This document shows positions 1-64,000 of a stretch of 64,000 nucleotides of DNA, piece by piece (the stretch's first letter is position 1; each line of letters starts with the position of its first letter). Where the stretch lies: NCBI RefSeq assembly GCF_000275865.1, contig NZ_CM001555.1, positions 1,075,706-1,139,705 of the forward strand. Reading direction: 5' to 3'. Made by a program: the position numbers and the translations under genes. The stretch comes from Methanofollis liminatans DSM 4140. Lineage in GTDB: Archaea > Halobacteriota > Methanomicrobia > Methanomicrobiales > Methanofollaceae. The notes beneath the pieces were generated by a model. That model made no database searches. It was not told where the DNA came from and saw only the letters and a program-made list of their open reading frames with translations.

Positions 1-1
1 C

Positions 2-1207
2 CACCGTGCCGTTGCGGCGATGGCCGGTGCGGCGGTGATCGTCTTTGCGCAGATCGTTCCCTGGGAGAAGATCCCCGAATACCTGGACCTCGGGACGATC
101 TTCCTCTTAATGGGGATGATGATCATCGTCAACACGGCGCGCAAGAGCGGGCTCTTCGAGTATATCGCGATCAGGACGGCGAAACTGGCCCACGGGAGTC
201 CCATTAAGGTGTTGATCCTCTTCTCGATCGTCACCGCCGTCGTCTCGGCGTTTCTCGACAACGTGACGACCGTCCTCCTCCTCACCCCGATGCTCCTCTA
301 CATTGCACGGGTGATGGAACTCGACCCGGTGCCGTACCTCCTCTCCGAGATCTTTGCCTCGAATATCGGCGGTGCGGCGACCCTCATCGGCGACCCCCCC
401 AATATCATGATCGGCTCCGCTGCAAAACTCTCGTTCAACGATTTCCTTATCAATATGGGGCCGGTAGTGCTCGTGGACTTCGTGGTGGTCCTGCTGGTCC
501 TGGTGATCGTCTTCAGGAAGAGGATGCAGGTCGAAGGCGCTGAACAGGAGCGGATCGTGCGGACGATCGAAGCCCTCGACGAGCGGGCGGCGATCACGGA
601 CAGATCTCTCTTCGTCAAATCGATCGTCACCATACTCCTGGTCGTCTTCCTCTTCTTCATCCACTCCAGCCTGGGCCTCGAACCAGCGGTCGTCGCCCTC
701 ACCGGTGCGGCGATCATCCTCCTCTGGAGCCGGGTTCAGCCCGACGAGATCCTGGAGAAAATCGAGTGGCCCGCCCTTTTCTTCTTCGGCGGACTCTTCG
801 TCATCGTCGGCGCCCTGGTTGAGACCGGGCTGATCGCCCAGGTCGCCGCCTTCGTCGTCGCCCATGTCCACACCACCGGCGAGGCGATGATCCTGATCGC
901 CTGGTTCGCCGCCTTCGCCTCGGCGATCGTGGACAACATCCCCCTGACCGCCACCCTCATCCCTCTCATTCAGGATATGGGCGCCTCGATGGATGTCGGG
1001 CCGCTCTGGTGGGCGCTCTCCCTTGGTGCGTGCCTCGGCGGGAACGGCACCGCCATCGGGGCGTCGGCGAATGTCGTCGTCATCGGGATCGCCGAGCGGG
1101 AAGGCATAAATATCAGGTTTGTCGATTTCCTAAAGATGGGAATGGCCGTTCTCGTCATCAGCGTGGCGATCGGCGTTGGCATCCTGTGGCTGCGGTATAT
1201 CTGGTGA
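2..1207 (+). CDS. NhaD/ArsB-type ion transporter (5' end cut by window)
   Basis: Integral membrane transporter of the ion transporter superfamily that includes NhaD sodium/proton antiporters, ArsB arsenite permeases and P-protein. The frame is open to the window edge (codons before the Met at 20 read HRAVAA), so the N-terminus is missing; family members are usually about 420-450 residues. Family-typical features are the FLDNVTTVLLLTP stretch, the GGAATLIGDPPNIMIG loop in the first half and the matching VDNIPLTATLIPL and GGNGTAIGASANVV stretches in the second half, which mark the two inverted repeats. About ten hydrophobic helices are visible. The UspA-like gene starts 5 bases downstream, so the two are probably cotranscribed. 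Substrate (Na+, arsenite or an organic anion) cannot be decided from sequence alone. Confidence 0.88.
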   Translation, partial: HRAVAAMAGAAVIVFAQIVPWEKIPEYLDLGTIFLLMGMMIIVNTARKSGLFEYIAIRTAKLAHGSPIKVLILFSIVTAVVSAFLDNVTTVLLLTPMLLYIARVMELDPVPYLLSEIFASNIGGAATLIGDPPNIMIGSAAKLSFNDFLINMGPVVLVDFVVVLLVLVIVFRKRMQVEGAEQERIVRTIEALDERAAITDRSLFVKSIVTILLVVFLFFIHSSLGLEPAVVALTGAAIILLWSRVQPDEILEKIEWPALFFFGGLFVIVGALVETGLIAQVAAFVVAHVHTTGEAMILIAWFAAFASAIVDNIPLTATLIPLIQDMGASMDVGPLWWALSLGACLGGNGTAIGASANVVVIGIAEREGINIRFVDFLKMGMAVLVISVAIGVGILWLRYIW

Positions 1208-1212
1208 TCACG

Positions 1213-1662
1213 ATGAAGATACTGGTTTTAATCGACGGATCAAAGTGGAGCCATATGGGGGCGTTGCATGCGATCTCCATTGGAAAGAAGAAAGGTGCGG
1301 AGGTCGTGCTCCTCTCCGTCCTCGACAAACGCGAGGCGAGGACGATGGCATTCAACTATTGCACCCAGAGCGATAAGTGTGAGATCATCGGGACCTACGA
1401 GCAGAATATCTGGCAGGACATGCACCGCTCCATCGAGGCTGAACTTGAAAATATCAGGGAGTACTGCACTCAGGAAGGCTGCGTCTGTACGATAAAGATC
1501 CGCGAGGGGGCGAGACGGGAGGAGATTGTGGCCGAGATCAGGGAGAACGACTACTCCCTTGTGGTGATGGGCGCTTTCGGCCAGAGCGGGACGTCACACC
1601 CCGGAAGTTGTCTCGGCGAGATCGCCGGCGAGATCACGACGCCCCTGTTTATTGTCCGCTGA
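1213..1662 (+). CDS. UspA-like universal stress protein
   Basis: Small (149 aa) single-domain universal stress protein with the Rossmann-like alpha/beta fold. It opens with MKILVLIDGS, the usual first strand with the conserved Asp, and ends with VVMGAFGQSG followed by LGEIAGEITTPLFIVR, the position of the ATP-binding G-2x-G-9x-G(S/T) loop. That loop is imperfect here, so nucleotide binding is uncertain. ATG 1213 lies 5 bases after the transporter stop; longer in-frame extension upstream only overlaps the transporter. Pairing of Usp proteins with transporters is common and suggests a regulatory role on the upstream permease. The 3' end overlaps the convergent HEAT-repeat gene by 14 bases. Confidence 0.85.
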   Translation: MKILVLIDGSKWSHMGALHAISIGKKKGAEVVLLSVLDKREARTMAFNYCTQSDKCEIIGTYEQNIWQDMHRSIEAELENIREYCTQEGCVCTIKIREGARREEIVAEIRENDYSLVVMGAFGQSGTSHPGSCLGEIAGEITTPLFIVR

Positions 1663-2680
1663 TCTGAAAGGATCCTGGCGATCCTCTATTTTTCATCGCG
1701 ATGGCGGAGAGTGCGTTGAGAATGGCGACCCTGACGCAGGGGTCGCAGAACTCGTAGACCTGCTGGAGTGGTGCGATGGCGCGGGGGTCTCCTATTCTGC
1801 CGAGGGCCTCGGCGGCCTCGTAGCGGCATTCCTCGTCGTGCCGCAGAACGGCGATGAGCGGCTCCACCGCCTGCTGATCGCCGGTCTCCCCGAGGATCCC
1901 GGCGACTGTCCGGCGCACGTCTGAAGAGGTGTCGGTGAGGAGGGCGAAAAGCGAACCGGTCACCCCGCCTTCCTTCAGGCGGGCGAGCGCCTCTGCCGTC
2001 ACCAGTCTGACCTCCCAGTTCTCGTCCCTGAGTCGCTCCAGGAGCGCTGTCGCCGCCGCCGGATCGCCGATCTTTCCGAGGGCCTTGACCGCTTCGAACC
2101 TGATCTCGTAGTTGCGGTCATCGAGGGCGGCGACGAGGGCGTCCACAGCGCGGGAGTCGCCGATCTCACCGAGGGCGATGATCACGCCGTCCCGGTTTTC
2201 ATGGCTCCCCTTCTCGTCCAGGGCTGCAAGGAGGTACTCGACGGCGCGCTGGTCGCCGATCTCCCCGAGGGCCGTCGCCGCACCCCAGCGCACGTCGGTG
2301 TCATCGTCTTTCAACGTCCGGATCAGGGGGCAGACCGCCTCGTTTGCCCGCATCGAACCGAGACTGATCGCCGCTTTCCAGCGGACGTCTTTGTCGTGGT
2401 CACGCAGCGCCGCAATCAGAGGCTCGACGGCGCGCGGATCGTCTATTCTGCCGAGGGCCTCTGCGGCGCCCCAGCGCACATATTTGTTTGCGTCCTTCAG
2501 TGCGCCGATCAGGCGGGGTACGGCCGGGGCGCCGGCCCGGATCAGGGAAGCGATCGCCTCCCATCGCGCCACAAGGCTGGAATCGCCAAGAGACAGCACA
2601 AGGTCCGCAAGCTCCCGATCAAGGCCCTCTATTTCCTCTTCCCCGTCGGATATGGGGCACTCCTGAATATCGGCTGGCAT
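1649..2680 (-). CDS. HEAT-repeat (PBS-lyase type) protein
   Basis: A 343-residue soluble protein made almost entirely of about nine tandem 31-residue HEAT-like repeats, each with the pattern AVEPLIAALRD...VRWKAAxALGxIGD. Repeats of this kind form a curved alpha-solenoid used for protein-protein contacts, and in cyanobacteria for phycobilin lyase activity. No catalytic motif is visible, so a scaffolding role is the safest reading. The first 35 residues are acidic and outside the repeats. It is convergent with the UspA-like gene and separated by 109 bases from nadC, which runs in the same direction. The repeats differ enough in DNA sequence that they are not obviously recombination-prone. Confidence 0.85.
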   Translation of the reverse strand: MPADIQECPISDGEEEIEGLDRELADLVLSLGDSSLVARWEAIASLIRAGAPAVPRLIGALKDANKYVRWGAAEALGRIDDPRAVEPLIAALRDHDKDVRWKAAISLGSMRANEAVCPLIRTLKDDDTDVRWGAATALGEIGDQRAVEYLLAALDEKGSHENRDGVIIALGEIGDSRAVDALVAALDDRNYEIRFEAVKALGKIGDPAAATALLERLRDENWEVRLVTAEALARLKEGGVTGSLFALLTDTSSDVRRTVAGILGETGDQQAVEPLIAVLRHDEECRYEAAEALGRIGDPRAIAPLQQVYEFCDPCVRVAILNALSAIAMKNRGSPGSFQISGQ

Positions 2681-2789
2681 GACTACGGTCCTGAGATGAC
2701 CTAAGAAGTACGGTGTGAGATCATAAGAACCTTCCCGAGGCCCGGGAAATGCGAAAAGGGAGGGCCTGATCAGAATTCGGGAGCGCCGA

Positions 2790-3620
2790 TCAGGTGATGT
2801 CCAGACCGACGTCGATGTTTCTGACGGTATGGGTCAGCGCGCCCATGCTGATGATATCGGCCCCGGCCCCTGCATAGGCGGGGACAGTCTCCGCGGTGAC
2901 CCTGCCTGAGACCTCGATCGTGACCCGGTCCCTCAGCCCGGCGGCTCTGAGGGCGTCTAAGGCTTCGGCCACGCCGGCCGGCGTCATGTTGTCGAGGAGG
3001 ACGATATCGGCCCCGGCCCTGGCCGCACGGACAGCGTCATCGGCAGACTCAGCCTCGACCTCAATCCGGTGGTAGCGGGAATAGGCCTTTGCCCGCCGTA
3101 CTGCCTCCTCGATGCCGACGAGGGCGAGGTGGTTGTCCTTGATGAGGAACATGTCAGAGAGGGAGAAGCGGTGGGGTTCGCCGCCACCGATCATCGCCGC
3201 CTTCTTGTCGAGGGCCCTGAGGCCCGGGGCGGTTTTCCGTGTCGGGGCGACCCGTGCGGCCGGGTTCGCGGCGCGGGCCGACTCTGCAGCCGCGCGCGTG
3301 GCGGTGGCGATCCCGCTCATCCTGCCGATGAGGTTGAGTGCCGGGCGTTCGGCCCGGAGGACGGCGCGCGCCGGGCCTTCGACGGTCATCACGACGGTGC
3401 CCGCCGGGATTGCCGCCCCGTCCTCGACGGCGGCGACGGCCGCGACGCCGAGGTAGATGAAGATGAACGCCGCCTCTTCGAGCCCGGCGATCACGCAGGG
3501 CTCTTTCGCCCGGATCGCCGCCCGGGTCTGGAGGTCTGCGGGGACGAGGGCTTCTGAGGTGATGTCGCCATAGGGTGCGTCTTCGTGGAGAAACCCGATC
3601 AACTGGTCGCGATCGATCAT
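2790..3620 (-). CDS. nadC: Nicotinate-nucleotide pyrophosphorylase (carboxylating)
   Basis: Quinolinate phosphoribosyltransferase, converting quinolinate and PRPP to nicotinate mononucleotide, CO2 and pyrophosphate; last of the three de novo NAD steps encoded here. The 276-residue length is typical. The N-terminal lid contains DITSEAL, and the active-site stretch TRKTAPGLRALDKKA followed by GGGEPHRFSLSD and FLIKDNH carries the Arg, Lys and His residues that bind quinolinate and PRPP. DIVLLDNM and IEVSGRV near the C-terminus are the phosphate-binding barrel strands. It lies 4 bases after nadA, the last gene of nadX-nadA-nadC. Confidence 0.96.
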   Translation of the reverse strand: MIDRDQLIGFLHEDAPYGDITSEALVPADLQTRAAIRAKEPCVIAGLEEAAFIFIYLGVAAVAAVEDGAAIPAGTVVMTVEGPARAVLRAERPALNLIGRMSGIATATRAAAESARAANPAARVAPTRKTAPGLRALDKKAAMIGGGEPHRFSLSDMFLIKDNHLALVGIEEAVRRAKAYSRYHRIEVEAESADDAVRAARAGADIVLLDNMTPAGVAEALDALRAAGLRDRVTIEVSGRVTAETVPAYAGAGADIISMGALTHTVRNIDVGLDIT

Positions 3621-3624
3621 GGGA

Positions 3625-4518
3625 TCATCTCGGCAGGGCGATCATCCGCTCGATGGCGTGCCGTGCCCGTGCGGCGATTGTCGCCTCCACCTGCACCTCG
3701 TACTCGCCGGTCCTGAGGGCGTGGAGGACGTCTTCAAGCCGTATCTTCTTCATGTCCTCGCACTCCGCGCCCTCGACCGGGTGGAAGGCCGCCTCAGGGT
3801 AGAGGCAGCTGAGGCGGTAGGTCATCGCCTCCTCGGTGAGCACCGTCCAGGCGGCGTGGTGCGGGGCCTCCCTGACCATCCCGCCGGTCGAGGCGACGAG
3901 GTCGGAGGCCGCCTGGACGTCGGGGTTGCACTCCGGGTGGCAGACGACGGTGTCGCCCCGGGCGTGTCCTGCCTCGACGTCGGCCAGGCTGAACCGCACG
4001 TGAAGGGGGCAGTGCCCTTCAGGGGGAAGGGGGACGATCTGCTTTTCCGGGAGGTGCTGCTGGACGAAATGGGCGAGGTTGGCGTCGGGCCCGAAGAGGA
4101 CCACATCCTCGGCGAGGGACCTGACTACATCGACGGCGTTTGCCGAGGTGCAGGTGATGTCGGCCTCGGCCTTGCACTCGGCGGTCGAGTTCACGTACAG
4201 GACGACCGCCGCCCCGGGGTGGGAGGCCCGCGCCTCCCGCACCATCTCCGGTGTCAGGGCCTCTGCCAGGGGGCAGGTCGCATCCTGCACCGGCAGGATC
4301 ACCTTCCGGCCCGGGTTGAGGATCTTCGCCGTCTCGGCCATGAAGTCCACCCCGCAGAAGACGATCACGTCTGCGGTCGTCTCCTTCGCCCTGATCGCGA
4401 GTTCCAGACTGTCGCCCAGGAAGTCGGCGACGTCCTGCACCTCCGGCCTCTCGTAGTTGTGGGCGAGGATCACCGCTCCCTGCTCTGCGGCGAGCCTCCT
4501 GATCTCGTCGGCGATCAT
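3625..4518 (-). CDS. nadA: Quinolinate synthase A
   Basis: Condenses iminoaspartate with dihydroxyacetone phosphate to quinolinate using a [4Fe-4S] cluster. At 297 residues it is the short archaeal/thermophile type. Three cysteines fit the cluster ligands: C55 in VFCGVDFMAETAK, one in CHPECNP and one in GAECEDMKKI. Substrate-binding motifs include AHNYERPEVQDVADFLGDS near the N-terminus and YVNSTAECKAEAD in the middle. The start codon overlaps the nadX stop by 4 bases, so iminoaspartate made by NadX can be passed on stoichiometrically; this arrangement replaces the oxygen-dependent aspartate oxidase NadB, fitting an anaerobe. Confidence 0.97.
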   Translation of the reverse strand: MIADEIRRLAAEQGAVILAHNYERPEVQDVADFLGDSLELAIRAKETTADVIVFCGVDFMAETAKILNPGRKVILPVQDATCPLAEALTPEMVREARASHPGAAVVLYVNSTAECKAEADITCTSANAVDVVRSLAEDVVLFGPDANLAHFVQQHLPEKQIVPLPPEGHCPLHVRFSLADVEAGHARGDTVVCHPECNPDVQAASDLVASTGGMVREAPHHAAWTVLTEEAMTYRLSCLYPEAAFHPVEGAECEDMKKIRLEDVLHALRTGEYEVQVEATIAARARHAIERMIALPR

Positions 4519-5273
4519 GTCCCGATCCTCATCGGTTCGCTGAGATTTTTGAGGAGGGTGATGATGGAGAGGGCCGCAAGGTAACTGGTCGAGGGGTTGT
4601 CAGGGCTCGGCCGGTTCCGCACGGTGATCGTCGCCTCGCCGAAGTCGCCCTCGATGACAATCTCGTGGACGTTCCTATCGACATCCGGGTCGGCCCAGAG
4701 TTCGACCTCGACGGCGCGCCCGGCGGCCAGCTCCAGGGCGACCGAGACATTGGTGTTCTTCGGGTAGTGCTTGATGCACTCGTTCGCCTGCCCGGAAAAG
4801 AGGAGCATGCGCTCGGTACATTCCATATTGAGGGAACGGGGGTTTTTGGTGGTCCTGAGGAGGAGCTTTGTGATCCCGGAGATCTGCCCGATCTTGAGGT
4901 TGTCCAGCCCGAAGATAGCGCCGCTCGGGATATGGATCCTGCGCCCGAGCGCGGCGGCGCGTCTGGTTACCTCCTCTCTGAAATATTCGTCGGCGAACGC
5001 TCCCACGCTCATGACGACGAGATCCTTGCCGTGCTCCAGCACGGAGAGGGCATATTCCTGGGCGGCTGAAACCGAGGCCGCTTCCACAACGAGATCAAAA
5101 TCCTCGCTGAGAAACTCCTCGATATCGCCGAATGCTTTTGCGTGGCAGAGGCGTCCCAGCTCCTCCGCACGCTCGGGCATCTGGTCGAAAAGGGCGACAA
5201 TTTCAACGCCGACATGATTTTTGGCGATGATATTCCCGATATTGCCGCACCCCAGCAGACCTATCGTGAGCAT
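4515..5273 (-). CDS. nadX: L-aspartate dehydrogenase
   Basis: NAD(P)-dependent aspartate dehydrogenase producing iminoaspartate for NadA. The 252-residue protein opens with the Rossmann motif GLLGCGNIGNIIAK, followed by EAASVSAAQEYA and VMSVGAFAD typical of the family, and has the C-terminal catalytic domain with IPSGAIFGLDNLK and FPKNTNV-like KHYPKNTNVSVAL. First gene of the minus-strand NAD operon; the 130-base divergent gap to the methylthiotransferase gene should hold both promoters, and an AT-rich CATATATCATATG stretch sits just upstream of the start. Dehydrogenase rather than oxidase chemistry is expected for a strict anaerobe. Confidence 0.95.
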   Translation of the reverse strand: MLTIGLLGCGNIGNIIAKNHVGVEIVALFDQMPERAEELGRLCHAKAFGDIEEFLSEDFDLVVEAASVSAAQEYALSVLEHGKDLVVMSVGAFADEYFREEVTRRAAALGRRIHIPSGAIFGLDNLKIGQISGITKLLLRTTKNPRSLNMECTERMLLFSGQANECIKHYPKNTNVSVALELAAGRAVEVELWADPDVDRNVHEIVIEGDFGEATITVRNRPSPDNPSTSYLAALSIITLLKNLSEPMRIGT

Positions 5274-5403
5274 TCATATATCATATGCGGATTGGGTGTT
5301 AAGGGTTTTGCTGATACTCTCAGGAATCCCGATTCGCGCCGGCTCCATTCACGAACTGCACGCTTCCCCCTTCTGCAGACTGATATGGTGGGACTGACAT
5401 AGT

Positions 5404-6654
5404 GTGAGGGTGATGGAAGGGCTCAGGGACAGACAGGTGTACATCGAGACCTATGGCTGCACCTACAACCACGCGGACACGCGCAAGCTGGCCCTGATCC
5501 TGGAGGGGCAGGGGTGCCGGATCGTCGCCGGCCCGGACGAGGCCGATGTAGTGGTGATCAACACCTGCACGGTGATCGGGAAGACCGAGCGGCATATGCT
5601 CAGGCGGATCCGTGCGTTCGCCGACCGCGACCTCTATGTCACCGGGTGCATGCCGGTCGTGCAGGCGGCGGAAATCCTCGGGGCGGCACCGTCTGCGCGG
5701 CTCCTCTTCCCCGAGGAGATCTCGGAGCGGTTTTGCGGGGCGTGCACCGGGGTGGTCGGGGGCGCGGGGATCGTCCAGGTCGCCGCCGGGTGCGCCGGGC
5801 GGTGCGCGTACTGCATCACCAGGGCTGCACGGGGGCCCTTGCGGAGCAGGCCGAAGGAGGCGATCTGCCGTGAGGTGGAGGCCCTGGTCGGGAGGGGGGC
5901 CTATGAGGTGCAGGTCACCGGGCAGGACGTGAGCGCCTGGGGGATGGACCTGGGCGAACGGCTGCCTGCCCTGATCGATGCCGTCTCCGTTCTGCCTGGC
6001 GATTTTCTGCTCCGCCTGGGGATGATGAACCCGGCGACGGCGCAGGGGATTGCCGTTCCCCTCGCCCGCCTCCTCGGGGAGGCAAAGGTCTTCTCGTTTG
6101 TCCATCTCCCGGTCCAGTCGGGCTCGGACGCCGTGCTCGCGGCGATGAGACGCGGCTATACGGCCGGGGAGTTCGAGGCGATGGTCGCCGCCTTCAGGAA
6201 GGCATGCCCTGAGGTGCGGATCTGCACCGATTTTATCGTGGGGTATCCCACCGAGACCGAGGAGGACTTCGCTGAGAGCATGGCCCTGCTCAGGGCGATC
6301 AGGCCGGAGAAGGTGAACGTCACCAGGTATTCGCCCCGCCCCGGGACGCCGGCCGCCGCCCTGAAGACGATGCCCGAACGGATCGCAAAGGACCGGTCCA
6401 GGATCCTGGACGCGGCGGCAAAGGAGATCTACCGGGAGCAGAACGCCGCCCTGGTGGGGGAGACGGTCGAGGCGGTGGTCACCTGCCGGAAGAAGGAGGG
6501 GTCGGTGGTGGCGCGGGACCGGGCGTACCGGGAGATCGTGGTGCCGGGGAATTTTCTGCCGGGCGAGCGGCTGAATGTCAGGATCACCGGGAACAGGACG
6601 GTGTACCTGACCGGCCGGGCCACATCATCAAATACCGGCACGGCCAACCGTTGA
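5404..6654 (+). CDS. MiaB-like tRNA methylthiotransferase (CDKAL1/MtaB archaeal type)
   Basis: Radical-SAM methylthiotransferase, most likely adding the 2-methylthio group to t6A37 of tRNAs. The N-terminal UPF0004 domain has three cluster cysteines (YGCTYNHAD, INTCTVIG, VTGCMPV), the radical-SAM core has GCAGRCAYCITRAARG with CxxxCxxC, and a TRAM domain closes the protein (GETVEAVVTCRKKEGSVVAR to LNVRITG). Length (416 aa) is usual for the archaeal branch. The start is uncertain: GTG at 5404, GTG at 5410 and ATG at 5413 are all in frame; ATG 5413 is the most conservative, although the GAGGGTG stretch that could act as ribosome binding site nearly touches it. Divergent from nadX. Confidence 0.93.
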   Translation: MRVMEGLRDRQVYIETYGCTYNHADTRKLALILEGQGCRIVAGPDEADVVVINTCTVIGKTERHMLRRIRAFADRDLYVTGCMPVVQAAEILGAAPSARLLFPEEISERFCGACTGVVGGAGIVQVAAGCAGRCAYCITRAARGPLRSRPKEAICREVEALVGRGAYEVQVTGQDVSAWGMDLGERLPALIDAVSVLPGDFLLRLGMMNPATAQGIAVPLARLLGEAKVFSFVHLPVQSGSDAVLAAMRRGYTAGEFEAMVAAFRKACPEVRICTDFIVGYPTETEEDFAESMALLRAIRPEKVNVTRYSPRPGTPAAALKTMPERIAKDRSRILDAAAKEIYREQNAALVGETVEAVVTCRKKEGSVVARDRAYREIVVPGNFLPGERLNVRITGNRTVYLTGRATSSNTGTANR

Positions 6655-6664
6655 AGTACGGAGC

Positions 6665-7204
6665 ATGAATATGGACGAGATTGAGACTGGATATGAGGCG
6701 CTGGTCAGGCGGATAGGGGAGATGGACGCAGAAAAGAAGCGCCTGACCGACGAGATCGCCGGCAGGCGGGCTGACCTTCTTGCGAAGATGGGAGCGATGG
6801 CGGCGCCCCTTATTGGGCATATCGGGATGAACCTGCTCAAAAAGGGGAAGCAGGACACGAAAGGCGAGATCTTCAACGCCGAATACTACCGCGAAAAGAT
6901 GATCATCCTGGGCAAGACCGAGCCGGTGCCGTACCGCCCGGACGATGCGCAGAAGAAGGTGATCGACCAGTACTGCACCCTCTCCGAGCGGGGCGAGTTT
7001 TTCGAGGTGATGTACTCCTCGGACGGCCAGATTGTCGATTCGTATGCCTGCCCGCTCTCGCCGGCCGACGCCGTCGAGATCTACGGCGACGAGGCGATGC
7101 TGATGCTCTACCGGGCGCTGCGGGAGTACCTTGCCGGGGAAGAGGAGACGGTGGCCGCCCTCGGCAGGACGCTTGAAGTGATCGGGGAGAAGAACGAAGG
7201 CTGA
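6665..7204 (+). CDS. Conserved hypothetical protein with N-terminal coiled coil
   Basis: I do not recognise this 179-residue protein. The first 45 residues are a charged heptad-like helix (IGEMDAEKKRLTDEIAGRRADLLAKMG), followed by a short hydrophobic AAPLIGHIGMNLLKKG and a mixed alpha/beta domain with FEVMYSSDGQIVDSYACPLS. No signal peptide or true membrane segment is seen. It starts 10 bases after the methylthiotransferase stop, so it may share its transcript. Codon use matches the neighbours, arguing for a real resident gene. A methanogen-specific function linked to the upstream tRNA-modifying enzyme is possible but unsupported. Confidence 0.72.
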   Translation: MNMDEIETGYEALVRRIGEMDAEKKRLTDEIAGRRADLLAKMGAMAAPLIGHIGMNLLKKGKQDTKGEIFNAEYYREKMIILGKTEPVPYRPDDAQKKVIDQYCTLSERGEFFEVMYSSDGQIVDSYACPLSPADAVEIYGDEAMLMLYRALREYLAGEEETVAALGRTLEVIGEKNEG

Positions 7205-7235
7205 GCGGGGGCTCTTGAAGGAGGGGTGCCCCCCC

Positions 7236-7544
7236 TCACCCTGCCAGGTGCATGACGACCAGCCCGATCGCCGCGGCGTGCGCGACCATGAACACCGGCA
7301 CGAGCCTGAACTTCGGTTTTGTAGTCTTGTGCCTGAACTGCTGCATGCCGGCCCACGCCCCGAACGGGCCGAAGAGTGAGCATAAGAGCAGCGTGCGCTC
7401 GGGGGTTCTCCAGGCGTTTTTCTCTGCCTTTCTCTTGTCGAGGCCGTAGAGGAAAAATGCGCAGACGTTTAAGAGGGCGTATGCGAGCAGGATAACGGCT
7501 GTGATATCGATCGTGATCACTCCCGGGGGGCGCGGCGTCCCCAT
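7236..7544 (-). CDS. DUF1294 small membrane protein
   Basis: A 102-residue membrane protein with the DUF1294 signature: a first helix (VILLAYALLNVCAFFLYG), then DKRKAEKNAWRTPERTLLL, the second helix LFGPFGAWAGM, the QFRHKTTKPKF motif, and a last helix. Function unknown; the domain also occurs fused to cold-shock domains in bacteria. The first residues MGTPRPPG look unlike the family, so translation may begin at the GTG that gives VITIDIT about 8 codons in. It converges with the preceding plus-strand gene across 31 bases containing a G/C-rich run (GGGGTGCCCCCCC) that may terminate both. Confidence 0.82.
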   Translation of the reverse strand: MGTPRPPGVITIDITAVILLAYALLNVCAFFLYGLDKRKAEKNAWRTPERTLLLCSLFGPFGAWAGMQQFRHKTTKPKFRLVPVFMVAHAAAIGLVVMHLAG

Positions 7545-7661
7545 CGGCGCCGCGCTGTATTCTTATTTGATTATGGGGGCGACCGTGTTATCAGGTTATT
7601 CGTTTCTTCGCGGCCTATTGCGTGAGGCCTGGTAGATCAGAAACGCCTGTACCGGGGATCC

Positions 7662-10097
7662 TCATCCGAAGTCGAAGAGCGTTGTCCTCGAGGGGTCGAC
7701 GTCGGTCCAGGTCCACCCGAGGGCCTCGATGATCCGCTCGATCGGCTGCTTGATCGTCTTCTCCAGCATCGTCTCCCAGTCCACCACGAACTCCGGCGGC
7801 ACCTGGTCGGCGTACTCGAAGGCGAGCACATCGGTCTGCGGGTACTTCGCCTTCACCGACCTGATATAGATCCGCTTGGGCTTGCTGCCCCGCTTGAAGT
7901 CGGTGCCGAGGTTGGCGTTCGAGTAGATCGCCCCCCTGATATGGGCGTCCTGCACCCCGTACTCCTCGAGGGCCTTGCCGATCCCGCCAGGGATCCCGAC
8001 CTCATCCAGGGGGTAGCCGCCACGCCGGTAGGTCCTGATCACCTCGCCGAGATAGGCCTTCATCTCGGCCAGGCCGGCCCCTTTGAGGATCAACTCGATC
8101 ACGTGCTCCTGCACCTCGCGGGTGAGCTGGGGCGAGTCGCTTCGCTTCATCTCGAAGCCGACGATATCGATCTTGTCAACGGAGAGCCCCTCCTTCCAGA
8201 CGAGGTGGCCGGCATAGCGCTTCTTCTTCCCGGCCTGGAAAAAGCGCTCGTAGACCTTCTCGAACTTGATCGAGAAGAAGTGCCGGTCGGCGTTGAGCGC
8301 CGTCCTCGCGAACTCTGAGTAACTCTCGTTCAGCCGCCCCTCGATCTCGCGGGCGATCCGGATCGTCTCCTCGAGGTCGGCCTTCGGGAGGGCGACCATG
8401 CAGGAATCGGTGTCGCCGTAGAGCACATGGTAGCCCATCCCGGCGATCACGTCGCGTGTGTGGGTGATGATGGCGCGGCCGACCGAGGTGACGGCGGCGC
8501 CGATCTCCCGGTCGTAGAGCCTGAAACGGGCGTAGCCCGAGACGCCGTAGTAGGTGTTCATGATCACCTTCATCACGCCCTGCTGGAGGTCGAGGAGGGT
8601 GTACTCAGGCGAGCCGAAGGCGTATTCGTTCCGCCGTTTCTTGAGGGCGTCGCGCTCTTCCATCAACTCCGCCAGGATGCTCCTGGTCAGGCCGTCCGGG
8701 CTCTTCCTGAACCTTATCCCGTTCGGGGCCCGCAGTTCCCCGGCCGGGTCCTTCGTCTCGGGCGATGCGTTGAGGGTCATCATCGCCATCGGGTACAGGG
8801 ACTTGAGGTCGAGCACCACCACGTTCTCCCGCACCCCGAGGGAGGGTTCGAAGACCGTCGCCCCTTCGAACTCGTCGGCGGCCACGTTCCCCTTCGACGG
8901 GAGGACGAAGCGCCCCCGCGCCTTTCTGAGGATGTAGATGTCGATCACGTTCGAGGAGTTGAGGGTCCGGTCCAGAGGGACGCCGACGTAGCGGGAGATC
9001 ATCCGGTAGAAATCGACGATGCTGTTCTTGGCGTTGATCCGTACGCAGAGTTCGACGTCGGTGGTGTTGTACTCCACCAGGCGCTCCGGGTCTTCCAGCC
9101 AGAGGTCGGTGATCGTCCCGGCGTAGCGCACCTTCCGCTCGCCGATCTCGTCCTCGGCGACGGCGTCCAGCCTGTACGATTCCTTCTGGCTCGGCTGGAG
9201 TTTTTTGTAGGCGGTCAAAAGGTCGAAGACCGCCCGCCCCCGCACGGGCGTCCGCTCGGTCATGCCGGGCAGTCTGGAGAGGTCGGACGGGTTGAGCCCG
9301 AGCACCTCCATCCGCCGCGTGATGTATGGGAGGTCGAAGTCGGTGAAGTTCCAGCCCGAGAGGATGTCCGGGTCTTTCTCCCTGATATAGGCGGCAAACG
9401 CCCGCATCAGCGCCTCCTCGGTCTCGTAGGTGCAGACCTGGTGCCGGCTCTTTCCCTTCCAGAGGCAGCCGTTCTTCGCCGTCCACTCGTCGGAGAAACC
9501 TGGCGAGGTCCCGGCCGATGCGAGGAGTAAGGTGGTGTACTCGTCGTCGAAGGAATCCCAGCAGGTGATGCAGATGATCCGCTCGCGTGCGGGGTCGGGA
9601 AAGCCCCGCAGGTCCTCACACTCGATATCGATGAAGCAGAGGCGGGCCGGGGCGTCGACCTCGGCGGGCAAGACCTCGGTGTGGTCCACCGTCTCGGCCG
9701 GCACCTCTGCGCCGCCGGTGAGTCCGGCGTCGATCATGTAGCGCGTGGCGAACGGGATGTCGGCCTCGTGGTGGTGGTAGCGGTCGCGGATATCACGCAC
9801 GTCGGTCGGGCGGACGGTGTAGAGGCGGCGGAGGCGCTCGCCCTTGATCGAGGTGAACACCGCCTCGTCCACGCCCGTCACCTGCGGCGGGAGGGGCCGG
9901 CCTTCCACCTCGTCAGCGGGGGCGTAGAAGTACGGCCTGAACCCGGTCACCTGGAGGTGGACCGCCCGGCCCGAGGGTTCGCGGCCGAAGATGTGGACCA
10001 CCGCCCCGGTACCGGTGACGGTGTACTCCACCTGGTTGATCCCGATCCTCAGGCCCCCGGCCTCGCCGGAGAAGAGGGTCGCCTGTGCATCAGACAT
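7662..10097 (-). CDS. polB: DNA polymerase family B
   Basis: Replicative/repair DNA polymerase of 811 residues with proofreading and polymerase domains. Exonuclease motifs are FIDIECED (Exo I), SGWNFTDFDLPY (Exo II) and EYNTTDVEL (Exo III). Polymerase motif A is the euryarchaeal form LDLKSLYPMAM, motif B is KVIMNTYYGVSGYARFR and motif C is YGDTDSC, so all catalytic carboxylates are present. No intein interrupts motifs A or C, the usual insertion sites in archaeal polB genes. The start overlaps the end of mdh by 8 bases, so the two are translationally linked. The N-terminal TLFSGEAGGLRIGINQVEY belongs to the uracil-recognition-type domain of archaeal family B enzymes. Confidence 0.97.
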   Translation of the reverse strand: MSDAQATLFSGEAGGLRIGINQVEYTVTGTGAVVHIFGREPSGRAVHLQVTGFRPYFYAPADEVEGRPLPPQVTGVDEAVFTSIKGERLRRLYTVRPTDVRDIRDRYHHHEADIPFATRYMIDAGLTGGAEVPAETVDHTEVLPAEVDAPARLCFIDIECEDLRGFPDPARERIICITCWDSFDDEYTTLLLASAGTSPGFSDEWTAKNGCLWKGKSRHQVCTYETEEALMRAFAAYIREKDPDILSGWNFTDFDLPYITRRMEVLGLNPSDLSRLPGMTERTPVRGRAVFDLLTAYKKLQPSQKESYRLDAVAEDEIGERKVRYAGTITDLWLEDPERLVEYNTTDVELCVRINAKNSIVDFYRMISRYVGVPLDRTLNSSNVIDIYILRKARGRFVLPSKGNVAADEFEGATVFEPSLGVRENVVVLDLKSLYPMAMMTLNASPETKDPAGELRAPNGIRFRKSPDGLTRSILAELMEERDALKKRRNEYAFGSPEYTLLDLQQGVMKVIMNTYYGVSGYARFRLYDREIGAAVTSVGRAIITHTRDVIAGMGYHVLYGDTDSCMVALPKADLEETIRIAREIEGRLNESYSEFARTALNADRHFFSIKFEKVYERFFQAGKKKRYAGHLVWKEGLSVDKIDIVGFEMKRSDSPQLTREVQEHVIELILKGAGLAEMKAYLGEVIRTYRRGGYPLDEVGIPGGIGKALEEYGVQDAHIRGAIYSNANLGTDFKRGSKPKRIYIRSVKAKYPQTDVLAFEYADQVPPEFVVDWETMLEKTIKQPIERIIEALGWTWTDVDPSRTTLFDFG

Positions 10098-10959
10098 CCA
10101 GGCCCCTGCAGAGTTCTCCGATGAACGATGCCGCTTCGGTGAGTTTTTCCTGCTCCCAGGCGTCGAGGTCCCACTCGACGATCTCCCTGATCCCGTCCTT
10201 GCCGATCCGCGCCGGGAGCCCGATGGAGAGGTCGGAGAGGCCGTATTCGCCGTCGACGATGCACGAGCAGGGGATGACCTCGTCCTGTCTCTTCCCGAGG
10301 GCCGCCTCGATCAGCCTGACGATATGGGCCGCCGGGCCGAAGACCGTGCCGCCTTTGCCCCTGATCACCTCCATGCTTGCGCCCCTGAGGTCTGCGAGGA
10401 TCTCCTCGCGCTTTATGGCCGGGACCGCCGTCTCCAGGCGGGAGAAGACCGGGACCTGGTGCTCGCCGTGCTCGCCGAGGACGCTCGCCGCCCCGCTGAT
10501 CCCCTCTTTTCCGAGCCGCAGGGCGAACCGGGCGCTGTCGAGCTGGCCACCAAAGCCGATGCACCGGGCGGGCTCGATATCGAGGCACCGGTGGAGATAG
10601 TAGTTGTTCACGTCCATCGGGTTGGTGACGGTGATCATGATGCCGCCAAAGGACGGGAGGTGATCGCAGCACTCGTCCAGGACCGGCAGGTTCGAGTTGA
10701 GCAGGTCTGCCCTGGTCTTTGTCTCCGGCGACCTGGGCCGGCCTGCCGCAAAGACGCAGACGTCGGCGTCCCTTACCAGGAGGGTGTCTGTCTCGATGCC
10801 GACGTCGAAGGAGGCATGAGCGAGATCGAGCGCCTGCGCGTGTTCGAGAGACCTGACGGCGTCACAGATGATGATATCGTCAATAAGTCCCTTTGCAGCG
10901 GCGAGGAAGGCTACTTCGCCGCCAATCCGCCCGGTGCCGATCACAGCGAGGCTCGTCAT
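10090..10959 (-). CDS. mdh: Malate dehydrogenase (LDH/MDH family)
   Basis: NAD(P)-dependent 2-hydroxyacid dehydrogenase of the lactate/malate family, interconverting malate and oxaloacetate in the incomplete reductive TCA branch of methanogens. The 289-residue protein starts with the Rossmann glycines VIGTGRIGGEVAF and an Asp (ICDA) suggesting NAD preference. AAGRPRSPETKTRADLL carries the mobile-loop Arg residues expected for a dicarboxylate substrate, VTNPMDV and FGGQLDSARF are cofactor and substrate segments, and GEHGEHQVP contains the catalytic His. Transcribed upstream of polB with an 8-base overlap. The first ATG is preceded by a 50-base divergent gap to pyrD. Confidence 0.92.
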   Translation of the reverse strand: MTSLAVIGTGRIGGEVAFLAAAKGLIDDIIICDAVRSLEHAQALDLAHASFDVGIETDTLLVRDADVCVFAAGRPRSPETKTRADLLNSNLPVLDECCDHLPSFGGIMITVTNPMDVNNYYLHRCLDIEPARCIGFGGQLDSARFALRLGKEGISGAASVLGEHGEHQVPVFSRLETAVPAIKREEILADLRGASMEVIRGKGGTVFGPAAHIVRLIEAALGKRQDEVIPCSCIVDGEYGLSDLSIGLPARIGKDGIREIVEWDLDAWEQEKLTEAASFIGELCRGLDV

Positions 10960-11010
10960 ATAATCCCATCTATGGGTATGCTAATAATAAATAACTGCAA
11001 TCTCTTCTGG

Positions 11011-11898
11011 ATGATAACCCTTCAGCCTGGCGATATCGACGTTGGCGGGGTGACCCTGCGCAACCACCTTCTCCTTGCGGCCGGGGTGCTCGGGACGACC
11101 GGCGCTTCGCTCCAGCGGCTCCTGAAACTGGGGGCCGGCGGTGTGGTCACGAAGTCCATCGGCCCGGAGCCGAACGCCGGCCACCACGGCCCCTGCCTGA
11201 TCAGGACGGAGTGTGGCGTTCTCAATGCGATGGGCCTGCCCAACCCTTCGAAGAACTTTGTCGAGGAGCTCGCCCCCCTGGAGGGCGAACCGGTGATCGT
11301 AAGCATCTTCGGCAAGGACCCGGAGGAGTTCAAGGAAGTGGCCGGATGGTTTGCAGAGCATGCGAAGGCCTTTGAACTGAATGTCAGCTGCCCGCACGCC
11401 GCAGGATACGGGGCGGCGATCGGCACCGATCCCGAGACCGTGCTCGAGTGCACGCGGGCGGTGGCGTCGTACGGCGTCCCGGTCTGGGTGAAACTCACCC
11501 CGAACGTGACCGATATCACCACCATCGGCCTCGCCGCCGAGAAAGGGGGGGCGAGTGCGATCGTGGCGATCAACACGGTGAGGGGCATGCGCATCTCCAC
11601 GGCAATGCGGCGGCCGGTGCTCGGCAACCGGACCGGCGGGCTCTCGGGGAAGGCGATCTTTCCGATTGCGGTGAAATGCGTCTGGGATCTGTATGCGGCG
11701 TGCACGATCCCGGTGATCGGGTGCGGCGGCGTCTCAACCGCAGAGGACGTGATCGAGATGATGATGGCCGGTGCGCAGGCGGTGGAGATCGGTACGGCGG
11801 TGATGGACGACGTCCGGGTCTTCGACGGGATCGCACAGAAACTCTATGCAAAGGACGGCGCCGATCCGGCCAGCATCGTGGGGGTGGCCCATGACTGA
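11011..11898 (+). CDS. pyrD: Dihydroorotate dehydrogenase, class 1B catalytic subunit
   Basis: FMN enzyme oxidising dihydroorotate to orotate in pyrimidine synthesis. The 295-residue protein begins MITLQPGDIDVGGVTLRN; the much longer open frame upstream runs antisense through mdh and is not coding. NVSCPHAAGYG contains the catalytic Cys of class 1B enzymes (class 1A/2 use Cys/Ser elsewhere), VKLTPNVTDI and INTVRGM are FMN and substrate strands, and IGCGGVSTAEDVIEMMMAGAQAVEIGTA is the phosphate-binding end of the TIM barrel (two adjoining motifs). The class 1B assignment agrees with pyrK, which overlaps the last 8 bases. Confidence 0.96.
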   Translation: MITLQPGDIDVGGVTLRNHLLLAAGVLGTTGASLQRLLKLGAGGVVTKSIGPEPNAGHHGPCLIRTECGVLNAMGLPNPSKNFVEELAPLEGEPVIVSIFGKDPEEFKEVAGWFAEHAKAFELNVSCPHAAGYGAAIGTDPETVLECTRAVASYGVPVWVKLTPNVTDITTIGLAAEKGGASAIVAINTVRGMRISTAMRRPVLGNRTGGLSGKAIFPIAVKCVWDLYAACTIPVIGCGGVSTAEDVIEMMMAGAQAVEIGTAVMDDVRVFDGIAQKLYAKDGADPASIVGVAHD

Positions 11899-12703
11899 CC
11901 TGCCCACGATGCCGGTCCCGGTGACGATCAAGGCGATCGTTGAGGAGACGCCGTCCATCAGGACCTTCTACTTCGATCCCGCCATCCCCTCCTCTCCCGG
12001 GCAGTTCGTGATGGTATGGGTGCCCGGGGTCGACGAGATCCCGATGGCCCTCTCTTCGGAGTACTCGATCACCGTCCAGCGGGTCGGCGACGCCACGGCG
12101 GCGATGTTCAAACTGGCTGTCGGGGACAAACTCGGGATCAGGGGGCCGCTCGGCAACGGTTTTGCGGTGAGCGGGCGCACCCTCGCCATCGGCGGCGGGG
12201 TCGGGGTCGCTCCCCTCCTCCACCTGGTCACGGCCGGAGAGGTGAGCACCTTCCTGCTTGGCGCCCGCACGAAAGACGAACTCCTCTTCGCCCCGGTGAT
12301 CGCGTCGGCCTGCAGCCTGCGCATCGCCACCGACGACGGGACGGCCGGGCGGCATGGTTTTGTCACCGACCTGATGGACGAGATCGACCTTGCCGACTAC
12401 GATCATATCTGCGTCTGTGGCCCTGAGATCATGATGGTGAAGGTGCTCGAACGGCTGAACAAGGCCGTTTTGGCAGAACGCGGCCAGTTCTCTCTTCACC
12501 GCTATATGAAATGCGGCCTCGGCATCTGCGGTTCGTGCTCGATGGACCCGCGCGGGCTGCGGGTCTGCCGGGACGGCCCGGTCTTCACCGGCATCGACCT
12601 GCTGGAGACCGAGTTCGGGAAATATACCCGCGACGCAACCGGGAGCCGGGTCCATTTTCCGCCGCTTCACCCGGAGAAGAAGGACGAGAAGAGCGGGGAG
12701 TGA
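11891..12703 (+). CDS. pyrK: Dihydroorotate dehydrogenase electron transfer subunit
   Basis: Iron-sulfur flavoprotein partner of PyrD that passes electrons from dihydroorotate to NAD+ or another acceptor. The 270-residue protein has the ferredoxin-reductase FAD domain (SPGQFVMVW, LSSEYSITV, GIRGPLGNGF), an NAD-binding part (IGGGVGVAPL), and a C-terminal [2Fe-2S] site KCGLGICGSCSM...RVC with four cysteines in PyrK spacing. ATG 11891 overlaps the pyrD stop (ATGACTGA), signalling translational coupling; the longer open frame upstream is within pyrD. A short inverted repeat covering its stop codon may terminate the operon. Confidence 0.96.
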   Translation: MTDLPTMPVPVTIKAIVEETPSIRTFYFDPAIPSSPGQFVMVWVPGVDEIPMALSSEYSITVQRVGDATAAMFKLAVGDKLGIRGPLGNGFAVSGRTLAIGGGVGVAPLLHLVTAGEVSTFLLGARTKDELLFAPVIASACSLRIATDDGTAGRHGFVTDLMDEIDLADYDHICVCGPEIMMVKVLERLNKAVLAERGQFSLHRYMKCGLGICGSCSMDPRGLRVCRDGPVFTGIDLLETEFGKYTRDATGSRVHFPPLHPEKKDEKSGE

Positions 12704-12721
12704 GGGATTCTCTCACCCTTT
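12700..12721 (+). terminator. Possible terminator after pyrK
   Basis: GTGAG-7 nt-CTCAC inverted repeat that includes the pyrK stop codon and is followed by CCTTTCCT. The stem is only 5 bp and the T-run short, so this is a weak call. Confidence 0.35.
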
Positions 12722-12845
12722 CCTGATCTCTCAATCGTCCGGATTGCAGTTTTCGTTTCCACCGCGTCACCTGTGGAATCCAGCAATTTCTTTGAGTATC
12801 TGACCAAACACTTCCACGAAAATCCCCTGAAGGGGAGGTACTTCT

Positions 12846-14030
12846 ATGGACGCACACCGGCGGCTCTTTACGATCCTCTTCGTCTCGGTCTTTGCAGCGA
12901 TGCTCGGCCTCGGGATCGTCGCTCCCCTCCTCCCGATCTACGCGGAAAACCTGGGGGCGACCGGGATCTGGATGGGGGTGATCTTCTCCTCCTTTGCCTT
13001 CTCCCGTGCGGTGTTCATGCCGATCGTCGGCAACCTCTCTGACCGCCACGGCAGAAAACCATTCATCGCCGTCGGTCTCCTCGCCTATACCGTGCTCTCC
13101 CTCGGCTATATATGGGCCCCTGACATCCTCTCCCTCACGATCGTCCGCTTCCTCCACGGGGCCGCCTCGGCGATGGTCGTCCCTATCGCCATGGCCTATG
13201 TCGGCGACATGGCAAAGAGCGGACATGAAGGCGGGCTGATGGGCCGGTTCCAGATCTCTCTCTTCCTCGGCATGGGATCAGGCCCCTTCCTCGGCGGCGT
13301 GCTCAACGACACCTTCGGCTTCTCCTCGGCCTTCATCACGATGGCCGTGTTCACCGGGATCGCATTTCTCATCATCCTCGTCTTCCTCCCGAAGGGGAGG
13401 AACGGCCCGGCGCTGCCGGCCGGAACGAAGGGCGCACCACTCCGCTCTCTTCTCCGCACCCCGGCCGTCGTCGGCGTCCTCGCCTTCACACTCTTCAACG
13501 CCGCCGGACGGGGCGGGCTGATGGTCTTTCTCCCGCTCTACGCCCCTCATGTCGGCGTATCCCCCTCGGAGACCGGCATCCTCCTCACCGTGAACATCTT
13601 TCTGATCGCCCTCCTGCAGGCGCCCTTCGGCGACCTCGCCGACCGGATGAACCAGATACTGCTCATCCTCCTCGGCTCGGCGGTCTCGTCGGCCGCCCTG
13701 ATCGCCCTCCCCCATTCGGGCTCGTTTACGATACTGCTGGCGATCACCGCCGTCATCGGGATCGGCAGCGCCATTCAGCAGCCGTCGATCATGGCGATGA
13801 CCGTGATCGCCGGGAAAGACCACGGCATGGGGTCGGCGATGGGCATCTACAACATGGCGATGTCGGCCGGGATGATCCTCGCCCCCCTCCTCGGCGGCGT
13901 TATCATGGACCTCATCGCCATCGAATGGGTCTTCTATGTCGGCGGGATCGTCGGGATCGCAGGCACCCTGCTCTTCGCCGCGATCCTGCGGTGCGCCGTG
14001 CCCGGCGGGCCCGGGCCGCGGTTGCGGTGA
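12846..14030 (+). CDS. MFS transporter, drug-efflux type
   Basis: A 394-residue major facilitator superfamily protein with twelve predicted helices in two halves. The loop after helix 2 reads GNLSDRHGRKP, the superfamily motif A, and the second half has the matching GDLADRMNQ. Similarity in style is to multidrug/tetracycline-type exporters, but substrate cannot be named. A good ribosome binding site (GGGGAGG) lies 7 bases before ATG 12846 and fixes the start. The 142-base upstream gap contains a second possible start in another frame that I regard as a shadow. Confidence 0.9.
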   Translation: MDAHRRLFTILFVSVFAAMLGLGIVAPLLPIYAENLGATGIWMGVIFSSFAFSRAVFMPIVGNLSDRHGRKPFIAVGLLAYTVLSLGYIWAPDILSLTIVRFLHGAASAMVVPIAMAYVGDMAKSGHEGGLMGRFQISLFLGMGSGPFLGGVLNDTFGFSSAFITMAVFTGIAFLIILVFLPKGRNGPALPAGTKGAPLRSLLRTPAVVGVLAFTLFNAAGRGGLMVFLPLYAPHVGVSPSETGILLTVNIFLIALLQAPFGDLADRMNQILLILLGSAVSSAALIALPHSGSFTILLAITAVIGIGSAIQQPSIMAMTVIAGKDHGMGSAMGIYNMAMSAGMILAPLLGGVIMDLIAIEWVFYVGGIVGIAGTLLFAAILRCAVPGGPGPRLR

Positions 14031-14119
14031 GCGCCGAGGACGGGTGATAGGGATCGTCCCGGCGGAAAAACTCTTTTCCCGCAGAGGAGAGAGGGCCGAA
14101 TGGCGAAGTTCGCCTCTGA

Positions 14120-14250
14120 CCGGGGGTTGCACCCCCTGACCCCCGCATGCGATTGCCCTGGATATTCGGGAACGGTCGGGCGGAGCATCTGCTGGATGAA
14201 AAATGATGGATGGAAGTGCCGGGGTGGTCGGGGGGGCGGCGAGCCCCCCG
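14120..14250. repeat. Dispersed intergenic repeat, copy A
   Basis: Intergenic block 14031-14385 has no convincing gene. Within it, 14120-14250 aligns with 30246-30417: shared pieces are CCGGGGGxT..CCCC, the CGCRTGYGATTxCCCTGxATAT stretch, GGGCGGAGC, ATGATGGxTGG and the hairpin GGGGGGC-GGCRA-GCCCCCC (14231-14249 here). A further shared module GGCGAAG..TCGCCT sits at 14102-14117 and 30481-30495. Copies are degenerate, non-coding in all frames, and have no transposase, so this is a short dispersed element or decayed mobile DNA. Confidence 0.6.
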
Positions 14251-14385
14251 GCACCGGCATAGGGATGGACCAATGTTTGTCCAGACGCGCCCGCTACATC
14301 TCAGTGCAGCCCGTCGTCCCGGATCGTCTGAGCGGTGTTTGATAGAGGAGTCGTGGCCACCCGCATACAGGGGGCGAGGATCCCA

Positions 14386-14910
14386 TCACTCGGTCACGGT
14401 GAAGAGGATCGCGGGGAGCGCTCTCGCCCATCCGTTGATCACGCTCCAGTTCCGGGCGTCGCCGGGCACGGCCCCGGCCATCTTCATCACCTGAAGATCG
14501 GCCTCGCTCATCCCTTCTGTCACGAACTTCCCGGCAAACAGCCCTTCGGCCTGCGGGTTCACGTAGATCAGCACCTCGGCCATCGAGGCGCGGGCCGACC
14601 GCCTGATCATGTCGCTCTCTTCTTTCATCGAGTAGCCGACGGCGAAGACGGCAAGGGGGCGCTTCATCAGGTCCATCCTGAACATCTTGATGAAGTCCAC
14701 TGCCTCGACGAGCCATTTGCCCATATAGATCGGGCTGCCGGCGACGACGGCCGCATAGGGCGAGACCTCAGAGACGTCCATGACATTCATGCAGTCGACT
14801 GCATACCCCTGCTCTTCGAGCGTCCGACCGATCGCCTCAGCGATCTCCTTCGTCGAGCCGTAGCGGCTCGCATAGGCGACAAGGATCCGATTATTCACGT
14901 TTTCAACCAT
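14386..14910 (-). CDS. Flavodoxin-domain protein (protoporphyrinogen-oxidase-like)
   Basis: A 174-residue FMN-binding flavodoxin-fold protein. The phosphate loop is in ILVAYASRYGSTKEIAEAI, and AVVAGSPIYMGKWL follows at the second FMN loop; the spacing fits the Flavodoxin_5/HemG-like group rather than long-chain electron carriers. The ATG at 14910 overlaps the DUF2156 stop by 8 bases and is preceded by a GGAAGG-type ribosome binding site, so the longer upstream frame is rejected. Likely role is low-potential electron transfer or quinone/heme-type flavoreductase chemistry. It is the last gene of the run that begins with iorA. Confidence 0.87.
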   Translation of the reverse strand: MVENVNNRILVAYASRYGSTKEIAEAIGRTLEEQGYAVDCMNVMDVSEVSPYAAVVAGSPIYMGKWLVEAVDFIKMFRMDLMKRPLAVFAVGYSMKEESDMIRRSARASMAEVLIYVNPQAEGLFAGKFVTEGMSEADLQVMKMAGAVPGDARNWSVINGWARALPAILFTVTE

Positions 14911-15832
14911 TGATCTGCCTTCCTTCGTTTCTCTTCTCCAAATCCTCTTTTTGCGCAATATATACCTTTGCCATATGGTGGGGGTGGTAGCGGAGCTTCG
15001 CCTCCCGCAAGCCGGGCACGCCGACGTCTGACTCGCGGTTGATGTAGATATAGTCGGCCGCAAGCCGGTGCGCCGCCTCCTGGTTCGCCGCTCTGTACAC
15101 CCCGTCGCACTCGGGAAGCCCTTTTTCGAAGTGGATCAGGGCGACATCGTCGTTGAGGGCGTCGTAGATGCTGATCCCCCTGATCGTTCCCTCAGCCCTG
15201 ATCATCAGCCCGGAGAGCCCGAGGGCGGCGAAGTGCTCCATCGCATAGAGGACGGCCTCCTTCTCGCGGGCAAGCACCGGCGACTCCTCGCAGTGCCGCC
15301 ATTCGCACCACTTTGCGAGGAACTCGCTCACCTCCTCCAGGTCGCCGGGGCCGATCTCTTCGACGACCGGGTTGCACTCCCGCCTGAACCGGTTGAGGTG
15401 CCGGCGGATGGTGAGGTACTGCTTGCCGGGGAGATTGTCGAGGTCTGAGGAGAGATAGACGTAATCGGCGAAGTCCCGGTCTGACCTGAAGGGCAGCCCC
15501 GGATAGAGGGAGCGCACCCATGCGAGGGTCTCCTCGTCGAAGACATAATAGGGAGCGGGGCACCCTTCCCTGACGGCAAGGTCGAGCGTCTCTTCGAGGG
15601 CGGCGGGGTCGCGCGGCCCGATCGGCCCCCTGAAGGTCCGCTCCCCCTCGATGACGCTCATGATCACGACACCCTCGCCGAGGCGGGCCCAGGCGTAGTT
15701 CGCATAATGGTTCCAGCAGGCCATCGTCGTAAAACTCATGTCCGAGTGCTGCTGTGGATATCTCCTTAAGAGGTCCAGAAAAAAATCCCGGTCTTCAAGC
15801 GTGACCGGGGAAAAATCATCGATCGTGAGCAT
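14903..15832 (-). CDS. DUF2156 (LPG-synthetase C-terminal-like, GNAT fold) protein
   Basis: A 309-residue soluble protein matching the DUF2156 family, which is related to the C-terminal aminoacyl-transfer domain of lysyl-phosphatidylglycerol synthases and to FemX-like double GNAT folds. Recognisable pieces are MLTIDDFSPVTLEDRDFF at the start, SDMSFTTMACWN, the YLTIRRHLNRFRREC helix, and YINRESDVGVPGLREAKLRYHP near the end. No membrane segments, so it is the soluble form; substrate unknown. It overlaps the upstream GNAT gene by 17 bases and the downstream flavodoxin gene by 8, strongly suggesting coordinated expression. Confidence 0.88.
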   Translation of the reverse strand: MLTIDDFSPVTLEDRDFFLDLLRRYPQQHSDMSFTTMACWNHYANYAWARLGEGVVIMSVIEGERTFRGPIGPRDPAALEETLDLAVREGCPAPYYVFDEETLAWVRSLYPGLPFRSDRDFADYVYLSSDLDNLPGKQYLTIRRHLNRFRRECNPVVEEIGPGDLEEVSEFLAKWCEWRHCEESPVLAREKEAVLYAMEHFAALGLSGLMIRAEGTIRGISIYDALNDDVALIHFEKGLPECDGVYRAANQEAAHRLAADYIYINRESDVGVPGLREAKLRYHPHHMAKVYIAQKEDLEKRNEGRQING

Positions 15833-16235
15833 GGTATTCCTCTAATAACATCGGGATGTGTCCCTCCATGACGGCAAAACCCTCGCGCTCGTAGAAGGGG
15901 ATGGTGCCGGGCTGTGCGATCAGTCCGATCCAGGTCAGCCCCCGCTCCCTGCAGAAGGCGACGAGCGCCTCCAGGATGGCGGCGCCGATGCCCCTCCCCC
16001 GGCACGCCGGGAGGACAACGATGTCCTGCAGGTAGGCGTCAGAGCACCCGTCAGAGATCGCACGCCCCATGCCGACCGCTCGTTCGCCCTCGGTTGCGAC
16101 GATGAAGCAGAAGCTCCCGGCGACCAGGGGGGCGATCCCCTCAGGCGTCCACTCTTCCTTCCACCACCCGCCGGCCCGGTACAGGGCGACGATCTCGTCG
16201 GCGTCCCAGGTGGAGACGTTCTGGAGGACGGTCAT
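15816..16235 (-). CDS. GNAT family N-acetyltransferase
   Basis: A 139-residue single-domain acetyltransferase. The acetyl-CoA binding motif A is LQDIVVLPACRGRGIGAAILEAL with the R-G-x-G-x-G/A signature, preceded by VATEGERAVGMGRAISDG, and the C-terminal PFYEREGF motif is typical. Substrate unknown. Lies 47 bases downstream of iorB and overlaps DUF2156 by 17 bases, so it is an internal gene of the iorA-iorB-GNAT-DUF2156-flavodoxin run. Confidence 0.9.
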   Translation of the reverse strand: MTVLQNVSTWDADEIVALYRAGGWWKEEWTPEGIAPLVAGSFCFIVATEGERAVGMGRAISDGCSDAYLQDIVVLPACRGRGIGAAILEALVAFCRERGLTWIGLIAQPGTIPFYEREGFAVMEGHIPMLLEEYHAHDR

Positions 16236-16282
16236 ACCGATCAGTCGCCCTCCATCCTATAAAGATGCCGCGGAAAATGGGG

Positions 16283-16864
16283 TTATTCGGACCGTACGGC
16301 GTTTCTGCCGAGGTCGAAGGCCTTCAGGTTGAGGTCGAGGGTTTTCGCCGGCACCGAGCGGGCGACCGCCTCTTTCAGGGATGATTCTTTCAGCGGGAGG
16401 TACCGGGATGCGGCGCCGAGCATCACCACGTTCTGCACGATCGGGTTGCCGGCCTCCGCGGCGAGGGCGGCGGCGTCGATGAGGAAGAGGCCCTTCTCCC
16501 CGAGGGATCCGAGGAGTTCCTCCCTCGCCGGCATCGGGAGTTTCTGGGTGTAAACCGGGGTCGGGACGACGGTCTGGTCGTTTGCGACGATCGAGCCGCC
16601 CGTCTTCAGGTAGTGCAGGTAGCGCACCCCCTCGAGGAGATCGAGGGCGATCATCAGGTCGGCCCGGCCCGGCGGGATCAGGGGGCCGTGGACCCCGCCG
16701 ATCCGGACGTGGCTCTCGACCGATCCGCCGCGCTGGGCCATGCCGTGGGTCTCCACGCCGCGGACTGCGATCCCCTCGACCAGGCATGCCTCGCCGATGA
16801 CGTTCGATGCAAGTATGGTCCCCTGTCCGCCGATCCCGACGATCAGCACGTCAAAACTGCTCAT
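16283..16864 (-). CDS. iorB: Indolepyruvate ferredoxin oxidoreductase, beta subunit
   Basis: Gamma-domain subunit of the 2-oxoacid:ferredoxin oxidoreductase acting on aryl pyruvates (indole-, phenyl- and hydroxyphenylpyruvate) with CoA. The 193-residue protein has VGIGGQGTILASNVIGEA at its start and THGMAQRGGSVESHVR, both diagnostic of this domain. ATG 16864 overlaps the iorA stop by 4 bases and follows the ribosome binding site AGGAGGGA, so the longer frame upstream, inside iorA, is rejected. In methanogens IOR usually serves aromatic amino acid synthesis from imported aryl acids or their degradation. Confidence 0.95.
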   Translation of the reverse strand: MSSFDVLIVGIGGQGTILASNVIGEACLVEGIAVRGVETHGMAQRGGSVESHVRIGGVHGPLIPPGRADLMIALDLLEGVRYLHYLKTGGSIVANDQTVVPTPVYTQKLPMPAREELLGSLGEKGLFLIDAAALAAEAGNPIVQNVVMLGAASRYLPLKESSLKEAVARSVPAKTLDLNLKAFDLGRNAVRSE

Positions 16865-18633
16865 TTCCGTCCCTCCTTTACGATCGCGCCCGACGGGCAG
16901 ATCTCGGTGCACACCCCGCATCCGCTGCAGAGGTCAGTGATCGACGCCTTTTCGTCGGCGTCGCGGCCGATCGCCGGGCACCCGAAACGCAGGCAGGCGC
17001 CGCAGGCGGTGCAGGCCTCGGGGTCGACGGTGTAGCGGCCGCGCCTGACCCCGCTCCGCCGGGCGGTGATGACGCAGGCCTGTTTGGCGATGATCACCTT
17101 TGTGCCGCTCCTCGCCTTTGCCGCCTTGAGGGTCTGGAGTGTGCCGGTGAGGTCGTAGGGGTCGACGGTCTCGACGAACGAGGCACCGCAGGCCCGGCAG
17201 ATCCCCTCGAGGGAGATCGGGACGCTCGGTTCGCCCCTTGCGGTCTCGCCGGTGCAGGGGTTGGGCTGGTGGCCGGTCATGGCGGTGATCCGGTTGTCCA
17301 GGATGACGAGAGTCATCTCGGCGCCGTTGTACACGGCATTGAGCAGCCCCTGGATCCCGGTGTGGAGGAAGGTCGAGTCGCCGATGGTGGCGACGACCGG
17401 GTGCGTCTCACCCGAGTGGGCGATCCCGCTCCCGACCGTGACCGAGGCGCCCATGCAGATGGTGGTGTCCACCGTGCCGAGCTGGAGGCCGAGAGTGTAG
17501 CACCCGATGTCAGAGGGGAAGATGCCGTCAGGGAAGACCCGCTTTATCGCGTAGAACATGGCGCGGTGGGCGCAGCCTGCGCAGAGGATCGGCGGGCGCG
17601 GCGGGAGGCCGGCGGCCGGCGCAGGGCTCTCGAAGGGGGAGGCGGGGAGGATGCCGGCCTTCACCATCGAGGCGGCGACCGTGGCCGGGGAGAACTCGCC
17701 CTCTTTGGGGACGGCGCCGTTCATCTGGCCGAAGACCTCGACGCCGCAGGCGAGCTGCCTGAGCCGCTCTTCGACGATCGGCGCACCTTCTTCGACGACG
17801 AGGACGACGCGGTGCTGCTGCACGAACGCCTGCATCCAGTCACCGTCGATCGGGAAGCACCCGATCTTCATGAAGGAGACGTCGTCCGGGATCACCTCCT
17901 GCACATAGGAGGCGGCGATCCCGCTGGCGACGACGGCCATATCGCCGCGCACCTCGGCGGTGTTGTAGCCGAGGTTCATGACGGCCTTCCTGACCATCGG
18001 CTGCTTTTCGTTCAGGATTTTATGGAGGACGCGGGTATGGGCCGGGATGACGACGTACTGGCGCGGGTCTTTGACGAAGGCGCCGGCGCGGTGCTCGCCG
18101 CTCACCTCGCCGAGGTCGATGTCTCCTTTGGAGTGGCAAATCCGGGTCGTCGGCCTGAAGATCACCGGCAGCCCCACCTCTTCGGAGAGGGCGAAGGCGT
18201 CGAGCATCATGTCGTGGGCCTCCTGCACCGAGGAGGGGTTCATGCAGGGGATCTTTGCGAAGTGGGCGTAGCGGCGGGTGTCCTGCTCGTTCTGGGAGGA
18301 GTGGGCATAGGGGTCGTCGGCCGAGAGGACGACAAAACCCCCTTCCACGCCCGTATATGCGCTCGTCAGCAGGGGGTCGGCGGCGACGTTGAGGCCGACG
18401 TGTTTCATCGTGACGATCGACCGCAGGCCGCACCATGATGCGGCGAGGGCGTTCTCATATGCCACTTTTTCGTTCACCGACCACTCGATGTAGAACTCCC
18501 GCTCGCGCTGCGCCCTGAGGGTGTCGATCACCTCGGAGGAGGGGGTTCCAGGATAGCCGCTCGCAAAATCGACGCCGGCTTCGATGCAGGCGTGCGCGAT
18601 TGCCTCGTTCCCAAGAAGATATCGTTTTGCCAT
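16861..18633 (-). CDS. iorA: Indolepyruvate ferredoxin oxidoreductase, alpha subunit
   Basis: Large TPP-dependent subunit (590 aa). N-terminal pyrimidine-binding domain opens with GNEAIAHACIEAGVDFASGYPGTP in family fashion, the TPP/Mg site is GDSTFLHTGIQGLLNAVYN with its GDS..NAVYN pattern, and the C-terminus has two [4Fe-4S] ferredoxin motifs: CTACGACLRFGCP and CSGCGVCTEICPSG. The complete domain set indicates an active enzyme with IorB. Promoter probably lies in the 137 bases before the tRNA-Ile gene, where the minus strand reads CCTTAAAGA about 40 bases upstream of the start. First gene of the minus-strand run down to the flavodoxin. Confidence 0.96.
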   Translation of the reverse strand: MAKRYLLGNEAIAHACIEAGVDFASGYPGTPSSEVIDTLRAQREREFYIEWSVNEKVAYENALAASWCGLRSIVTMKHVGLNVAADPLLTSAYTGVEGGFVVLSADDPYAHSSQNEQDTRRYAHFAKIPCMNPSSVQEAHDMMLDAFALSEEVGLPVIFRPTTRICHSKGDIDLGEVSGEHRAGAFVKDPRQYVVIPAHTRVLHKILNEKQPMVRKAVMNLGYNTAEVRGDMAVVASGIAASYVQEVIPDDVSFMKIGCFPIDGDWMQAFVQQHRVVLVVEEGAPIVEERLRQLACGVEVFGQMNGAVPKEGEFSPATVAASMVKAGILPASPFESPAPAAGLPPRPPILCAGCAHRAMFYAIKRVFPDGIFPSDIGCYTLGLQLGTVDTTICMGASVTVGSGIAHSGETHPVVATIGDSTFLHTGIQGLLNAVYNGAEMTLVILDNRITAMTGHQPNPCTGETARGEPSVPISLEGICRACGASFVETVDPYDLTGTLQTLKAAKARSGTKVIIAKQACVITARRSGVRRGRYTVDPEACTACGACLRFGCPAIGRDADEKASITDLCSGCGVCTEICPSGAIVKEGRK

Positions 18634-18717
18634 GGAATGCGTCCCAGTGCTATTTGCTCCTGCGTGCTCTTTAAGGATGCCGTTCCCGGACGGCCCCAGA
18701 GCGGGGTTTCTGGCGCA

Positions 18718-18728
18718 ACCTTTAAATC
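18718..18728 (+). promoter_or_regulatory. Box A promoter of tRNA-Ile
   Basis: ACCTTTAAATC matches an archaeal BRE plus TATA box. Initiation about 26 bases downstream, near 18748, would leave a short 5' leader before the tRNA at 18771. Confidence 0.55.
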
Positions 18729-18770
18729 AGGGACGGTACAACATTTACAGGCACTAATACGAGTGTATTA

Positions 18771-18843
18771 GGGCCCGTAGCATAGTCGGTGGTGCACCCG
18801 GCTGATAACCGGGAGGTCATGAGTTCGAGCCTCATCGGGCCCA
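18771..18843 (+). tRNA. tRNA-Ile (GAT)
   Basis: Complete cloverleaf of 73 nt. The acceptor stem pairs GGGCCCG (18771-18777) with CGGGCCC (18836-18842), followed by discriminator A at 18843. The anticodon stem CCCGG/CCGGG encloses CTGATAA with anticodon GAT at 18804-18806, and the T-arm contains GTTCGAGCC. CCA is not encoded; the sequence continues TCTTCTTTT, a likely T-rich terminator. No intron. Confidence 0.97.
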
Positions 18844-19030
18844 TCTTCTTTTCGAGATTTCATTTGTGTGATTCTCTTTTGTTTGACGTTTCGTTTATGC
18901 GGTGCTGTGGCGATCTCTCCGGGACGACGATCCTTACACCATTTCAGCAGGTTTTCCGCAGTTTTTCGGCACCGGACACGATTGAGAAATAGCCGGGAAC
19001 GGTTCTGGTTTGTGCAGTGCCCGTACAGAT

Positions 19031-19114
19031 AGAGAGACGCGTCTCTCTCTATACTAAAGTACAGCAGATCACACACAGCCCCCGGTATCTGTTCGGGTGT
19101 GGGTGTGTGCGATC
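19031..19114 (+). other. Palindrome and hairpin in the tRNA-EVE intergenic region
   Basis: The 552 bases 18844-19395 contain no convincing gene. A perfect 18-bp palindrome AGAGAGACGCGTCTCTCT lies at 19031-19048. It is followed by an inverted repeat GATCACACACA (19067-19077) against TGTGTGCGATC (19104-19114) with one mismatch. The two could be operator sites or form stem-loops in a transcript running from the tRNA. Confidence 0.5.
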
Positions 19115-19165
19115 TCCGGAATGATGCAAGCGACCAGGATCTAACGCCATAGTTGGGCTTAAACC

Positions 19166-19176
19166 ACTATATAATG
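19166..19176 (+). promoter_or_regulatory. Strong box A upstream of candidate RNA
   Basis: ACTATATAATG with preceding AAACC is a near-consensus archaeal TATA element. It points plus-strand, away from any annotated plus-strand reading frame; the next plus gene, recQ, starts 800 bases later, so a non-coding transcript starting near 19198 is implied. Confidence 0.55.
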
Positions 19177-19196
19177 CCAGATATTTCTCCGTTTAA

Positions 19197-19390
19197 TGAC
19201 GTCCACCGCCGTAAGGCGCTGGAAATCGGTGAAAGGAGGTGGCCGATGCTGTAAGAGTCCCTCTCCGTGGTGCCCGACCGCCGGGATGCGGTGGCTCACC
19301 CTCGTGTTGCCGGAAATGCGTTTCGGGGTGGAGGCAGCAGAGTGGGTTTCTGGGGCGAGGTGCCCCCTCGATCTCGCAGGATTGATTGAC
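19197..19390 (+). ncRNA. Candidate structured non-coding RNA, unidentified
   Basis: Downstream of the TATA element the sequence has no credible open frame but can fold into several compact stems: TCCACCGCC-GTAA-GGCGCTGGA, closed by a GNRA-like loop (one C-C mismatch); ATCGG..CCGAT around 19225-19255; GGTG-CC-ACCGC..GCGGT-GG-CACC around 19275-19310; CCG(G)AAA-TGCG-TTTCGG near 19320; and GGGGC-GAGGT-GCCCC near 19355. It lacks the SRP GGAAG..GCAGC helix 8 core and a recognisable RNase P GAGGAAAGUC block, so I do not assign it to either. The 3' end would approach the stop of the convergent EVE gene at 19396. Judged by eye only; no folding energy was computed. Confidence 0.4.
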
Positions 19391-19395
19391 GCGGA

Positions 19396-19854
19396 TCAGT
19401 CCCGCGGCGTCCTTGCCGCTCTCATGATAAATGCATGGTCCTCCTCGTTGATCGCCCGCATCGACTGTCCCCCGATATGCTCTGGCCACTGCGTTTTTTC
19501 CGTGATGAACCTCAGGTCGCGGATGAGGGGCCGAAACTCCACCGGGGGCTCGAAGATCGCGATCGTCCTCAGTCTGAACCGTAGCGGAAAAACCTCGTTT
19601 CCGAGTTTCCTGGGGGCGGTGAAGATCGGGTCTGTGTCCTCGTAGACGCTGGAGACGATCTCGAAGCACCCGAGGATCGCGGGGGGAAGGGTGATGTCCT
19701 GATCGATCACCTCATGCCCGACATAGAGGAGCAGCGTGTCGCCCGGCCTGATCCTGTTGATCTGGTTGAGGTCCTTCTTTGGGACGCCCCAGACCTCCTT
19801 TCGCATTACGACGTCTGCATTCTCACGGGTGGAGGTGGCGAGCCAGCGGATCAT
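19396..19854 (-). CDS. EVE domain protein (UPF0310-like)
   Basis: A 152-residue EVE-domain protein, a fold related to PUA and YTH that is thought to bind modified bases in DNA or RNA. It starts MIRWLATSTRENADVVMRKE and carries WGVPKKDLNQINRIRPGDTLLLYV, then the NEVFPLRFRL strand and the RFITEKTQWPEHIG segment (all parts typical of the family). The longer antisense frame through recQ is rejected; ATG 19854 is the first Met inside the domain. Divergent from recQ with 129 bases between. Confidence 0.85.
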   Translation of the reverse strand: MIRWLATSTRENADVVMRKEVWGVPKKDLNQINRIRPGDTLLLYVGHEVIDQDITLPPAILGCFEIVSSVYEDTDPIFTAPRKLGNEVFPLRFRLRTIAIFEPPVEFRPLIRDLRFITEKTQWPEHIGGQSMRAINEEDHAFIMRAARTPRD

Positions 19855-19983
19855 GGAATGGCACTCTATTTCGTATCTGGAAAAAGGTATCGAATGGTTT
19901 CTGAAAAGATGGGAGTTCACCAACCCGTCCCCCACCCGAACCTTCAACATCCCTCTGCCCCCACTCTTGAAGAGAACCCCCTC

Positions 19984-21504
19984 ATGCCCTCCATCGACGA
20001 CCTCCTGAAAAAATACTGGGGCTACACCTCTTTTCGCCCGCACCAGCGGGAGATCATCGCATCGGTTCTCGAAGGCCGGGACACGGTGGCGATCCTGGCG
20101 ACCGGGAGCGGAAAATCCCTCTGCTACCAGGTGCCGGCACTCTGCCTCGGCGGCCTCACCCTGGTCGTCTCCCCCCTCCTCTCCCTGATGAAAGACCAGG
20201 TCGACGACCTGAACCTGCGGGGGATATCGGCCGCCGCCTGCACCGGCGCCCTTACGCACCGGGAGAGGGAGGAGATAGAGAGGCAGCTCGAGGACAACGC
20301 CCTCAGGCTCCTCTTTCTCTCGCCGGAAAAGTGCATGCAGCCCGGCCTCCTCACATACCTCGTCCAGTTCCCGGTCCGCCTCATCGCCATTGACGAGGCG
20401 CACTGCATATCGGCATGGGGCCACACCTTCAGGCCCGAATACCGCCAGCTCTCCGGGCTGAAGAGGTACTTCCCGGACGTCCCGATCGTGGCCCTGACGG
20501 CCACCGCCATCCCCGAGGTCAGGGCCGATATCGCCCAGCACCTCGGGCTCTCCGATCCCGGCGAGTTCGTCGGCACCTTCGACCGCCCAAACCTCAGGTA
20601 CGCCGTCGTCCCGAAGGAAAAACCCATGGCCCTGCTCCTCGCCTGCATCAACCGGCACCGGAAAGAGTCAGGGATCGTCTACTGCTCCAGCAAGAAAACG
20701 GCCGAAGACCTCGCCCGCGACCTCAGGAAATACGGCTACAGCGCCGCCGCCTACCATGCCGGCCTCCCGACGGCGGTCAGGGAGAGGGTCCAGGACGACT
20801 TTCTCTCAGGCCGCGTCCAGACAGTCTGCGCCACCGTCGCCTTCGGCATGGGCATCGACAAACCTGATGTCCGCTATGTCGTCCACTACGACCTCCCGAA
20901 GAACCTCGAGTCCTATTACCAGGAGACCGGCCGCGCCGGGCGGGACGGCCTGGACAGCGAGTGCCTCCTCCTCTACAGCCCCGGCGAGTACGGGGCGGTG
21001 CGGTCCATGATCGAACGCGACACCCCTGACAGCCGTCAGGCCCGCATCGCGGTCCGCAAACTGGATGAGATGATCGGCTACTGCGAGACGACCGTGTGCA
21101 GGCGCAAGTACCTGCTCAACTACTTCGGGGAGGCGCACGCCCCTGAGACCTGCGGCATGTGCGACACCTGCGAAGGGCAGGGGGAGACGATCGACGGCAC
21201 CGCATACGCACGGGCGATCCTTGGATGCGTGGAGCAGGTGCAGAAGAACGCCGGAATTGACCTCGTCGCCGACGTCCTGCAGGGATCGAAAAATGCACGC
21301 GCGAGGGAGAGGCATCTTGATCTCCTTCCTGCCTATGGGACGGGCGCGGACCAGAGCAGAAAACAGTACAGGCTCTGGGTTCTGGACCTGATCAGGCAGG
21401 GCTACCTGGAACAGCGCGGCAGCAGGATAACCCTGAACGAGAGGAGCGCCCGGGTGTTGAAGGGAGAGGTGCGGGTGCTGCTCCCGGCGCCCTCAAAAAA
21501 ATAA
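19984..21504 (+). CDS. recQ: RecQ family ATP-dependent DNA helicase
   Basis: 3'-5' superfamily 2 DNA helicase of 506 residues. Visible motifs: FRPHQREII (motif 0), ATGSGKSLCYQ (Walker A), IDEAHCISAWGHTFRPEY (DEAH and aromatic-rich loop), TATAIPEV (III), and QETGRAGRDG (VI). The zinc-binding region RRKYLLNYFGE..CGMCDTC is followed by a winged-helix RQC part ending in LLPAPSKK. No HRDC domain, so it is shorter than E. coli RecQ (about 610). ATG 19984 starts just before the helicase domain; the long upstream frame overlaps the divergent EVE gene. Converges with serS after 13 bases. Confidence 0.94.
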   Translation: MPSIDDLLKKYWGYTSFRPHQREIIASVLEGRDTVAILATGSGKSLCYQVPALCLGGLTLVVSPLLSLMKDQVDDLNLRGISAAACTGALTHREREEIERQLEDNALRLLFLSPEKCMQPGLLTYLVQFPVRLIAIDEAHCISAWGHTFRPEYRQLSGLKRYFPDVPIVALTATAIPEVRADIAQHLGLSDPGEFVGTFDRPNLRYAVVPKEKPMALLLACINRHRKESGIVYCSSKKTAEDLARDLRKYGYSAAAYHAGLPTAVRERVQDDFLSGRVQTVCATVAFGMGIDKPDVRYVVHYDLPKNLESYYQETGRAGRDGLDSECLLLYSPGEYGAVRSMIERDTPDSRQARIAVRKLDEMIGYCETTVCRRKYLLNYFGEAHAPETCGMCDTCEGQGETIDGTAYARAILGCVEQVQKNAGIDLVADVLQGSKNARARERHLDLLPAYGTGADQSRKQYRLWVLDLIRQGYLEQRGSRITLNERSARVLKGEVRVLLPAPSKK

Positions 21505-21517
21505 GAGCCGTCTCTCC

Positions 21518-22795
21518 TTACAGCGTCTCGGCCCCGTACATATACGGCCTGAGCGCCTCGGGGATGACGACCGAGCCGTCCTCCTGCTGGTTGTTCTCCA
21601 GGATCGCCCGGATCGCCCGGGACGTGGCGATGGCGGTGCTGTTGAGGGTGTGCACGTACTGCTTCTCCTTGAACTCGGCGGGATCGCGCACCTTGATGTT
21701 CAGCCTGACCGCCTGGTACGAGGTGCAGTTCGAGCACGAAACCGCCTCGCGGTACATATTCTCGCGCGGCATCCAGACCTCGATATCGTACTTCTTCGCC
21801 GCCACCGTCCCGATATCGCCGGTGCAGATGTTCACCACATGATAGGGCAGGCCGAGGCCCTGGAAGATCGCCTCGGCGTTCGCCAGCAGTTCCTCGTGGA
21901 AGGCCCAGGACTCCTCGGGCCGGCAGAAGATGAACTGCTCGATCTTGTTGAACTGGTGGACGCGGAAGAGCCCCTTCGTGTCGATGCCGTGGGACCCGAT
22001 CTCCTTCCTGAAGCACGGGCTGATCCCGGCGAACTTCAAGGGGAGGTCCTTCTCCTCGAAGATCTCGTCCTTGTACATGGCGGCCATCGGGTGCTCGCTC
22101 GTGGCGATCAGGTAGGCGTCCTCGCCGTCGATCTTGTACATCACGTCCTCGAAATCGGCGAGGTCGGTGACGCCCTCGTACGCCGCCCTGTTCATCATGT
22201 ACGGCGGCGAGAGCGGGGTGTAGCCGCGCCCTACCAGCAGGTCCAGGGCAAAGCGCTGAAGCGCCATGTCGAGGAGCACAAGCCGGCCCTTCAGGTAGTA
22301 GAACCCCGAGCCCGAGACCTTGGCGGCGCGCTCGAAGTCGGCCCAGCCCTGCTCGGCGGCGAGTTCGCCGTGGTTCCTGAGTTCGAAGGGTGGAACCTTC
22401 GGCTCGCCCCACCGCTTCACCTCGACATTCTCGGTGTCGTCTTTACCCACCGGCACGCTCTCGTGGAGGATATTGGGGAGGCGCATCAGATAGTAGTGCA
22501 CCCGCTCGGTGATCGCCTGGAGTTCGGCCTCGGCCTCCTTGATCTCGCCCGGAATTGCGGCGGCCTCCTTTAGAAGCCCGGCGATATCTCCGCCCGCCTT
22601 TCTGGTCTCGTTGATCTCGCGGCCGATAACATTGCGCCGGTTTCTCAGCCGGTCGACCTCAATCGTGATCTCCCGGCTTTTCTGGTCCTTCTCCAGCAGG
22701 TCGTCAACCCAGGCGACTTTTTCCGTATATCCCCTCTTGAGAAGGTCTGCCCGGACGATCTCGGGGTTTGCGCGAATGAACTTCAATTCAAGCAT
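21518..22795 (-). CDS. serS: Seryl-tRNA synthetase (common type)
   Basis: Class II aminoacyl-tRNA synthetase charging tRNA-Ser and tRNA-Sec, 425 residues. It has the N-terminal coiled-coil tRNA-binding arm (residues about 30-110, EITIEVDRLRNRRNVIGREINETRK broken by glycines) and class II motifs: FRKEIGSHGIDTKGLFRVHQF (motif 2 area, shown in pieces FRKEIGSHG and LFRVHQFNK) and the C-terminal TLNSTAIATSRAIRAILEN motif 3. This is the widespread SerRS, not the rare methanogen type of about 500 residues found in Methanococcus and Methanosarcina. Start is MLELKFIRANPE at 22795. Confidence 0.96.
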   Translation of the reverse strand: MLELKFIRANPEIVRADLLKRGYTEKVAWVDDLLEKDQKSREITIEVDRLRNRRNVIGREINETRKAGGDIAGLLKEAAAIPGEIKEAEAELQAITERVHYYLMRLPNILHESVPVGKDDTENVEVKRWGEPKVPPFELRNHGELAAEQGWADFERAAKVSGSGFYYLKGRLVLLDMALQRFALDLLVGRGYTPLSPPYMMNRAAYEGVTDLADFEDVMYKIDGEDAYLIATSEHPMAAMYKDEIFEEKDLPLKFAGISPCFRKEIGSHGIDTKGLFRVHQFNKIEQFIFCRPEESWAFHEELLANAEAIFQGLGLPYHVVNICTGDIGTVAAKKYDIEVWMPRENMYREAVSCSNCTSYQAVRLNIKVRDPAEFKEKQYVHTLNSTAIATSRAIRAILENNQQEDGSVVIPEALRPYMYGAETL

Positions 22796-22972
22796 GGATG
22801 TATCCCTTCTTTCTCGTGGTGCACCGTCACGCCGCATGCACGTCGGCGAGGCGCCGGATCTCCTCTACTCTATTGATTGGGGGATCCGATTAGTATATTG
22901 CATCGCAGGTATTTCTGTTCCGCCGGTCAGAATGGTGCCGGCGCCCCCATCCATCAGAGCCGTTTCTTATCC

Positions 22973-22980
22973 TATTATAT
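22973..22980 (+). promoter_or_regulatory. Box A, leaderless transcript predicted
   Basis: TATTATAT centred about 26 bases before ATG 23003, so transcription is expected to start at or next to the start codon. No ribosome binding site precedes that ATG, which agrees with leaderless translation. Confidence 0.5.
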
Positions 22981-23002
22981 CGTTGGACACCAATTCATCA
23001 GT

Positions 23003-23455
23003 ATGGAACGGCTCCATATCGCCATTCTTGCGGCCGGCGTCATAATAGGCGGCGGCGTCGCCGTCATCGGCCAGGTATTCATGGGTGTGTCGATCTTCAT
23101 CGTCCTGGCGACGATCGCCATGTCCCTTCATATCATGAACGACACGAAAAACCTGCCAGACCTCGATTGTCGTCTTGCAGAGGACGCCAAGTCCGTCGTG
23201 ATCAAAAATACCGGGAGCGGCCCGGCGCATCAGATCCACGTCGCCCTTGTCCCGATGAACATCGAGTTCGATGTCAGGACCCTCGGCGTCGACGAAGAGT
23301 ATGCCTATCATCTCCCCGCCATGATCGAGGAGGTCAAGGCAGTCGTCACCTACAAGGACAGCGAGGACAAAAAATTCGGCCGCTCGTACAAACTCTCGTC
23401 GCTCGAAGAGAACGATCCCCTCCAGCCGATGTTTCCGTTGTTCTCCTGGAAATAA
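23003..23455 (+). CDS. Small membrane protein, unknown function
   Basis: A 150-residue protein with two N-terminal membrane helices (ILAAGVIIGGGVAVIGQVFM and VSIFIVLATIAMSLHIM) and a soluble C-terminal domain of about 95 residues rich in beta strands (DAKSVVIKNTGSGPAHQIHVALVP in pieces, then VKAVVTYKD). The soluble part resembles domains that sit on the cytoplasmic membrane face, but I do not recognise a family. ATG 23003 is at the predicted transcription start. Divergent from serS across 207 bases, with no other gene in between. Confidence 0.7.
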   Translation: MERLHIAILAAGVIIGGGVAVIGQVFMGVSIFIVLATIAMSLHIMNDTKNLPDLDCRLAEDAKSVVIKNTGSGPAHQIHVALVPMNIEFDVRTLGVDEEYAYHLPAMIEEVKAVVTYKDSEDKKFGRSYKLSSLEENDPLQPMFPLFSWK

Positions 23456-23608
23456 TCTTTTTTCCCTCAGCCAGAACCATTCGTCGCCTTCATCATGCCC
23501 CTCAGAGATGCGAGAGCCTGAAAAGAGTGTGTGCGCCCTCCCATGACCCGTGGCCGTCGGCATGGGAGAAAGGCGAGTCCTGGCAGAGAGAAGGGCGCCA
23601 GAACGTAT

Positions 23609-24238
23609 TCAAAGCGATTTTTCGTCCTTTTTTTCCCCGCAACTCCCCTCCAGCACCTCCCTGACCCGCTCCAGGTCGCCGACATGGTTGATGTTCGTGA
23701 AGGTGAGAAGATCCGGGTCGAAGGTCCTGAAGGTCTCGACTGAGACGAAACGGGCATCGAGGTTCCTGATCATCGCCCGCAGGGAGAGGGACTCGTGCTC
23801 CTGCAGGTATTCGATCAGGGCGGCGCGGCGGTAGACGGCGTGGAGGGGCTCGTACATATCCCCGTCCCAGCACGGGATGACGGCGTCGCGGTCGCCCAGC
23901 CCCTCGAAGAGCGTCTCGATCACCTGTCCGTTGATGCAGGGCATATCGCAGGCGACGACGAAGACGGCCTCGCCCTGTGCGGCGAGACACCCGGCGTGGA
24001 GGCCGCCGATCGGCCCGATCCCCCGCCGCATGTCAGGGATGCAGCGGACATACGGGTAGGGGTCGAACCGGCGGCACTGCTCCTCGTCTCTGGCGACGAT
24101 GATGATCTCGTCGACGGCACCGCGCAGCGTCTCGAGGAGGCGGTCGATGAAGGTGCGGCCGCAGATCTCGAAGAAGTACTTCTCCATCCCGCCTGCACGG
24201 CGCGCCTCCCCTCCCACCAGCACGATACCCGAGCGCAT
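23609..24238 (-). CDS. mobA: MobA-like molybdopterin guanylyltransferase
   Basis: A 209-residue nucleotidyltransferase of the MobA family, attaching GMP to molybdopterin (or its tungsten form) for enzymes such as formate and formylmethanofuran dehydrogenases. The N-terminal nucleotide loop is LVGGEARRAGGMEKYFFEI, the GTP-contacting segment is RRGIGPIGGLHAGCLAA, and VVACDMPCING carries the metal-binding Asp. The C-terminus is the usual short acceptor part. It starts 2 bases after panE stops and is the last gene of the helicase-ogt-panE-mobA run. Confidence 0.88.
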   Translation of the reverse strand: MRSGIVLVGGEARRAGGMEKYFFEICGRTFIDRLLETLRGAVDEIIIVARDEEQCRRFDPYPYVRCIPDMRRGIGPIGGLHAGCLAAQGEAVFVVACDMPCINGQVIETLFEGLGDRDAVIPCWDGDMYEPLHAVYRRAALIEYLQEHESLSLRAMIRNLDARFVSVETFRTFDPDLLTFTNINHVGDLERVREVLEGSCGEKKDEKSL

Positions 24239-24240
24239 GC

Positions 24241-25158
24241 CTACGGCTCCCGGAGCGTCTCGCGGAAATGCACCAGGCGGGTGATGCAGTCGTTGTACGG
24301 TGCCGATAGGCCGTGTTTCTCCGCACGGGCGGCGATCGCCCCGTTCATGAAATCGATCTCGGTGGCGTTCCCGTGCAGGATGTCCTGGAGCATGGAGGCG
24401 TGGTGCCCGGCCGTGCTCGGGATCTGGACGTCGCGGAGAAAGGCGAGATAGTCATCGGCCGTCGGCCAGGGGACATGCACACTCTCCGCGGCCATCACCG
24501 CATACGCCTCGCGGATGACGTTCTCAATGACGCCCCAGACCGTCGGGTCGAGGAGTTTGCCGTACGGGACGTTCATCAGGGCGCCCAGCGGGTTTAAGGC
24601 CGAGTTATACAGGGTCTTCGCCCAGAGATCGCCCCTGATATGGCTGCTCGCCTCCACCGGTATGCCAGATCGCCTCACGAGGTCGACGAGGGCGTCCACC
24701 GCCGGATCGGCGCCGTCCGGGAACCGGCCGAGTTTCATCGGCCCGCCGACCACCGAGACGTGGACGCCGGCGTCGCCCTTCCACTCAAACCCGGTGATGA
24801 TCGTGCCCCCGATGACGCGGTCGGTATATTCGGCGATGATCTCCTCGTTGCCCAGGCCGTTCTGGAGGCTGACTGTATCGGTCCCCTGGATCACGCCGGC
24901 GAACTGCTCGCAGATCGACCGGGTGGCGAGAGACTTTGCGGTGATGAAGATATAGTCGAAGTGTTCGCCCTCGGGCACATCTTCGGACGCCGGGAACCGA
25001 TACGTCCCCTCGCCCCAGAGCCCGGTCATCACAAAGCCCCGCTGTGCGATCGCATCGGCATGACGCTTTCTGCAGACAGCATGGACCTCGCAATGGGGGG
25101 ACAGGCGGGCGGCAAGGCAGAGGCCGACCGCCCCTGCACCGAGTATCAGCACCTTCAT
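24241..25158 (-). CDS. panE: 2-dehydropantoate 2-reductase
   Basis: Ketopantoate reductase, making pantoate for coenzyme A. The 305-residue protein starts MKVLILGAGAVGLCLAARL with the Rossmann glycines, has the ITAKSLATRSICEQF segment in the NADP domain, LQNGLGNEEII, and the C-terminal helical domain with KTLYNSALNPLGAL containing the catalytic Lys and Asn. The longer upstream frame overlaps ogt and is rejected. Feedback control by CoA is known in archaea but leaves no sequence mark here. Confidence 0.93.
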   Translation of the reverse strand: MKVLILGAGAVGLCLAARLSPHCEVHAVCRKRHADAIAQRGFVMTGLWGEGTYRFPASEDVPEGEHFDYIFITAKSLATRSICEQFAGVIQGTDTVSLQNGLGNEEIIAEYTDRVIGGTIITGFEWKGDAGVHVSVVGGPMKLGRFPDGADPAVDALVDLVRRSGIPVEASSHIRGDLWAKTLYNSALNPLGALMNVPYGKLLDPTVWGVIENVIREAYAVMAAESVHVPWPTADDYLAFLRDVQIPSTAGHHASMLQDILHGNATEIDFMNGAIAARAEKHGLSAPYNDCITRLVHFRETLREP

Positions 25159-25190
25159 AGAATACGTATCGCTCCATGAATCCATAAAGA

Positions 25191-25625
25191 TCATCCCTTC
25201 CGGGACTCCATCGAGAGCAGGGCTCGTTTCATCTCAATCGACGGGGTGAACCCGCCGATCCCGCCCTTTGCCACCACCCGGTGGCAGGGGACGACGAGAG
25301 GCGTTGGATTCGTGCGCATCGCATTGCCCACCACCCGCGGCACGGTCCCTGCGGCGGCGGCGATCTCGCCATAGGTCGCCGTCCGCCCGTACGGGATCGC
25401 CCGGACGGCCCGGTAGATGCGTGCATACACGGAATCGCCCTCGGTCGCAACACTCGAAAGACCGGCAAGGGCGTCCGGGTTCCCGGCGAGATAGCGGAGG
25501 AAGGCAGGGTGGGCCGGCCCCTCCGCCGGTTCGCGCAGGAAGCGCACCTGCATGACGAGGTCGCCGCTCCAGACCATGTGGACGTGCCAGAGCCCGAACG
25601 GGCAGCTTCCCCCGGTTACGCCCAT
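25191..25625 (-). CDS. ogt: Methylated-DNA-protein-cysteine methyltransferase
   Basis: O6-alkylguanine-DNA alkyltransferase, 144 residues, repairing O6-methylguanine by self-alkylation. The active site is VVPCHRVVAKGGIGGF with the acceptor Cys, preceded by the recognition segment IPYGRTATYGEIA and the Arg finger in GNAMRTNPTP. The N-terminal domain is shortened to about 45 residues compared with Ada-C/Ogt proteins. Its ATG overlaps the end of the Rad3-type helicase gene by 10 bases, so two DNA-repair functions are translationally linked. Confidence 0.94.
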   Translation of the reverse strand: MGVTGGSCPFGLWHVHMVWSGDLVMQVRFLREPAEGPAHPAFLRYLAGNPDALAGLSSVATEGDSVYARIYRAVRAIPYGRTATYGEIAAAAGTVPRVVGNAMRTNPTPLVVPCHRVVAKGGIGGFTPSIEMKRALLSMESRKG

Positions 25626-27625
25626 TTCATCACCAGCCTGGAAAACCGGTCGAGGTCGCAGATCTCGGCTTCGTCCTGCATCCAGGGCGGAAGGCCGACC
25701 CGCACCCCCGGTTCGAGGAACCGCTCCTCGGCGAGGACGAGCACCCCGGTATCCTCGGGCGTCCGCAGCACCCGCCCGAGGGCCTGGAGGGCGCGGTTGA
25801 TTGCCGGGAGGGTGTACGAGATGAACTCGCCGTCGCGCCCGAACTTGTGGACGTAGTACTCGATCGTCATCTTCCTGACCGAGTTGTACGGGGCGAGCGG
25901 GAGGCCGACGACCATCGCCCCCCGCAGCATCTCGCCGCGGTAGTCGAGCCCCTCGCTCCATTTCCCGCCGCAGACCGCAAAGATGATCCCGGCTTTGCCC
26001 CGTTCAGGAAGGGAGATGAACTCCTGCAGGGCGGCGGTCGCCTCTGACGCCTCTCTGGGCTCGGTATAGACCGTCTTTCCGTTGATACGGCTCCCGCAGG
26101 CCTGTGCGTAGGTGTTGAGGATCTGGTACGACGGGAAGTAGACGGCAAGGTTCCCCCTCACCCGCGCGAAGGTTTTGATATAGCCGACGATCGCGTCGGT
26201 GTTCTTCTTATTCTGGCGCATCCGGTAGGCGGTCGTGACGTCTTTTGCGCAGACGACCAGACGATTTTCCCGCGGGAAACTGTTCGGGAGGGAGATCGTC
26301 CTGACCGGAAGGTCACCGAAGTAGTATTTCTGGTAGGCGGAGAGAGGCGAGAGCGTCCCGGAGATCAGAACGCATGCGGCGTGTGCTTTTCCTATCGCCT
26401 GCATTTTCTCGCCGGGATCGATGTTGCGCACCTCGAGTTCCACATGTCCTTCGGCTGAACGGTACAGGGGCAGGAAGGTCATGTCGCTACCGGCGCGGTA
26501 GACGCGGTACATGAACTCGGTGAGGCTCTCGACGGCGCTCTCCTTGTAGATCCCGGCGCTCTTGTTCTTCTCGGAGACCCGCTCGGCGATCTTCGAGAGG
26601 TCGCCCACGATCTCTTCGAGCCCCTTGTAGAGCGTTCCCCGCACCGCCATCCGGTGGAACTGCTCCGGGTCGAACCAGTCTTCGCCTTTCTGGGAGCGCT
26701 GCAGGGCCTCCATGAAGGCGGCCACGTTCGGGAGCACCTGCCGCACGGCGTTCACGTCCTTCATCGACCTGGAGAGGTGGGAGAGCTCGGTCATCGCCGC
26801 CTCAAGGGTACGATCTTCGAGGACGACGCTCTGGATGCCGGTCACGACGTCGCCGCAGTTGTGCGCCTCATCGATGAGGAGGAGGACGTCTTTGGGCTCC
26901 ACGTCGAGAGAGGCATAGAGCTGGTCGCGGATCTCGTCGTTGAAGAGGTGGTGGAAGTTGCAGACCAGGACGTCGGCCCCCCGTGCCGCCTGCATCATCG
27001 TCTCGTACGGGCAGAGCCCGTTGCAGAACCCGGCCAGATCCTCGGGTGCGATCGCCTCCTTCTTCACCCGGTCGGCCCTGGTGCGGAGGGTCTGCGAGGG
27101 TGCCATCCGAAGACCGCTCTCCTCGTCGCCCCGGACAAACACCCGGCTCTTAATGAAATAGGGACAGAGCAGGGGATGCTCCCTATCCATCTTCCTGATC
27201 TGCTCGTTGATCACCCGGTCCTCGGTCGGGACGAGCGAACCCTTCTGGGCCCGCTCCCGCATCAGCGACGATGAGAAGGCCTTCACGCCCTCACAGCGCC
27301 GGTACGGGTCCCCCTCGCCGCCGAGCGGGCACATCGAGCCTTTCCCGACGAGGTACGAGAAGGTCAGGGCGGGCTGCACCTTTCTCACGAGCGCCAGTTC
27401 CCTGATAAAGGTCGAGAGCTGCGAGATCGTCCGCACGGCGACGATCACCTTTCTGCCGTTGCTCTCTGCCAGCAGCGCCGAGACCACGCTCGACTTCCCG
27501 CTGCCGGTCGGGGCGTCGATCATGGCGATCCCGCCTTCGCGCGCCGTCTCTGCGGCGAATTCCAGCATCTCCCGCTGGTTCGGGCGGAAGCCCGGGTATG
27601 GGAACCACGCTTCAAGACGGTCCAT
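25616..27625 (-). CDS. Rad3/XPD-family DNA helicase (DinG-like)
   Basis: 5'-3' superfamily 2 DNA helicase of 669 residues. Motifs: FRPNQREML (Q-like), DAPTGSGKSSVV (Walker A), LLIDEAHNCGD (DEAH), and QALGRVLRTPEDTGV (motif VI). Cysteines near residues 99, 111, 155, 207 and 211 (GSMCPLGG, YRRCEG, PLLCPYF, FCNGLCPYE) fit the [4Fe-4S] cluster of XPD and DinG that opens DNA ahead of the enzyme. Likely role is nucleotide-excision-type repair or resolution of unusual DNA structures. First gene of the run with ogt, panE and mobA; no other XPD gene is seen in the window. Confidence 0.92.
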   Translation of the reverse strand: MDRLEAWFPYPGFRPNQREMLEFAAETAREGGIAMIDAPTGSGKSSVVSALLAESNGRKVIVAVRTISQLSTFIRELALVRKVQPALTFSYLVGKGSMCPLGGEGDPYRRCEGVKAFSSSLMRERAQKGSLVPTEDRVINEQIRKMDREHPLLCPYFIKSRVFVRGDEESGLRMAPSQTLRTRADRVKKEAIAPEDLAGFCNGLCPYETMMQAARGADVLVCNFHHLFNDEIRDQLYASLDVEPKDVLLLIDEAHNCGDVVTGIQSVVLEDRTLEAAMTELSHLSRSMKDVNAVRQVLPNVAAFMEALQRSQKGEDWFDPEQFHRMAVRGTLYKGLEEIVGDLSKIAERVSEKNKSAGIYKESAVESLTEFMYRVYRAGSDMTFLPLYRSAEGHVELEVRNIDPGEKMQAIGKAHAACVLISGTLSPLSAYQKYYFGDLPVRTISLPNSFPRENRLVVCAKDVTTAYRMRQNKKNTDAIVGYIKTFARVRGNLAVYFPSYQILNTYAQACGSRINGKTVYTEPREASEATAALQEFISLPERGKAGIIFAVCGGKWSEGLDYRGEMLRGAMVVGLPLAPYNSVRKMTIEYYVHKFGRDGEFISYTLPAINRALQALGRVLRTPEDTGVLVLAEERFLEPGVRVGLPPWMQDEAEICDLDRFSRLVMKWA

Positions 27626-27698
27626 TGCAGTATTCTATGCCCCCGACAAATATGGAATGTTGGGTCGCGGGGCGACAGTGTTCTCCGCTGCCGATGAG

Positions 27699-27709
27699 AT
27701 AGTTTTAAG
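27699..27709 (+). promoter_or_regulatory. Box A upstream of MscS gene
   Basis: TAGTTTTAAGT lies about 28 bases before ATG 27734, placing initiation at or next to the start codon; no ribosome binding site is visible, so a leaderless mRNA is likely. This supports ATG 27734 over the upstream GTG at 27719. Confidence 0.45.
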
Positions 27710-27733
27710 TATGACCCTGTGCGTCTGCCATAT

Positions 27734-28681
27734 ATGGCGGCAGGCGACTTCCTCCAGTTTTTCATCCTCTGTGCTGTGACTTTTGCGGCGTGGGCGATAG
27801 CCTACTTCTACCCGGACGAGACGCTCTCGCGCATCGCCTTCACGCTCCTGGTCGTCACGATCCTCTACTTTGTCCTCAGGATTGCGCTCGAACGCGGGGT
27901 TTTGAGGACGATAAAAGACGCAAAAATGCGGTATTCGTTCAGGAAGGCGGTATCGGTCTTTTATATCGTCGCCGTCGCCGCCGTCGCCGTGCGCATCTGG
28001 ATCGACGACCCGCAGAGTCTCCTCGTCGCCTACGGCATCATCGCCGCCGGGATCGCCATCTCCCTCCAGGATTTCTTCAAGAACTTCGTCGGAAGCATCG
28101 TCATCTTCCTCGGCGCCGCATATACGGTCGGCGATAGGATCGCCATCGGCAAGACCGCCGGCGACGTGATCGACATCGGCCTCATGAGCACCACCCTGAT
28201 GGAGATCCTGGAGTGGGTCGGCGGCGACCAGCCGACCGGGCGGATGGCGATCGTTCCGAACGGGCGTATCCTCACCGAAGCGGTGATCAATTACACCCGG
28301 GACTATAACTTCATCTGGGACGAGATCACCGTCCCGATCACCTATAAAAGCGACGTTTCAGCGGCGATCGACCTCTTCCTCGGCATTGCCCGGGAGGAGA
28401 CCCGGGAGAGCGCGGTGCTCGCCGAGCGAGAGATCGCCGCCGCCGGAGGGAAGTACTATCTGCTCCAGCGGGGGTTCGAACCCACCGTATTTACCACCCT
28501 CACCGACAACTGGGTGAGCCTCACTCTCCGCTACGTCACCGCCGTCAGGGAGCGCCGGGCCGTCAGGGACCGGATCAGCCGGCGGATCCTGACCGGGATC
28601 GCTGCATCGGACGCCATGGAGGTGGGATCCTCCACGATGACCCTCTCAGGGAGTCTCTCGGTGGAGAACGACCGGCGGTGA
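27734..28681 (+). CDS. MscS-family mechanosensitive channel
   Basis: A 315-residue small-conductance mechanosensitive channel that releases solutes on hypo-osmotic shock. Four hydrophobic helices are seen; the pore helix and following beta domain read YGIIAAGIAISLQDFFKNFVGSIVIFL in family form, then YTVGDRIAIGKTAGDVIDIGLMSTTL and MAIVPNGRILTEAVINYT, which are MscS hallmarks (all listed in pieces). The C-terminal part is a regular alpha/beta MscS tail without extra domains. Convergent with no neighbour; purB follows after 46 bases in the same direction. Confidence 0.93.
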   Translation: MAAGDFLQFFILCAVTFAAWAIAYFYPDETLSRIAFTLLVVTILYFVLRIALERGVLRTIKDAKMRYSFRKAVSVFYIVAVAAVAVRIWIDDPQSLLVAYGIIAAGIAISLQDFFKNFVGSIVIFLGAAYTVGDRIAIGKTAGDVIDIGLMSTTLMEILEWVGGDQPTGRMAIVPNGRILTEAVINYTRDYNFIWDEITVPITYKSDVSAAIDLFLGIAREETRESAVLAEREIAAAGGKYYLLQRGFEPTVFTTLTDNWVSLTLRYVTAVRERRAVRDRISRRILTGIAASDAMEVGSSTMTLSGSLSVENDRR

Positions 28682-28727
28682 TCCCTGCCGCCCCTTTTTT
28701 ACCGCCAGAAACCCATGATATCCACAT

Positions 28728-30068
28728 ATGGCGATCCACCCGATAGACTACCGGTACGGCACCCCTGAGATGAAGGCCGTCTGGGGAGAGGAGAACCGGT
28801 TCAGGTGCATTGTGGCGGCGGAGGTCGCCCTTGCGCAGGCCGAGGCGGCATGCGGCGTGATCCCGGCCGATGCCGCTGAAACGATCGCGCGGTGCGCCAG
28901 GATGGCCACCCTTGCGCGGGCGAACGAGATCGAGGCCGAGATCAACCACGATATGATGGCGGTCGTGAAGGCGGTCACCGAGGTCTGCGGCGACGCGGGG
29001 CGCTGGATCCATTTCGGCGCCACCTCGAACGATATCCTGGACACGGCGACCGGTCTGCAGATGAAGGCGGCGATGGACCTTATCGAGGCGAAACTCCGGG
29101 CTCTCCTCGCCGTCCTCCTCCGCCGGGCCGGGGAAACAACACACCTCGTCTGCGTGGGGCGCACCCACGGGCAGCACGGCGTACCCACGACCTACGGGCT
29201 GCGGTTTGCGATCTGGGCGAGTGAGGTCGGCAGGCACATCGAGCGCCTCGGCCAGATGCGGCCGCGGGTGGCGGTCGGGCAGCTCACCGGGGCCGTCGGG
29301 ACGCAGGCCGCCCTGGGGGCGAAGGGGCTTGAGGTCCAGCCCGCGATGATGGCGAACCTCGGCCTCTCCCCGGTCGATGTCTCGAACCAGATCATCGCCC
29401 GCGACCGCTATGCCGAGTATATCATGTTCCTCGCGAACGTGGCGACGACCCTCGACAAGATAGGGGTCGAGATCAGGTCCCTCCAGCGGACCGAGATCGC
29501 CGAGGTCGAGGAGGCCTTCGGGAAGAAGCAGGTCGGGTCGTCGACGATGCCGCACAAGAGGAACCCGATCAAGAGCGAGCAGGTCTGCGGGCTCGCCAGG
29601 ATCGTCAGGGCGATGGTCGAGCCGGCGTTGCAGAACAACACTCTCTGGGATGAGCGCGATCTCACCAACTCCTCCTGCGAACGGGTGGTCTTTCCCGAGG
29701 CATCGGTGCTCGCCGACCATATCCTCGCCCTGATGGTGAAGGTGCTGGAAGGGCTGACGATCCGCGAGGAGAACGTCAGGAAGAACCTGGACCTCCTCCA
29801 CGGCGTCAACCTCGCCGAGTCGGTGATGATCGAGCTGACGAAGCGCGGCATGGGCCGGCAGGAGGCCCACGAGGCCGTCAGAGTCGCCAGCATGACTGCC
29901 CTCGCCGAGAGGCGGCCGATCGCCGGTGTGCTCGGGGAGGACCCGGCGGTCGCCGCCGTCCTTGACGGTGCAGAGATCGCCGCCCTCCTCGACCCGGAGA
30001 ATTATATCGGGACGGCGGTGGAGCAGGTCGAGCGGGTGATCGCGAAACTCGCGCCGCTCGCGGCCTGA
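28728..30068 (+). CDS. purB: Adenylosuccinate lyase
   Basis: Purine-synthesis lyase acting on both SAICAR and adenylosuccinate, 446 residues. The fumarase/aspartase superfamily signature GSSTMPHKRNPIKSE is present with the mobile catalytic loop Ser; HFGATSNDILDTAT contains the conserved His/Ser region and GRTHGQHGVPTTYG the third conserved block. The T-run TCTTTTTT just after the stop may terminate transcription. No operon partner downstream. Confidence 0.97.
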   Translation: MAIHPIDYRYGTPEMKAVWGEENRFRCIVAAEVALAQAEAACGVIPADAAETIARCARMATLARANEIEAEINHDMMAVVKAVTEVCGDAGRWIHFGATSNDILDTATGLQMKAAMDLIEAKLRALLAVLLRRAGETTHLVCVGRTHGQHGVPTTYGLRFAIWASEVGRHIERLGQMRPRVAVGQLTGAVGTQAALGAKGLEVQPAMMANLGLSPVDVSNQIIARDRYAEYIMFLANVATTLDKIGVEIRSLQRTEIAEVEEAFGKKQVGSSTMPHKRNPIKSEQVCGLARIVRAMVEPALQNNTLWDERDLTNSSCERVVFPEASVLADHILALMVKVLEGLTIREENVRKNLDLLHGVNLAESVMIELTKRGMGRQEAHEAVRVASMTALAERRPIAGVLGEDPAVAAVLDGAEIAALLDPENYIGTAVEQVERVIAKLAPLAA

Positions 30069-30245
30069 TCGCTCTCTTTTTTATCTCTTTACCCGGGTGT
30101 GGGTAGCAGGCGCTCTCGTTTAGATTTTCCGGGAGAATCTCACGCTACAGGACGAGAAGGCCGCAAAAGATATGGTTCTTTGCCCTTTCAAGCAGGCAAC
30201 CCCTTCAAAGCGGCCTGACGATCGGCCGCCTTCACGCGCTGCCCG

Positions 30246-30417
30246 CCGGGGGATCTAACCCCGGATCCCCGCGTGTATGATTACCCCTGAATATGCGGGG
30301 ACAGGGAGGGCGGAGCTTCTCTCGATAGAACATGATGGGTGGGTGATCTGGAGTGGTTTGCCCGGCCCCCCCCCCAATCGTAACCGGCAGGGGGTCCGGG
30401 GGGCGGCAAGCCCCCCG
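30246..30417. repeat. Dispersed intergenic repeat, copy B
   Basis: The 585-base gap 30069-30653 contains no credible gene. 30246-30417 corresponds to copy A at 14120-14250, with an insertion of about 40 bases that includes a run of ten C (30366-30375). The terminal hairpin is GGGGGGC-GGCAA-GCCCCCC at 30398-30416. A companion module GGCGAAGGTCGCC with a following GGGGGCTCTGCCCC stem occurs at 30481-30515, whereas in copy A the same module sits directly upstream, so the two copies differ in module order. Confidence 0.6.
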
Positions 30418-30653
30418 AGAGGGGCTGCTCGGTCTTCTGCAACTCTCACCCTCCATGTACGGAGAGATGATTTAATGAACGGCGAAGGTCGCCTTTGCCC
30501 GGGGGCTCTGCCCCAGGACCCACGGGATGAAGATAGAGCCGGGAAGCCAACATCAATGATCATAAAGAGGGTTTTATTGTCCCCTACCCTATCCTGACGC
30601 GGGGGAACCGAGGGTTGCCAGCCCCCTGCAGCAAATCCTTTTTCTCCGAACTC

Positions 30654-31085
30654 TTACCCCTGCGCCGGGAACGACTGCCCCTCTTCCTGACCTGCGGCAG
30701 GGAGCGAGAAGTGCATCTGGACAAAGCGCCAGCCGTCCCAGGTGTTCATCAGGACGGCGGTCATGCGGCCGCGGAGCGCCTGCATCTTCCCGCCGGCGAT
30801 CGCCGTGATCTCGAAGGGCGCCGCCACCCAGGCGATGATCCCGTCGGCGGCGATGCGCAGGTCGCCGTACTCGACTGAGACGGTATCGCACTGCGCGAAA
30901 TCCCGCTCCATGCCGGCCCGCACCTGCTCGGGCCCTTCGGCCCACTCGTCCTGTCCGCACCCGATCGCAATGATCTCGGGCGCCATCAGTTCCATGACGC
31001 CGTCGGCGTCCTTCCTGTTGTATGCGGCGGCGTAGGCGTACATCGTCCTGACGACGGCCTCCCGCGTCTTGTCGCTGAGAAACAT
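30654..31085 (-). CDS. NTF2-like (SnoaL/ketosteroid-isomerase fold) protein
   Basis: A 143-residue soluble protein with the cone-shaped NTF2-like fold: an N-terminal helix YAYAAAYNRKDADGVMELMAPE (two adjoining pieces), then strands VSVEYGDLRI, IIAWVAAPFEI, RMTAVLMNTWDGWRFVQMHFS. This group holds enzymes and binding proteins alike, and no catalytic residue is diagnostic here, so function is open. Stands alone between two non-coding blocks, transcribed away from the surface-protein gene at 31403. Confidence 0.8.
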   Translation of the reverse strand: MFLSDKTREAVVRTMYAYAAAYNRKDADGVMELMAPEIIAIGCGQDEWAEGPEQVRAGMERDFAQCDTVSVEYGDLRIAADGIIAWVAAPFEITAIAGGKMQALRGRMTAVLMNTWDGWRFVQMHFSLPAAGQEEGQSFPAQG

Positions 31086-31402
31086 CGGTACTGAATGGCA
31101 CAGGATAGAGTTAGCCTTTTGCGGTCCTCCATTGCGTGCCTTGGTGGTGGTTCTGCACCCCTGATGTACTCAGGATAGAGTCATGAGTCACGTCTCTGGA
31201 GCACATTTCCGGATGGCACTTCAGCCGGGCGATTTCATGAGTTAATCACTTGTATTATACATTTCGGCAAATAATAACCTCTTTATCCTACTTTCGCCAG
31301 AAAGTACTTCATTGGCCATTTCGGGTAATTAGAATGAATCCATTTACTCTTGGGGATCTATCGCCTGTTCTTTTCTGCCTGAACTGGGTGGAGTCGCATA
31401 TA

Positions 31403-33499
31403 ATGATACGAGACCATTCCAGACCTGACAGTCGGTGGCTGCGCTGGCTTGCCGCAACGCTCCTCCTGCTCTTTCTCTTCAGTATCGCCCCGGCTTCGGC
31501 CGATCCCCTCGAACAAACGCGCCACGTCTTCATCAACGTCTCGAACGCCGACGGAGTGAAGTACGATCTCGACGGCGCCACGTACGGCGGGCCGAACAAC
31601 ACCTATTATATCAAGGCCGACGGCGGTGGCCTGAACGAGCTCCACATCACCGCTGATGCGGACAACGCCTATGGCCAGGTGACGACGAGCAGCGACCAGT
31701 CCGGTGTCTATTATGTTTCCAACACCGGCGGCCGCGGCTTTGACGATGACATCCTCCTCCTCCTGGCCGTGAACGGCACGGTCCCGGACGACTTTGCCGT
31801 GCACGTCAAGACGAGCGGCTACACCTGGACGCCCTCCTCGGTCACCAATCAGGTCCCGACGAACTACGCCTATATCGAGGGTGCGGTGAACGAGACCTTC
31901 ACGAAGGAGGATTTCCTGTACGGCCCGCAGACCTGGAAGCCCGGCCCGGGCAACGCCGAGCCCTATCTCCCACCCGGCCTGCCCCTGTACGAGTACCAGG
32001 ACGTCACCGACACGAGCAACACCTTCAGCCTGATGTTCATCGACCTTGACGTCGGGAACATGTACCCCTCGAAGTTCGGCACCATGCTCACCGACAACGG
32101 CGGTGCAAAGGTGGAGTACTCCTTCGAGAACCTGGAGACCTTCGCCGCCTTCAACGTCTACGGCTGGTGCCTCGCCGCCAACCAGGGCCAGGGCATTTCA
32201 TGGACCAACCGGGTGAACGCCGCCGGCGAGACAGTCGTCGGCACGAGCGGCTATGCCGTCGTCGGCATCCCGCCGGTGCTGACCTCGATCGAGGTCACGC
32301 CTGCGACCGCCGAGGTGGAGATCGGCACCTCGATGCAGTTTGCCGCCGCCGCCCTCGACCAGGACGACCGTACGATGAGCGACATCGCCATCGCCTGGTC
32401 GAGTTCTGACGAGACCGTGGGGACGGTGAACGCCACCGGCACCTTCACCGCCCTCGCTGCCGGCACCACCACGCTCACCGCCTCGAATGGCACGGTCTCG
32501 GGTACGGCCGAGGCGACCGTCAACGCCGCGCCCTCCGGTCCCCGGCCCCTCCCTGACTACAACAATGTTTTCTTCAAAGTCGCCAACGACGCCGGCGTGA
32601 AGTACAACGCCTTCGGGAACAACACCTACAACGTCCGGTTCGAAGGCTATGACCGCGGCCTCAACGCCCTGCACATATCCACCGACCCGGCAGTAAACTT
32701 CGGCCAGGTGACGGTCTCTGAAAACCAGAGCGGCACCTTCTATGCGACCGACTCGGGCGGTAAGGGCTATGAGGACGAGATCCTCCTCATGGTCGCCGTG
32801 AACGGCACGATCTCCGACGACTTCAGGCTGCACATCACCGCCGACGGCTACACCTGGACTCCGAACCCAGCGAGCAACCAGCCGCCGTCTCTTGACAACG
32901 TCACCTACCAGCCCGTCTCCCTCGACGAGATCTTCACCAAAGACGACTTCATTTACGGCCCGCAGATCTGGAAGCCGACCGGCAACGGTTTCGACTACCC
33001 GATCCATTTCGGCCAGGACATGAGCGACACGGCGAACACCTTCCAGGTGATGTTCATCGACCTGAACGCCGGCGTGCTCAGACCGAACGCTGACCTCGAG
33101 AACCGGGGTGCGGTGCGGATCAACTACACCGTCGAGAACCTCGACACCTTTGCGGCCTTCAACGTCTACGGATACTGCCAGAACTCAAACAACGGCGACG
33201 AGATGGTCGCCTGGACCAACGCCGTCCTGGCGCCCAAGGTGACGAGCGGCTACTCGGTCATCGGTGCCGGCCGGGCCGTCCTCTTAGGCGACGCCAACGA
33301 CGACGGCACGGTCAACCAGGCCGACACCCTGCGGGTGCTCAAGCAGATCGTCGGCCTCTCCTCAAAGCCCTCGGCCGACACCGAACTGTTCACGAAGACC
33401 GACGTCCACCGGAACGGGATGATCGAAGTAGGAGACGCCCTCTTCATCGCCCAGTACAACGTCGGGCTGCGGGATGCCTGGTTTGCATTGAGGGAATAA
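31403..33499 (+). CDS. Secreted surface protein with duplicated domain, Big2 and dockerin-like tail
   Basis: A 698-residue exported protein. A signal peptide (RWLRWLAATLLLLFLFS.., likely cut after ASA-33) follows ATG 31403; frames extending further upstream would place charged sequence before it. Residues about 41-305 and 380-620 are two copies of one unnamed domain sharing FINV/FKVANDAGVKY, GQVT..NQSGxFY..GG.G, LHVAVNGT.PDDF..H, YTWTP and NTFxxMFIDL. Between them is a Big2-like Ig domain (ITSIEVTPATAEVEIGTSMQF). The C-terminus is a dockerin-like pair of Ca-binding loops, GDANDDGTVNQADTLRVLK and KTDVHRNGMIEVGDALF. No membrane anchor at the end. Many N-glycosylation sequons (NGT, NVS, NDT). 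A role in the cell envelope is likely but undefined. Confidence 0.82.
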   Translation: MIRDHSRPDSRWLRWLAATLLLLFLFSIAPASADPLEQTRHVFINVSNADGVKYDLDGATYGGPNNTYYIKADGGGLNELHITADADNAYGQVTTSSDQSGVYYVSNTGGRGFDDDILLLLAVNGTVPDDFAVHVKTSGYTWTPSSVTNQVPTNYAYIEGAVNETFTKEDFLYGPQTWKPGPGNAEPYLPPGLPLYEYQDVTDTSNTFSLMFIDLDVGNMYPSKFGTMLTDNGGAKVEYSFENLETFAAFNVYGWCLAANQGQGISWTNRVNAAGETVVGTSGYAVVGIPPVLTSIEVTPATAEVEIGTSMQFAAAALDQDDRTMSDIAIAWSSSDETVGTVNATGTFTALAAGTTTLTASNGTVSGTAEATVNAAPSGPRPLPDYNNVFFKVANDAGVKYNAFGNNTYNVRFEGYDRGLNALHISTDPAVNFGQVTVSENQSGTFYATDSGGKGYEDEILLMVAVNGTISDDFRLHITADGYTWTPNPASNQPPSLDNVTYQPVSLDEIFTKDDFIYGPQIWKPTGNGFDYPIHFGQDMSDTANTFQVMFIDLNAGVLRPNADLENRGAVRINYTVENLDTFAAFNVYGYCQNSNNGDEMVAWTNAVLAPKVTSGYSVIGAGRAVLLGDANDDGTVNQADTLRVLKQIVGLSSKPSADTELFTKTDVHRNGMIEVGDALFIAQYNVGLRDAWFALRE

Positions 33500-33753
33500 T
33501 TTCTTTTTACAGCCCGAATGCCTTCCTCGGGCGCCTGATCAGAATGAACTCTCTATGGTTGTCTGCACCATGAAAATGAGAGAAAAATGCATGGACTTCT
33601 TGTCGGAAAGGTTAACTGCCTCCTCCACGTGAAGAAGGACAATATCACCATCCTCCTCTACGCCGGCATTCCGATCACCCTCGATAGCTATGAACACACG
33701 ATTATTGTCACCTGATCTGGAGGGTACACCTGGAAGACCTCTTTCTTCTGCCG

Positions 33754-34739
33754 GTGAGCGCCACATCTTCGGGCATCTGCCTGTTCAGAGAGGAAACCAT
33801 CTGTTTCGTCAACCCGGCCTTCACCGCACTTTTCGGCTATACGCCGGAGGAGGCCGTCGGGAACCTGCCGGTATCGGACATCGTTCATCCCGACGACCGG
33901 GAGCGGTTCAGGCGCACGACGGAGCAGGTCCTCTCCGGCGCCTCCATCTCCGTGCATGAGAGGTACGAGGGCATCAGGAAGGACGGCAGCAGCCTCTGCC
34001 TTGAATATACCGGGGCCGGGACGCGTTACCACGGGAAGCCCGCTGCCGTCGGGTTGTTCCTGGACATGGCCGCACAGAAGAAGGTCGAAGACGCCCTGCG
34101 CGGGAGCGAGGAGAGGTTCAGGGCTATCTTCGACCGGGTGAACGACGTCATCTTCCTCGTCGAGTTGACCCCGGACAACCGGCCGGGCAGGCTGATCGAG
34201 GTGAACCGGGCCGCCTGCACCAGCCTGCACTATCAGAGGGGGAAACTCCTCAACATGCCTGTAGGTAAGGTCAAGGAGCCGGGTGGAGGCACGGTGCTGG
34301 CTGAGATCATGGAGCGCCTCCTCCTGTACGGCACTGCAAAATACGAAGCCGTAGAGCTGCGAAAGGACGGCACGCCCCTTCCGGTGGAGTTGAACAGCCA
34401 CCTCTGCGAGATCGACGGACGATCGGCGATCCTGGCCGTGGCCCGCGACATCTCGGCGAGAAAAGAGTGGCAGAGTATGGAAGCCGAAGCGTTCAGCAGA
34501 TCGAGGAGAACCTGGAGCAGTTCGCCATCCTCAACGACCATATTAAATACCCCCTTCAGGTGATCCCGGGGCTTGCAGACCTGTACGACGAGACGGTCGC
34601 TGAAAAGATCCGCATCGAAACCGGAAAGATCGATGCCATCATCAGCAGCCTTGACCAGGGCTGGCTCAGGTCCGAAAAGATCAGGCGGGTGCTTCGCCGG
34701 CACTACGGCCTGTTCCAGAACAATGCTGGGCAGCACTGA
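33754..34739 (+). pseudogene. Frameshifted PAS-domain sensor (histidine-kinase-like)
   Basis: Two PAS domains are read in one frame from about 33754: CLFREETICFVNPAFTALFGY, then FDRVNDVIFLVELTPDNRPG and VNRAACTSLHYQRG, each ending in the usual PAC segment (VARDISARKEW). At about 34492 the frame must drop by one base: after ..MEAEA the sense continues as QQIEENLEQFAILNDHIKYP in the frame that stops at 34739. The latter matches the C-terminal helices with DHI-x-x-PLQVI seen in many Methanomicrobiales PAS sensors, which lack an ATPase domain. No good start with ribosome binding site is visible before 33754, and a stop at 33691 closes the frame, so the 5' end also looks damaged. A 42-codon frame at 33587-33715 may be another remnant. 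A sequencing error is the alternative. Confidence 0.7.
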
Positions 34740-34843
34740 ACAGGTAAGGCGGTCTGGAGATCCGGGATCGAGCCTATCATTAGCGTGCAGCCCCAAACTC
34801 TCTTCCAGATATGACGATGATCCGGCAATCACGCGGAGGGGGG

Positions 34844-35851
34844 ATGCCTGACCTCGCCCTGATCGGATGGGTCGAGTGCGACGGCCGGCGCCTCTCCGAA
34901 GATGAGGTGCGTGTCGCCCTTTCAGAGGATCCTTACTCCGCCCTGCGGTTCGGCGGCGAGTTTTCGTTCACGTACGGTGAGTGGCGGGCGCGCGACCACT
35001 TCGGGATCGCCCCCGGCGACGGCCCGGCCGGAACGCTCACCCGCGACGGTGCGGTCGTCGGCCGCGTGGACCCCGGCTACCCGGCCGGCGACCTCGAGGC
35101 GGCGATTGTCGAGGCGGTGGCGATCAGGGCAGTGGACGGCGCCGCCGTCGCTCTCTCCGGTGGGGTGGACTCGGCCCTTGTCGCCGCCCTCGCGCGCCTC
35201 CCCTGTGTCGTCGTCGGCTTGGAGGGATCGCACGATCTGGTGCGCGCCCTCGCCCTCGCCGAAGTGCTGGGCCTCTCCTGCGAGGCGGTGACCGTCACCG
35301 AACAGGAGGTTGAGGCGGCGCTGCGGGCGGTGGTCGGTGTGCTGGGTGCCCCGAACCCGGTCGACGCCTCCATCGCAACGACCGAATACTTTGTCGCCCG
35401 CTGGGCCGGGGAGCGCGGCTACCGCCGGATCCTGGCCGGACAGGGGGCAGACGAACTCTTCGGCGGCTACGCGCGCTACCTGGAGAGCCCTGACCTTGCG
35501 GCCTCGCTTGCGGCGGGCGTCGACGATATCCCGCGGCAGGTTGCCCGCGACGGCGCCGTCGCCTCTCTCTATGGTACCGCGTTCTCCCTCCCATACCTGG
35601 ATCTGCGCGTCGTGGCGGCGGCCCGCGCCATCCCTCCTGCTGAGAAGGTGTGCGGCGGGGTCAGGAAATTGCCCCTCAGAGAGGTCGCAGAACGGCATCT
35701 GCCCCTCGAATTCGCCAGCGGAGAGAAGAAGGCGATGCAGTACGGCAGCGGGATCTGGAAGGCGATCGGGCACCTCTCCAGTAAAAATGGTTATAAAAAG
35801 TCGGTACAAGGGTACTTAACTGACATGGGTAGGGACATGCATGGTCACTGA
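34844..35851 (+). CDS. Asparagine synthase-like amidotransferase without glutaminase cysteine
   Basis: A 335-residue protein whose C-terminal two thirds is an asparagine-synthase ATP-pyrophosphatase domain: VALSGGVDSALVAALA (PP-loop), AGQGADELFGGYARY, SLPYLDLRVVAAA and KLPLREVAERHLP. The first 100 residues keep only the tail of the class II glutaminase domain (FGGEFSF, RARDHFGIAP) and lack the N-terminal Cys, so glutamine hydrolysis is not possible from this chain. It overlaps gatC by 11 bases, linking it to Asp/Glu-tRNA amidation. ATG 34844 is preferred because GGAGGG precedes it and similarity begins there; ATG 34811 is also in frame. Confidence 0.82.
   Translation: MPDLALIGWVECDGRRLSEDEVRVALSEDPYSALRFGGEFSFTYGEWRARDHFGIAPGDGPAGTLTRDGAVVGRVDPGYPAGDLEAAIVEAVAIRAVDGAAVALSGGVDSALVAALARLPCVVVGLEGSHDLVRALALAEVLGLSCEAVTVTEQEVEAALRAVVGVLGAPNPVDASIATTEYFVARWAGERGYRRILAGQGADELFGGYARYLESPDLAASLAAGVDDIPRQVARDGAVASLYGTAFSLPYLDLRVVAAARAIPPAEKVCGGVRKLPLREVAERHLPLEFASGEKKAMQYGSGIWKAIGHLSSKNGYKKSVQGYLTDMGRDMHGH
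35789..35800 (+). promoter_or_regulatory. Internal box A for gatCAB
   Basis: GGTTATAAAAAG inside the 3' end of the asparagine-synthase-like gene, about 50 bases before gatC, is a near-consensus TATA element. Initiation near 35820 would allow gatCAB expression independent of the upstream gene. Confidence 0.45.
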
Positions 35852-36110
35852 ATCAGACGTAGCACATATTGCAATACTTGCAGATATTGGAATAGGCGAC
35901 GAAGAACTCGCCGAATTTACCGGGCAGTTCAACGCCATCCTCGAATATTTCGATCTCCTCGATCAGGTCGAGGAGAGCGGGCGGCCTGCGGCGGTAACGA
36001 CGAACATCTTCAGGGACGACGCCGTCGTCCCGTCCCTCTCCCTCGACGCCGTCCTTGAAAACGCCGGTGAGTCTGAGGCCGGCTATATCCGCGCCCCGAA
36101 GGTGATGTGA
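35841..36110 (+). CDS. gatC: Aspartyl/glutamyl-tRNA amidotransferase subunit C
   Basis: The 89-residue linker subunit that joins GatA and GatB. It has the family pattern VAHIAILADIGIGDEELAEFTGQF in a typical helical pair and the C-terminal extended tail with RAPKVM. Starts within the preceding gene (11-base overlap); gatA begins at the last base of its stop codon (TGATG). Confidence 0.93.
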   Translation: MVTESDVAHIAILADIGIGDEELAEFTGQFNAILEYFDLLDQVEESGRPAAVTTNIFRDDAVVPSLSLDAVLENAGESEAGYIRAPKVM

Positions 36111-37411
36111 TGGGCTCGATCACCTTTGATGCGGAAGACCGCTGGAACGCCTTCATCACCCTCTGCCGGGAGGCCGACCACGGCGACGGCCCCCTGGCTG
36201 GCGTCCTGGTGGCGGTCAAGGACAACATCTCGACGGCCGGTGTCCAGACTACCTGCGGGTCGCGGATCCTCCAGGGCTATATCCCCCCGTATGACGCCCA
36301 CGTCGTCGAACTGCTCAAGGCCGCCGGCGCCGCTATCGTCGGCAAAACGAACATGGACGAGTTCGGCATGGGCACCACCACCGAATCGAGTGCATTCGGA
36401 CCGACCACCAACCCGGTCGACACCGCGCGCGTCCCCGGCGGATCTTCGGGCGGGAGCGCCGCCGCCGTCGCTGCCGGTATGGTGCCGATGGCCCTCGGCA
36501 CCGACACCGGCGGCTCGATCCGCTGCCCCGCGGCCTTCTGCGGGATCGTCGGGCTCAAGCCCACCTACGGGCGGGTCTCCCGGTACGGCCTCATCGCCTA
36601 TGCGAACTCACTCGAGGGCATCGGCCCGATGGCCCGGAACGTGGCTGATGTATCCAGCCTCTTCTCGGTGATCGCCGGTCCTGACGCCCGCGACGCCACC
36701 TCCATCGACCGCCCATACTCCCACACGCCCTCGTCCGATGGAATCGCGGGGCTCCGTATCGGCGTCCCGGCCGAGTTCTTCGGCGCCGGCGTCGACCCGG
36801 GCGTCGCAGAGAAGGTCAGGTCGGCGATCGACTCTCTCGCCGACCTCGGCGCCGAGATCGTCGAGTGTTCGATGCCGAGCATGGCCTTTGCCCTCGCCGC
36901 CTACTATGTCACCTGCACCTCAGAGGCCTCCTCGAACCTCGCCCGGTTCGACGGCATCCGCTACGGCCCCGACATCGAGTCGAAGCGCTCGTGGCACGAT
37001 GCCTACCAGGAACACCGCCGGGAGCACTTCGGCAAAGAGGTGCGCCGCCGGATCATGCTCGGCACCTTCGCCCTCTCGGCCGGTTACTACGGCAAGTACT
37101 ATGCAAAGGCGCAGGCGGCCCGCAAGAGCGTCGGTGAAGATTTCGCCCGCCTGTTTGCGGATGTCGACGTTATCGCCGGCCCGACCATGCCTACGACGGC
37201 CTTCGCCCTCGGCGAGAAGACCGCCGACCCCCTCTCGATGTACCTCGCCGACATCCTCACCGTCCCGGCCAACCTCGCCGGCGTCCCGGCGATCTCGGTG
37301 CCCTGCGGCAGCGTGGACGGTCTGCCCGTCGGGCTGCAGCTCATCGGCAGGCATTGCGAGGAGGAGCGGATCATCGATACTGCCTATGCCTACGAGGAGG
37401 TGCGGCGATGA
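36110..37411 (+). CDS. gatA: Aspartyl/glutamyl-tRNA amidotransferase subunit A
   Basis: Amidase-signature glutaminase of the complex, 433 residues. The catalytic Lys is in [12 protein letters not shown], and [15 protein letters not shown] plus [11 protein letters not shown] carry the cis-Ser and nucleophile Ser. It is about 40-50 residues shorter than bacterial GatA, missing mostly N-terminal sequence, which is usual for this archaeal branch. Start is ATG 36110 within the gatC stop (TGATG); a GTG at 36107 is less likely. Amidates misacylated Asp-tRNA-Asn, since archaea use GatDE for Glu-tRNA-Gln. Confidence 0.95.
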
Positions 37412-38844
37412 GCGAACACACCGACGTGATCATCGGGCTCGAGATCCATTGCCAGCTGAACACAGAGACCAAACTCTTCTGCGGGTGCTCGACCGACTAC
37501 AAGACCGACGGCCCGAATACCCATGTCTGCCCGGTCTGCCTCGGCCTGCCCGGCGCCCTCCCCATGATTAACCGGAAGGCCGTCGAGTACGGTCTCTGCG
37601 TCGCAAAGGCCCTCAACCTCGAGGTGCCCGAAGAGTCCGAATTCGCACGGAAGAACTACTTCTATCCCGACCTCCCGAAGGGCTACCAGATCACGATGTA
37701 CGACCGCCCACTCGCCGTCTGGGGCTACCTGGAGATCGAGGGCGACGAAGGCGAGAAGAAGATCCGGATCACCCGCATCCACCTCGAAGAAGACCCGGGG
37801 AGGCTGGTGCACAAGGCCGGCGCCGGCCATGTCGCCTATACCCTGGTCGACTACAACCGCTCTGGCATCCCCCTCATCGAGATCGTCACCGAGCCCGACC
37901 TTCGGTCGCCGAAGGAGGCCCGGCGGTTCCTCAACAAACTCCGCGCCACCCTCGAGTACCTCGGCGTCTATGACGGCGAGCGCGAGGGCGGTCTGCGCGT
38001 GGACGCCAACATCTCGATCCGCGGCTCAGAGCGGGTCGAGGTGAAGAACATCTCCTCATATAAGGGGGTCGAGAAGGCGCTCACCTTCGAGATCACCCGC
38101 CAGAAGAACCTGATCAGGCGCGGCCTGCGGGTCGAGCGCGAGACCCGCCACTTCCAGGAGGGCCGCGGCATCACCTCCTCGGCCAGGTCCAAGGAGACGG
38201 AGAACGACTACCGCTACTTCCCCGAACCGGACCTGCGGCCCCTCAGGGTAAAGGATTGGGTCGAGGCGATCGCCCTCCCCGAACTCCCTGACGCCCGGCG
38301 CGACCGCTTCATGGCGACCTACGGGATCTCCCTCAACCACGCCCGCACCCTCACCGGCGACCTCAGGCTCGCCGAGTTCTACGAGGCGCTCGCTGCAAAG
38401 ACCGATCCGGCGCTTGCCGCCACCTGGACGGCCGACACCCTGCTCGGCGAACTCAACTACCGGGACATGCCGGTGACGACGGTGCCTCTCGACCACTTCG
38501 CCGACCTCGTCGGCCTGGTCGGCCGCGGCGAGGTCACCGACCGGGTCGCCATCGATGTCCTGCGGGCGCTGCTTGACGCCGTCATCGCCGGCGAGACGCC
38601 GGTGACGCCCTCGGAGTACGTGAAGCAGCACAACCTTGGCAAGGGCGCCGCTGACGCCTTTGCCGCCGTCATCGACGAGGTGATCGCCGAAAACCCGCAG
38701 GCGGTCGCCGATTACCGCGAGGGGAAGGGCGCGGCACTCAACTTCCTGGTCGGCCAGGTGATGAAGAAAACACGGGGCAAGGCAGATCCGAAAGAGATCA
38801 CTCCTCTAATCGCCGCCCGTATCACCCCGGAGGAGGGAGCCTGA
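37408..38844 (+). CDS. gatB: Aspartyl/glutamyl-tRNA amidotransferase subunit B
   Basis: Kinase/transamidase subunit, 478 residues. The N-terminal cradle contains VIIGLEIHCQLNT and LFCGCS, with a cysteine pair repeated in HVCPVCLGLPGALP for the zinc site; KNYFYPDLPKGYQI is the catalytic signature. The C-terminal helical and YqeY-like tail (GKGAADAFAAVIDEV, TRGKADPKEI) binds the tRNA elbow. ATG 37408 overlaps the gatA stop by 4 bases. Part of gatCAB followed directly by topA. Confidence 0.96.
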   Translation: MSEHTDVIIGLEIHCQLNTETKLFCGCSTDYKTDGPNTHVCPVCLGLPGALPMINRKAVEYGLCVAKALNLEVPEESEFARKNYFYPDLPKGYQITMYDRPLAVWGYLEIEGDEGEKKIRITRIHLEEDPGRLVHKAGAGHVAYTLVDYNRSGIPLIEIVTEPDLRSPKEARRFLNKLRATLEYLGVYDGEREGGLRVDANISIRGSERVEVKNISSYKGVEKALTFEITRQKNLIRRGLRVERETRHFQEGRGITSSARSKETENDYRYFPEPDLRPLRVKDWVEAIALPELPDARRDRFMATYGISLNHARTLTGDLRLAEFYEALAAKTDPALAATWTADTLLGELNYRDMPVTTVPLDHFADLVGLVGRGEVTDRVAIDVLRALLDAVIAGETPVTPSEYVKQHNLGKGAADAFAAVIDEVIAENPQAVADYREGKGAALNFLVGQVMKKTRGKADPKEITPLIAARITPEEGA

Positions 38845-38847
38845 GCC

Positions 38848-41676
38848 GTGCACCTGATAGTCGCAGAGAAGAACATCTCGGCCCGGCGGATCGCCGCCAT
38901 GCTTGCGGGAAACAACCACGTCACGAATAAAAAAGAGGGCGGGGTCGACACCTACGCCTTCGATGACACCGTCCTCGTCGGCCTGAAGGGGCACGTCGTC
39001 GAGGTCGATTTCGTAGAGGGCTACACGAACTGGCGGAGCGAGGAGCGCCCTCCCCGCTCCCTCATCGACGCCGGGATCGTCAAGCGCCCGACCGAAAAGC
39101 GCATCGTCTCTCTTCTTCAGAAACTCGCGAAAAAGGCCGACCTCGTCACCATCGCCACCGATTTCGATACCGAGGGGGAGTTGATCGGCAAGGAGGCCTA
39201 CGAACTCGTCAGGGCGGTGAACAAGGGCGTGCGGATCCTGCGGGCCAGGTTCTCGGCGATCACCCCGCAGGAGATCAAGCGGGCCTTCTCCGAACTGACC
39301 GAACTCGACTTCGCCCTCGCCGCCGCCGGGGAGTCGCGCCAGATCATCGACCTGATGTGGGGAGCGTCGCTGACCCGCTTCATCTCGATTGCGGCACGGC
39401 GCGGGGGCGCGAACATCCTCTCGGTGGGCCGGGTGCAGAGCCCGACCCTTGCGATGATCGCAGACCGGGAAAAGGAGATCGAGTCCTTCGTCCCGCAGAA
39501 ATACTGGATGCTCACCCTCGACACGAAAAAAGACGGCTCGCCTCTTGAACTCCGCCACACCCACGGCCGGTTCGTCGATCATGACGACGCCCTCGCCGCC
39601 AGGAAACGGACGACAGAACCGCTCACCGTCACCGAGGTGAAGGAGGGCGTCAAGAACGACCGCGCCCCCACACCCTTCGATACCACCTCCCTCCTCGTCG
39701 CCGCAGGACGGCTCGGCTTTTCCGCGGCAAATGCGATGCGGGTCGCAGAAGACCTCTACATGAACGGTTTCATCTCGTACCCGAGGACTGACAACACCGT
39801 CTACCCGGCAAGCCTCAACCTCGACGAGGTGCTCGGCGTGCTGAAGGCCACCGCGTTCTCGGGAGATGTCGCATGGGTGGAGCGGCACAGGCGTCCAGAA
39901 CCCACCCGCGGCAAAAAATCGAGCACCGACCACCCGCCCATCCACCCGACCGGGGCGGCGACGCCTGCACAGCTCGGCGAAGAGCGCTGGAAACTCTATG
40001 AACTTGTGGTGCGGCGGTTCCTTGCCACCCTCTCGCCGGACGCGAGATGGCTGACCATGAAAGTGAACTTCGACGCCGGGGGCGAACCCTATACGGTCAC
40101 CGGCGGGCAGCTCAAAGAGGAGGGGTGGCGGCGCGTCTACCCGTACAGCGAGGCGGCCGAACGGCTGATCCCGGCCTGCACCGTCGGCGAACGTCTCCCG
40201 ATCCTGGGTGTGAACCTCGAGGAGAAAGAGACCCAGCCTCCACCCCGCTACACCCAGAGCCGGCTGATCCAGACGATGGAAGAGCTGGGCCTGGGCACAA
40301 AGAGCACCCGCCACGAGGTGATCGGAAAACTCGTTTCGCGGCGGTACGTCCAGGGCAATCCCCTTCGGCCGACGCTCGTGGGGCGGGCGGTCGTCGAGTC
40401 CCTTGAAAAACACGCCGACACGATCACCAGGCCGGACATGACCCGCACCCTTGAGGCGTCCATGCAGCAGATCAAGGAGAGCACACGGACGCGCGACGAT
40501 GTCGTCGGCGAGTCGCGCGCCATGCTCCACTCGGTCTTCGACGATCTCGAAGCGCATGAAGAGCAGATCGGTGCGGAGATCATGGACCGGACCGTCGAGG
40601 AGCGGACGGTCGGCCCCTGCCCGGTCTGCGGGAAAGACCTCCAGATCAGACAGGTCCACGGCGCCTCCCAGTTCATCGGCTGTTCCGGGTATCCTGAATG
40701 CACCTTCAATATCAGCCTTCCCGGGGTGCAGTGGGGCAAGGCAATCCGCCTGGATCAGGTCTGCGATAAACACCGCCTCAACCATATCAGGCTGATCAGG
40801 AAGGGTGCGCGGCCATGGGACATCGGCTGCCCCCTCTGCTCGCATATCGAATCAAATGCCGCGACGCTCAGGCTGATCCCCCATATGACCGATGCCCTGC
40901 TTGCACGCCTGCATGCGAGCCACATGTACACGGTCCCTGACATCGTCCGCGCGTCGGCGGCAGACCTTGCCGCCCACCTCTCGATCGGGTCAGAAGAGGC
41001 GGAGAAACTTGTGCAGGAGGCGAACGACGTCCTCGATCTCCTGAGGCGCCGGTCTGAACTGAAGAAGTTCATCCGCGCCGAAGTCTCGCCGCGCCGCGGC
41101 CGGAGCCATGCGAAGATCGCACAGAAACTGGCCGCAGCAGGGATCGACGACATAGCGGCACTCGGATCTGCCCGTGTGGATGTCCTGAAGGAGGCCGGTC
41201 TCTCAGACGAGGAGACCCAGGGCCTCAGGGCAAAGGCACAGGCAATCCGGAGCGAACGGCGGCTGCGCGAGGCCGGTCTTCCGGCGGTGAGCATCAAGAA
41301 GTACCTCGAGGCCGGGATCGCCGGCCCCGAAGACTTCGCCACCCTTCACCCGGCCTATATCAGCGCGAAGAGCGGGGTGCGGGTGGAGACCGTCTGCAAA
41401 CATGCAGAGGTCGCCTGCAGCAGCGCCGGCCTCGACACTCCGCCGAAGATCACCCAGAAACGCCTTGAGAAAGGGCGGGAAGAACTGCTTGCCGTTCCGG
41501 GCATCGGAGAACCGACGCTTGAAAAACTCTACCGGGCTGGTATCGTCGACGCCGCAAGTCTTGCCGCCGCCGACCCCGAACGGGCTTCGGCGGCTTCAGG
41601 CATCCCGGCGGCAAAGATCCGCGCCTGCATTGCATCTATATCGGCGGAAGACAAAAAAGAAAGAGTACGCACATGA
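38848..41676 (+). CDS. topA: DNA topoisomerase I (type IA) with long C-terminal tail
   Basis: Relaxes negatively supercoiled DNA by cutting one strand. The 942-residue protein begins with GTG (MHLIVAEKNISARRI), has Toprim acidic motif TDFDTEGE, and the active-site region GFISYPRTDNTVYP with the catalytic Tyr. Two zinc-finger-like clusters follow near residues 590-670 (CPVCGKDL..CSGYPEC, CDKH..CPLCSH). Beyond them about 270 residues contain repeated helix-hairpin-helix-like units (IDDIAALGSARVDVLKEAGL, VPGIGEPTLEKLYRAGI), an unusually long tail. Starts 3 bases after gatB. No intein. Confidence 0.94.
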   Translation: MHLIVAEKNISARRIAAMLAGNNHVTNKKEGGVDTYAFDDTVLVGLKGHVVEVDFVEGYTNWRSEERPPRSLIDAGIVKRPTEKRIVSLLQKLAKKADLVTIATDFDTEGELIGKEAYELVRAVNKGVRILRARFSAITPQEIKRAFSELTELDFALAAAGESRQIIDLMWGASLTRFISIAARRGGANILSVGRVQSPTLAMIADREKEIESFVPQKYWMLTLDTKKDGSPLELRHTHGRFVDHDDALAARKRTTEPLTVTEVKEGVKNDRAPTPFDTTSLLVAAGRLGFSAANAMRVAEDLYMNGFISYPRTDNTVYPASLNLDEVLGVLKATAFSGDVAWVERHRRPEPTRGKKSSTDHPPIHPTGAATPAQLGEERWKLYELVVRRFLATLSPDARWLTMKVNFDAGGEPYTVTGGQLKEEGWRRVYPYSEAAERLIPACTVGERLPILGVNLEEKETQPPPRYTQSRLIQTMEELGLGTKSTRHEVIGKLVSRRYVQGNPLRPTLVGRAVVESLEKHADTITRPDMTRTLEASMQQIKESTRTRDDVVGESRAMLHSVFDDLEAHEEQIGAEIMDRTVEERTVGPCPVCGKDLQIRQVHGASQFIGCSGYPECTFNISLPGVQWGKAIRLDQVCDKHRLNHIRLIRKGARPWDIGCPLCSHIESNAATLRLIPHMTDALLARLHASHMYTVPDIVRASAADLAAHLSIGSEEAEKLVQEANDVLDLLRRRSELKKFIRAEVSPRRGRSHAKIAQKLAAAGIDDIAALGSARVDVLKEAGLSDEETQGLRAKAQAIRSERRLREAGLPAVSIKKYLEAGIAGPEDFATLHPAYISAKSGVRVETVCKHAEVACSSAGLDTPPKITQKRLEKGREELLAVPGIGEPTLEKLYRAGIVDAASLAAADPERASAASGIPAAKIRACIASISAEDKKERVRT

Positions 41677-42371
41677 CTGGCACGCACCTCAAATGGAAAA
41701 ATTGGGCGCATGTGACGAAACTTGACCCCGACAAGCACCTCGACGCCGCGGCGGTCGAGGCCGTCGCCACCAGCGGGACCGATGCGATCCTCCTCTCAGG
41801 CACCCTGAACGTCACGCGCGAGAACCTCGCCGACCTGCGCGAACAGGTCGAAGACTATGGTATCCCTCTCGTCGTCGAGCCTGCCGACCCGGAGGGCGCC
41901 GTCTTCGAAGGCGTCGATCTACTCTTCGTCCCGAGTGTTCTCAACACCCCGGACGCCCGCTGGGTCGTCGGCAAACACCAGCAGTGGGCGCTCGCCTGCC
42001 CTGAGATCCCGTGGGAGCAGGTGGTTCCCGAGGCCTATATCGTCCTGAACCCGGCCTCGGCCGTGGGTCGGGTGACGCGGGCGGTCTGCGACCTGAAACC
42101 CGCAGAGGTTGCGGCCTATGCCAGGTGCGCCGAGCACTACTTCCACTTCCCGATCGTCTATATCGAATATTCGGGAACCTACGGAGACCCGGCAGTGGTG
42201 CGGGCCGCCTCGGAAGCGATCACCGGTGCGAGCCTCTATTACGGCGGCGGGATCGATTCGGCCGAGCGCGCCGCGGAGATGGGGCGGTACGCCGATACGA
42301 TCGTTGTCGGCAACGCCGTCTACGAGAAGGGCGTCGAGACCCTGAAGGCGACGGTGAAAGCGGTCCAGTAA
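41673..42371 (+). CDS. Geranylgeranylglyceryl phosphate synthase
   Basis: Makes the first ether bond of archaeal membrane lipids from sn-glycerol-1-phosphate and geranylgeranyl diphosphate. The 232-residue TIM barrel shows the GGGPS/PcrB family pattern: HVTKLDPDK, DAILLSGT, VEPADPEG, YIEYSGTYG with the catalytic Glu, and YYGGGIDSAE followed by VVGNAVYEKG at the phosphate-binding end. It overlaps topA by ATGA. A firm marker for an archaeal source. Confidence 0.95.
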   Translation: MTGTHLKWKNWAHVTKLDPDKHLDAAAVEAVATSGTDAILLSGTLNVTRENLADLREQVEDYGIPLVVEPADPEGAVFEGVDLLFVPSVLNTPDARWVVGKHQQWALACPEIPWEQVVPEAYIVLNPASAVGRVTRAVCDLKPAEVAAYARCAEHYFHFPIVYIEYSGTYGDPAVVRAASEAITGASLYYGGGIDSAERAAEMGRYADTIVVGNAVYEKGVETLKATVKAVQ

Positions 42372-42380
42372 CCGGTCTCC

Positions 42381-43094
42381 ATGCCCGAGATTTCCATTGT
42401 CCTTGTCGAACCCCTCTATGAGGGAAACGTGGGCTTCGTGGCGCGGGCGATGAAGAACTTCGGGTTCACCCGCCTCGTCCTGGTGGACCCCTGCGCCCTT
42501 GGCGACGAAGCCTTCGCCCGCGCCTCGCATGCCCGCGACGTCCTGGAAGGCGCCGTCAGGATGAGCCTCGAAGAGGTCTATGCGGGGAGCGATCTGGTCG
42601 TGGCGACGACCGGCGAACTCTCCAAGTCGGTCTGCACCTCGATGCGGATGCCCTATTTTACGCCGGCCGAGATCAGGACGATCCTTGAGGAAGCCGAGGG
42701 TTCCGTGAGCATCCTCTTCGGGCGGGAGAACTGGGGGCTCAACAATGAGGAGGTCTCCCGCGCCGATCTGATCTGCACCATACCGACCTCGGAGATCTAC
42801 CCGATCATGAACCTCTCGCACGCCGTGGCCGTCGTCTGCCACGACCTCGCCCACCTGCCGCGCGGCACCTATCGCCTTGCCGGGAAAACCGAGCGCGAGA
42901 GCCTGATCGAGCACTTCGGCCAGTTCCTCGAACGGATCGAGCACCCTGACTACAAGCGCGCCAACACCCTCCTGATGATGCGCCGGATCTTCGGGCGCAC
43001 GGCCCTGACCACGCGGGAGGTCTCCACGCTCCACGGCCTGCTGCGGCGGGCCGAGTGGCATCTCGATCACCCGGACGGCGAAGAAGGACAATAA
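42381..43094 (+). CDS. TrmJ-like SPOUT RNA methyltransferase
   Basis: A 237-residue S-adenosylmethionine-dependent 2'-O-methyltransferase with the knotted SPOUT fold. VEPLYEGNVGFVARAMKNFGF is the N-terminal Arg/Asn motif of the TrmJ subgroup, VSILFGRENWGLNNEE is motif 2 with the knot, and TIPTSEIYPIMNLSHAVAV is motif 3. The C-terminal 70 helical residues match TrmJ, which methylates position 32 of tRNAs in archaea. Starts 9 bases after GGGP synthase, so likely on the same transcript. Confidence 0.9.
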   Translation: MPEISIVLVEPLYEGNVGFVARAMKNFGFTRLVLVDPCALGDEAFARASHARDVLEGAVRMSLEEVYAGSDLVVATTGELSKSVCTSMRMPYFTPAEIRTILEEAEGSVSILFGRENWGLNNEEVSRADLICTIPTSEIYPIMNLSHAVAVVCHDLAHLPRGTYRLAGKTERESLIEHFGQFLERIEHPDYKRANTLLMMRRIFGRTALTTREVSTLHGLLRRAEWHLDHPDGEEGQ

Positions 43095-43098
43095 CTAA

Positions 43099-43112
43099 CT
43101 CCCTGCAGGGAG
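43099..43112 (+). promoter_or_regulatory. 14-bp palindrome before dcd
   Basis: CTCCCTGCAGGGAG is a perfect palindrome lying in the 30 bases between the SPOUT methyltransferase stop and the dcd start. It could be an operator, an RNA hairpin affecting dcd translation, or chance in GC-rich DNA. Confidence 0.35.
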
Positions 43113-43124
43113 AATGTTTACCCG

Positions 43125-43682
43125 ATGATTCTTGTCGACTGGCAGATCGAGGACCGGATCAGGAGGGGGCAGATCGGCATCGACCCCTTCGAGCCGGGGC
43201 TTATCCAGCCCAACTCGCTGGATATCAGGCTCGGGGACCATTTTGTCTGGTACGAACCCTGCGACGATGTGATCGACCCGTACGACCGGGCGAGCGTCGC
43301 CTCCCGCGTGCAGGAGACCCGCACCGACTCGATCGTCATGGCGCCCGGTGCCTTTATGCTCGCCGAGACCTTTGAAGCGGTCACGCTCCCCGACAATATT
43401 GTGGCGAGCATCGAGGGGAAGAGTTCCATCGCCCGCCTCGGGATCGAACTCCACCAGACCGGCGGCTGGATCGACGCCGGGTTCAGGGGTTCCATCACCC
43501 TCGAGATGTGCAACGTGAACCAGCGCCCTGTGCGCATGTATGCCGGGATGCCGATCGGTCAGCTGGTCTTCTACACGACCGAGCGCGCCGATCATCCGTA
43601 TAATCTCAAGAAAGACGCGAAGTATATGGATCAGCGCCAGGCGACCCTCTCGCGTTACCACGAGAATCCACGCGAGATTTGA
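43125..43682 (+). CDS. dcd: dCTP deaminase (possibly with dUTPase activity)
   Basis: Converts dCTP to dUTP for dTTP synthesis; some archaeal forms also hydrolyse dUTP. The 185-residue protein starts [12 protein letters not shown] and shows [13 protein letters not shown], the catalytic/trimer motif [12 protein letters not shown] and [18 protein letters not shown]. These fit Dcd; the sequence does not by itself separate monofunctional from bifunctional forms. Last gene of the gatC-to-dcd run. Confidence 0.94.
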
Positions 43683-43704
43683 AGGCATATATAGAGGAAC
43701 AGAG

Positions 43705-43714
43705 AATTTTATAA
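43705..43714 (+). promoter_or_regulatory. thrS promoter box A
   Basis: AATTTTATAA at about 33 bases before the thrS ATG, with a second TATA-like GCATATATAG at 43684. Initiation near 43737 leaves only about 8 bases of leader, nearly leaderless. Confidence 0.5.
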
Positions 43715-43744
43715 GGGATATCTGATCAGGTAAAGGGGTTTTCA

Positions 43745-45583
43745 ATGCGGCTTCTCTTAATTCACTCAGATCATATCGACTATCAGGCACAGAAGAAGAC
43801 GCCGGTCGCCGAAGAGGGCGCCGTCCTGCAGGACGGGCTCGATGAAGCGCTTGTCGCTTTCTGCGCCGTTGAATCGGCCGACGAAGAAGATATCGACGAT
43901 GTCGTGGACCGGACTGTGGCCGAGGTCCTCAAGACCGCCGGCGAACTGAAGACCGACCGGGTGCTCGTCTACCCGTACGCCCACCTCAGCTCTGATCTCG
44001 CTGCACCCGAGGCCGCCAAAAAGGCGCTCAGGGGCATCGAGGAAGGGCTCAATGCGGCTGGAGGGCTGACCGTCAGGCGTGCCCCGTTCGGCTGGTACAA
44101 GGCCTTCACCCTCTCGTGCAAGGGCCATCCCCTCTCCGAGCTCTCCCGCACGATCGTGCCGGGCGGCGAGGAGGAGGCGGCGAAGCCGGCCAAAAAGACC
44201 GTCACCCACACCTTCTTCGTCCTCACCCCCGAGGGCGAACGGAAAGAAGCCGAGGCGTGCGCCGACGACTCGCCCTTCGGCTCGCTCATCAAGAAGGAAC
44301 TCGGCCTCCCTGTTCAGGCCGGCGGCGAACCGATCCACGTGGACCTGATGCGCTCCAAGGAGTTCGTCGACTACGAGCCCGCCTCTGACATCGGCCACCT
44401 CCGCTGGATGCCCAGGGGCAGGCTCGTGCGCGACCTGCTCGGGGACTACGTCCTGGGGCTCGTCCTCGACTACGGCGGCATGCCGGTCGAGACCCCGGTG
44501 ATGTACGACCTCGACGACCCGGCGATCTCAGAGCACGCCGCCAAGTTCGGGGAGCGGCAGTACCGCTTCAAGAGCGGGAACCGGAACATGATGCTGCGGT
44601 TTGCGGCGTGCTTCGGCATGTTCTCCTTCATGCGGGACATGCACATCTCGCCCAACACCCTGCCGATGAAGATGTACGAGCTCTCGACCTACTCGTTCAG
44701 GCACGAGCAGTCTGGCGAGGTAATCGGGCTCAAGCGTCTCCGCGCCTTTACGATGCCTGATATGCATACCCTCTGCAAGGATATGGACAACGCCCTCCGC
44801 TGCTTTGAGGAGCAGCTCAGGATGGGCTGGCAGAGCGGCGTCGACCTCGGCACGCCTCTGGTCGGAGCGTTCCGCTGCACCCAGGACTTCTGGGAGCAGT
44901 ACGAGGACTGGGTGAAGGCGATCGTCAGGGAGTCGGGCGTGCCCATGCTCATCGAGATCCTCTCGGATCGCGTCCACTACTGGATCGCGAAGGTGGACCT
45001 TGCCGCCATCGACGGACAGGGCCGGCCGATCGAGAACCCGACCGTCCAGATCGACGTGGAGAGTTCCCTCCGGTTCGATATCTCGTATCATATGGACGGC
45101 GAGGAGGTTCACCCCCCGATCCTCCATTGCTCCCCCACCGGCTCGATCGAGCGGGTGATCTGCGCCATGCTGGAGAACACCGCCTACCAGTCGGTGCCCC
45201 GCCTCCCGACCTGGCTATCGCCGACGCAGGTGCGTTTTGTCCCGGTCTCAGAGCGGCACGCCGCCTATGCAATCGACCTCTGCGCCCGGATGAACGCCGC
45301 CGGCGTCAGGGCCGATGTGGATGACCGCGACGAGTCCGTGAACAAGAAGATCCGCGAGGCCGGGACCGAGTGGGTGCCCTATGTGGCCGTCATCGGCGAC
45401 CGCGAGATGGACGAGGGGAAGCTGACGGTTACCATCCGCAGCCTCTCTGACCCGAAGAAGCCGCACAAGGAGGAGATGACCTTCGACGCACTCGCATCCG
45501 CCGTGAAGGAGGAGTGCGCGGGCAAGCCCTTCCGCCCGATGTACACCGCAAAGCACCTTTCGGTGCGGCCGCGGTTCCTGTAA
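43745..45583 (+). CDS. thrS: Threonyl-tRNA synthetase (archaeal type)
   Basis: 612-residue ThrRS with the archaeal N-terminal editing domain, which resembles D-Tyr-tRNA deacylase ([15 protein letters not shown] through the [18 protein letters not shown] part) and removes serine from tRNA-Thr. The class II core has motif 2 ([16 protein letters not shown]) and motif 3-type sequence ([15 protein letters not shown]), and an anticodon-binding domain follows ([31 protein letters not shown]). The zinc-binding cysteine and histidines of the core are in the expected regions ([10 protein letters not shown]). Confidence 0.97.
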
Positions 45584-45712
45584 ATTTTCTTTTTTTCCTG
45601 CAAAATCATTCGTTTTGTTTCTGGGGCAATGTCTCTCTGGTGTCTGGCGTTGCCTCAATCATCGCATCTGTGTCTGTTTTAGATCTGTCTTGCGGTTCCT
45701 CGGCAGATTATG

Positions 45713-45722
45713 TATTTATACT
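45713..45722 (+). promoter_or_regulatory. Box A upstream of first PPC-repeat protein
   Basis: The 321-base gap 45584-45904 has no gene. TATTTATACT at 45713-45722 is the best TATA element; initiation near 45745 would give a leader of about 160 bases. A GGAGG ribosome binding site lies 9 bases before ATG 45905. Confidence 0.4.
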
Positions 45723-45904
45723 AATGGATGAGAGTCTCTCGGACTCCCGGAGAGGTGCCGACCAGAGCCGTGCGATTTACGTAAAAACCGATTTGACCGC
45801 ATAAAACTACATTGAAGGAATATTCAGACGAACTACAGAAAAAATCAGCCGCATCAGAAACACCGCAGCGCGCATGAGGCATTCCTTTCTGGAGGGAGCA
45901 TATC

Positions 45905-47209
45905 ATGAGAGGTGAATATCTGAGCAAGTGCATTCGATTGACGTGCGCCGTCGTGCTCTTGGTCGTCGTCATCGGAATATCCGGATCGGCGGGGGGATCG
46001 GGGGTCGTGGAGTTCTCAGAACAACGCGCCATTGCGATCCCGATCGCGTTTGGTGAGAGTCTGACCGGCGAGATCACATCGGCAGGCTATATGAACACCT
46101 ACACCTTCCAAGCGGAGGCGAACGATTCGGTGTACATCAGGATGGGTACAAATTCTTCGTATCTGGATCCGATGCTGATCTTGCGGGGACCTGACGGGGT
46201 GGAGATCAATCGGACGTGGAGCTACCCTTCGACCGAGATCTATGAACTCATTGCTGCCGACGGGACGTACACCATCCTCGCCGGGGATGACAACGATTAC
46301 GACACCGGGGCGTACGGCCTTTTCCTTCAACGCACGAACAACCCGGGAAACACCGTTGATATTGTAGGAAAAAGTCTGAACGGCACCATCTTGATGACCG
46401 GGGGAATGCAGACATTTGTCTTCACCGCCGAAGGTGGGGATGCAGCATATATTCGGATGGGTACAAAATCCTCGTATCTGGACCCGATGCTGATCCTCTT
46501 CGGGCCTGACGGCCTGGAGATCACCCGGACACAGGGCTACACATCGACCGAGATCCATGAATTTGTCGCGGCAGACGGGACGTACACGGTCCTCGCGGGG
46601 GACGACGATGGTTATGACGTCGGGACGTTCGGCATTTTTGCCCAGGTGATGACCGATCCCGTGAACGCCACTCTGCTCCAGAGCGGAGATAACACAACGG
46701 CTACGATCACTGTTGCCGGCGGGATGAACACTTACCGTTTTGCGGCAGCCGCCGGGAAGAGATGCTTCGTCAGGATGGGTACAAAATCTTCGTATCTGGA
46801 TCCGATGCTGATCCTCTTTGGACCTGATGGCGAGGAAATTAACCGGACACAGGGCTACACATCGGCCGAAATCGACGAGGTTCTCTGGGCCGGCGGAATG
46901 TACTCTGTCCTCGCCGGGGACGACAACGGTTACGACTCCGGCAGTTACGGCCTTTACATCTGGCTGCAGGACCCACCGCTGCCGGTCGTGCCCTTCCCCG
47001 GCTATGAGGAGATGCCGACCGATCCCGACGGCGACGGCATGTACGAGGACATCGACGGCAACGGCGTGATCGGGTTCAACGATGTGGTGGTGTATTATGC
47101 GAACCTCCTGTTTATCGAGGAGAACGAGCCAGTGGAAGCCTTTGACTACGACGGCAGCGGCAGGATCGGGTTCAACGACGTGATCGTGCTGTACGGGGAG
47201 GTGACCTGA
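45905..47209 (+). CDS. Secreted protein: three PPC-like repeats and dockerin-like tail
   Basis: A 434-residue exported protein. Signal peptide with core LTCAVVLLVVVIGISGSAG. Three repeats of about 100 residues (roughly 45-140, 150-245, 255-352) resemble bacterial pre-peptidase C-terminal (PPC) beta-sandwiches: NTYTFQAEANDSVYIRMG, SSYLDPMLILFGPDG, GTYTVLAGDD.GYD.G.YGL. Then a tail of about 70 residues, PTDPDGDGMYEDIDGNGVIG and FDYDGSGRIGFNDVIVLYG, two EF-hand-like loops in dockerin arrangement. No enzymatic domain and no C-terminal anchor. First of four related surface genes; a clear ribosome binding site fixes the start. Confidence 0.82.
   Translation: MRGEYLSKCIRLTCAVVLLVVVIGISGSAGGSGVVEFSEQRAIAIPIAFGESLTGEITSAGYMNTYTFQAEANDSVYIRMGTNSSYLDPMLILRGPDGVEINRTWSYPSTEIYELIAADGTYTILAGDDNDYDTGAYGLFLQRTNNPGNTVDIVGKSLNGTILMTGGMQTFVFTAEGGDAAYIRMGTKSSYLDPMLILFGPDGLEITRTQGYTSTEIHEFVAADGTYTVLAGDDDGYDVGTFGIFAQVMTDPVNATLLQSGDNTTATITVAGGMNTYRFAAAAGKRCFVRMGTKSSYLDPMLILFGPDGEEINRTQGYTSAEIDEVLWAGGMYSVLAGDDNGYDSGSYGLYIWLQDPPLPVVPFPGYEEMPTDPDGDGMYEDIDGNGVIGFNDVVVYYANLLFIEENEPVEAFDYDGSGRIGFNDVIVLYGEVT
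46140..46830 (+). repeat. Three near-identical DNA blocks inside the PPC repeats
   Basis: About 60-base blocks at 46140-46199, 46454-46513 and 46773-46830 encode RMGTxSSYLDPMLIL.GPDG and differ at only a few positions in DNA, unlike the rest of each repeat. Such blocks favour recombination between repeats and point to recent homogenisation. Confidence 0.7.
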
Positions 47210-47472
47210 AAGGGCCGTCTCCCCCTCTGGTGCTGGCGCCAGGGTGATCCTGAGTTCCTCTTTTTTCTCTATCGCAGGTCTTCGAAGTTGTAGATAAAAA
47301 GCGGTGAGATCTGTGATCTCTGCCGTCACCAGATGGTAAAATGCCAAAAATGTGGGTGAATGCAATAGATTAATGTGCATAAATAGTATTATTATGATTT
47401 AATTGATGTTGTGTGGGTTATTTTTTTTATCTGTGGCTATAATGCATCCATTTCCTTGGCAAAATCTCGAAA

Positions 47473-47485
47473 TTATTATATATTT
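47473..47485 (+). promoter_or_regulatory. AT-rich island and box A before second surface gene
   Basis: The gap 47210-47619 has no gene. From about 47330 to 47490 it is strikingly AT-rich against a GC-rich background, ending in TTATTATATATTT, a strong TATA candidate. Initiation near 47505 leaves a leader of about 115 bases. GGAGG at 47610-47614 before ATG 47620 sets the start. Confidence 0.45.
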
Positions 47486-47619
47486 GTGCCCTGCAATTTA
47501 CCGCCTAGGGGGGTGAAGGCCGCCGTCTTATGTTCTGGCAGTGTCCCTCGATCACAACCTTCTCTAGCGCTTTTTCCTGAAAGGCCGATGGTTGTGGCCG
47601 CCCCTTGATGGAGGAAAAA

Positions 47620-49605
47620 ATGGGTACAATATCGTGCAGAGCTGGATTTACGCTGTTCTGCTTTTTCATGATCGCTATGATCTGCTGCGGCGGCGTCCAG
47701 GGACTGACCGTCCAGGCAGGTCCGGGCACCGAAGATATGAACTATTCTGTCTTCGAGGCCGATCCCGATCCCGGCCTTTTCCAGGCGAATGTGAGCAACG
47801 AGGCGCCCGAACCGATCGCCTTTGGCGAGAATGTCTTCGGCAGGATCCTGACGGCGGGCGAGGTCGACACCTACACCTTCTCGGCCGAGGCCGGGGATAT
47901 GGTGTATGTCAGGATGGGGATGGAGCGTACTTATACCAGTGCGAGATATCCCATCGTCATTCTGACCGGTCCGGACGGAAAAGAGATCGGGAGGGCCACC
48001 CACTATGCAGCGGCCTCGATGATCGTGCCCCTGGCATCGACCGGGTCGTACACCCTGATCGCCGGGTGCAGCGTTCCTGAAGATTACGGGCTTATTCTTC
48101 AGCGCACGAACAACCCGGGAAATGCGATCCCTCTGAACGGCGATTTCTACCATGGAGAGATCACGGTCAAGGGCGGCAAGGATACCTTTACCTTTGCGGG
48201 TGCAAAAGGCGATGTGGCATATGTCCGGTTGATAGACCTGAAACCGAGTCATGGTCTTGTGATCACCCTTTACGGCCCTGACGGGAAGGAAGTGAAGAGC
48301 GTCGATGGCACTAACGTCGTGGGAATGTTGCAGAACCTTCCCGAATCAGGGGATTACACGGTGATGGTCGGCGATGGTGAGTCTGGATTTACCGAGTATG
48401 TGGTCTATCAGCAATGCGCGAACGATCCCGCGGCGGCGACTTCCCTACGAATCGGCATCAACACCGAGGCGAAGATCACCTTCCTCGGTGAGGTCGATAC
48501 CTACCAGTTCCCGGCCGAGAGGGGGAGTTCAGGATACATAAAAATGAGCAGCAGCGCGATCGGGTCCACGATGATCCTTTTCGACCCCGACGGGAAGGTG
48601 GTGGCGTCAGGTGCAGAAATACATTTTACCTCTGAATATACCGGGTCCTACACGCTCCTCGCCTTTGACGACGACGGGCGAAACACCGGGGACTATCTGG
48701 TCTATCTCTGGCTGGCCGGGCCTGAGGATGTGCACGCCAGTTTTACCGTAAACACCACCTCGGGCCAGGTGCCGCTCACGGTCAGGTTCGACGACGAGTC
48801 CACCGGTTCTCCGGCGTCATGGACATGGGACTTCGGCGACGGTGCCGTCTCGACAGAGCAGAACCCTCTTCACACCTATTCTGAACCGGGCGTCTTCAAC
48901 GTCTCGCTCTGTGTGGAGGATCTCAACGGCGCGAACGACACCCTGGCCGAGGAGGGGTATATCACTGTGTACGCCCCGCCCCCTGCAATCTCATTCAGGC
49001 CTCAGAACGCCTCGGTCACCCTCGGCGGTGAGTCCTTCCTCACCCTCGTGCTGGAGCGCGCCGACGAAGGCCTCGCAGGCTATAACGTCACGCTCTCTCT
49101 TTCAGATCCCGCACTGGCGTCTGTGACAACTATAGCCTTCCCTGAATGGGCGCTTCTCGGTAGAAACGGCACTGTGCCTGCAGATTCGATCTGGCTGGCG
49201 GCCGTCGACCTGGAGGATCAGATCGAGGAGGGGGCGCTGAACGTCTCACTTGGCACCATCGGGTTCAGGGGGGTTGCCGTCGGCGAAAGCGAGATCCTGA
49301 TCTCGGTTGACAGGATGACCGGTGATGTGGGTGGATATGTCAGGACATCGCCGGTGCCGGGCATCCTGAATGTCACTGCCGATCTCGATCCTTTCCCGGG
49401 CTTCAATGAAACGCCCACCGACCCTGATCACGACGGGCTCTTCGAAGATGTCAACGGAAACCAGGTGATCGACTACAACGATGTTGTCGTCTACTACCAG
49501 AACCTCGAATGGATACCTGAACACGAAAATGTTGTCTTTTTTGATTACAATGCCAACGGGGAGATCGATTACGACGATGTGGTGTGCCTGCATTGTGAAC
49601 TCTGA
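47620..49605 (+). CDS. Secreted protein: PPC-like repeats, PKD, cohesin-like and dockerin-like modules
   Basis: A 661-residue exported protein with signal peptide FTLFCFFMIAMICCGGVQG. Residues about 60-365 hold three PPC-like units related to those of the upstream gene (VDTYTFSAEAGDMVYVRMG, QRTNNPGNAIPL). A PKD domain (370-455, SWTWDFGDGAVSTEQNP) follows, then a beta-rich module (456-590) with VTLGGESFLTLVLE and NGTVPADSIWLAAVDLE that I read as cohesin-like, then a dockerin-like EF-hand tail (596-661, DVNGNQVIDYNDVVVYY). ATG 47620 has an excellent ribosome binding site; upstream ATG 47608 and TTG 47605 do not. The same chain carrying both cohesin-like and dockerin-like modules recalls Archaeoglobus surface proteins. 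Confidence 0.8.
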   Translation: MGTISCRAGFTLFCFFMIAMICCGGVQGLTVQAGPGTEDMNYSVFEADPDPGLFQANVSNEAPEPIAFGENVFGRILTAGEVDTYTFSAEAGDMVYVRMGMERTYTSARYPIVILTGPDGKEIGRATHYAAASMIVPLASTGSYTLIAGCSVPEDYGLILQRTNNPGNAIPLNGDFYHGEITVKGGKDTFTFAGAKGDVAYVRLIDLKPSHGLVITLYGPDGKEVKSVDGTNVVGMLQNLPESGDYTVMVGDGESGFTEYVVYQQCANDPAAATSLRIGINTEAKITFLGEVDTYQFPAERGSSGYIKMSSSAIGSTMILFDPDGKVVASGAEIHFTSEYTGSYTLLAFDDDGRNTGDYLVYLWLAGPEDVHASFTVNTTSGQVPLTVRFDDESTGSPASWTWDFGDGAVSTEQNPLHTYSEPGVFNVSLCVEDLNGANDTLAEEGYITVYAPPPAISFRPQNASVTLGGESFLTLVLERADEGLAGYNVTLSLSDPALASVTTIAFPEWALLGRNGTVPADSIWLAAVDLEDQIEEGALNVSLGTIGFRGVAVGESEILISVDRMTGDVGGYVRTSPVPGILNVTADLDPFPGFNETPTDPDHDGLFEDVNGNQVIDYNDVVVYYQNLEWIPEHENVVFFDYNANGEIDYDDVVCLHCEL

Positions 49606-49885
49606 ATGATTGGTGGTCCTGCCCCCCTCCCCTCATTCTCCGGAAACCTGGGTAAATTACTGTCCAGATACTCCTGCACTCATGCCTGGGGGTGCTGGTG
49701 ATGCACGGGCTTATTTTGCTTTGAATGGGGTAATCAAAATCCAAAATTATATTCTGTTGTTTGTGACACTGCTGGAAATTATTAAATATTTTCGTTGTGC
49801 ATGCTATGCAACCGGGAGTAAATATTGCGTATAATGTGTTATAATTGCCCATTAATGTCCTGATTTCATTCCTGCCCTTGATGTC

Positions 49886-49896
49886 CATAAATATTT
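49886..49896 (+). promoter_or_regulatory. AT-rich region and box A before protease gene
   Basis: The 358-base gap 49606-49963 has no gene. 49720-49900 is AT-rich and contains several TATA-like stretches; CATAAATATTT at 49886-49896 is best placed, with initiation near 49917. GTATAATG near 49827 is an alternative. Confidence 0.4.
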
Positions 49897-49963
49897 GGGC
49901 CTGGGGATGTGAAACCGTGCGCTGATGAAGGATTCGGGCGCTCCTGGACGATGGAGGGGGTCT

Positions 49964-52900
49964 ATGTCATATACCATTTTAAAGAGAGGCATGGGGAGGG
50001 CAGTGATCATTTTGATGGTCCTGCTGGCCACTATGGCCGGTGGAGCCGCCGCAGCGCAGTCCGGCGACGTATCGGCCGCGGAGATCATGGGGTCCGGACC
50101 GGCGGCGTTCAAAGGGGCGCTTGCCGGCTATGAAGAGAAGGTATCGACTGATCTGGTTCTGCTCATGAGGGGTGCGTTCGTCTCAGGCCCCGACGGGATC
50201 GAGATCGGGGATCTGGCGGACGCGGCGTACAGCCGCAGCATACCGGCGTCGTCGGTCATGACCGATGAGAGCGGAAAGACGAAGGTCTACGTCTATGTGC
50301 AGGTCGTGCCGCCGGCGTCGACGGCGGTGATCGACCCCTATGCCGTGGAAGTGACCGACCGCGACGAGGAGGCGCACCTGGCGGTCGCCTGGGTGGAGAC
50401 GGACAGGATCGACGATCTCGCGGCGCTGCCTGAGGTCGGATCGGTGGAGATCGTCTACCCGCCGGTCGTCTACAGCAGCGCCGCGCCGCGGGCCGGGTCG
50501 GTCGAGTGTGAGGCAGACACCATTCTCAAGACAGCACAGTTGCGCGAAAAAACCGGCTACGCGGGTGCCGGGATGAAGGTGGGGATCCTCTCGGACAGTG
50601 CAGACCAGTGGCAGGAGGCCGCCGCAAAGGGCGACCTGCCCGCCGACGTCCATATCCTTGCCGACTATGCCGGGGACGACGAAGGCACGGCGATGCTCGA
50701 GATCGTCCACGACCTGGCCCCTGAGGCCGAACTCTACTTCCACACCGCTTATCCCAACGCCGTCACCTTCACGACCGGGATCACCGCCCTCGCTGATGCG
50801 GGATGCCAGGTGATCTGCGACGATATCGGCTGGTTGACCGAGCCTTTCTTCGAGGACGGGTATGTCGCTTCGCACGTACGGAACCTCCTGGAGAAAAGGG
50901 ACCTGATCTACGTCTCGGCGGCAGGCAACGATGCCGGAGGGATCCACTACCAGGGGGCGTTCCAGAACGACGGCTCTGGCTGGCACTCCTTTGCCGCCGG
51001 ACGGAACCTCCTGCTCACCCAGATCGATCCGGGATCAGGGGGGCAATCGAACTCCTTCCTGATTGTTCTCCAGTGGGACGACGTCTGGGAAAAGTCGTCC
51101 AATGATTACGATCTCTATCTGGTCGGGCAGGACGGAAACGGGTATTACGAGATCATGAACAGCTCGAAGGTGCAGGACGGCGACGACAAGCCGATGGAGA
51201 TCATCGAGGGAACCTACAGCGGTTCTACGGTCTCCCAGGTGTACCTCGCGGTTGTGGCCGCGAACGGCGCCGCACCGCGGAACCTTGAGATCTTCATCTT
51301 CAGCGGCGGTAAATTCAACGACCCGGTCGCCTCGGACGCCGATACGATCTTCGGCCACCCGGCGGTCTCCGGTGTGGTGGCCGTCGGGGCGATCAGCGCC
51401 TCAGATCCGGGCAACGACACGATCGAACCGTTTTCCTCGTGCGGGCCGGTGACCATCTCCAACCCTGCGCCTGAGGTGAGGAACAAGCCCGACATCTGTG
51501 GCATCGACGGCGTGCGCGTCACCGGTGCGGGCGGGTTCCCGAGTACATTTTACGGCACCAGCGCCGCAGCCCCGACTGTAGCCGGCGTGACCGCACTGGT
51601 CTGGGGGCTTGACCTCAAGCAATCGCCCGATACGATCAAGGAGGCGCTCTACGCCGGGGCCGTCGACCTCGGCGAGGCCGGATGGGACCCTGTCTTCGGC
51701 TATGGGCGGGCCGACGCCATGGCGGTGGCAGTGCAGCCTGAGCTCTCGGCGAACTTCTCAGCCTCGCCGCTTTCCGGCCCTGCGCCGCTGACAGTCCAGT
51801 TCACCGATCTTTCCACTGGAACGATTACGGCCTGGCAATGGGACTTCGGCGACGGCGCTGCCTCGGGTGAACAGTATCCTGAACACGTCTACGCGGCCGA
51901 GGGGCTCTATACCGTCAGCCTCATGGTCTCCGACGGGCAGGGCAACAGCGACACCCTTGTGATGACCGACTACATCAACGTCTCTGCTGCCCAGGTCGAG
52001 AATGTCACCGCAGACTTCACGGCCGACGTCACCTCCGGCACCGCGCCGCTGACCGTCCAGTTCACCGATCGCTCGACCGGGCCTGTTACGGCGTGGGGAT
52101 GGGACTTCGGCGACGGCGCCTCATCGAGCGAGCAGCACCCCGAGCACACTTACCTGCAGGCTGGCACCTACACCGTCTCCCTGACGGTCACCGGCGAGGA
52201 TCAGAGTGATACCCTCATTCGGGGGGGCTACATCTCGGTGGAACCCGCCGGTGAGGTCGACGCGAACCTGACCTTTGTCCCGGCAGGGGCAACCCTCGCG
52301 CCAGGCACGGAAACCGCATTCACCATTCTCATGGACAGGGCAGCGGCTGGCATCGCGGGCTACACGATCACCGTGTCCCTCGACGACCCGGCGATCGGTG
52401 AGATCACCGCCGTTTCATTCCCTGCATGGGCCGGGCTGAAGAGCAACGGCACCCTTCCCGCAGACTCGGTCTGGATCAGGGCGGTCGATCTCGAAGGGAA
52501 TGCCGGGACCGGGAACATCACGCTCTGCACGGTCACGGTGCGGGGCGACACCGAGGGGACGACGACACTCTCGATCCTGGACAACGCCACCCTGGAGGAT
52601 AGGGAGGGCGGCATCTACACCTTCGCCACCGTGCCGGCGACCCTGACGGTCGGGGCTGCGGCAGTCCTCCCGTTCCCGAAACCTGACGGCACCACCTATC
52701 CCGCCCCCACCGACCCGGACGGCGACGGCCTGTACGAGGACGTCGACGGCAACGGCCGGATCGGGTTCAACGATGTGGTGGTGTATTACACGAATCTGCA
52801 GTTCGTTGAGGATAACCAGCCGCTGGAAGCGTTCGACTATGACAGGAACGGCCGGATCGGGTTCAACGATGTGATCGTCCTGTACGGGATGATCGCCTGA
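49964..52900 (+). CDS. Secreted subtilisin-fold protease with PKD, cohesin-like and dockerin-like modules
   Basis: A 978-residue exported protein. Signal peptide GRAVIILMVLLATMAGGAAAA. The peptidase domain (about 200-590) has the Asp region VGILSDSADQ (D211, D214), the oxyanion SAAGN (N322) and nucleophile YGTSAAAPTVAG (S533). Where subtilases have HGT the sequence reads DDEGTAMLEIVHDLAPEA, with E240 in the His position, as in a known divergent S8-like group. Two PKD domains (about 594-765), a cohesin-like module (765-905, NGTLPADSVWIRAVDLE) and a dockerin-like tail (912-978) follow. GGAGG 6 bases before ATG 49964 fixes the start. Probable role: surface-anchored processing or remodelling of envelope proteins. 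Pairs with the downstream gene 20 bases away. Confidence 0.83.
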   Translation: MSYTILKRGMGRAVIILMVLLATMAGGAAAAQSGDVSAAEIMGSGPAAFKGALAGYEEKVSTDLVLLMRGAFVSGPDGIEIGDLADAAYSRSIPASSVMTDESGKTKVYVYVQVVPPASTAVIDPYAVEVTDRDEEAHLAVAWVETDRIDDLAALPEVGSVEIVYPPVVYSSAAPRAGSVECEADTILKTAQLREKTGYAGAGMKVGILSDSADQWQEAAAKGDLPADVHILADYAGDDEGTAMLEIVHDLAPEAELYFHTAYPNAVTFTTGITALADAGCQVICDDIGWLTEPFFEDGYVASHVRNLLEKRDLIYVSAAGNDAGGIHYQGAFQNDGSGWHSFAAGRNLLLTQIDPGSGGQSNSFLIVLQWDDVWEKSSNDYDLYLVGQDGNGYYEIMNSSKVQDGDDKPMEIIEGTYSGSTVSQVYLAVVAANGAAPRNLEIFIFSGGKFNDPVASDADTIFGHPAVSGVVAVGAISASDPGNDTIEPFSSCGPVTISNPAPEVRNKPDICGIDGVRVTGAGGFPSTFYGTSAAAPTVAGVTALVWGLDLKQSPDTIKEALYAGAVDLGEAGWDPVFGYGRADAMAVAVQPELSANFSASPLSGPAPLTVQFTDLSTGTITAWQWDFGDGAASGEQYPEHVYAAEGLYTVSLMVSDGQGNSDTLVMTDYINVSAAQVENVTADFTADVTSGTAPLTVQFTDRSTGPVTAWGWDFGDGASSSEQHPEHTYLQAGTYTVSLTVTGEDQSDTLIRGGYISVEPAGEVDANLTFVPAGATLAPGTETAFTILMDRAAAGIAGYTITVSLDDPAIGEITAVSFPAWAGLKSNGTLPADSVWIRAVDLEGNAGTGNITLCTVTVRGDTEGTTTLSILDNATLEDREGGIYTFATVPATLTVGAAAVLPFPKPDGTTYPAPTDPDGDGLYEDVDGNGRIGFNDVVVYYTNLQFVEDNQPLEAFDYDRNGRIGFNDVIVLYGMIA

Positions 52901-52920
52901 TAGATACTCTGGAGCGAAAT

Positions 52921-54204
52921 ATGACGAACCTCAAAGATCTGGTGCCCTTTATCGGCACCCTATTCCTCTGCGCCCTCATGGTGCAGGGGGCCCTGGCCGC
53001 TGTGGTCGGGGACAGAACAGATGCCGGGAATATCACCATCACCATCCTGCCCCCGGTGGCAGAGGTCGATCTGGGCGGAACGGCCGATTACGACCTGGTC
53101 CTGGATCGCCTCCCGTCCGGTATAGCCGGGTACAACATCTCGGTCGGTCTGACCGACGGATCGGTCGGCGAGATCGTCGTCGTGACCTTCCCTGCATGGG
53201 CCGGGCTGAAGGGCAACGGTACCCTGCCGGCGGATGAGGTCTGGTGCACGGCGGTGGATCTCGCCGGCGGCGCCGGAACCGAGAATATCACGCTCATGAC
53301 CCTCACCCTCCGCGGCGATGCCGCAGGATCGACCGACGTTGTGGTTAGAGAAGGAGTTGTTGAGGATCGCACCGGTGGGTTGCCCTCTATCCTGGACGTC
53401 GTTCCGGCGACCTTTGCGGTGGGGCAGGCCGTGAACGGGGCGGTCAACTTCACTGCCGACGTGACCGATGGCACCGCCCCGCTCACCGTGCAGTTCACCG
53501 ACACCAGCACGGTTGAAAATGTCACCTCGTGGTTCTGGGACTTCGGCGACGGGTTCATGTCGACGCGGCAGCACCCGCTCTATACCTTCCACGATCTTGG
53601 CTCCTTCACCGTCACCCTCACCCTGACCGACGCCCGGAATCTCACCTGGACCCAAACCAGAGAGGGCTTCATCACCACCCGCAACGAGACCGTGAGAGAT
53701 GCCGACTTTATCGCTAACGTCACAGAGGGGCCGGCGCCTCTGGCCGTGCAGTTCACCGACACCGGGACGATCGAGAATGTCACCGGATGGTCCTGGGACT
53801 TCGGGGACGGCGGCACCTCGGATGAGCAAAACCCGGTGTGGGTCTATATGGCGCCGGGCCGGTACAATGTCTCACTCATGGTGACCGACATCTGGAATGC
53901 CACGTTCTGGGAGGAAAAGGTCGGGTACATCACCGTCAATGAGTCAGAAGAGTACGCCGATTTCACCGCCAATGTAACCGGGGGCGAGGCGCCGCTGGCA
54001 ATCCAGTTCACCGATACGAGCACGGTGAGGAACATCACCTCATGGTTCTGGGAGTTCGGCGACGGGAACACCTCTGAGGAGCAGCATCCGGTCCATATCT
54101 ACACAGCAAACGGCACCTATGACGTCGGGCTCACGATCAACCGGGAGGGGGATCCCTCGTATGAGGTGCGCTACGACGGTTACATCACGGTCGGCATTGC
54201 ATGA
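52921..54204 (+). CDS. Secreted protein: cohesin-like module and three PKD domains
   Basis: A 427-residue exported protein with signal peptide FIGTLFLCALMVQGALA. Residues about 37-170 form the cohesin-like module (VDLGGTADYDLVLDRLPSG, FPAWAGLKGNGTLPADEVW), near-identical at DNA level to that of the protease upstream. Three PKD domains follow (about 178-262, 262-345, 345-427), each with a W.WDFGDG or W.WEFGDG core. Unlike its neighbours it has no dockerin-like tail, and no membrane anchor. It lies 20 bases after the protease, so they should be cotranscribed; a scaffold or adaptor for dockerin-bearing partners is a reasonable guess. Confidence 0.8.
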   Translation: MTNLKDLVPFIGTLFLCALMVQGALAAVVGDRTDAGNITITILPPVAEVDLGGTADYDLVLDRLPSGIAGYNISVGLTDGSVGEIVVVTFPAWAGLKGNGTLPADEVWCTAVDLAGGAGTENITLMTLTLRGDAAGSTDVVVREGVVEDRTGGLPSILDVVPATFAVGQAVNGAVNFTADVTDGTAPLTVQFTDTSTVENVTSWFWDFGDGFMSTRQHPLYTFHDLGSFTVTLTLTDARNLTWTQTREGFITTRNETVRDADFIANVTEGPAPLAVQFTDTGTIENVTGWSWDFGDGGTSDEQNPVWVYMAPGRYNVSLMVTDIWNATFWEEKVGYITVNESEEYADFTANVTGGEAPLAIQFTDTSTVRNITSWFWEFGDGNTSEEQHPVHIYTANGTYDVGLTINREGDPSYEVRYDGYITVGIA

Positions 54205-54268
54205 GCATACCCTCGCGCATGGATCTCCCGGATCTGGAGATACTCCCTCCGTCCCAATTTTGAGTTCG

Positions 54269-54288
54269 GCGCCCGCCCGGGCGGGCGC
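54269..54288 (+). terminator. Perfect 20-bp GC palindrome, likely terminator
   Basis: GCGCCCGCCCGGGCGGGCGC, followed by TTCTCC, 65 bases after the last surface gene. The 349-base gap 54205-54553 holds no gene; it also contains a likely TATA element AAATTTATT near 54386 for the histidine kinase. Confidence 0.55.
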
Positions 54289-54553
54289 TTCTCCTGGAGA
54301 TCTCCACACCATCAGAAGAAGGCCCTGGTGGCGCCCATGCCCTCTCATGCCCCGGTCCCGGCACTGAAATCCAGATTCAAAAAGCAAATTTATTTGAAAG
54401 TGGTCTATTCCATTCTCTATAGCAATTTCAGAAGTTTGGAAGTGGGTGCAGAAAAGAAAAAGAATATCATGTAGAGTGCGAATCTCTATGCAGTGCATTT
54501 CACTCCGCCTGCCCGGCCTGCAGGTTGGGCCTGCATCGGAATAATCTGAGGAG

Positions 54554-56443
54554 ATGAAGCAATTTTCACGTGAAATCGGCAGAGGGCGCTCTTTTAACGC
54601 GCACCTGATGATCTATGTCATTCTGATCATCGTTTTTGTCATCGCTATTCTATCCTCATACTCGTATTTTGAGGCGAAAAACGATATCGTCGAGAAAACC
54701 GACCTCCTGCAGGAGCAGGCGGAAAAGAGCATCATCGAATGGATGATCCTCGTCGATGCCGGTCTGGAGATGTATGACGACACTCTCAACGCCCGCATGC
54801 AGACCGGGTTTGAGGACTTTTTAAGGGCGTACGAAGAGGCGGGCAATGACCCCGCACAGATGGACCTCGAACGCCTCAAAGAGGACCTCGGCGGCACGAT
54901 GGACCTCTACATCATCGATCAGGACGGGGTCATCAGGTACAGCACGGTCGAGCACGAGATCGGGGTCGACTTCAGTGGCATCCCGGATTTCTTCGCCTAT
55001 ATCACACTGCTCCGTGAAGGCGATTCGTTCTCGGCAGACCGCGTGGTGCGAGAGCGGACGTCCGGGATAGTTAGAAAATACGCCTATATGCCGACGCCCG
55101 ATCACCGCTACCTCCTGGAGCTTGGCCTTGTCCCCGAACTGCTCGAAACCAGGAAACTCGGCCTCTCCTATGTCCAGACTACCGACAATCTCAAAACGCT
55201 CAATCAGGACCTCTTGAGCATACGCATATATGATATTTTCGGGCAGATTGTCGGGAATAAGAGTTATATGGGGGACGACCTCCAGAGAGAGAGGATCTCC
55301 TCGGTGATCGAGGAGCGGCAGGGGGCGGTGTACGCCGACCCGGCGAACCGCACCGAGACCCATTACCTTTTTTTGGACCTGCGGGACCCGGACTATGCAT
55401 CTGATCTGTCCATGGTGATCGAGCTCACCTATACCACCGCATCCCTCGACCAGAAACTTACGTCCCTCTTATTCTCGCACATCATGATCGCTCTTCTTGC
55501 GGTACTTCTCAGCGGCTTGCTCGTCTTTGTGGGTATCTGCCATGTTTCCCGGCCAATATCCGAGGTCGTCGAGGACATCGACCGGATCGCGCAGGGCGAC
55601 CTCGACCACCGGATCAGGCATACGCAGGGCCTCGAGTTCTCCCGCCTGGAAAACAGCATCAATGCGATGGTTGGTGCTCTCAAGGCGAGCCTCGGGCGCG
55701 CGCAGGAGTCTGAACGGGCACTCCGTGAGTACAACGAGAACCTCGAGGCGATCATCACAGAGCGGACGGCCGAGTTGAAAGCCTCAAACGAAGAGGCGAA
55801 CCTCTACATCGACATCATGTCCCATGACATCAACAACACCAACACCATCGGCCTCGGCTATCTCCAGATGATTGTTGACCGTTTCGACGGGCGGGAGAGA
55901 GACCTGGCAGAGCGCGTCAGAAACAGCATCTTAAGGAGTTCGCAGATCATCCAGAACGTCTCCACCATCAGGACGATCCATATGCGAAACCTCCCGCTCG
56001 AACCGGTCGATCTGGACCTGGTGATCAGGGCGGAGATCGCCGGGAATCACAATGCCGGGATTCATTACGAGGGCGGCCCAGTCCTGGTCTGTGCAGACAC
56101 CCTTCTTTCCGAGGTATTCTCCAACCTGATAGGAAACGCCTTCAAGTTCATGGGAGGAAAAGGCGAGGTCACCATCAGGGTCGAAGAGGGAGAGGACGAG
56201 GTGCTGGTCTCGGTGGAGGACACAGGGCCGGGGATACCCGACGATCTGAAGGAGGCGATATTCGGTCGTTTCAAGCGGGGATCTGAAAAAGTAAGCGGAA
56301 AAGGGCTTGGCCTCTATATCGTCCGCTCTCTTGTAGAGCATTATGGCGGGATGGTCTGGGTGGAAGACCGTGTGCCCGGTGTCCCCGGGGCAGGGGCGGC
56401 GATCAGGTTCACCCTGAAACGCCCTCCCTGCCAGGAGCCCTGA
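54554..56443 (+). CDS. Membrane sensor histidine kinase (extracellular sensor, HAMP, HATPase)
   Basis: A 629-residue two-component sensor. An N-terminal helix (LMIYVILIIVFVIAILSSY) and a second one (MIALLAVLLSGLLVFVGI, around 310-330) enclose an extracellular double-Cache-like domain of about 270 residues. Next are a HAMP region (RPISEVVEDIDRIAQGDLDHR), a coiled coil, an H-box IDIMSHDINNTNTIG, and an ATPase with N box NLIGNAFKF, G1 DTGPGIP and G2 GKGLGLYIV. It sits directly after the surface-protein cluster in the same direction and may sense an external signal for it; no cognate regulator is adjacent. Confidence 0.92.
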   Translation: MKQFSREIGRGRSFNAHLMIYVILIIVFVIAILSSYSYFEAKNDIVEKTDLLQEQAEKSIIEWMILVDAGLEMYDDTLNARMQTGFEDFLRAYEEAGNDPAQMDLERLKEDLGGTMDLYIIDQDGVIRYSTVEHEIGVDFSGIPDFFAYITLLREGDSFSADRVVRERTSGIVRKYAYMPTPDHRYLLELGLVPELLETRKLGLSYVQTTDNLKTLNQDLLSIRIYDIFGQIVGNKSYMGDDLQRERISSVIEERQGAVYADPANRTETHYLFLDLRDPDYASDLSMVIELTYTTASLDQKLTSLLFSHIMIALLAVLLSGLLVFVGICHVSRPISEVVEDIDRIAQGDLDHRIRHTQGLEFSRLENSINAMVGALKASLGRAQESERALREYNENLEAIITERTAELKASNEEANLYIDIMSHDINNTNTIGLGYLQMIVDRFDGRERDLAERVRNSILRSSQIIQNVSTIRTIHMRNLPLEPVDLDLVIRAEIAGNHNAGIHYEGGPVLVCADTLLSEVFSNLIGNAFKFMGGKGEVTIRVEEGEDEVLVSVEDTGPGIPDDLKEAIFGRFKRGSEKVSGKGLGLYIVRSLVEHYGGMVWVEDRVPGVPGAGAAIRFTLKRPPCQEP

Positions 56444-56482
56444 AGCGTCAGGCATAAGAAGTCTGGTGGTGAACTCCAGCAG

Positions 56483-57637
56483 ATGGACCCGATCCTGCAG
56501 GTCGTCCTGATCCTGGCCGCCGCGAAGATCGCCGGGGAGGCCGTTGAACGGGCTGGCTTTCCCGCGCTTATCGGCGAGATCGGCGCCGGCATCGTGCTTG
56601 GACCGTCCCTCTTCGGGCTGGTCGCGTATGACGATACGCTGGCATTTCTTGCAGATATCGGGATCATCGCCCTGCTCTTCGTCAGCGGGATCCAGATGAA
56701 CATCAGGTCGTTTGTCGCTTCAGAACGTTCAGCGGCTTCGACGGCGCTTCTGGGCATCGTCGTCCCTTTTCTGATGGGCGCAGGCGTCGGCGTCGTGGCT
56801 GGTTTTTCCCCACTTGAAACGCTCTTTATAGGTGTCGCCCTCTCAGTCACCTCCATCGGGGTCTCGGTGCGGGCGCTCATCGACCTCCGAAAGATGAACA
56901 CACCGTCCGGGGCGACGATCGTCGGGGCGGCGGTCATGGACGACATCATCGGCATCCTCCTGCTTGCCATGCTCACGGCGGTGGCGGCCGGGAGCGGGAG
57001 CTCGGCGCTCTACACCATCACGGCCGGGGGAGCCTTCCTTGCGGCGACCCTGATCATCGGGCGCCGTTTGCTGCCCGCCGTGATGAGGCGCGCCCGCGCC
57101 ACCCACACCCACGAGATGCCGTACACGGCAGCGATCGCCATCGCCCTCTTCATGGCGTACCTCTCCCATCTTGCCGGCCTCCATTACGCCGTTGGCGCCT
57201 TCCTTGCCGGCCTGCTCCTCGGCGACCAGATCAGGGACGACCGCACCCTTTTCGAAGGAATAGCAGATTTTTCCTTTGGTTTCTTCGTGACCTTCTTCTT
57301 CGCCTCGATCGGGCTGCTCGCCGCGATCACGCTCGACACCCTCCTCTCCCCCTTTGTTCTCCTCCTGATCCCTGTCGCATTCGCCGGGAAGATCCTGGGC
57401 GGGTGGCTCGGCTCGGTCAGGTTCATGGAGACACACGCCGAAGCCCTCGTCGTCGGGATCGGGCTCTGCCCCCGCGGTGAGATCACGCTGGTTATCGGGC
57501 AGATCGGGCTGCTCGCCGGGCTGATCACTGAGGAGATCTTCTCGGCCTTCACCGTGGTGGCGGTCGTCTCTGTCCTGGTCACGCCGGCCTTGATGGCCTG
57601 GGGCTACCGGCGGCTGGCAATCAGAGGTGGCCGGTGA
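56483..57637 (+). CDS. Cation:proton antiporter, CPA2/Kef family
   Basis: A 384-residue membrane protein with about 12 helices of the Na+/H+ exchanger domain. Typical features are FPALIGEIGAGIVLGPSLFG at the start, the helix with VMDDIIGILLLAML carrying the acidic pair used in cation binding, and HYAVGAFLAGLLLGDQI. No C-terminal TrkA-N or TrkA-C domain, so it is the transporter core only. Follows the kinase by 39 bases and overlaps the convergent CBS gene by 17. Confidence 0.92.
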   Translation: MDPILQVVLILAAAKIAGEAVERAGFPALIGEIGAGIVLGPSLFGLVAYDDTLAFLADIGIIALLFVSGIQMNIRSFVASERSAASTALLGIVVPFLMGAGVGVVAGFSPLETLFIGVALSVTSIGVSVRALIDLRKMNTPSGATIVGAAVMDDIIGILLLAMLTAVAAGSGSSALYTITAGGAFLAATLIIGRRLLPAVMRRARATHTHEMPYTAAIAIALFMAYLSHLAGLHYAVGAFLAGLLLGDQIRDDRTLFEGIADFSFGFFVTFFFASIGLLAAITLDTLLSPFVLLLIPVAFAGKILGGWLGSVRFMETHAEALVVGIGLCPRGEITLVIGQIGLLAGLITEEIFSAFTVVAVVSVLVTPALMAWGYRRLAIRGGR

Positions 57638-58067
57638 TCCGCAGGTGCGCGATGATCATGCAGACCTCGATGCGCCCGACGACCGCACCGGCACCGTCGA
57701 CGACGACGAGGACCGGGTAGCGGTAGCGTTCCATCGCCTCCATCGCCTCCCGCACGGTGGCGGTATCGGGGATCGTGATATGCCCCCTGGTCATGATGTC
57801 TGCAGCGACCGCTGCGTCCCCCCTCAGGAGGCAGTCGATGCAGGTGGTCCTTTTCCGGCTCCGCACGCCGATGACGTGCCCGACGGCGGTGAGGAGGTCG
57901 AGTGCGGTGATAAAACCGAGAAAACGATTTTCTGGTCCTGATACGACGAGATCGATGCAACCGGTTTGGGAAAATAGTTCAAATATTTCGGGCAGCGGCG
58001 TGTCTGGGGGGATGGTGGACGGCGCGCCTGACATGACGGCGGTGACGGGAATCTCTGTCGGTTCCAT
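57621..58067 (-). CDS. CBS-domain pair protein
   Basis: A 148-residue protein of two CBS motifs (Bateman module), one starting VTAVMSGAPSTIPPDTPL and one starting ADIMTRGHITIPDTATV. Such modules bind adenine nucleotides and report cell energy state. An insert with two cysteines (RTTCIDCLL) between them is unusual. Downstream of the kinase gene on the same strand after 62 bases that contain a possible TATA box (minus strand AAATATCTATA). Confidence 0.86.
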   Translation of the reverse strand: MEPTEIPVTAVMSGAPSTIPPDTPLPEIFELFSQTGCIDLVVSGPENRFLGFITALDLLTAVGHVIGVRSRKRTTCIDCLLRGDAAVAADIMTRGHITIPDTATVREAMEAMERYRYPVLVVVDGAGAVVGRIEVCMIIAHLRITGHL

Positions 58068-58129
58068 TGGCTCTGGAAGTTCTATACGCCGGGGCTGGTA
58101 TAGATATTTTTGTCAGCGGTCTTCGGACA

Positions 58130-59560
58130 TCAGCACCGCCATGTCCCGGCCGGGAGGCGGATCTCGAAACATGCCCCCTTTCCGGCCTCCCCCCTCTCCG
58201 CGATTGAGATCCCGGTTATATCGAGTATCTCCCGCGTGAGATACAGCCCGAAACCGGCATCCAATCCGAAGCCTTTGGAAAAGATCCGCTCCTTGATTGC
58301 ATCGGACACGCCAACGCCGTTGTCCCTGAAGGTGATAATCCCCTCAGGCCCCTCAGTCCTGAAGGTGACTGAGATCGTGGTGAACGCCCCGGCATGCCTG
58401 ACGGCATTATCGATCAGGCTGGAGAAGGCTTTGTACAGCATCTGGTCGGCATAGACCTCAAGGGTGCCGGTGGAGACGACAAGATCCACCCCCTTCAGTT
58501 TCCTCGGTCCCTGTGCGTTCCCGAGGACGTCCCTGACATTTTGCCAGCAGGGCGCCTTTATCCCGATTTTTTCGTACTCTCTGGTGAAGGTGATCTGCTG
58601 CTCGATCTTTCTGGTCGCCGTCTCGATGATCTTCAGGACGTCGGCAAGGTCGGGCCGATCCTCAAGGTCTTCCCCGAGGAGTTCGAGGTATCCGACCAGC
58701 ACCGCCACCTGATTGAGGATGTCGTGCCTGGTGACCGAGGAGAGGAGCGCGAGTCTTTTATTGACGTCCCTGAGCCTCTCCTCCTCTCGCTTCAGGTCTG
58801 TGACGTCCCGTGCGATCACCAGGGTGCCCTGGCGTGCGCCGCCGGCACAGATGGGGGAGCACCGCACGTCCAGGGTTGCATATGCGCCGTCTCTCTTCCT
58901 GACCCTGATCTCCCTGCCGGCTTCGTGCGCTCGCTCGCGGTCCTCCTCCCCATCTCCAGCCCTGCGGGCGATCTCCCTGCCGGTGATCTGGTCGTCGTTG
59001 AGTACGGCGCCGGGAAATTCTTCAGGCGCATAGCCGAGCATGGTCATGGACGAGGGGGAGACAGAGACAATCTCTCCATCCCGGTCGGTGACGATGATGA
59101 GGTCGGTGCAGTGTTCGGCGATATACCTGATGTTTTCCCTCTGATCCCTCCCTTCCTCTATTTTTCTGACGGCGTGAAAGATGGCTTCCCCAAGGCCGGA
59201 GGATAGAGATTTCGGATCCCTATTTTTTCTGATATAGTGATCTGCGCCGTTATTCAGGGCGTCTATCGGAAGGTCCTCGTCCTGGCTCCCGGTGAAGAAG
59301 ATGAACGGGAGATGGGGAGCAATGAGGCGGGCAGCTCTGAGGAGGGCGATGCCGTCCATGCGCGGAGGAAGGTGTTCGGCGATGACGATATCGAAAGCCT
59401 CTCTGGTGAGCAGTTCAAGCGCTTCCTGGTCTGACGTACAGGATACGACTAAAAAACGTTTTTTTTCTGAAATATTCTCGATATATCTGGAGAGATCTGG
59501 ATCGTTGTCCATGTGGAGGATCCGTATCTGTTCGCAGTCCTCATCCAGATCAGGCATCAT
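58130..59560 (-). CDS. Hybrid sensor kinase: pseudo-receiver, PAS, histidine kinase
   Basis: A 476-residue soluble signalling protein. Residues about 10-130 are a response-regulator receiver: RILHMDNDPDL has the acidic pair, FFTGS the Thr and YIRKNRDP the Lys, but the phosphoacceptor site reads DIVIAEHLPPRMDG with Glu in place of Asp. A PAS domain (about 145-260) and a kinase part follow: H-box VTRHDILNQVAVLVGYLE, N box SSLIDNAVRHAG, G1 DNGVGV. ATG 59560 (or 59557) is the likely start; a longer frame begins before a promoter-like AT stretch. Confidence 0.88.
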   Translation of the reverse strand: MMPDLDEDCEQIRILHMDNDPDLSRYIENISEKKRFLVVSCTSDQEALELLTREAFDIVIAEHLPPRMDGIALLRAARLIAPHLPFIFFTGSQDEDLPIDALNNGADHYIRKNRDPKSLSSGLGEAIFHAVRKIEEGRDQRENIRYIAEHCTDLIIVTDRDGEIVSVSPSSMTMLGYAPEEFPGAVLNDDQITGREIARRAGDGEEDRERAHEAGREIRVRKRDGAYATLDVRCSPICAGGARQGTLVIARDVTDLKREEERLRDVNKRLALLSSVTRHDILNQVAVLVGYLELLGEDLEDRPDLADVLKIIETATRKIEQQITFTREYEKIGIKAPCWQNVRDVLGNAQGPRKLKGVDLVVSTGTLEVYADQMLYKAFSSLIDNAVRHAGAFTTISVTFRTEGPEGIITFRDNGVGVSDAIKERIFSKGFGLDAGFGLYLTREILDITGISIAERGEAGKGACFEIRLPAGTWRC

Positions 59561-59723
59561 GAATAGAATATATCCTCTTCTGCAGGGGATAAATGTATAT
59601 CTCAGGGCCAGTGAGATAAAACGTCGCTTTAAATTCATATGTTTATACAATCGCTCTGTAATATTCTCCTGAAAAAAGAGATATCGATATATATCATGAT
59701 CTTAATGCGAGCGCCGGGGCGAG

Positions 59724-59747
59724 CCTGCCCACCCTGAACAGGGCAGG
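59724..59747 (+). other. Hairpin upstream of P-type ATPase
   Basis: CCTGCCC (59724-59730) pairs with GGGCAGG (59741-59747) around a 10-base loop. The gap 59561-59887 otherwise has no gene; this hairpin could belong to a longer leader or end a transcript from the divergent side. Confidence 0.4.
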
Positions 59748-59831
59748 TGCTGTCAGGGTTCTGTCACCGCAGGAAAGTTTGAGAGGCCGGAGCGGAGGTT
59801 GACGGATCCCCAGACCTTAAGGATTCGGTCC

Positions 59832-59877
59832 CACGATAGCATTTAATATCGTGAGATGGCCTCACTTCCCTGAAGTG
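59832..59877 (+). promoter_or_regulatory. Palindrome over box A and second hairpin before the ATPase
   Basis: CACGATA (59832-59838) and TATCGTG (59847-59853) form a perfect inverted repeat whose centre contains TTTAATAT, itself a candidate TATA box with initiation near 59872. A second one, CACTTC-CCT-GAAGTG (59863-59877), lies just before the ribosome binding site GAGGGGG. Read as an operator over the promoter, a repressor could shut off the ATPase; read as RNA, the stems flank the start region. Confidence 0.5.
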
Positions 59878-59887
59878 TTCGAGGGGG

Positions 59888-62575
59888 ATGCAGTACCATA
59901 CGTTAAACCGGGAAGAACTGGTCGGTGCCCTGCACACTGCTGATACAGGTCTGGACCTCTCCGAAGCCGGGCAGAGGCTTGAACACTACGGGCCGAACGA
60001 AATCGAGCGGAAAAAACGGAAAAATTACCTGAAGGAGTATTTCGTCCAGTTCACGCATTTTTTTGCGGTCCTTCTCGAATTAGCGGCGGTTCTGTCGTTT
60101 TTAGCGGATCTTTACTCCCCGGGAGAGGGCTACGATGTTCTTGGATATGCGATCTTCGGTGCCGTCGTCGTCAATGCCACGTTCGCGTTCTGGCAGGAGT
60201 ATAAAGCAGACAGGACGGTCGACGCCCTCCTGAAACTGATCCCCTCGCTGGTGAAGGTGCGCAGGGGAGGAGAGATCGCAAAGGTCGATGCCCGCCTGCT
60301 GGTGCCCGGTGACATCCTGATCGTCGAGGAGGGTGACCGCATCGGAGCGGACGCCGTGATCCTTGAGGCGAACTCACTGTACGTGAATATCGCAACGCTC
60401 ACCGGGGAGTCCAGGCCGGTGAGACGGTTTCCGGGCGCCGACAGGAGCGAGACTATTCTGGACGCAAAAAATGTCCTCTTTGCCGGGACCACCGTCGAGT
60501 CGGGGAACGGGGTTGCCGCGGTCTTCGGGACCGGAAGGAACACCGAGTTCGGGAAGATCGCGTCGCTGGCGAAGGAGGTGAAAAAACGCCTCACCCCCAT
60601 GCAGACCGAGATCATCAGGATCACGCGGATCCTCACCGTCGCCGCCCTCCTGGTGGGTGGGGTCTTTTTCCTTCTTGGATTTTTTTCCGGGCAGGGGTTT
60701 TTGATCGCCGCAATATTCGCCCTTTCCCTCATCGTTGCCAACGTTCCTGAAGGCATGCTCCCCACCATCACCCTCTCCCTCTCCCTTGCGAGCCAGAACA
60801 TGGCGCGGAGAAACGCCCTGATAAAAAACCTCGACTCCGTCCAGACGCTCGGGAGCGCCACCGTGATCTGTACGGATAAAACCGGGACCATTACGCGCAA
60901 CGAGATGACGCTGAAGGAGATCTACCTCGCGGGAGGGGAGACGATCTCGATCACCGGGGAGGGTTACGATCAGGACGGAGAGTTCGTTTTTGCCGGGGAG
61001 CGGTCTGGAGCAGATGAGCGCCTGCATTTTTTTCTGCTGGCCGGAATGCTGAACTGCCGGGCGACGATCGAAGAGAACGGCGTCTTTGGCGATCCCACCG
61101 AACTCTCCATCATTGCGGCGGCGCGAAAGGGCCGGATCGAGAACAACGGGTATGCGAAACTGCAGGAGTTCCCCTTCACCAGTGAACGCAAGATGATGTC
61201 CACCTCCTATGAAAAAGGCGGAGAAACGTTTATCTTCTCCAAGGGGGCGCTTGAAGTCCTGCTCCCGCTGTCAGATTACTTTGTCGACGACGCCGGTCGG
61301 GTCATGCCGTTCGATGAGTCCAACCGGGCGCGGCTCGTGGCCAGGGCCGAAGATCTGGAGCGCAAGGCGTACCGCGTGCTTGCGGTGGCCTATGGCCGGG
61401 GCGAGGAGGAGCGCGGCTTTATCATGCTGGGCCTCGTCGCCATCATGGACCTGCCGCGGTCCGAGGTCTTCGATGCGATCGCCACCTGCCGGCGGGCAGG
61501 CATCCGCGTCCTCATGCTCACCGGGGATAACCCGCTGACCGCAGAGGCGATCGCCCGAACAATCGGGCTGCAGGTGGATCTGGTGCTCACCGGCGACGAG
61601 ACGCGGCGTATGCCCGATGAAAAACTTGAAGATCTGCTCAAACACCAGAACGTGCTTTTTGCCAGGATGCGTTCGGAGCAGAAGTTGCGGATCGCCTCCC
61701 TTCTTCAGAGAAACGGCGAGGTCGTGGCGATGACCGGTGACGGGGTCAACGACGCCCCGGCCCTGCGAAAGGCCGACATCGGCATTTCGATGGGGACGAA
61801 GGGGACCGAGGTCGCAAAGGAGGCGGCAGACATGATCCTTCTCGACGACAACTTCGCCTCCATCGTGGCGGCCATCGAGGAGGGGAGGACCGTGTACTTC
61901 AACATAAAAAAATTCGTCACCTACATCCTCTCCTCGAACATCCCCGAGATCGTTCCCTATATCCTCCAGTTTTTCCTGCGCATCCCCCTCCCCCTCTCGG
62001 TCATTCAGATCCTCTCCATCGATCTCGGCTCAGACCTGCTTCCCGGCCTTGCGCTCGGGAGCGAGGCGCCCGAAGAGGATATCATGGACCGGCCCCCGGT
62101 CGGGAAGAACGAGCGCATCCTCGATTGGGAGGTGTTCAAGCGCGGGTATTTCTTTCTGGGGGCGATCGAGGGGGCCGCAGCAATGGTCGCATTTCTCGGA
62201 TTTTTGTTCCTTTCAGGATGGCAGTATGGAGATCTCTCCGTCACCGGCACCACGCTCCACCGGCAGGCGATGACCATGACGCTCCTCGGTGCGGTGAGTT
62301 GCCAGCTCTTCAATGTGTGGACCCTGCGTTCATGGGATCATTCGTCGTTCCAGAGGGGAGCGTTCACGAACCGTCTCCTCATCATCGCCATCGCGATCGA
62401 GATCCTCTGGGTCTATGCGCTTCTGAATGTGCAGGCCGTGCAGGTGATCTTCAATACGGCGCATGTGCCGGCTCAGTACCTCTGGATCCTCCTCCCGTTT
62501 CCCATCCTGCTCTTTCTGAGCCATGAACTCTATAAGTATCTGAGACGGCCGAAAATGGTGAAAAGTGAATTTTAA
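59888..62575 (+). CDS. P2-type cation-transporting ATPase
   Basis: A 895-residue P-type ATPase that pumps a cation across the membrane. The phosphorylation site is ICTDKTGTIT; the TGES-type actuator loop reads ATLTGESRPV, the hinge MTGDGVNDAPALRKADIG. Transmembrane segment M4 reads VANVPEGMLPTITLSLSL and the following RRNALIKNLDSVQTLGS; these resemble the Na+/K+ (P2C) and related P2 pumps more than Ca2+ or Mg2+ types, but the transported ion is not proven. Its N-terminal cation-ATPase domain begins TLNREELVGALH. Preceded by a palindromic promoter region; converges with the AI-2E gene with a 4-base overlap. Confidence 0.93.
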   Translation: MQYHTLNREELVGALHTADTGLDLSEAGQRLEHYGPNEIERKKRKNYLKEYFVQFTHFFAVLLELAAVLSFLADLYSPGEGYDVLGYAIFGAVVVNATFAFWQEYKADRTVDALLKLIPSLVKVRRGGEIAKVDARLLVPGDILIVEEGDRIGADAVILEANSLYVNIATLTGESRPVRRFPGADRSETILDAKNVLFAGTTVESGNGVAAVFGTGRNTEFGKIASLAKEVKKRLTPMQTEIIRITRILTVAALLVGGVFFLLGFFSGQGFLIAAIFALSLIVANVPEGMLPTITLSLSLASQNMARRNALIKNLDSVQTLGSATVICTDKTGTITRNEMTLKEIYLAGGETISITGEGYDQDGEFVFAGERSGADERLHFFLLAGMLNCRATIEENGVFGDPTELSIIAAARKGRIENNGYAKLQEFPFTSERKMMSTSYEKGGETFIFSKGALEVLLPLSDYFVDDAGRVMPFDESNRARLVARAEDLERKAYRVLAVAYGRGEEERGFIMLGLVAIMDLPRSEVFDAIATCRRAGIRVLMLTGDNPLTAEAIARTIGLQVDLVLTGDETRRMPDEKLEDLLKHQNVLFARMRSEQKLRIASLLQRNGEVVAMTGDGVNDAPALRKADIGISMGTKGTEVAKEAADMILLDDNFASIVAAIEEGRTVYFNIKKFVTYILSSNIPEIVPYILQFFLRIPLPLSVIQILSIDLGSDLLPGLALGSEAPEEDIMDRPPVGKNERILDWEVFKRGYFFLGAIEGAAAMVAFLGFLFLSGWQYGDLSVTGTTLHRQAMTMTLLGAVSCQLFNVWTLRSWDHSSFQRGAFTNRLLIIAIAIEILWVYALLNVQAVQVIFNTAHVPAQYLWILLPFPILLFLSHELYKYLRRPKMVKSEF

Positions 62576-63633
62576 TGTTTTTCCTTCGCCCCGCCCTCAT
62601 CGGCAAAGAGTTTGTCGACGCCGAGGAGGGTGTTGATCCAGCGCGTCTCGTCGCTGCACTGGACCATGATCAGGAGGATGAGCGTGATCGGGATCGCGAA
62701 GATCATGCCGGAAATACCGAGGATCCATCCCCAGACGATAAGGGAAATGATGACGACCAGAGGGGGGAGATCAAACCGTCTCGATGCGATATAGGCGAAT
62801 ATTGGATTTTCAACCAGGGCATTGAGAATGACGACGATGATCACCACTGCAACCGCTCCCCAGACGCCGTACTGCAGCCATGCAAAGAATATTGCAGGGA
62901 TTGCAGCGATAAAGAGGCCGATATAGGGAATGAATGCGAGTATGAAGGTGAGAATGCCCCAGAGAGCGGCGGCATGGATCCCCATCGCCCAGAGTGAGAG
63001 ACCAAAGAGCGTGCCGTGGATCAGGTTCGCCTCGGTGCGCACGATCACGAACTCGATCATGAGGCTGCTCATCCTCTTGATGCCGAACCGCCCCTCCAGA
63101 TTCGCTCCCAGAATCTTTTCAAGCCGCTCAGGAAGTTTCGGCGCTTCGAGGAGGGCGAAACAGGTCGTGATCATGATGAAGAAGAGGTACAGTACACCGT
63201 TTCCTGCATTGAGCGCATAGGGCTCGATGATCGCCACAATGCTGCTGAGACTGATCGACGAGGGAGAGAGGGATGCCGGGTCGATGCCGATCTTATCGAG
63301 CAGAAGCAGCAGTTCTGAGAGTCTATCGTTCAACTCGGCCTGGTACATGGGAAGATCCTGGATCAGGACCTGGAAAGAGTGCATCGTCAGCATCAGCGTG
63401 CCGAGGATGACGCCGCCCGCGACAACAGTGATCACCCCGACGGCGATCCCGTCCGGGATGCCCTTTTTTCTCAGGAAATCCATTGTAGGCAGGGTCAGGA
63501 TCGTGAGTATAAGGGATATTACCAGGAGATTGACGATATATGCAGTGATCTGCATTCCGATGATGAGAATGAGCAGGATCGCTGCAGCCAGAAGATAGTT
63601 CCTGGTTTCCCGCATTTCATAGAGACGGATCAT
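62572..63633 (-). CDS. AI-2E family transporter (PerM/YdiK-like)
   Basis: A 353-residue membrane protein with about eight helices and one long loop, matching the AI-2E family by length, helix layout and the VSLILTILTLPTMDFLRKKGIPDG and FIPYIGLFIAAIPAI regions (each in pieces). The family includes Na+/H+ antiporters and a putative quorum-signal exporter; methanogens are not known to make AI-2, so an ion-transport role is more likely here. Start is uncertain between ATG 63633 and ATG 63615; both precede the first helix. Confidence 0.87.
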   Translation of the reverse strand: MIRLYEMRETRNYLLAAAILLILIIGMQITAYIVNLLVISLILTILTLPTMDFLRKKGIPDGIAVGVITVVAGGVILGTLMLTMHSFQVLIQDLPMYQAELNDRLSELLLLLDKIGIDPASLSPSSISLSSIVAIIEPYALNAGNGVLYLFFIMITTCFALLEAPKLPERLEKILGANLEGRFGIKRMSSLMIEFVIVRTEANLIHGTLFGLSLWAMGIHAAALWGILTFILAFIPYIGLFIAAIPAIFFAWLQYGVWGAVAVVIIVVILNALVENPIFAYIASRRFDLPPLVVIISLIVWGWILGISGMIFAIPITLILLIMVQCSDETRWINTLLGVDKLFADEGGAKEKH

Positions 63634-63763
63634 AGGTTCGCATCCTGTTTTGAGAGTCGGCGTGGCAGCATAAGTTTTTTGGGGAGTGCGTTGCGCCGCC
63701 TCCATTTCTCCCCTTCGCCGGGGATGGGCTAATGAGAGAGTACCGTCATACAGGTGGAGGAGC

Positions 63764-64000
63764 ATGGATGATCGCAGCGTAACAATCGGGCTTGTCCAGA
63801 CAGCGGTCTCTGGCGATCCCGCACTGAACCTGGAGCGCACGCTTGCAGCGGCAGAGACGGCGGCAGCGCGGGGCGCCCGTATCATCTGCCTGCAGGAACT
63901 TTTCCGTTCCCCCTACTTCCCGCAGGCGGAGGGCGCCGATGCGGGCGGCTACGCCGAGACGATCCCGGGCGAGTCGACCGAGGCCTTTGCGGCCTTTGCT
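63764..64000 (+). CDS. Carbon-nitrogen hydrolase (nitrilase family), 3' end beyond window
   Basis: The first 79 residues are present: MDDRSVTIGLVQTAVSGDP, a VxxxGARIICLQELF stretch whose Glu is the first catalytic residue of the Glu-Lys-Cys triad, and FRSPYFPQAEG. This pattern is typical of N-carbamoylputrescine amidase-like enzymes. GGTGGAGG before ATG 63764 gives a good ribosome binding site. Divergent from the AI-2E gene; the rest of the gene, including Lys and Cys, lies outside the window. Confidence 0.88.
   Translation, partial: MDDRSVTIGLVQTAVSGDPALNLERTLAAAETAAARGARIICLQELFRSPYFPQAEGADAGGYAETIPGESTEAFAAFA

What the first reader, a model, noticed from the sequence alone, without database searches (positions are those of the whole stretch)
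34844..35851. Asparagine-synthase-like protein without glutaminase cysteine joined to gatCAB
The chain keeps the ATP-pyrophosphatase domain but lacks the N-terminal Cys and most of the glutaminase domain, and overlaps gatC by 11 bases. It might use free ammonia, borrow ammonia from GatA, or modify a different substrate. Free-Asn synthesis next to tRNA-dependent Asn synthesis would be redundant, so another role is possible.
Basis: partly seen in the sequence, partly recalled or inferred. Interest (0 to 1): 0.5.

Follow-up and report, generated by a model that had tools for sequence, protein, structure and literature searches.

The report
Archaeal asparagine-synthetase-like enzyme beside gatCAB
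This gene encodes a shortened relative of asparagine synthetase, from a separate family found in many archaea, that keeps its ATP site but has lost its glutamine-splitting part and a residue thought to be needed to make asparagine, so it may add ammonia to some other molecule.

Summary
The 335-aa protein (34844-35851) has an intact AsnB-type ATP-pyrophosphatase domain, lacks the N-terminal Cys and AsnB residues 1-67, and overlaps gatC by 11 bases. It belongs to an archaeal clade separate from canonical AsnB: in 0 of 94 members aligned is the AsnB Glu348 carboxylate kept. The order (purB)-asnL-gatC-gatA-gatB-topA recurs in several lineages, and some relatives are fused to the diphthamide ligase Dph6 (a fusion already in print in 2012). 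The window's genome shows no AsnRS over cut-off and no other intact PF00733 AsnB; AsnA was not searched. Best reading: an ammonia-dependent amidating enzyme whose substrate is a carboxylate other than free aspartate, probably in the translation machinery. The boldest candidate is carboxymethyl-uridine 34 of tRNA, whose amidating enzyme was called unknown in 2019; this is unproven, and an Elp3 co-occurrence test gave no support. An ordinary asparagine synthetase is not excluded: two full-length relatives pass the asparagine-synthase cut-off. The 11-base overlap is weak evidence for a GatCAB link, since the end of asnL is conserved as DNA and looks like a gatC promoter.

The parts
34844..35851 (+). 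asnL: AsnB-like ATP-pyrophosphatase gene, 335 aa
   Evidence: PF00733 E 6.1e-35; TIGR01536 102.7 bits, below its 267.1 cut-off; AF2 model pLDDT 95.9, Z 32.7 to 1ct9
34844..35083 (+). remnant of the class II glutaminase domain (residues 1-80) without the catalytic Cys
   Evidence: model aligns from AsnB residue 68; pLDDT of its ten-residue blocks 94-98
35156..35173 (+). PP-loop SGGVDS (residues 105-110)
   Evidence: S, G, G, D and S invariant in the 41 sequences of A1
35438..35470 (+). GQGADELFGGY (residues 199-209); Gln at the place of AsnB Glu348
   Evidence: Q in 81 of 88 rows, a carboxylate in 0 of 94 archaeal rows
35726..35752 (+). KKAMQYGSG signature (residues 295-303); first Lys = AsnB Lys449
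35786..35840 (+). last codons of asnL conserved at DNA level before gatC; TATA-like TTATAAAA at 35791-35798; probable gatC promoter
   Evidence: kept before gatC in G009 and G015, where asnL lies 1.4 and 0.7 kb upstream
35841..36110 (+). gatC
   Evidence: TIGR00135 60.5 bits over 47.1 cut-off
36107..37411 (+). gatA
   Evidence: TIGR00132 588.7 bits over 481.1
37408..38844 (+). gatB
   Evidence: TIGR00133 536.5 bits over 314.8
38848..41676 (+). topA, recurrent next gene
   Evidence: PF01131; synteny
28728..30068 (+). purB, recurrent upstream neighbour of asnL in other genomes
   Evidence: PF00206/PF10397; near asnL in other archaea

Best explanation
AsnL belongs to an archaeal family of AsnB-fold enzymes distinct from canonical asparagine synthetase, and probably is an amidating enzyme. 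Shown: fold, intact ATP-pyrophosphatase residues, lost glutaminase, separate clade, no carboxylate at position 348, recurrent linkage to gatCAB, topA and purB, and Dph6 fusions elsewhere. Inferred: ATP adenylates a carboxylate, and free ammonia attacks the acyl-AMP to give an amide. The carboxylate is not free aspartate but a group on the translation apparatus. The most likely single candidate is the carboxymethyl group that Elp3 puts on wobble uridine 34 of tRNA (cm5U to ncm5U, perhaps on to the nitrile cnm5U). The confidence below is for a non-aspartate, translation-linked amidating enzyme; for cm5U alone I give about 0.2.
For: Position 348: E or D in 12 of 14 readable canonical AsnB rows (15 rows, one gap), 0 of 94 archaeal rows. 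From memory, mutagenesis of E. coli AsnB showed that aspartyl-AMP formation needs a carboxylate there; no such paper was found in the library. D351, E352, K429 and K449 are kept in all readable rows of the 88 outside the Dph6-linked branch. Canonical rows stand apart at 100/100 in the careful tree and 99 in the quick one. No AsnRS over cut-off in the window's genome, nor in 36 of 48 AsnL-bearing genomes searched. gatC starts within 100 bases downstream in 71 of 97 order genomes held. Six of 36 genomes searched carry a Dph6 fusion, and there the fused domain is the only Dph6 over cut-off. Precedents: an AS-like enzyme turns a carboxylate into a nitrile and also accepts ammonia (PMC13060819, preprint, passages); Listeria AsnB amidates diaminopimelate in a species predicted to make Asn on tRNA (PMC8554201, passages). 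The cm5U-to-ncm5U enzyme was 'not known in any organism' in 2019 (PMC6412123, passages).
Against: Two full-length relatives pass the asparagine-synthase equivalog cut-off (L145 300.1 and L142 280.5 bits against 267.1). Elp3 does not discriminate: over cut-off in 28 of 30 genomes without a strong AsnL hit and in 36 of 39 with one (my grouping); the three exceptions among the latter are MAGs of unknown completeness. AsnL is missing from whole groups (four f16 genomes, eleven f21, others), so it cannot be essential for cm5U use. The purB linkage is not explained. Gln at 348 also occurs in one of 14 readable canonical rows. S. acidocaldarius has no PF00733 match (control), but I did not verify its U34 state, so this weighs little. 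No activity was measured; no RNA-binding domain was found by Pfam.
Confidence: 0.45

Rival explanations
1. It is an ordinary ammonia-dependent asparagine synthetase that supplies free asparagine; the Gln at 348 is tolerated.
For: Closest solved structure is AsnB; ATP residues and Lys449 intact; two full-length relatives pass the asparagine-synthase cut-off; the neighbours purB and gatCAB both deal with Asp nitrogen (own knowledge); two f14 genomes have AsnRS over cut-off and a full-length gene with MCG.
Against: No carboxylate at position 348 in 94 rows; 36 of 48 AsnL-bearing genomes have no AsnRS over cut-off; six of the 12 with AsnRS also carry shorter AsnRS-like frames of about 300-346 aa that could be the AsnRS-derived archaeal asparagine synthetase (identity not checked).
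Confidence: 0.3
2. It works in diphthamide synthesis with Dph6, as ammonia supplier or partner ligase.
For: Dph6 fusion in six of 36 genomes; adjacent genes in G216, G222 and Methanococcoides; convergent neighbour in an Altiarchaeota contig; the fusion was proposed as an NH3 source in PMC3541065 (passages).
Against: The window protein has no glutaminase, so it cannot draw ammonia from Gln; Dph6 is separate there; nine of 40 AsnL-bearing genomes have no Dph6 over cut-off, five of them no match at all and two only just below it, with MAG completeness unknown; the Dph6-linked proteins form one side branch.
Confidence: 0.1
3. It acts on a purine-related carboxylate together with PurB.
For: purB lies near asnL in 14 of 63 archaeal loci of the genome scan, including Bathyarchaeota and Thaumarchaeota, and in 14 of 40 order loci, in six f3 loci with a gap of 0 to -15 bases between the matches.
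Against: I know of no missing amidation step in the archaeal purine route that it would fill (own knowledge); the orientation of the pair varies between lineages.
Confidence: 0.07
4. It is a GatCAB partner that takes ammonia from GatA.
For: Recurrent gene order with gatC.
Against: gatC not found beside it in many other lineages; gatC seems to have its own promoter; GatCAB needs no such partner elsewhere (own knowledge).
Confidence: 0.05

Closest known systems
E. coli AsnB (1ct9), glutamine-dependent asparagine synthetase
   Same: Fold of the synthetase domain (Z 32.7, 26% identity); PP-loop, Asp351, Glu352, Lys429, Lys449
   Different: No Cys1 and no residues 1-67; Glu348 replaced by Gln; KKAMQY in place of KEQFSD; far below the TIGR01536 cut-off
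AsnB-Dph6 fusion proteins (noted for Methanohalophilus and Methanosalsum in PMC3541065, passages)
   Same: Same archaeal clade, with Gln453 and Tyr454
   Different: The window protein has no Dph6 domain and no glutaminase; the Dph6-linked branch carries S, L, N or A at 348
PesC nitrile synthetase (PMC13060819, passages)
   Same: AS-like enzyme acting on a non-aspartate carboxylate; ammonia accepted
   Different: Peptide substrate, bacterial; not compared by sequence here
Eukaryotic YML096W / ASNSD1
   Same: AsnB-like proteins without a proven function (PMC3023687, PMC3854871, PMC9140057, passages); a C-terminal motif like KKAMQYG is recalled from memory
   Different: Not compared by sequence here
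Beta-lactam and carbapenam synthetases
   Same: Fold (Z 25.8-30.8); Glu348 also replaced in these enzymes (Tyr, recalled)
   Different: Intramolecular amide formation in antibiotic pathways

Membership tests
AsnB asparagine synthetase | N-terminal catalytic Cys and full class II glutaminase | tested here: not met
AsnB asparagine synthetase | ATP-pyrophosphatase domain PF00733 with PP-loop and Lys449 | tested here: met
AsnB asparagine synthetase | carboxylate at position 348 | tested here: not met
   (Gln); its need for activity is recalled, not read
AsnB asparagine synthetase | score over the curated equivalog cut-off TIGR01536 | tested here: not met
   102.7 against 267.1 bits; but the full-length relatives L145 and L142 pass (300.1, 280.5)
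AsnB asparagine synthetase | aspartate to asparagine activity | not testable with these tools
   needs an assay
archaeal AsnB-like clade described here | GQGADELFGGY-type motif and KKAxQY, inside the archaeal clade | tested here: met
   70 of 94 rows match GQG[AS]DE[LM]F[GAC]GY, 84 of 94 KK[AS]xQY
Dph6 diphthine-ammonia ligase | PF01902 domain | tested here: not met
   only PF00733 found; separate Dph6 in the genome
GatCAB subunit | obligate part of the GatCAB locus | tested here: inconclusive
   71 of 97 order genomes with gatC within 100 bases, 7 farther, 19 not found in the stretch held
cm5U34 amidating enzyme | loss of ncm5U/cnm5U on deletion | not testable with these tools
   Elp3 co-occurrence was uninformative
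AsnRS-derived archaeal asparagine synthetase (AS-AR) | class II synthetase core | tested here: not met
   only PF00733 found

The most novel reading that the evidence does not exclude
The archaeal AsnL family, perhaps with eukaryotic ASNSD1/YML096W as its counterpart, is the missing enzyme that amidates carboxymethyl-uridine 34 of tRNA to ncm5U, and in archaea may carry it on to the nitrile cnm5U by a second adenylation, as the AS-like PesC does on a peptide.
Probability: 0.2. Interest if true: 0.9.

Novelty: new variant of a known kind. Interest (0 to 1): 0.55.

Why it matters
A family found in many archaea and usually read as asparagine synthetase may do something else. The printed question of what the Asn-synthetase-like domain fused to Dph6 does (reviewer comment in PMC3541065, passages) becomes testable. 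So does the missing cm5U-to-ncm5U enzyme (PMC6412123, PMC3110198, passages).

Tried and rejected
Rejected or uninformative: (1) Chance ORF or broken AsnB: refuted by conservation. (2) A second AsnB in the genome: of eight PF00733 matches two are pieces of this gene; the others read by eye as LarE-, TtuA/Ncs6-, GuaA-, QueC- and another PP-loop protein, plus one decayed fragment with stops, L003. (3) Elp3 co-occurrence: Elp3 is over cut-off in 64 of 69 genomes. (4) Dph6 co-occurrence: 31 of 40 over cut-off, again little power. (5) Internal stops in some g18 genes: in L080 the stop lies near the very end of the gene and the reading runs past it; L056 was not worked out. (6) Sigma-70 and terminator scan: nothing found, and not suited to archaea. 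(8) The fold search lists AsnB, beta-lactam, carbapenam and TsnB9 chains first; this shows fold only. (9) Paper searches. Among their listings I saw one paper on the Dph6 fusion (PMC3541065) and none that gives a function for this gene family; only open-licence papers are held, and I read passages, not whole papers.

Rows left out: the order-wide linkage count covers 97 genomes whose loci I held, some of them fetched because their matches were weak; distances run from the end of the match, not the stop codon. Before, 15 named loci were dropped as short, redundant or cut, and 13 order sequences stood for the order; before, 33 of the 109 rows were dropped for size, long branches or redundancy, and its bootstrap had not settled. 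A1 holds 41 of the fetched sequences, A2 20.

Full report
What is there. The window lies on a single 2.48-Mb contig of an archaeon, very probably of the Methanomicrobiales: named loci with the same short gene beside gatCAB are titled Methanolinea, Methanoculleus, Methanospirillaceae and Methanomicrobiales. The gene at 34844-35851 encodes 335 aa with one Pfam domain, Asn_synthase PF00733 (E 6.1e-35). It scores 102.7 bits against a cut-off of 267.1 for the asparagine synthase equivalog TIGR01536. The next genes are gatC, gatA, gatB and topA. The 11-base overlap with gatC is real.

Anatomy. The AlphaFold model is confident (pLDDT 95.9) and aligns with E. coli AsnB from its residue 68 onward (Z 32.7). 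The first 67 residues with the catalytic Cys are absent; about 80 residues of the glutaminase half-domain remain folded in the model. The PP-loop and the ATP-site residues are intact.

Conservation. 183 of 199 genomes of the order match it, 131 of 132 of the high-quality ones. Across the phylum 387 of 390 genomes match at E 1e-3, but by my count of the table 27 of these are weak (E above 1e-13, probably other PP-loop proteins), which leaves about 360 strong ones. I count 63 as this archaeal family, with record titles such as Methanocaldococcus, Methanobrevibacter, Thermococcus, Bathyarchaeota, Thaumarchaeota, Thermoplasmata, Heimdall- and Hodarchaeota; the other 17 are canonical AsnB by tree or motif.

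A separate clade. In a 109-row tree canonical AsnB (15 rows) and the archaeal family (94 rows) separate with SH-aLRT 99. In a careful 76-row tree the nine canonical rows kept stand apart at 100/100, though its bootstrap had not settled. At AsnB position 348 the canonical rows have E (10), D (2), Q (1), Y (1) and one gap; 88 archaeal rows have Q (81), N (4), S (3), and the six rows of the Dph6-linked branch S, L, N or A. Position 453 is Gln in all 92 readable archaeal rows and 454 is Tyr in 91 of them, Phe in one; no canonical row has either. That a carboxylate at 348 is needed for aspartyl-AMP is recalled, not read (one search found no paper). Against this, two full-length relatives pass the asparagine-synthase cut-off.

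Glutaminase. Relatives in f14, f31 and f8 (g84, g90) keep MCG and a full glutaminase-like domain; haloarchaeal ones keep a part, and others (L141, L153, L154, L157) start close to the synthetase domain. So the glutaminase looks repeatedly lost while the synthetase part stays.

Neighbours. gatC begins within 100 bases of the end of the match in 71 of 97 order genomes held (31 genera), farther in seven, and was not found in 19, of which 14 belong to f6/g16; flanks were short in many of these. The order asnL-gatC-gatA-gatB-topA also stands in loci of f14, f12, f11, f19, f24 and f28, with purB in front in f7, f11, f24 and f28. purB is near the gene in 14 of 63 archaeal scan loci, gatC or gatA in nine, dph6 in two, and purB in 14 of 40 order loci, most with about 3 kb upstream. 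The eight f21 loci read hold a gene of the type of this order without a gatCAB gene in the stretch held, which suggests transfer.

The overlap. The end of asnL is conserved as DNA: in four relatives of the genus all 14 comparable conserved residues of the 15-codon tail use the same codon, against 57-60% elsewhere in the gene; in four other-family genomes 8-11 of 10-12, against 49-51%. In G009 and G015 the same stretch stands before gatC although asnL ends 1.4 and 0.7 kb upstream. It is not seen in the f14 genome G206. It holds TTATAAAA. I read it as a gatC promoter inside asnL; the overlap therefore says little about a shared complex.

Dph6. In six of 36 genomes the AsnB-like protein continues into a Dph6 domain (255-288 bits, cut-off 197.3), the only Dph6 over cut-off in those genomes. 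Such a fusion is in print, with the open question of what the Asn-synthetase-like domain does (PMC3541065, passages). The window's genome has a separate Dph6.

Free asparagine. The genome has a non-discriminating AspRS (614 bits) and no AsnRS over cut-off. Of 48 AsnL-bearing genomes searched, 36 have none over cut-off and 12 do. An asparagine synthetase would thus feed no asparaginyl-tRNA ligase in most of those searched.

Mechanism. Adenylation of a carboxylate by the PP-loop domain and attack by free ammonia follows from the fold and the lost glutaminase; the substrate is inferred. I favour a translation-linked carboxylate. cm5U34 is the boldest candidate: its amidating enzyme was unknown in 2019 (PMC6412123, passages) and in yeast in 2011 (PMC3110198, passages); the nitrile cnm5U is reported from Methanocaldococcus and Thermococcus (PMC7668247, PMC11323500, passages), genera with family members in the scan; an AS-like enzyme is now known to make nitriles and to accept ammonia (PMC13060819, passages). 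Against it: Elp3 is over cut-off in 28 of 30 genomes without a strong AsnL hit, and the purB link is unexplained.

Verdict. Observation confirmed; the 'another role' idea gains support, the GatA-ammonia idea does not. New variant of the AsnB-type enzymes.

Noticed in passing
35786-35840: DNA-level conservation and a TATA-like TTATAAAA inside the end of asnL, probably the gatC promoter
   Followed up: partly
L003 (own genome C1:798439-798693): Decayed Asn_synthase fragment with stops beside what reads by eye as a flippase gene
   Followed up: no
L133-L140: asnL of this order's type in eight f21 loci without gatCAB neighbours, while eleven other f21 genomes have no strong match: likely gene transfer
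   Followed up: partly
L317, L318: Elp3 and Dph6 lie about 5 kb apart on one contig in both the Heimdall- and the Hodarchaeota genome; stretches fetched, not read
   Followed up: no
L169 (G210): The start of a fused Dph6 part looks degenerate (NSGIES where SSGKDS is usual) and a separate Dph6 is present
   Followed up: no
31250-34563: Between purB and asnL the window carries a Big_2/dockerin protein and a PAS protein, so the purB-asnL pair seen elsewhere is split here
   Followed up: no
L081 (G040): asnL matches in two frames that overlap, as if frameshifted
   Followed up: no
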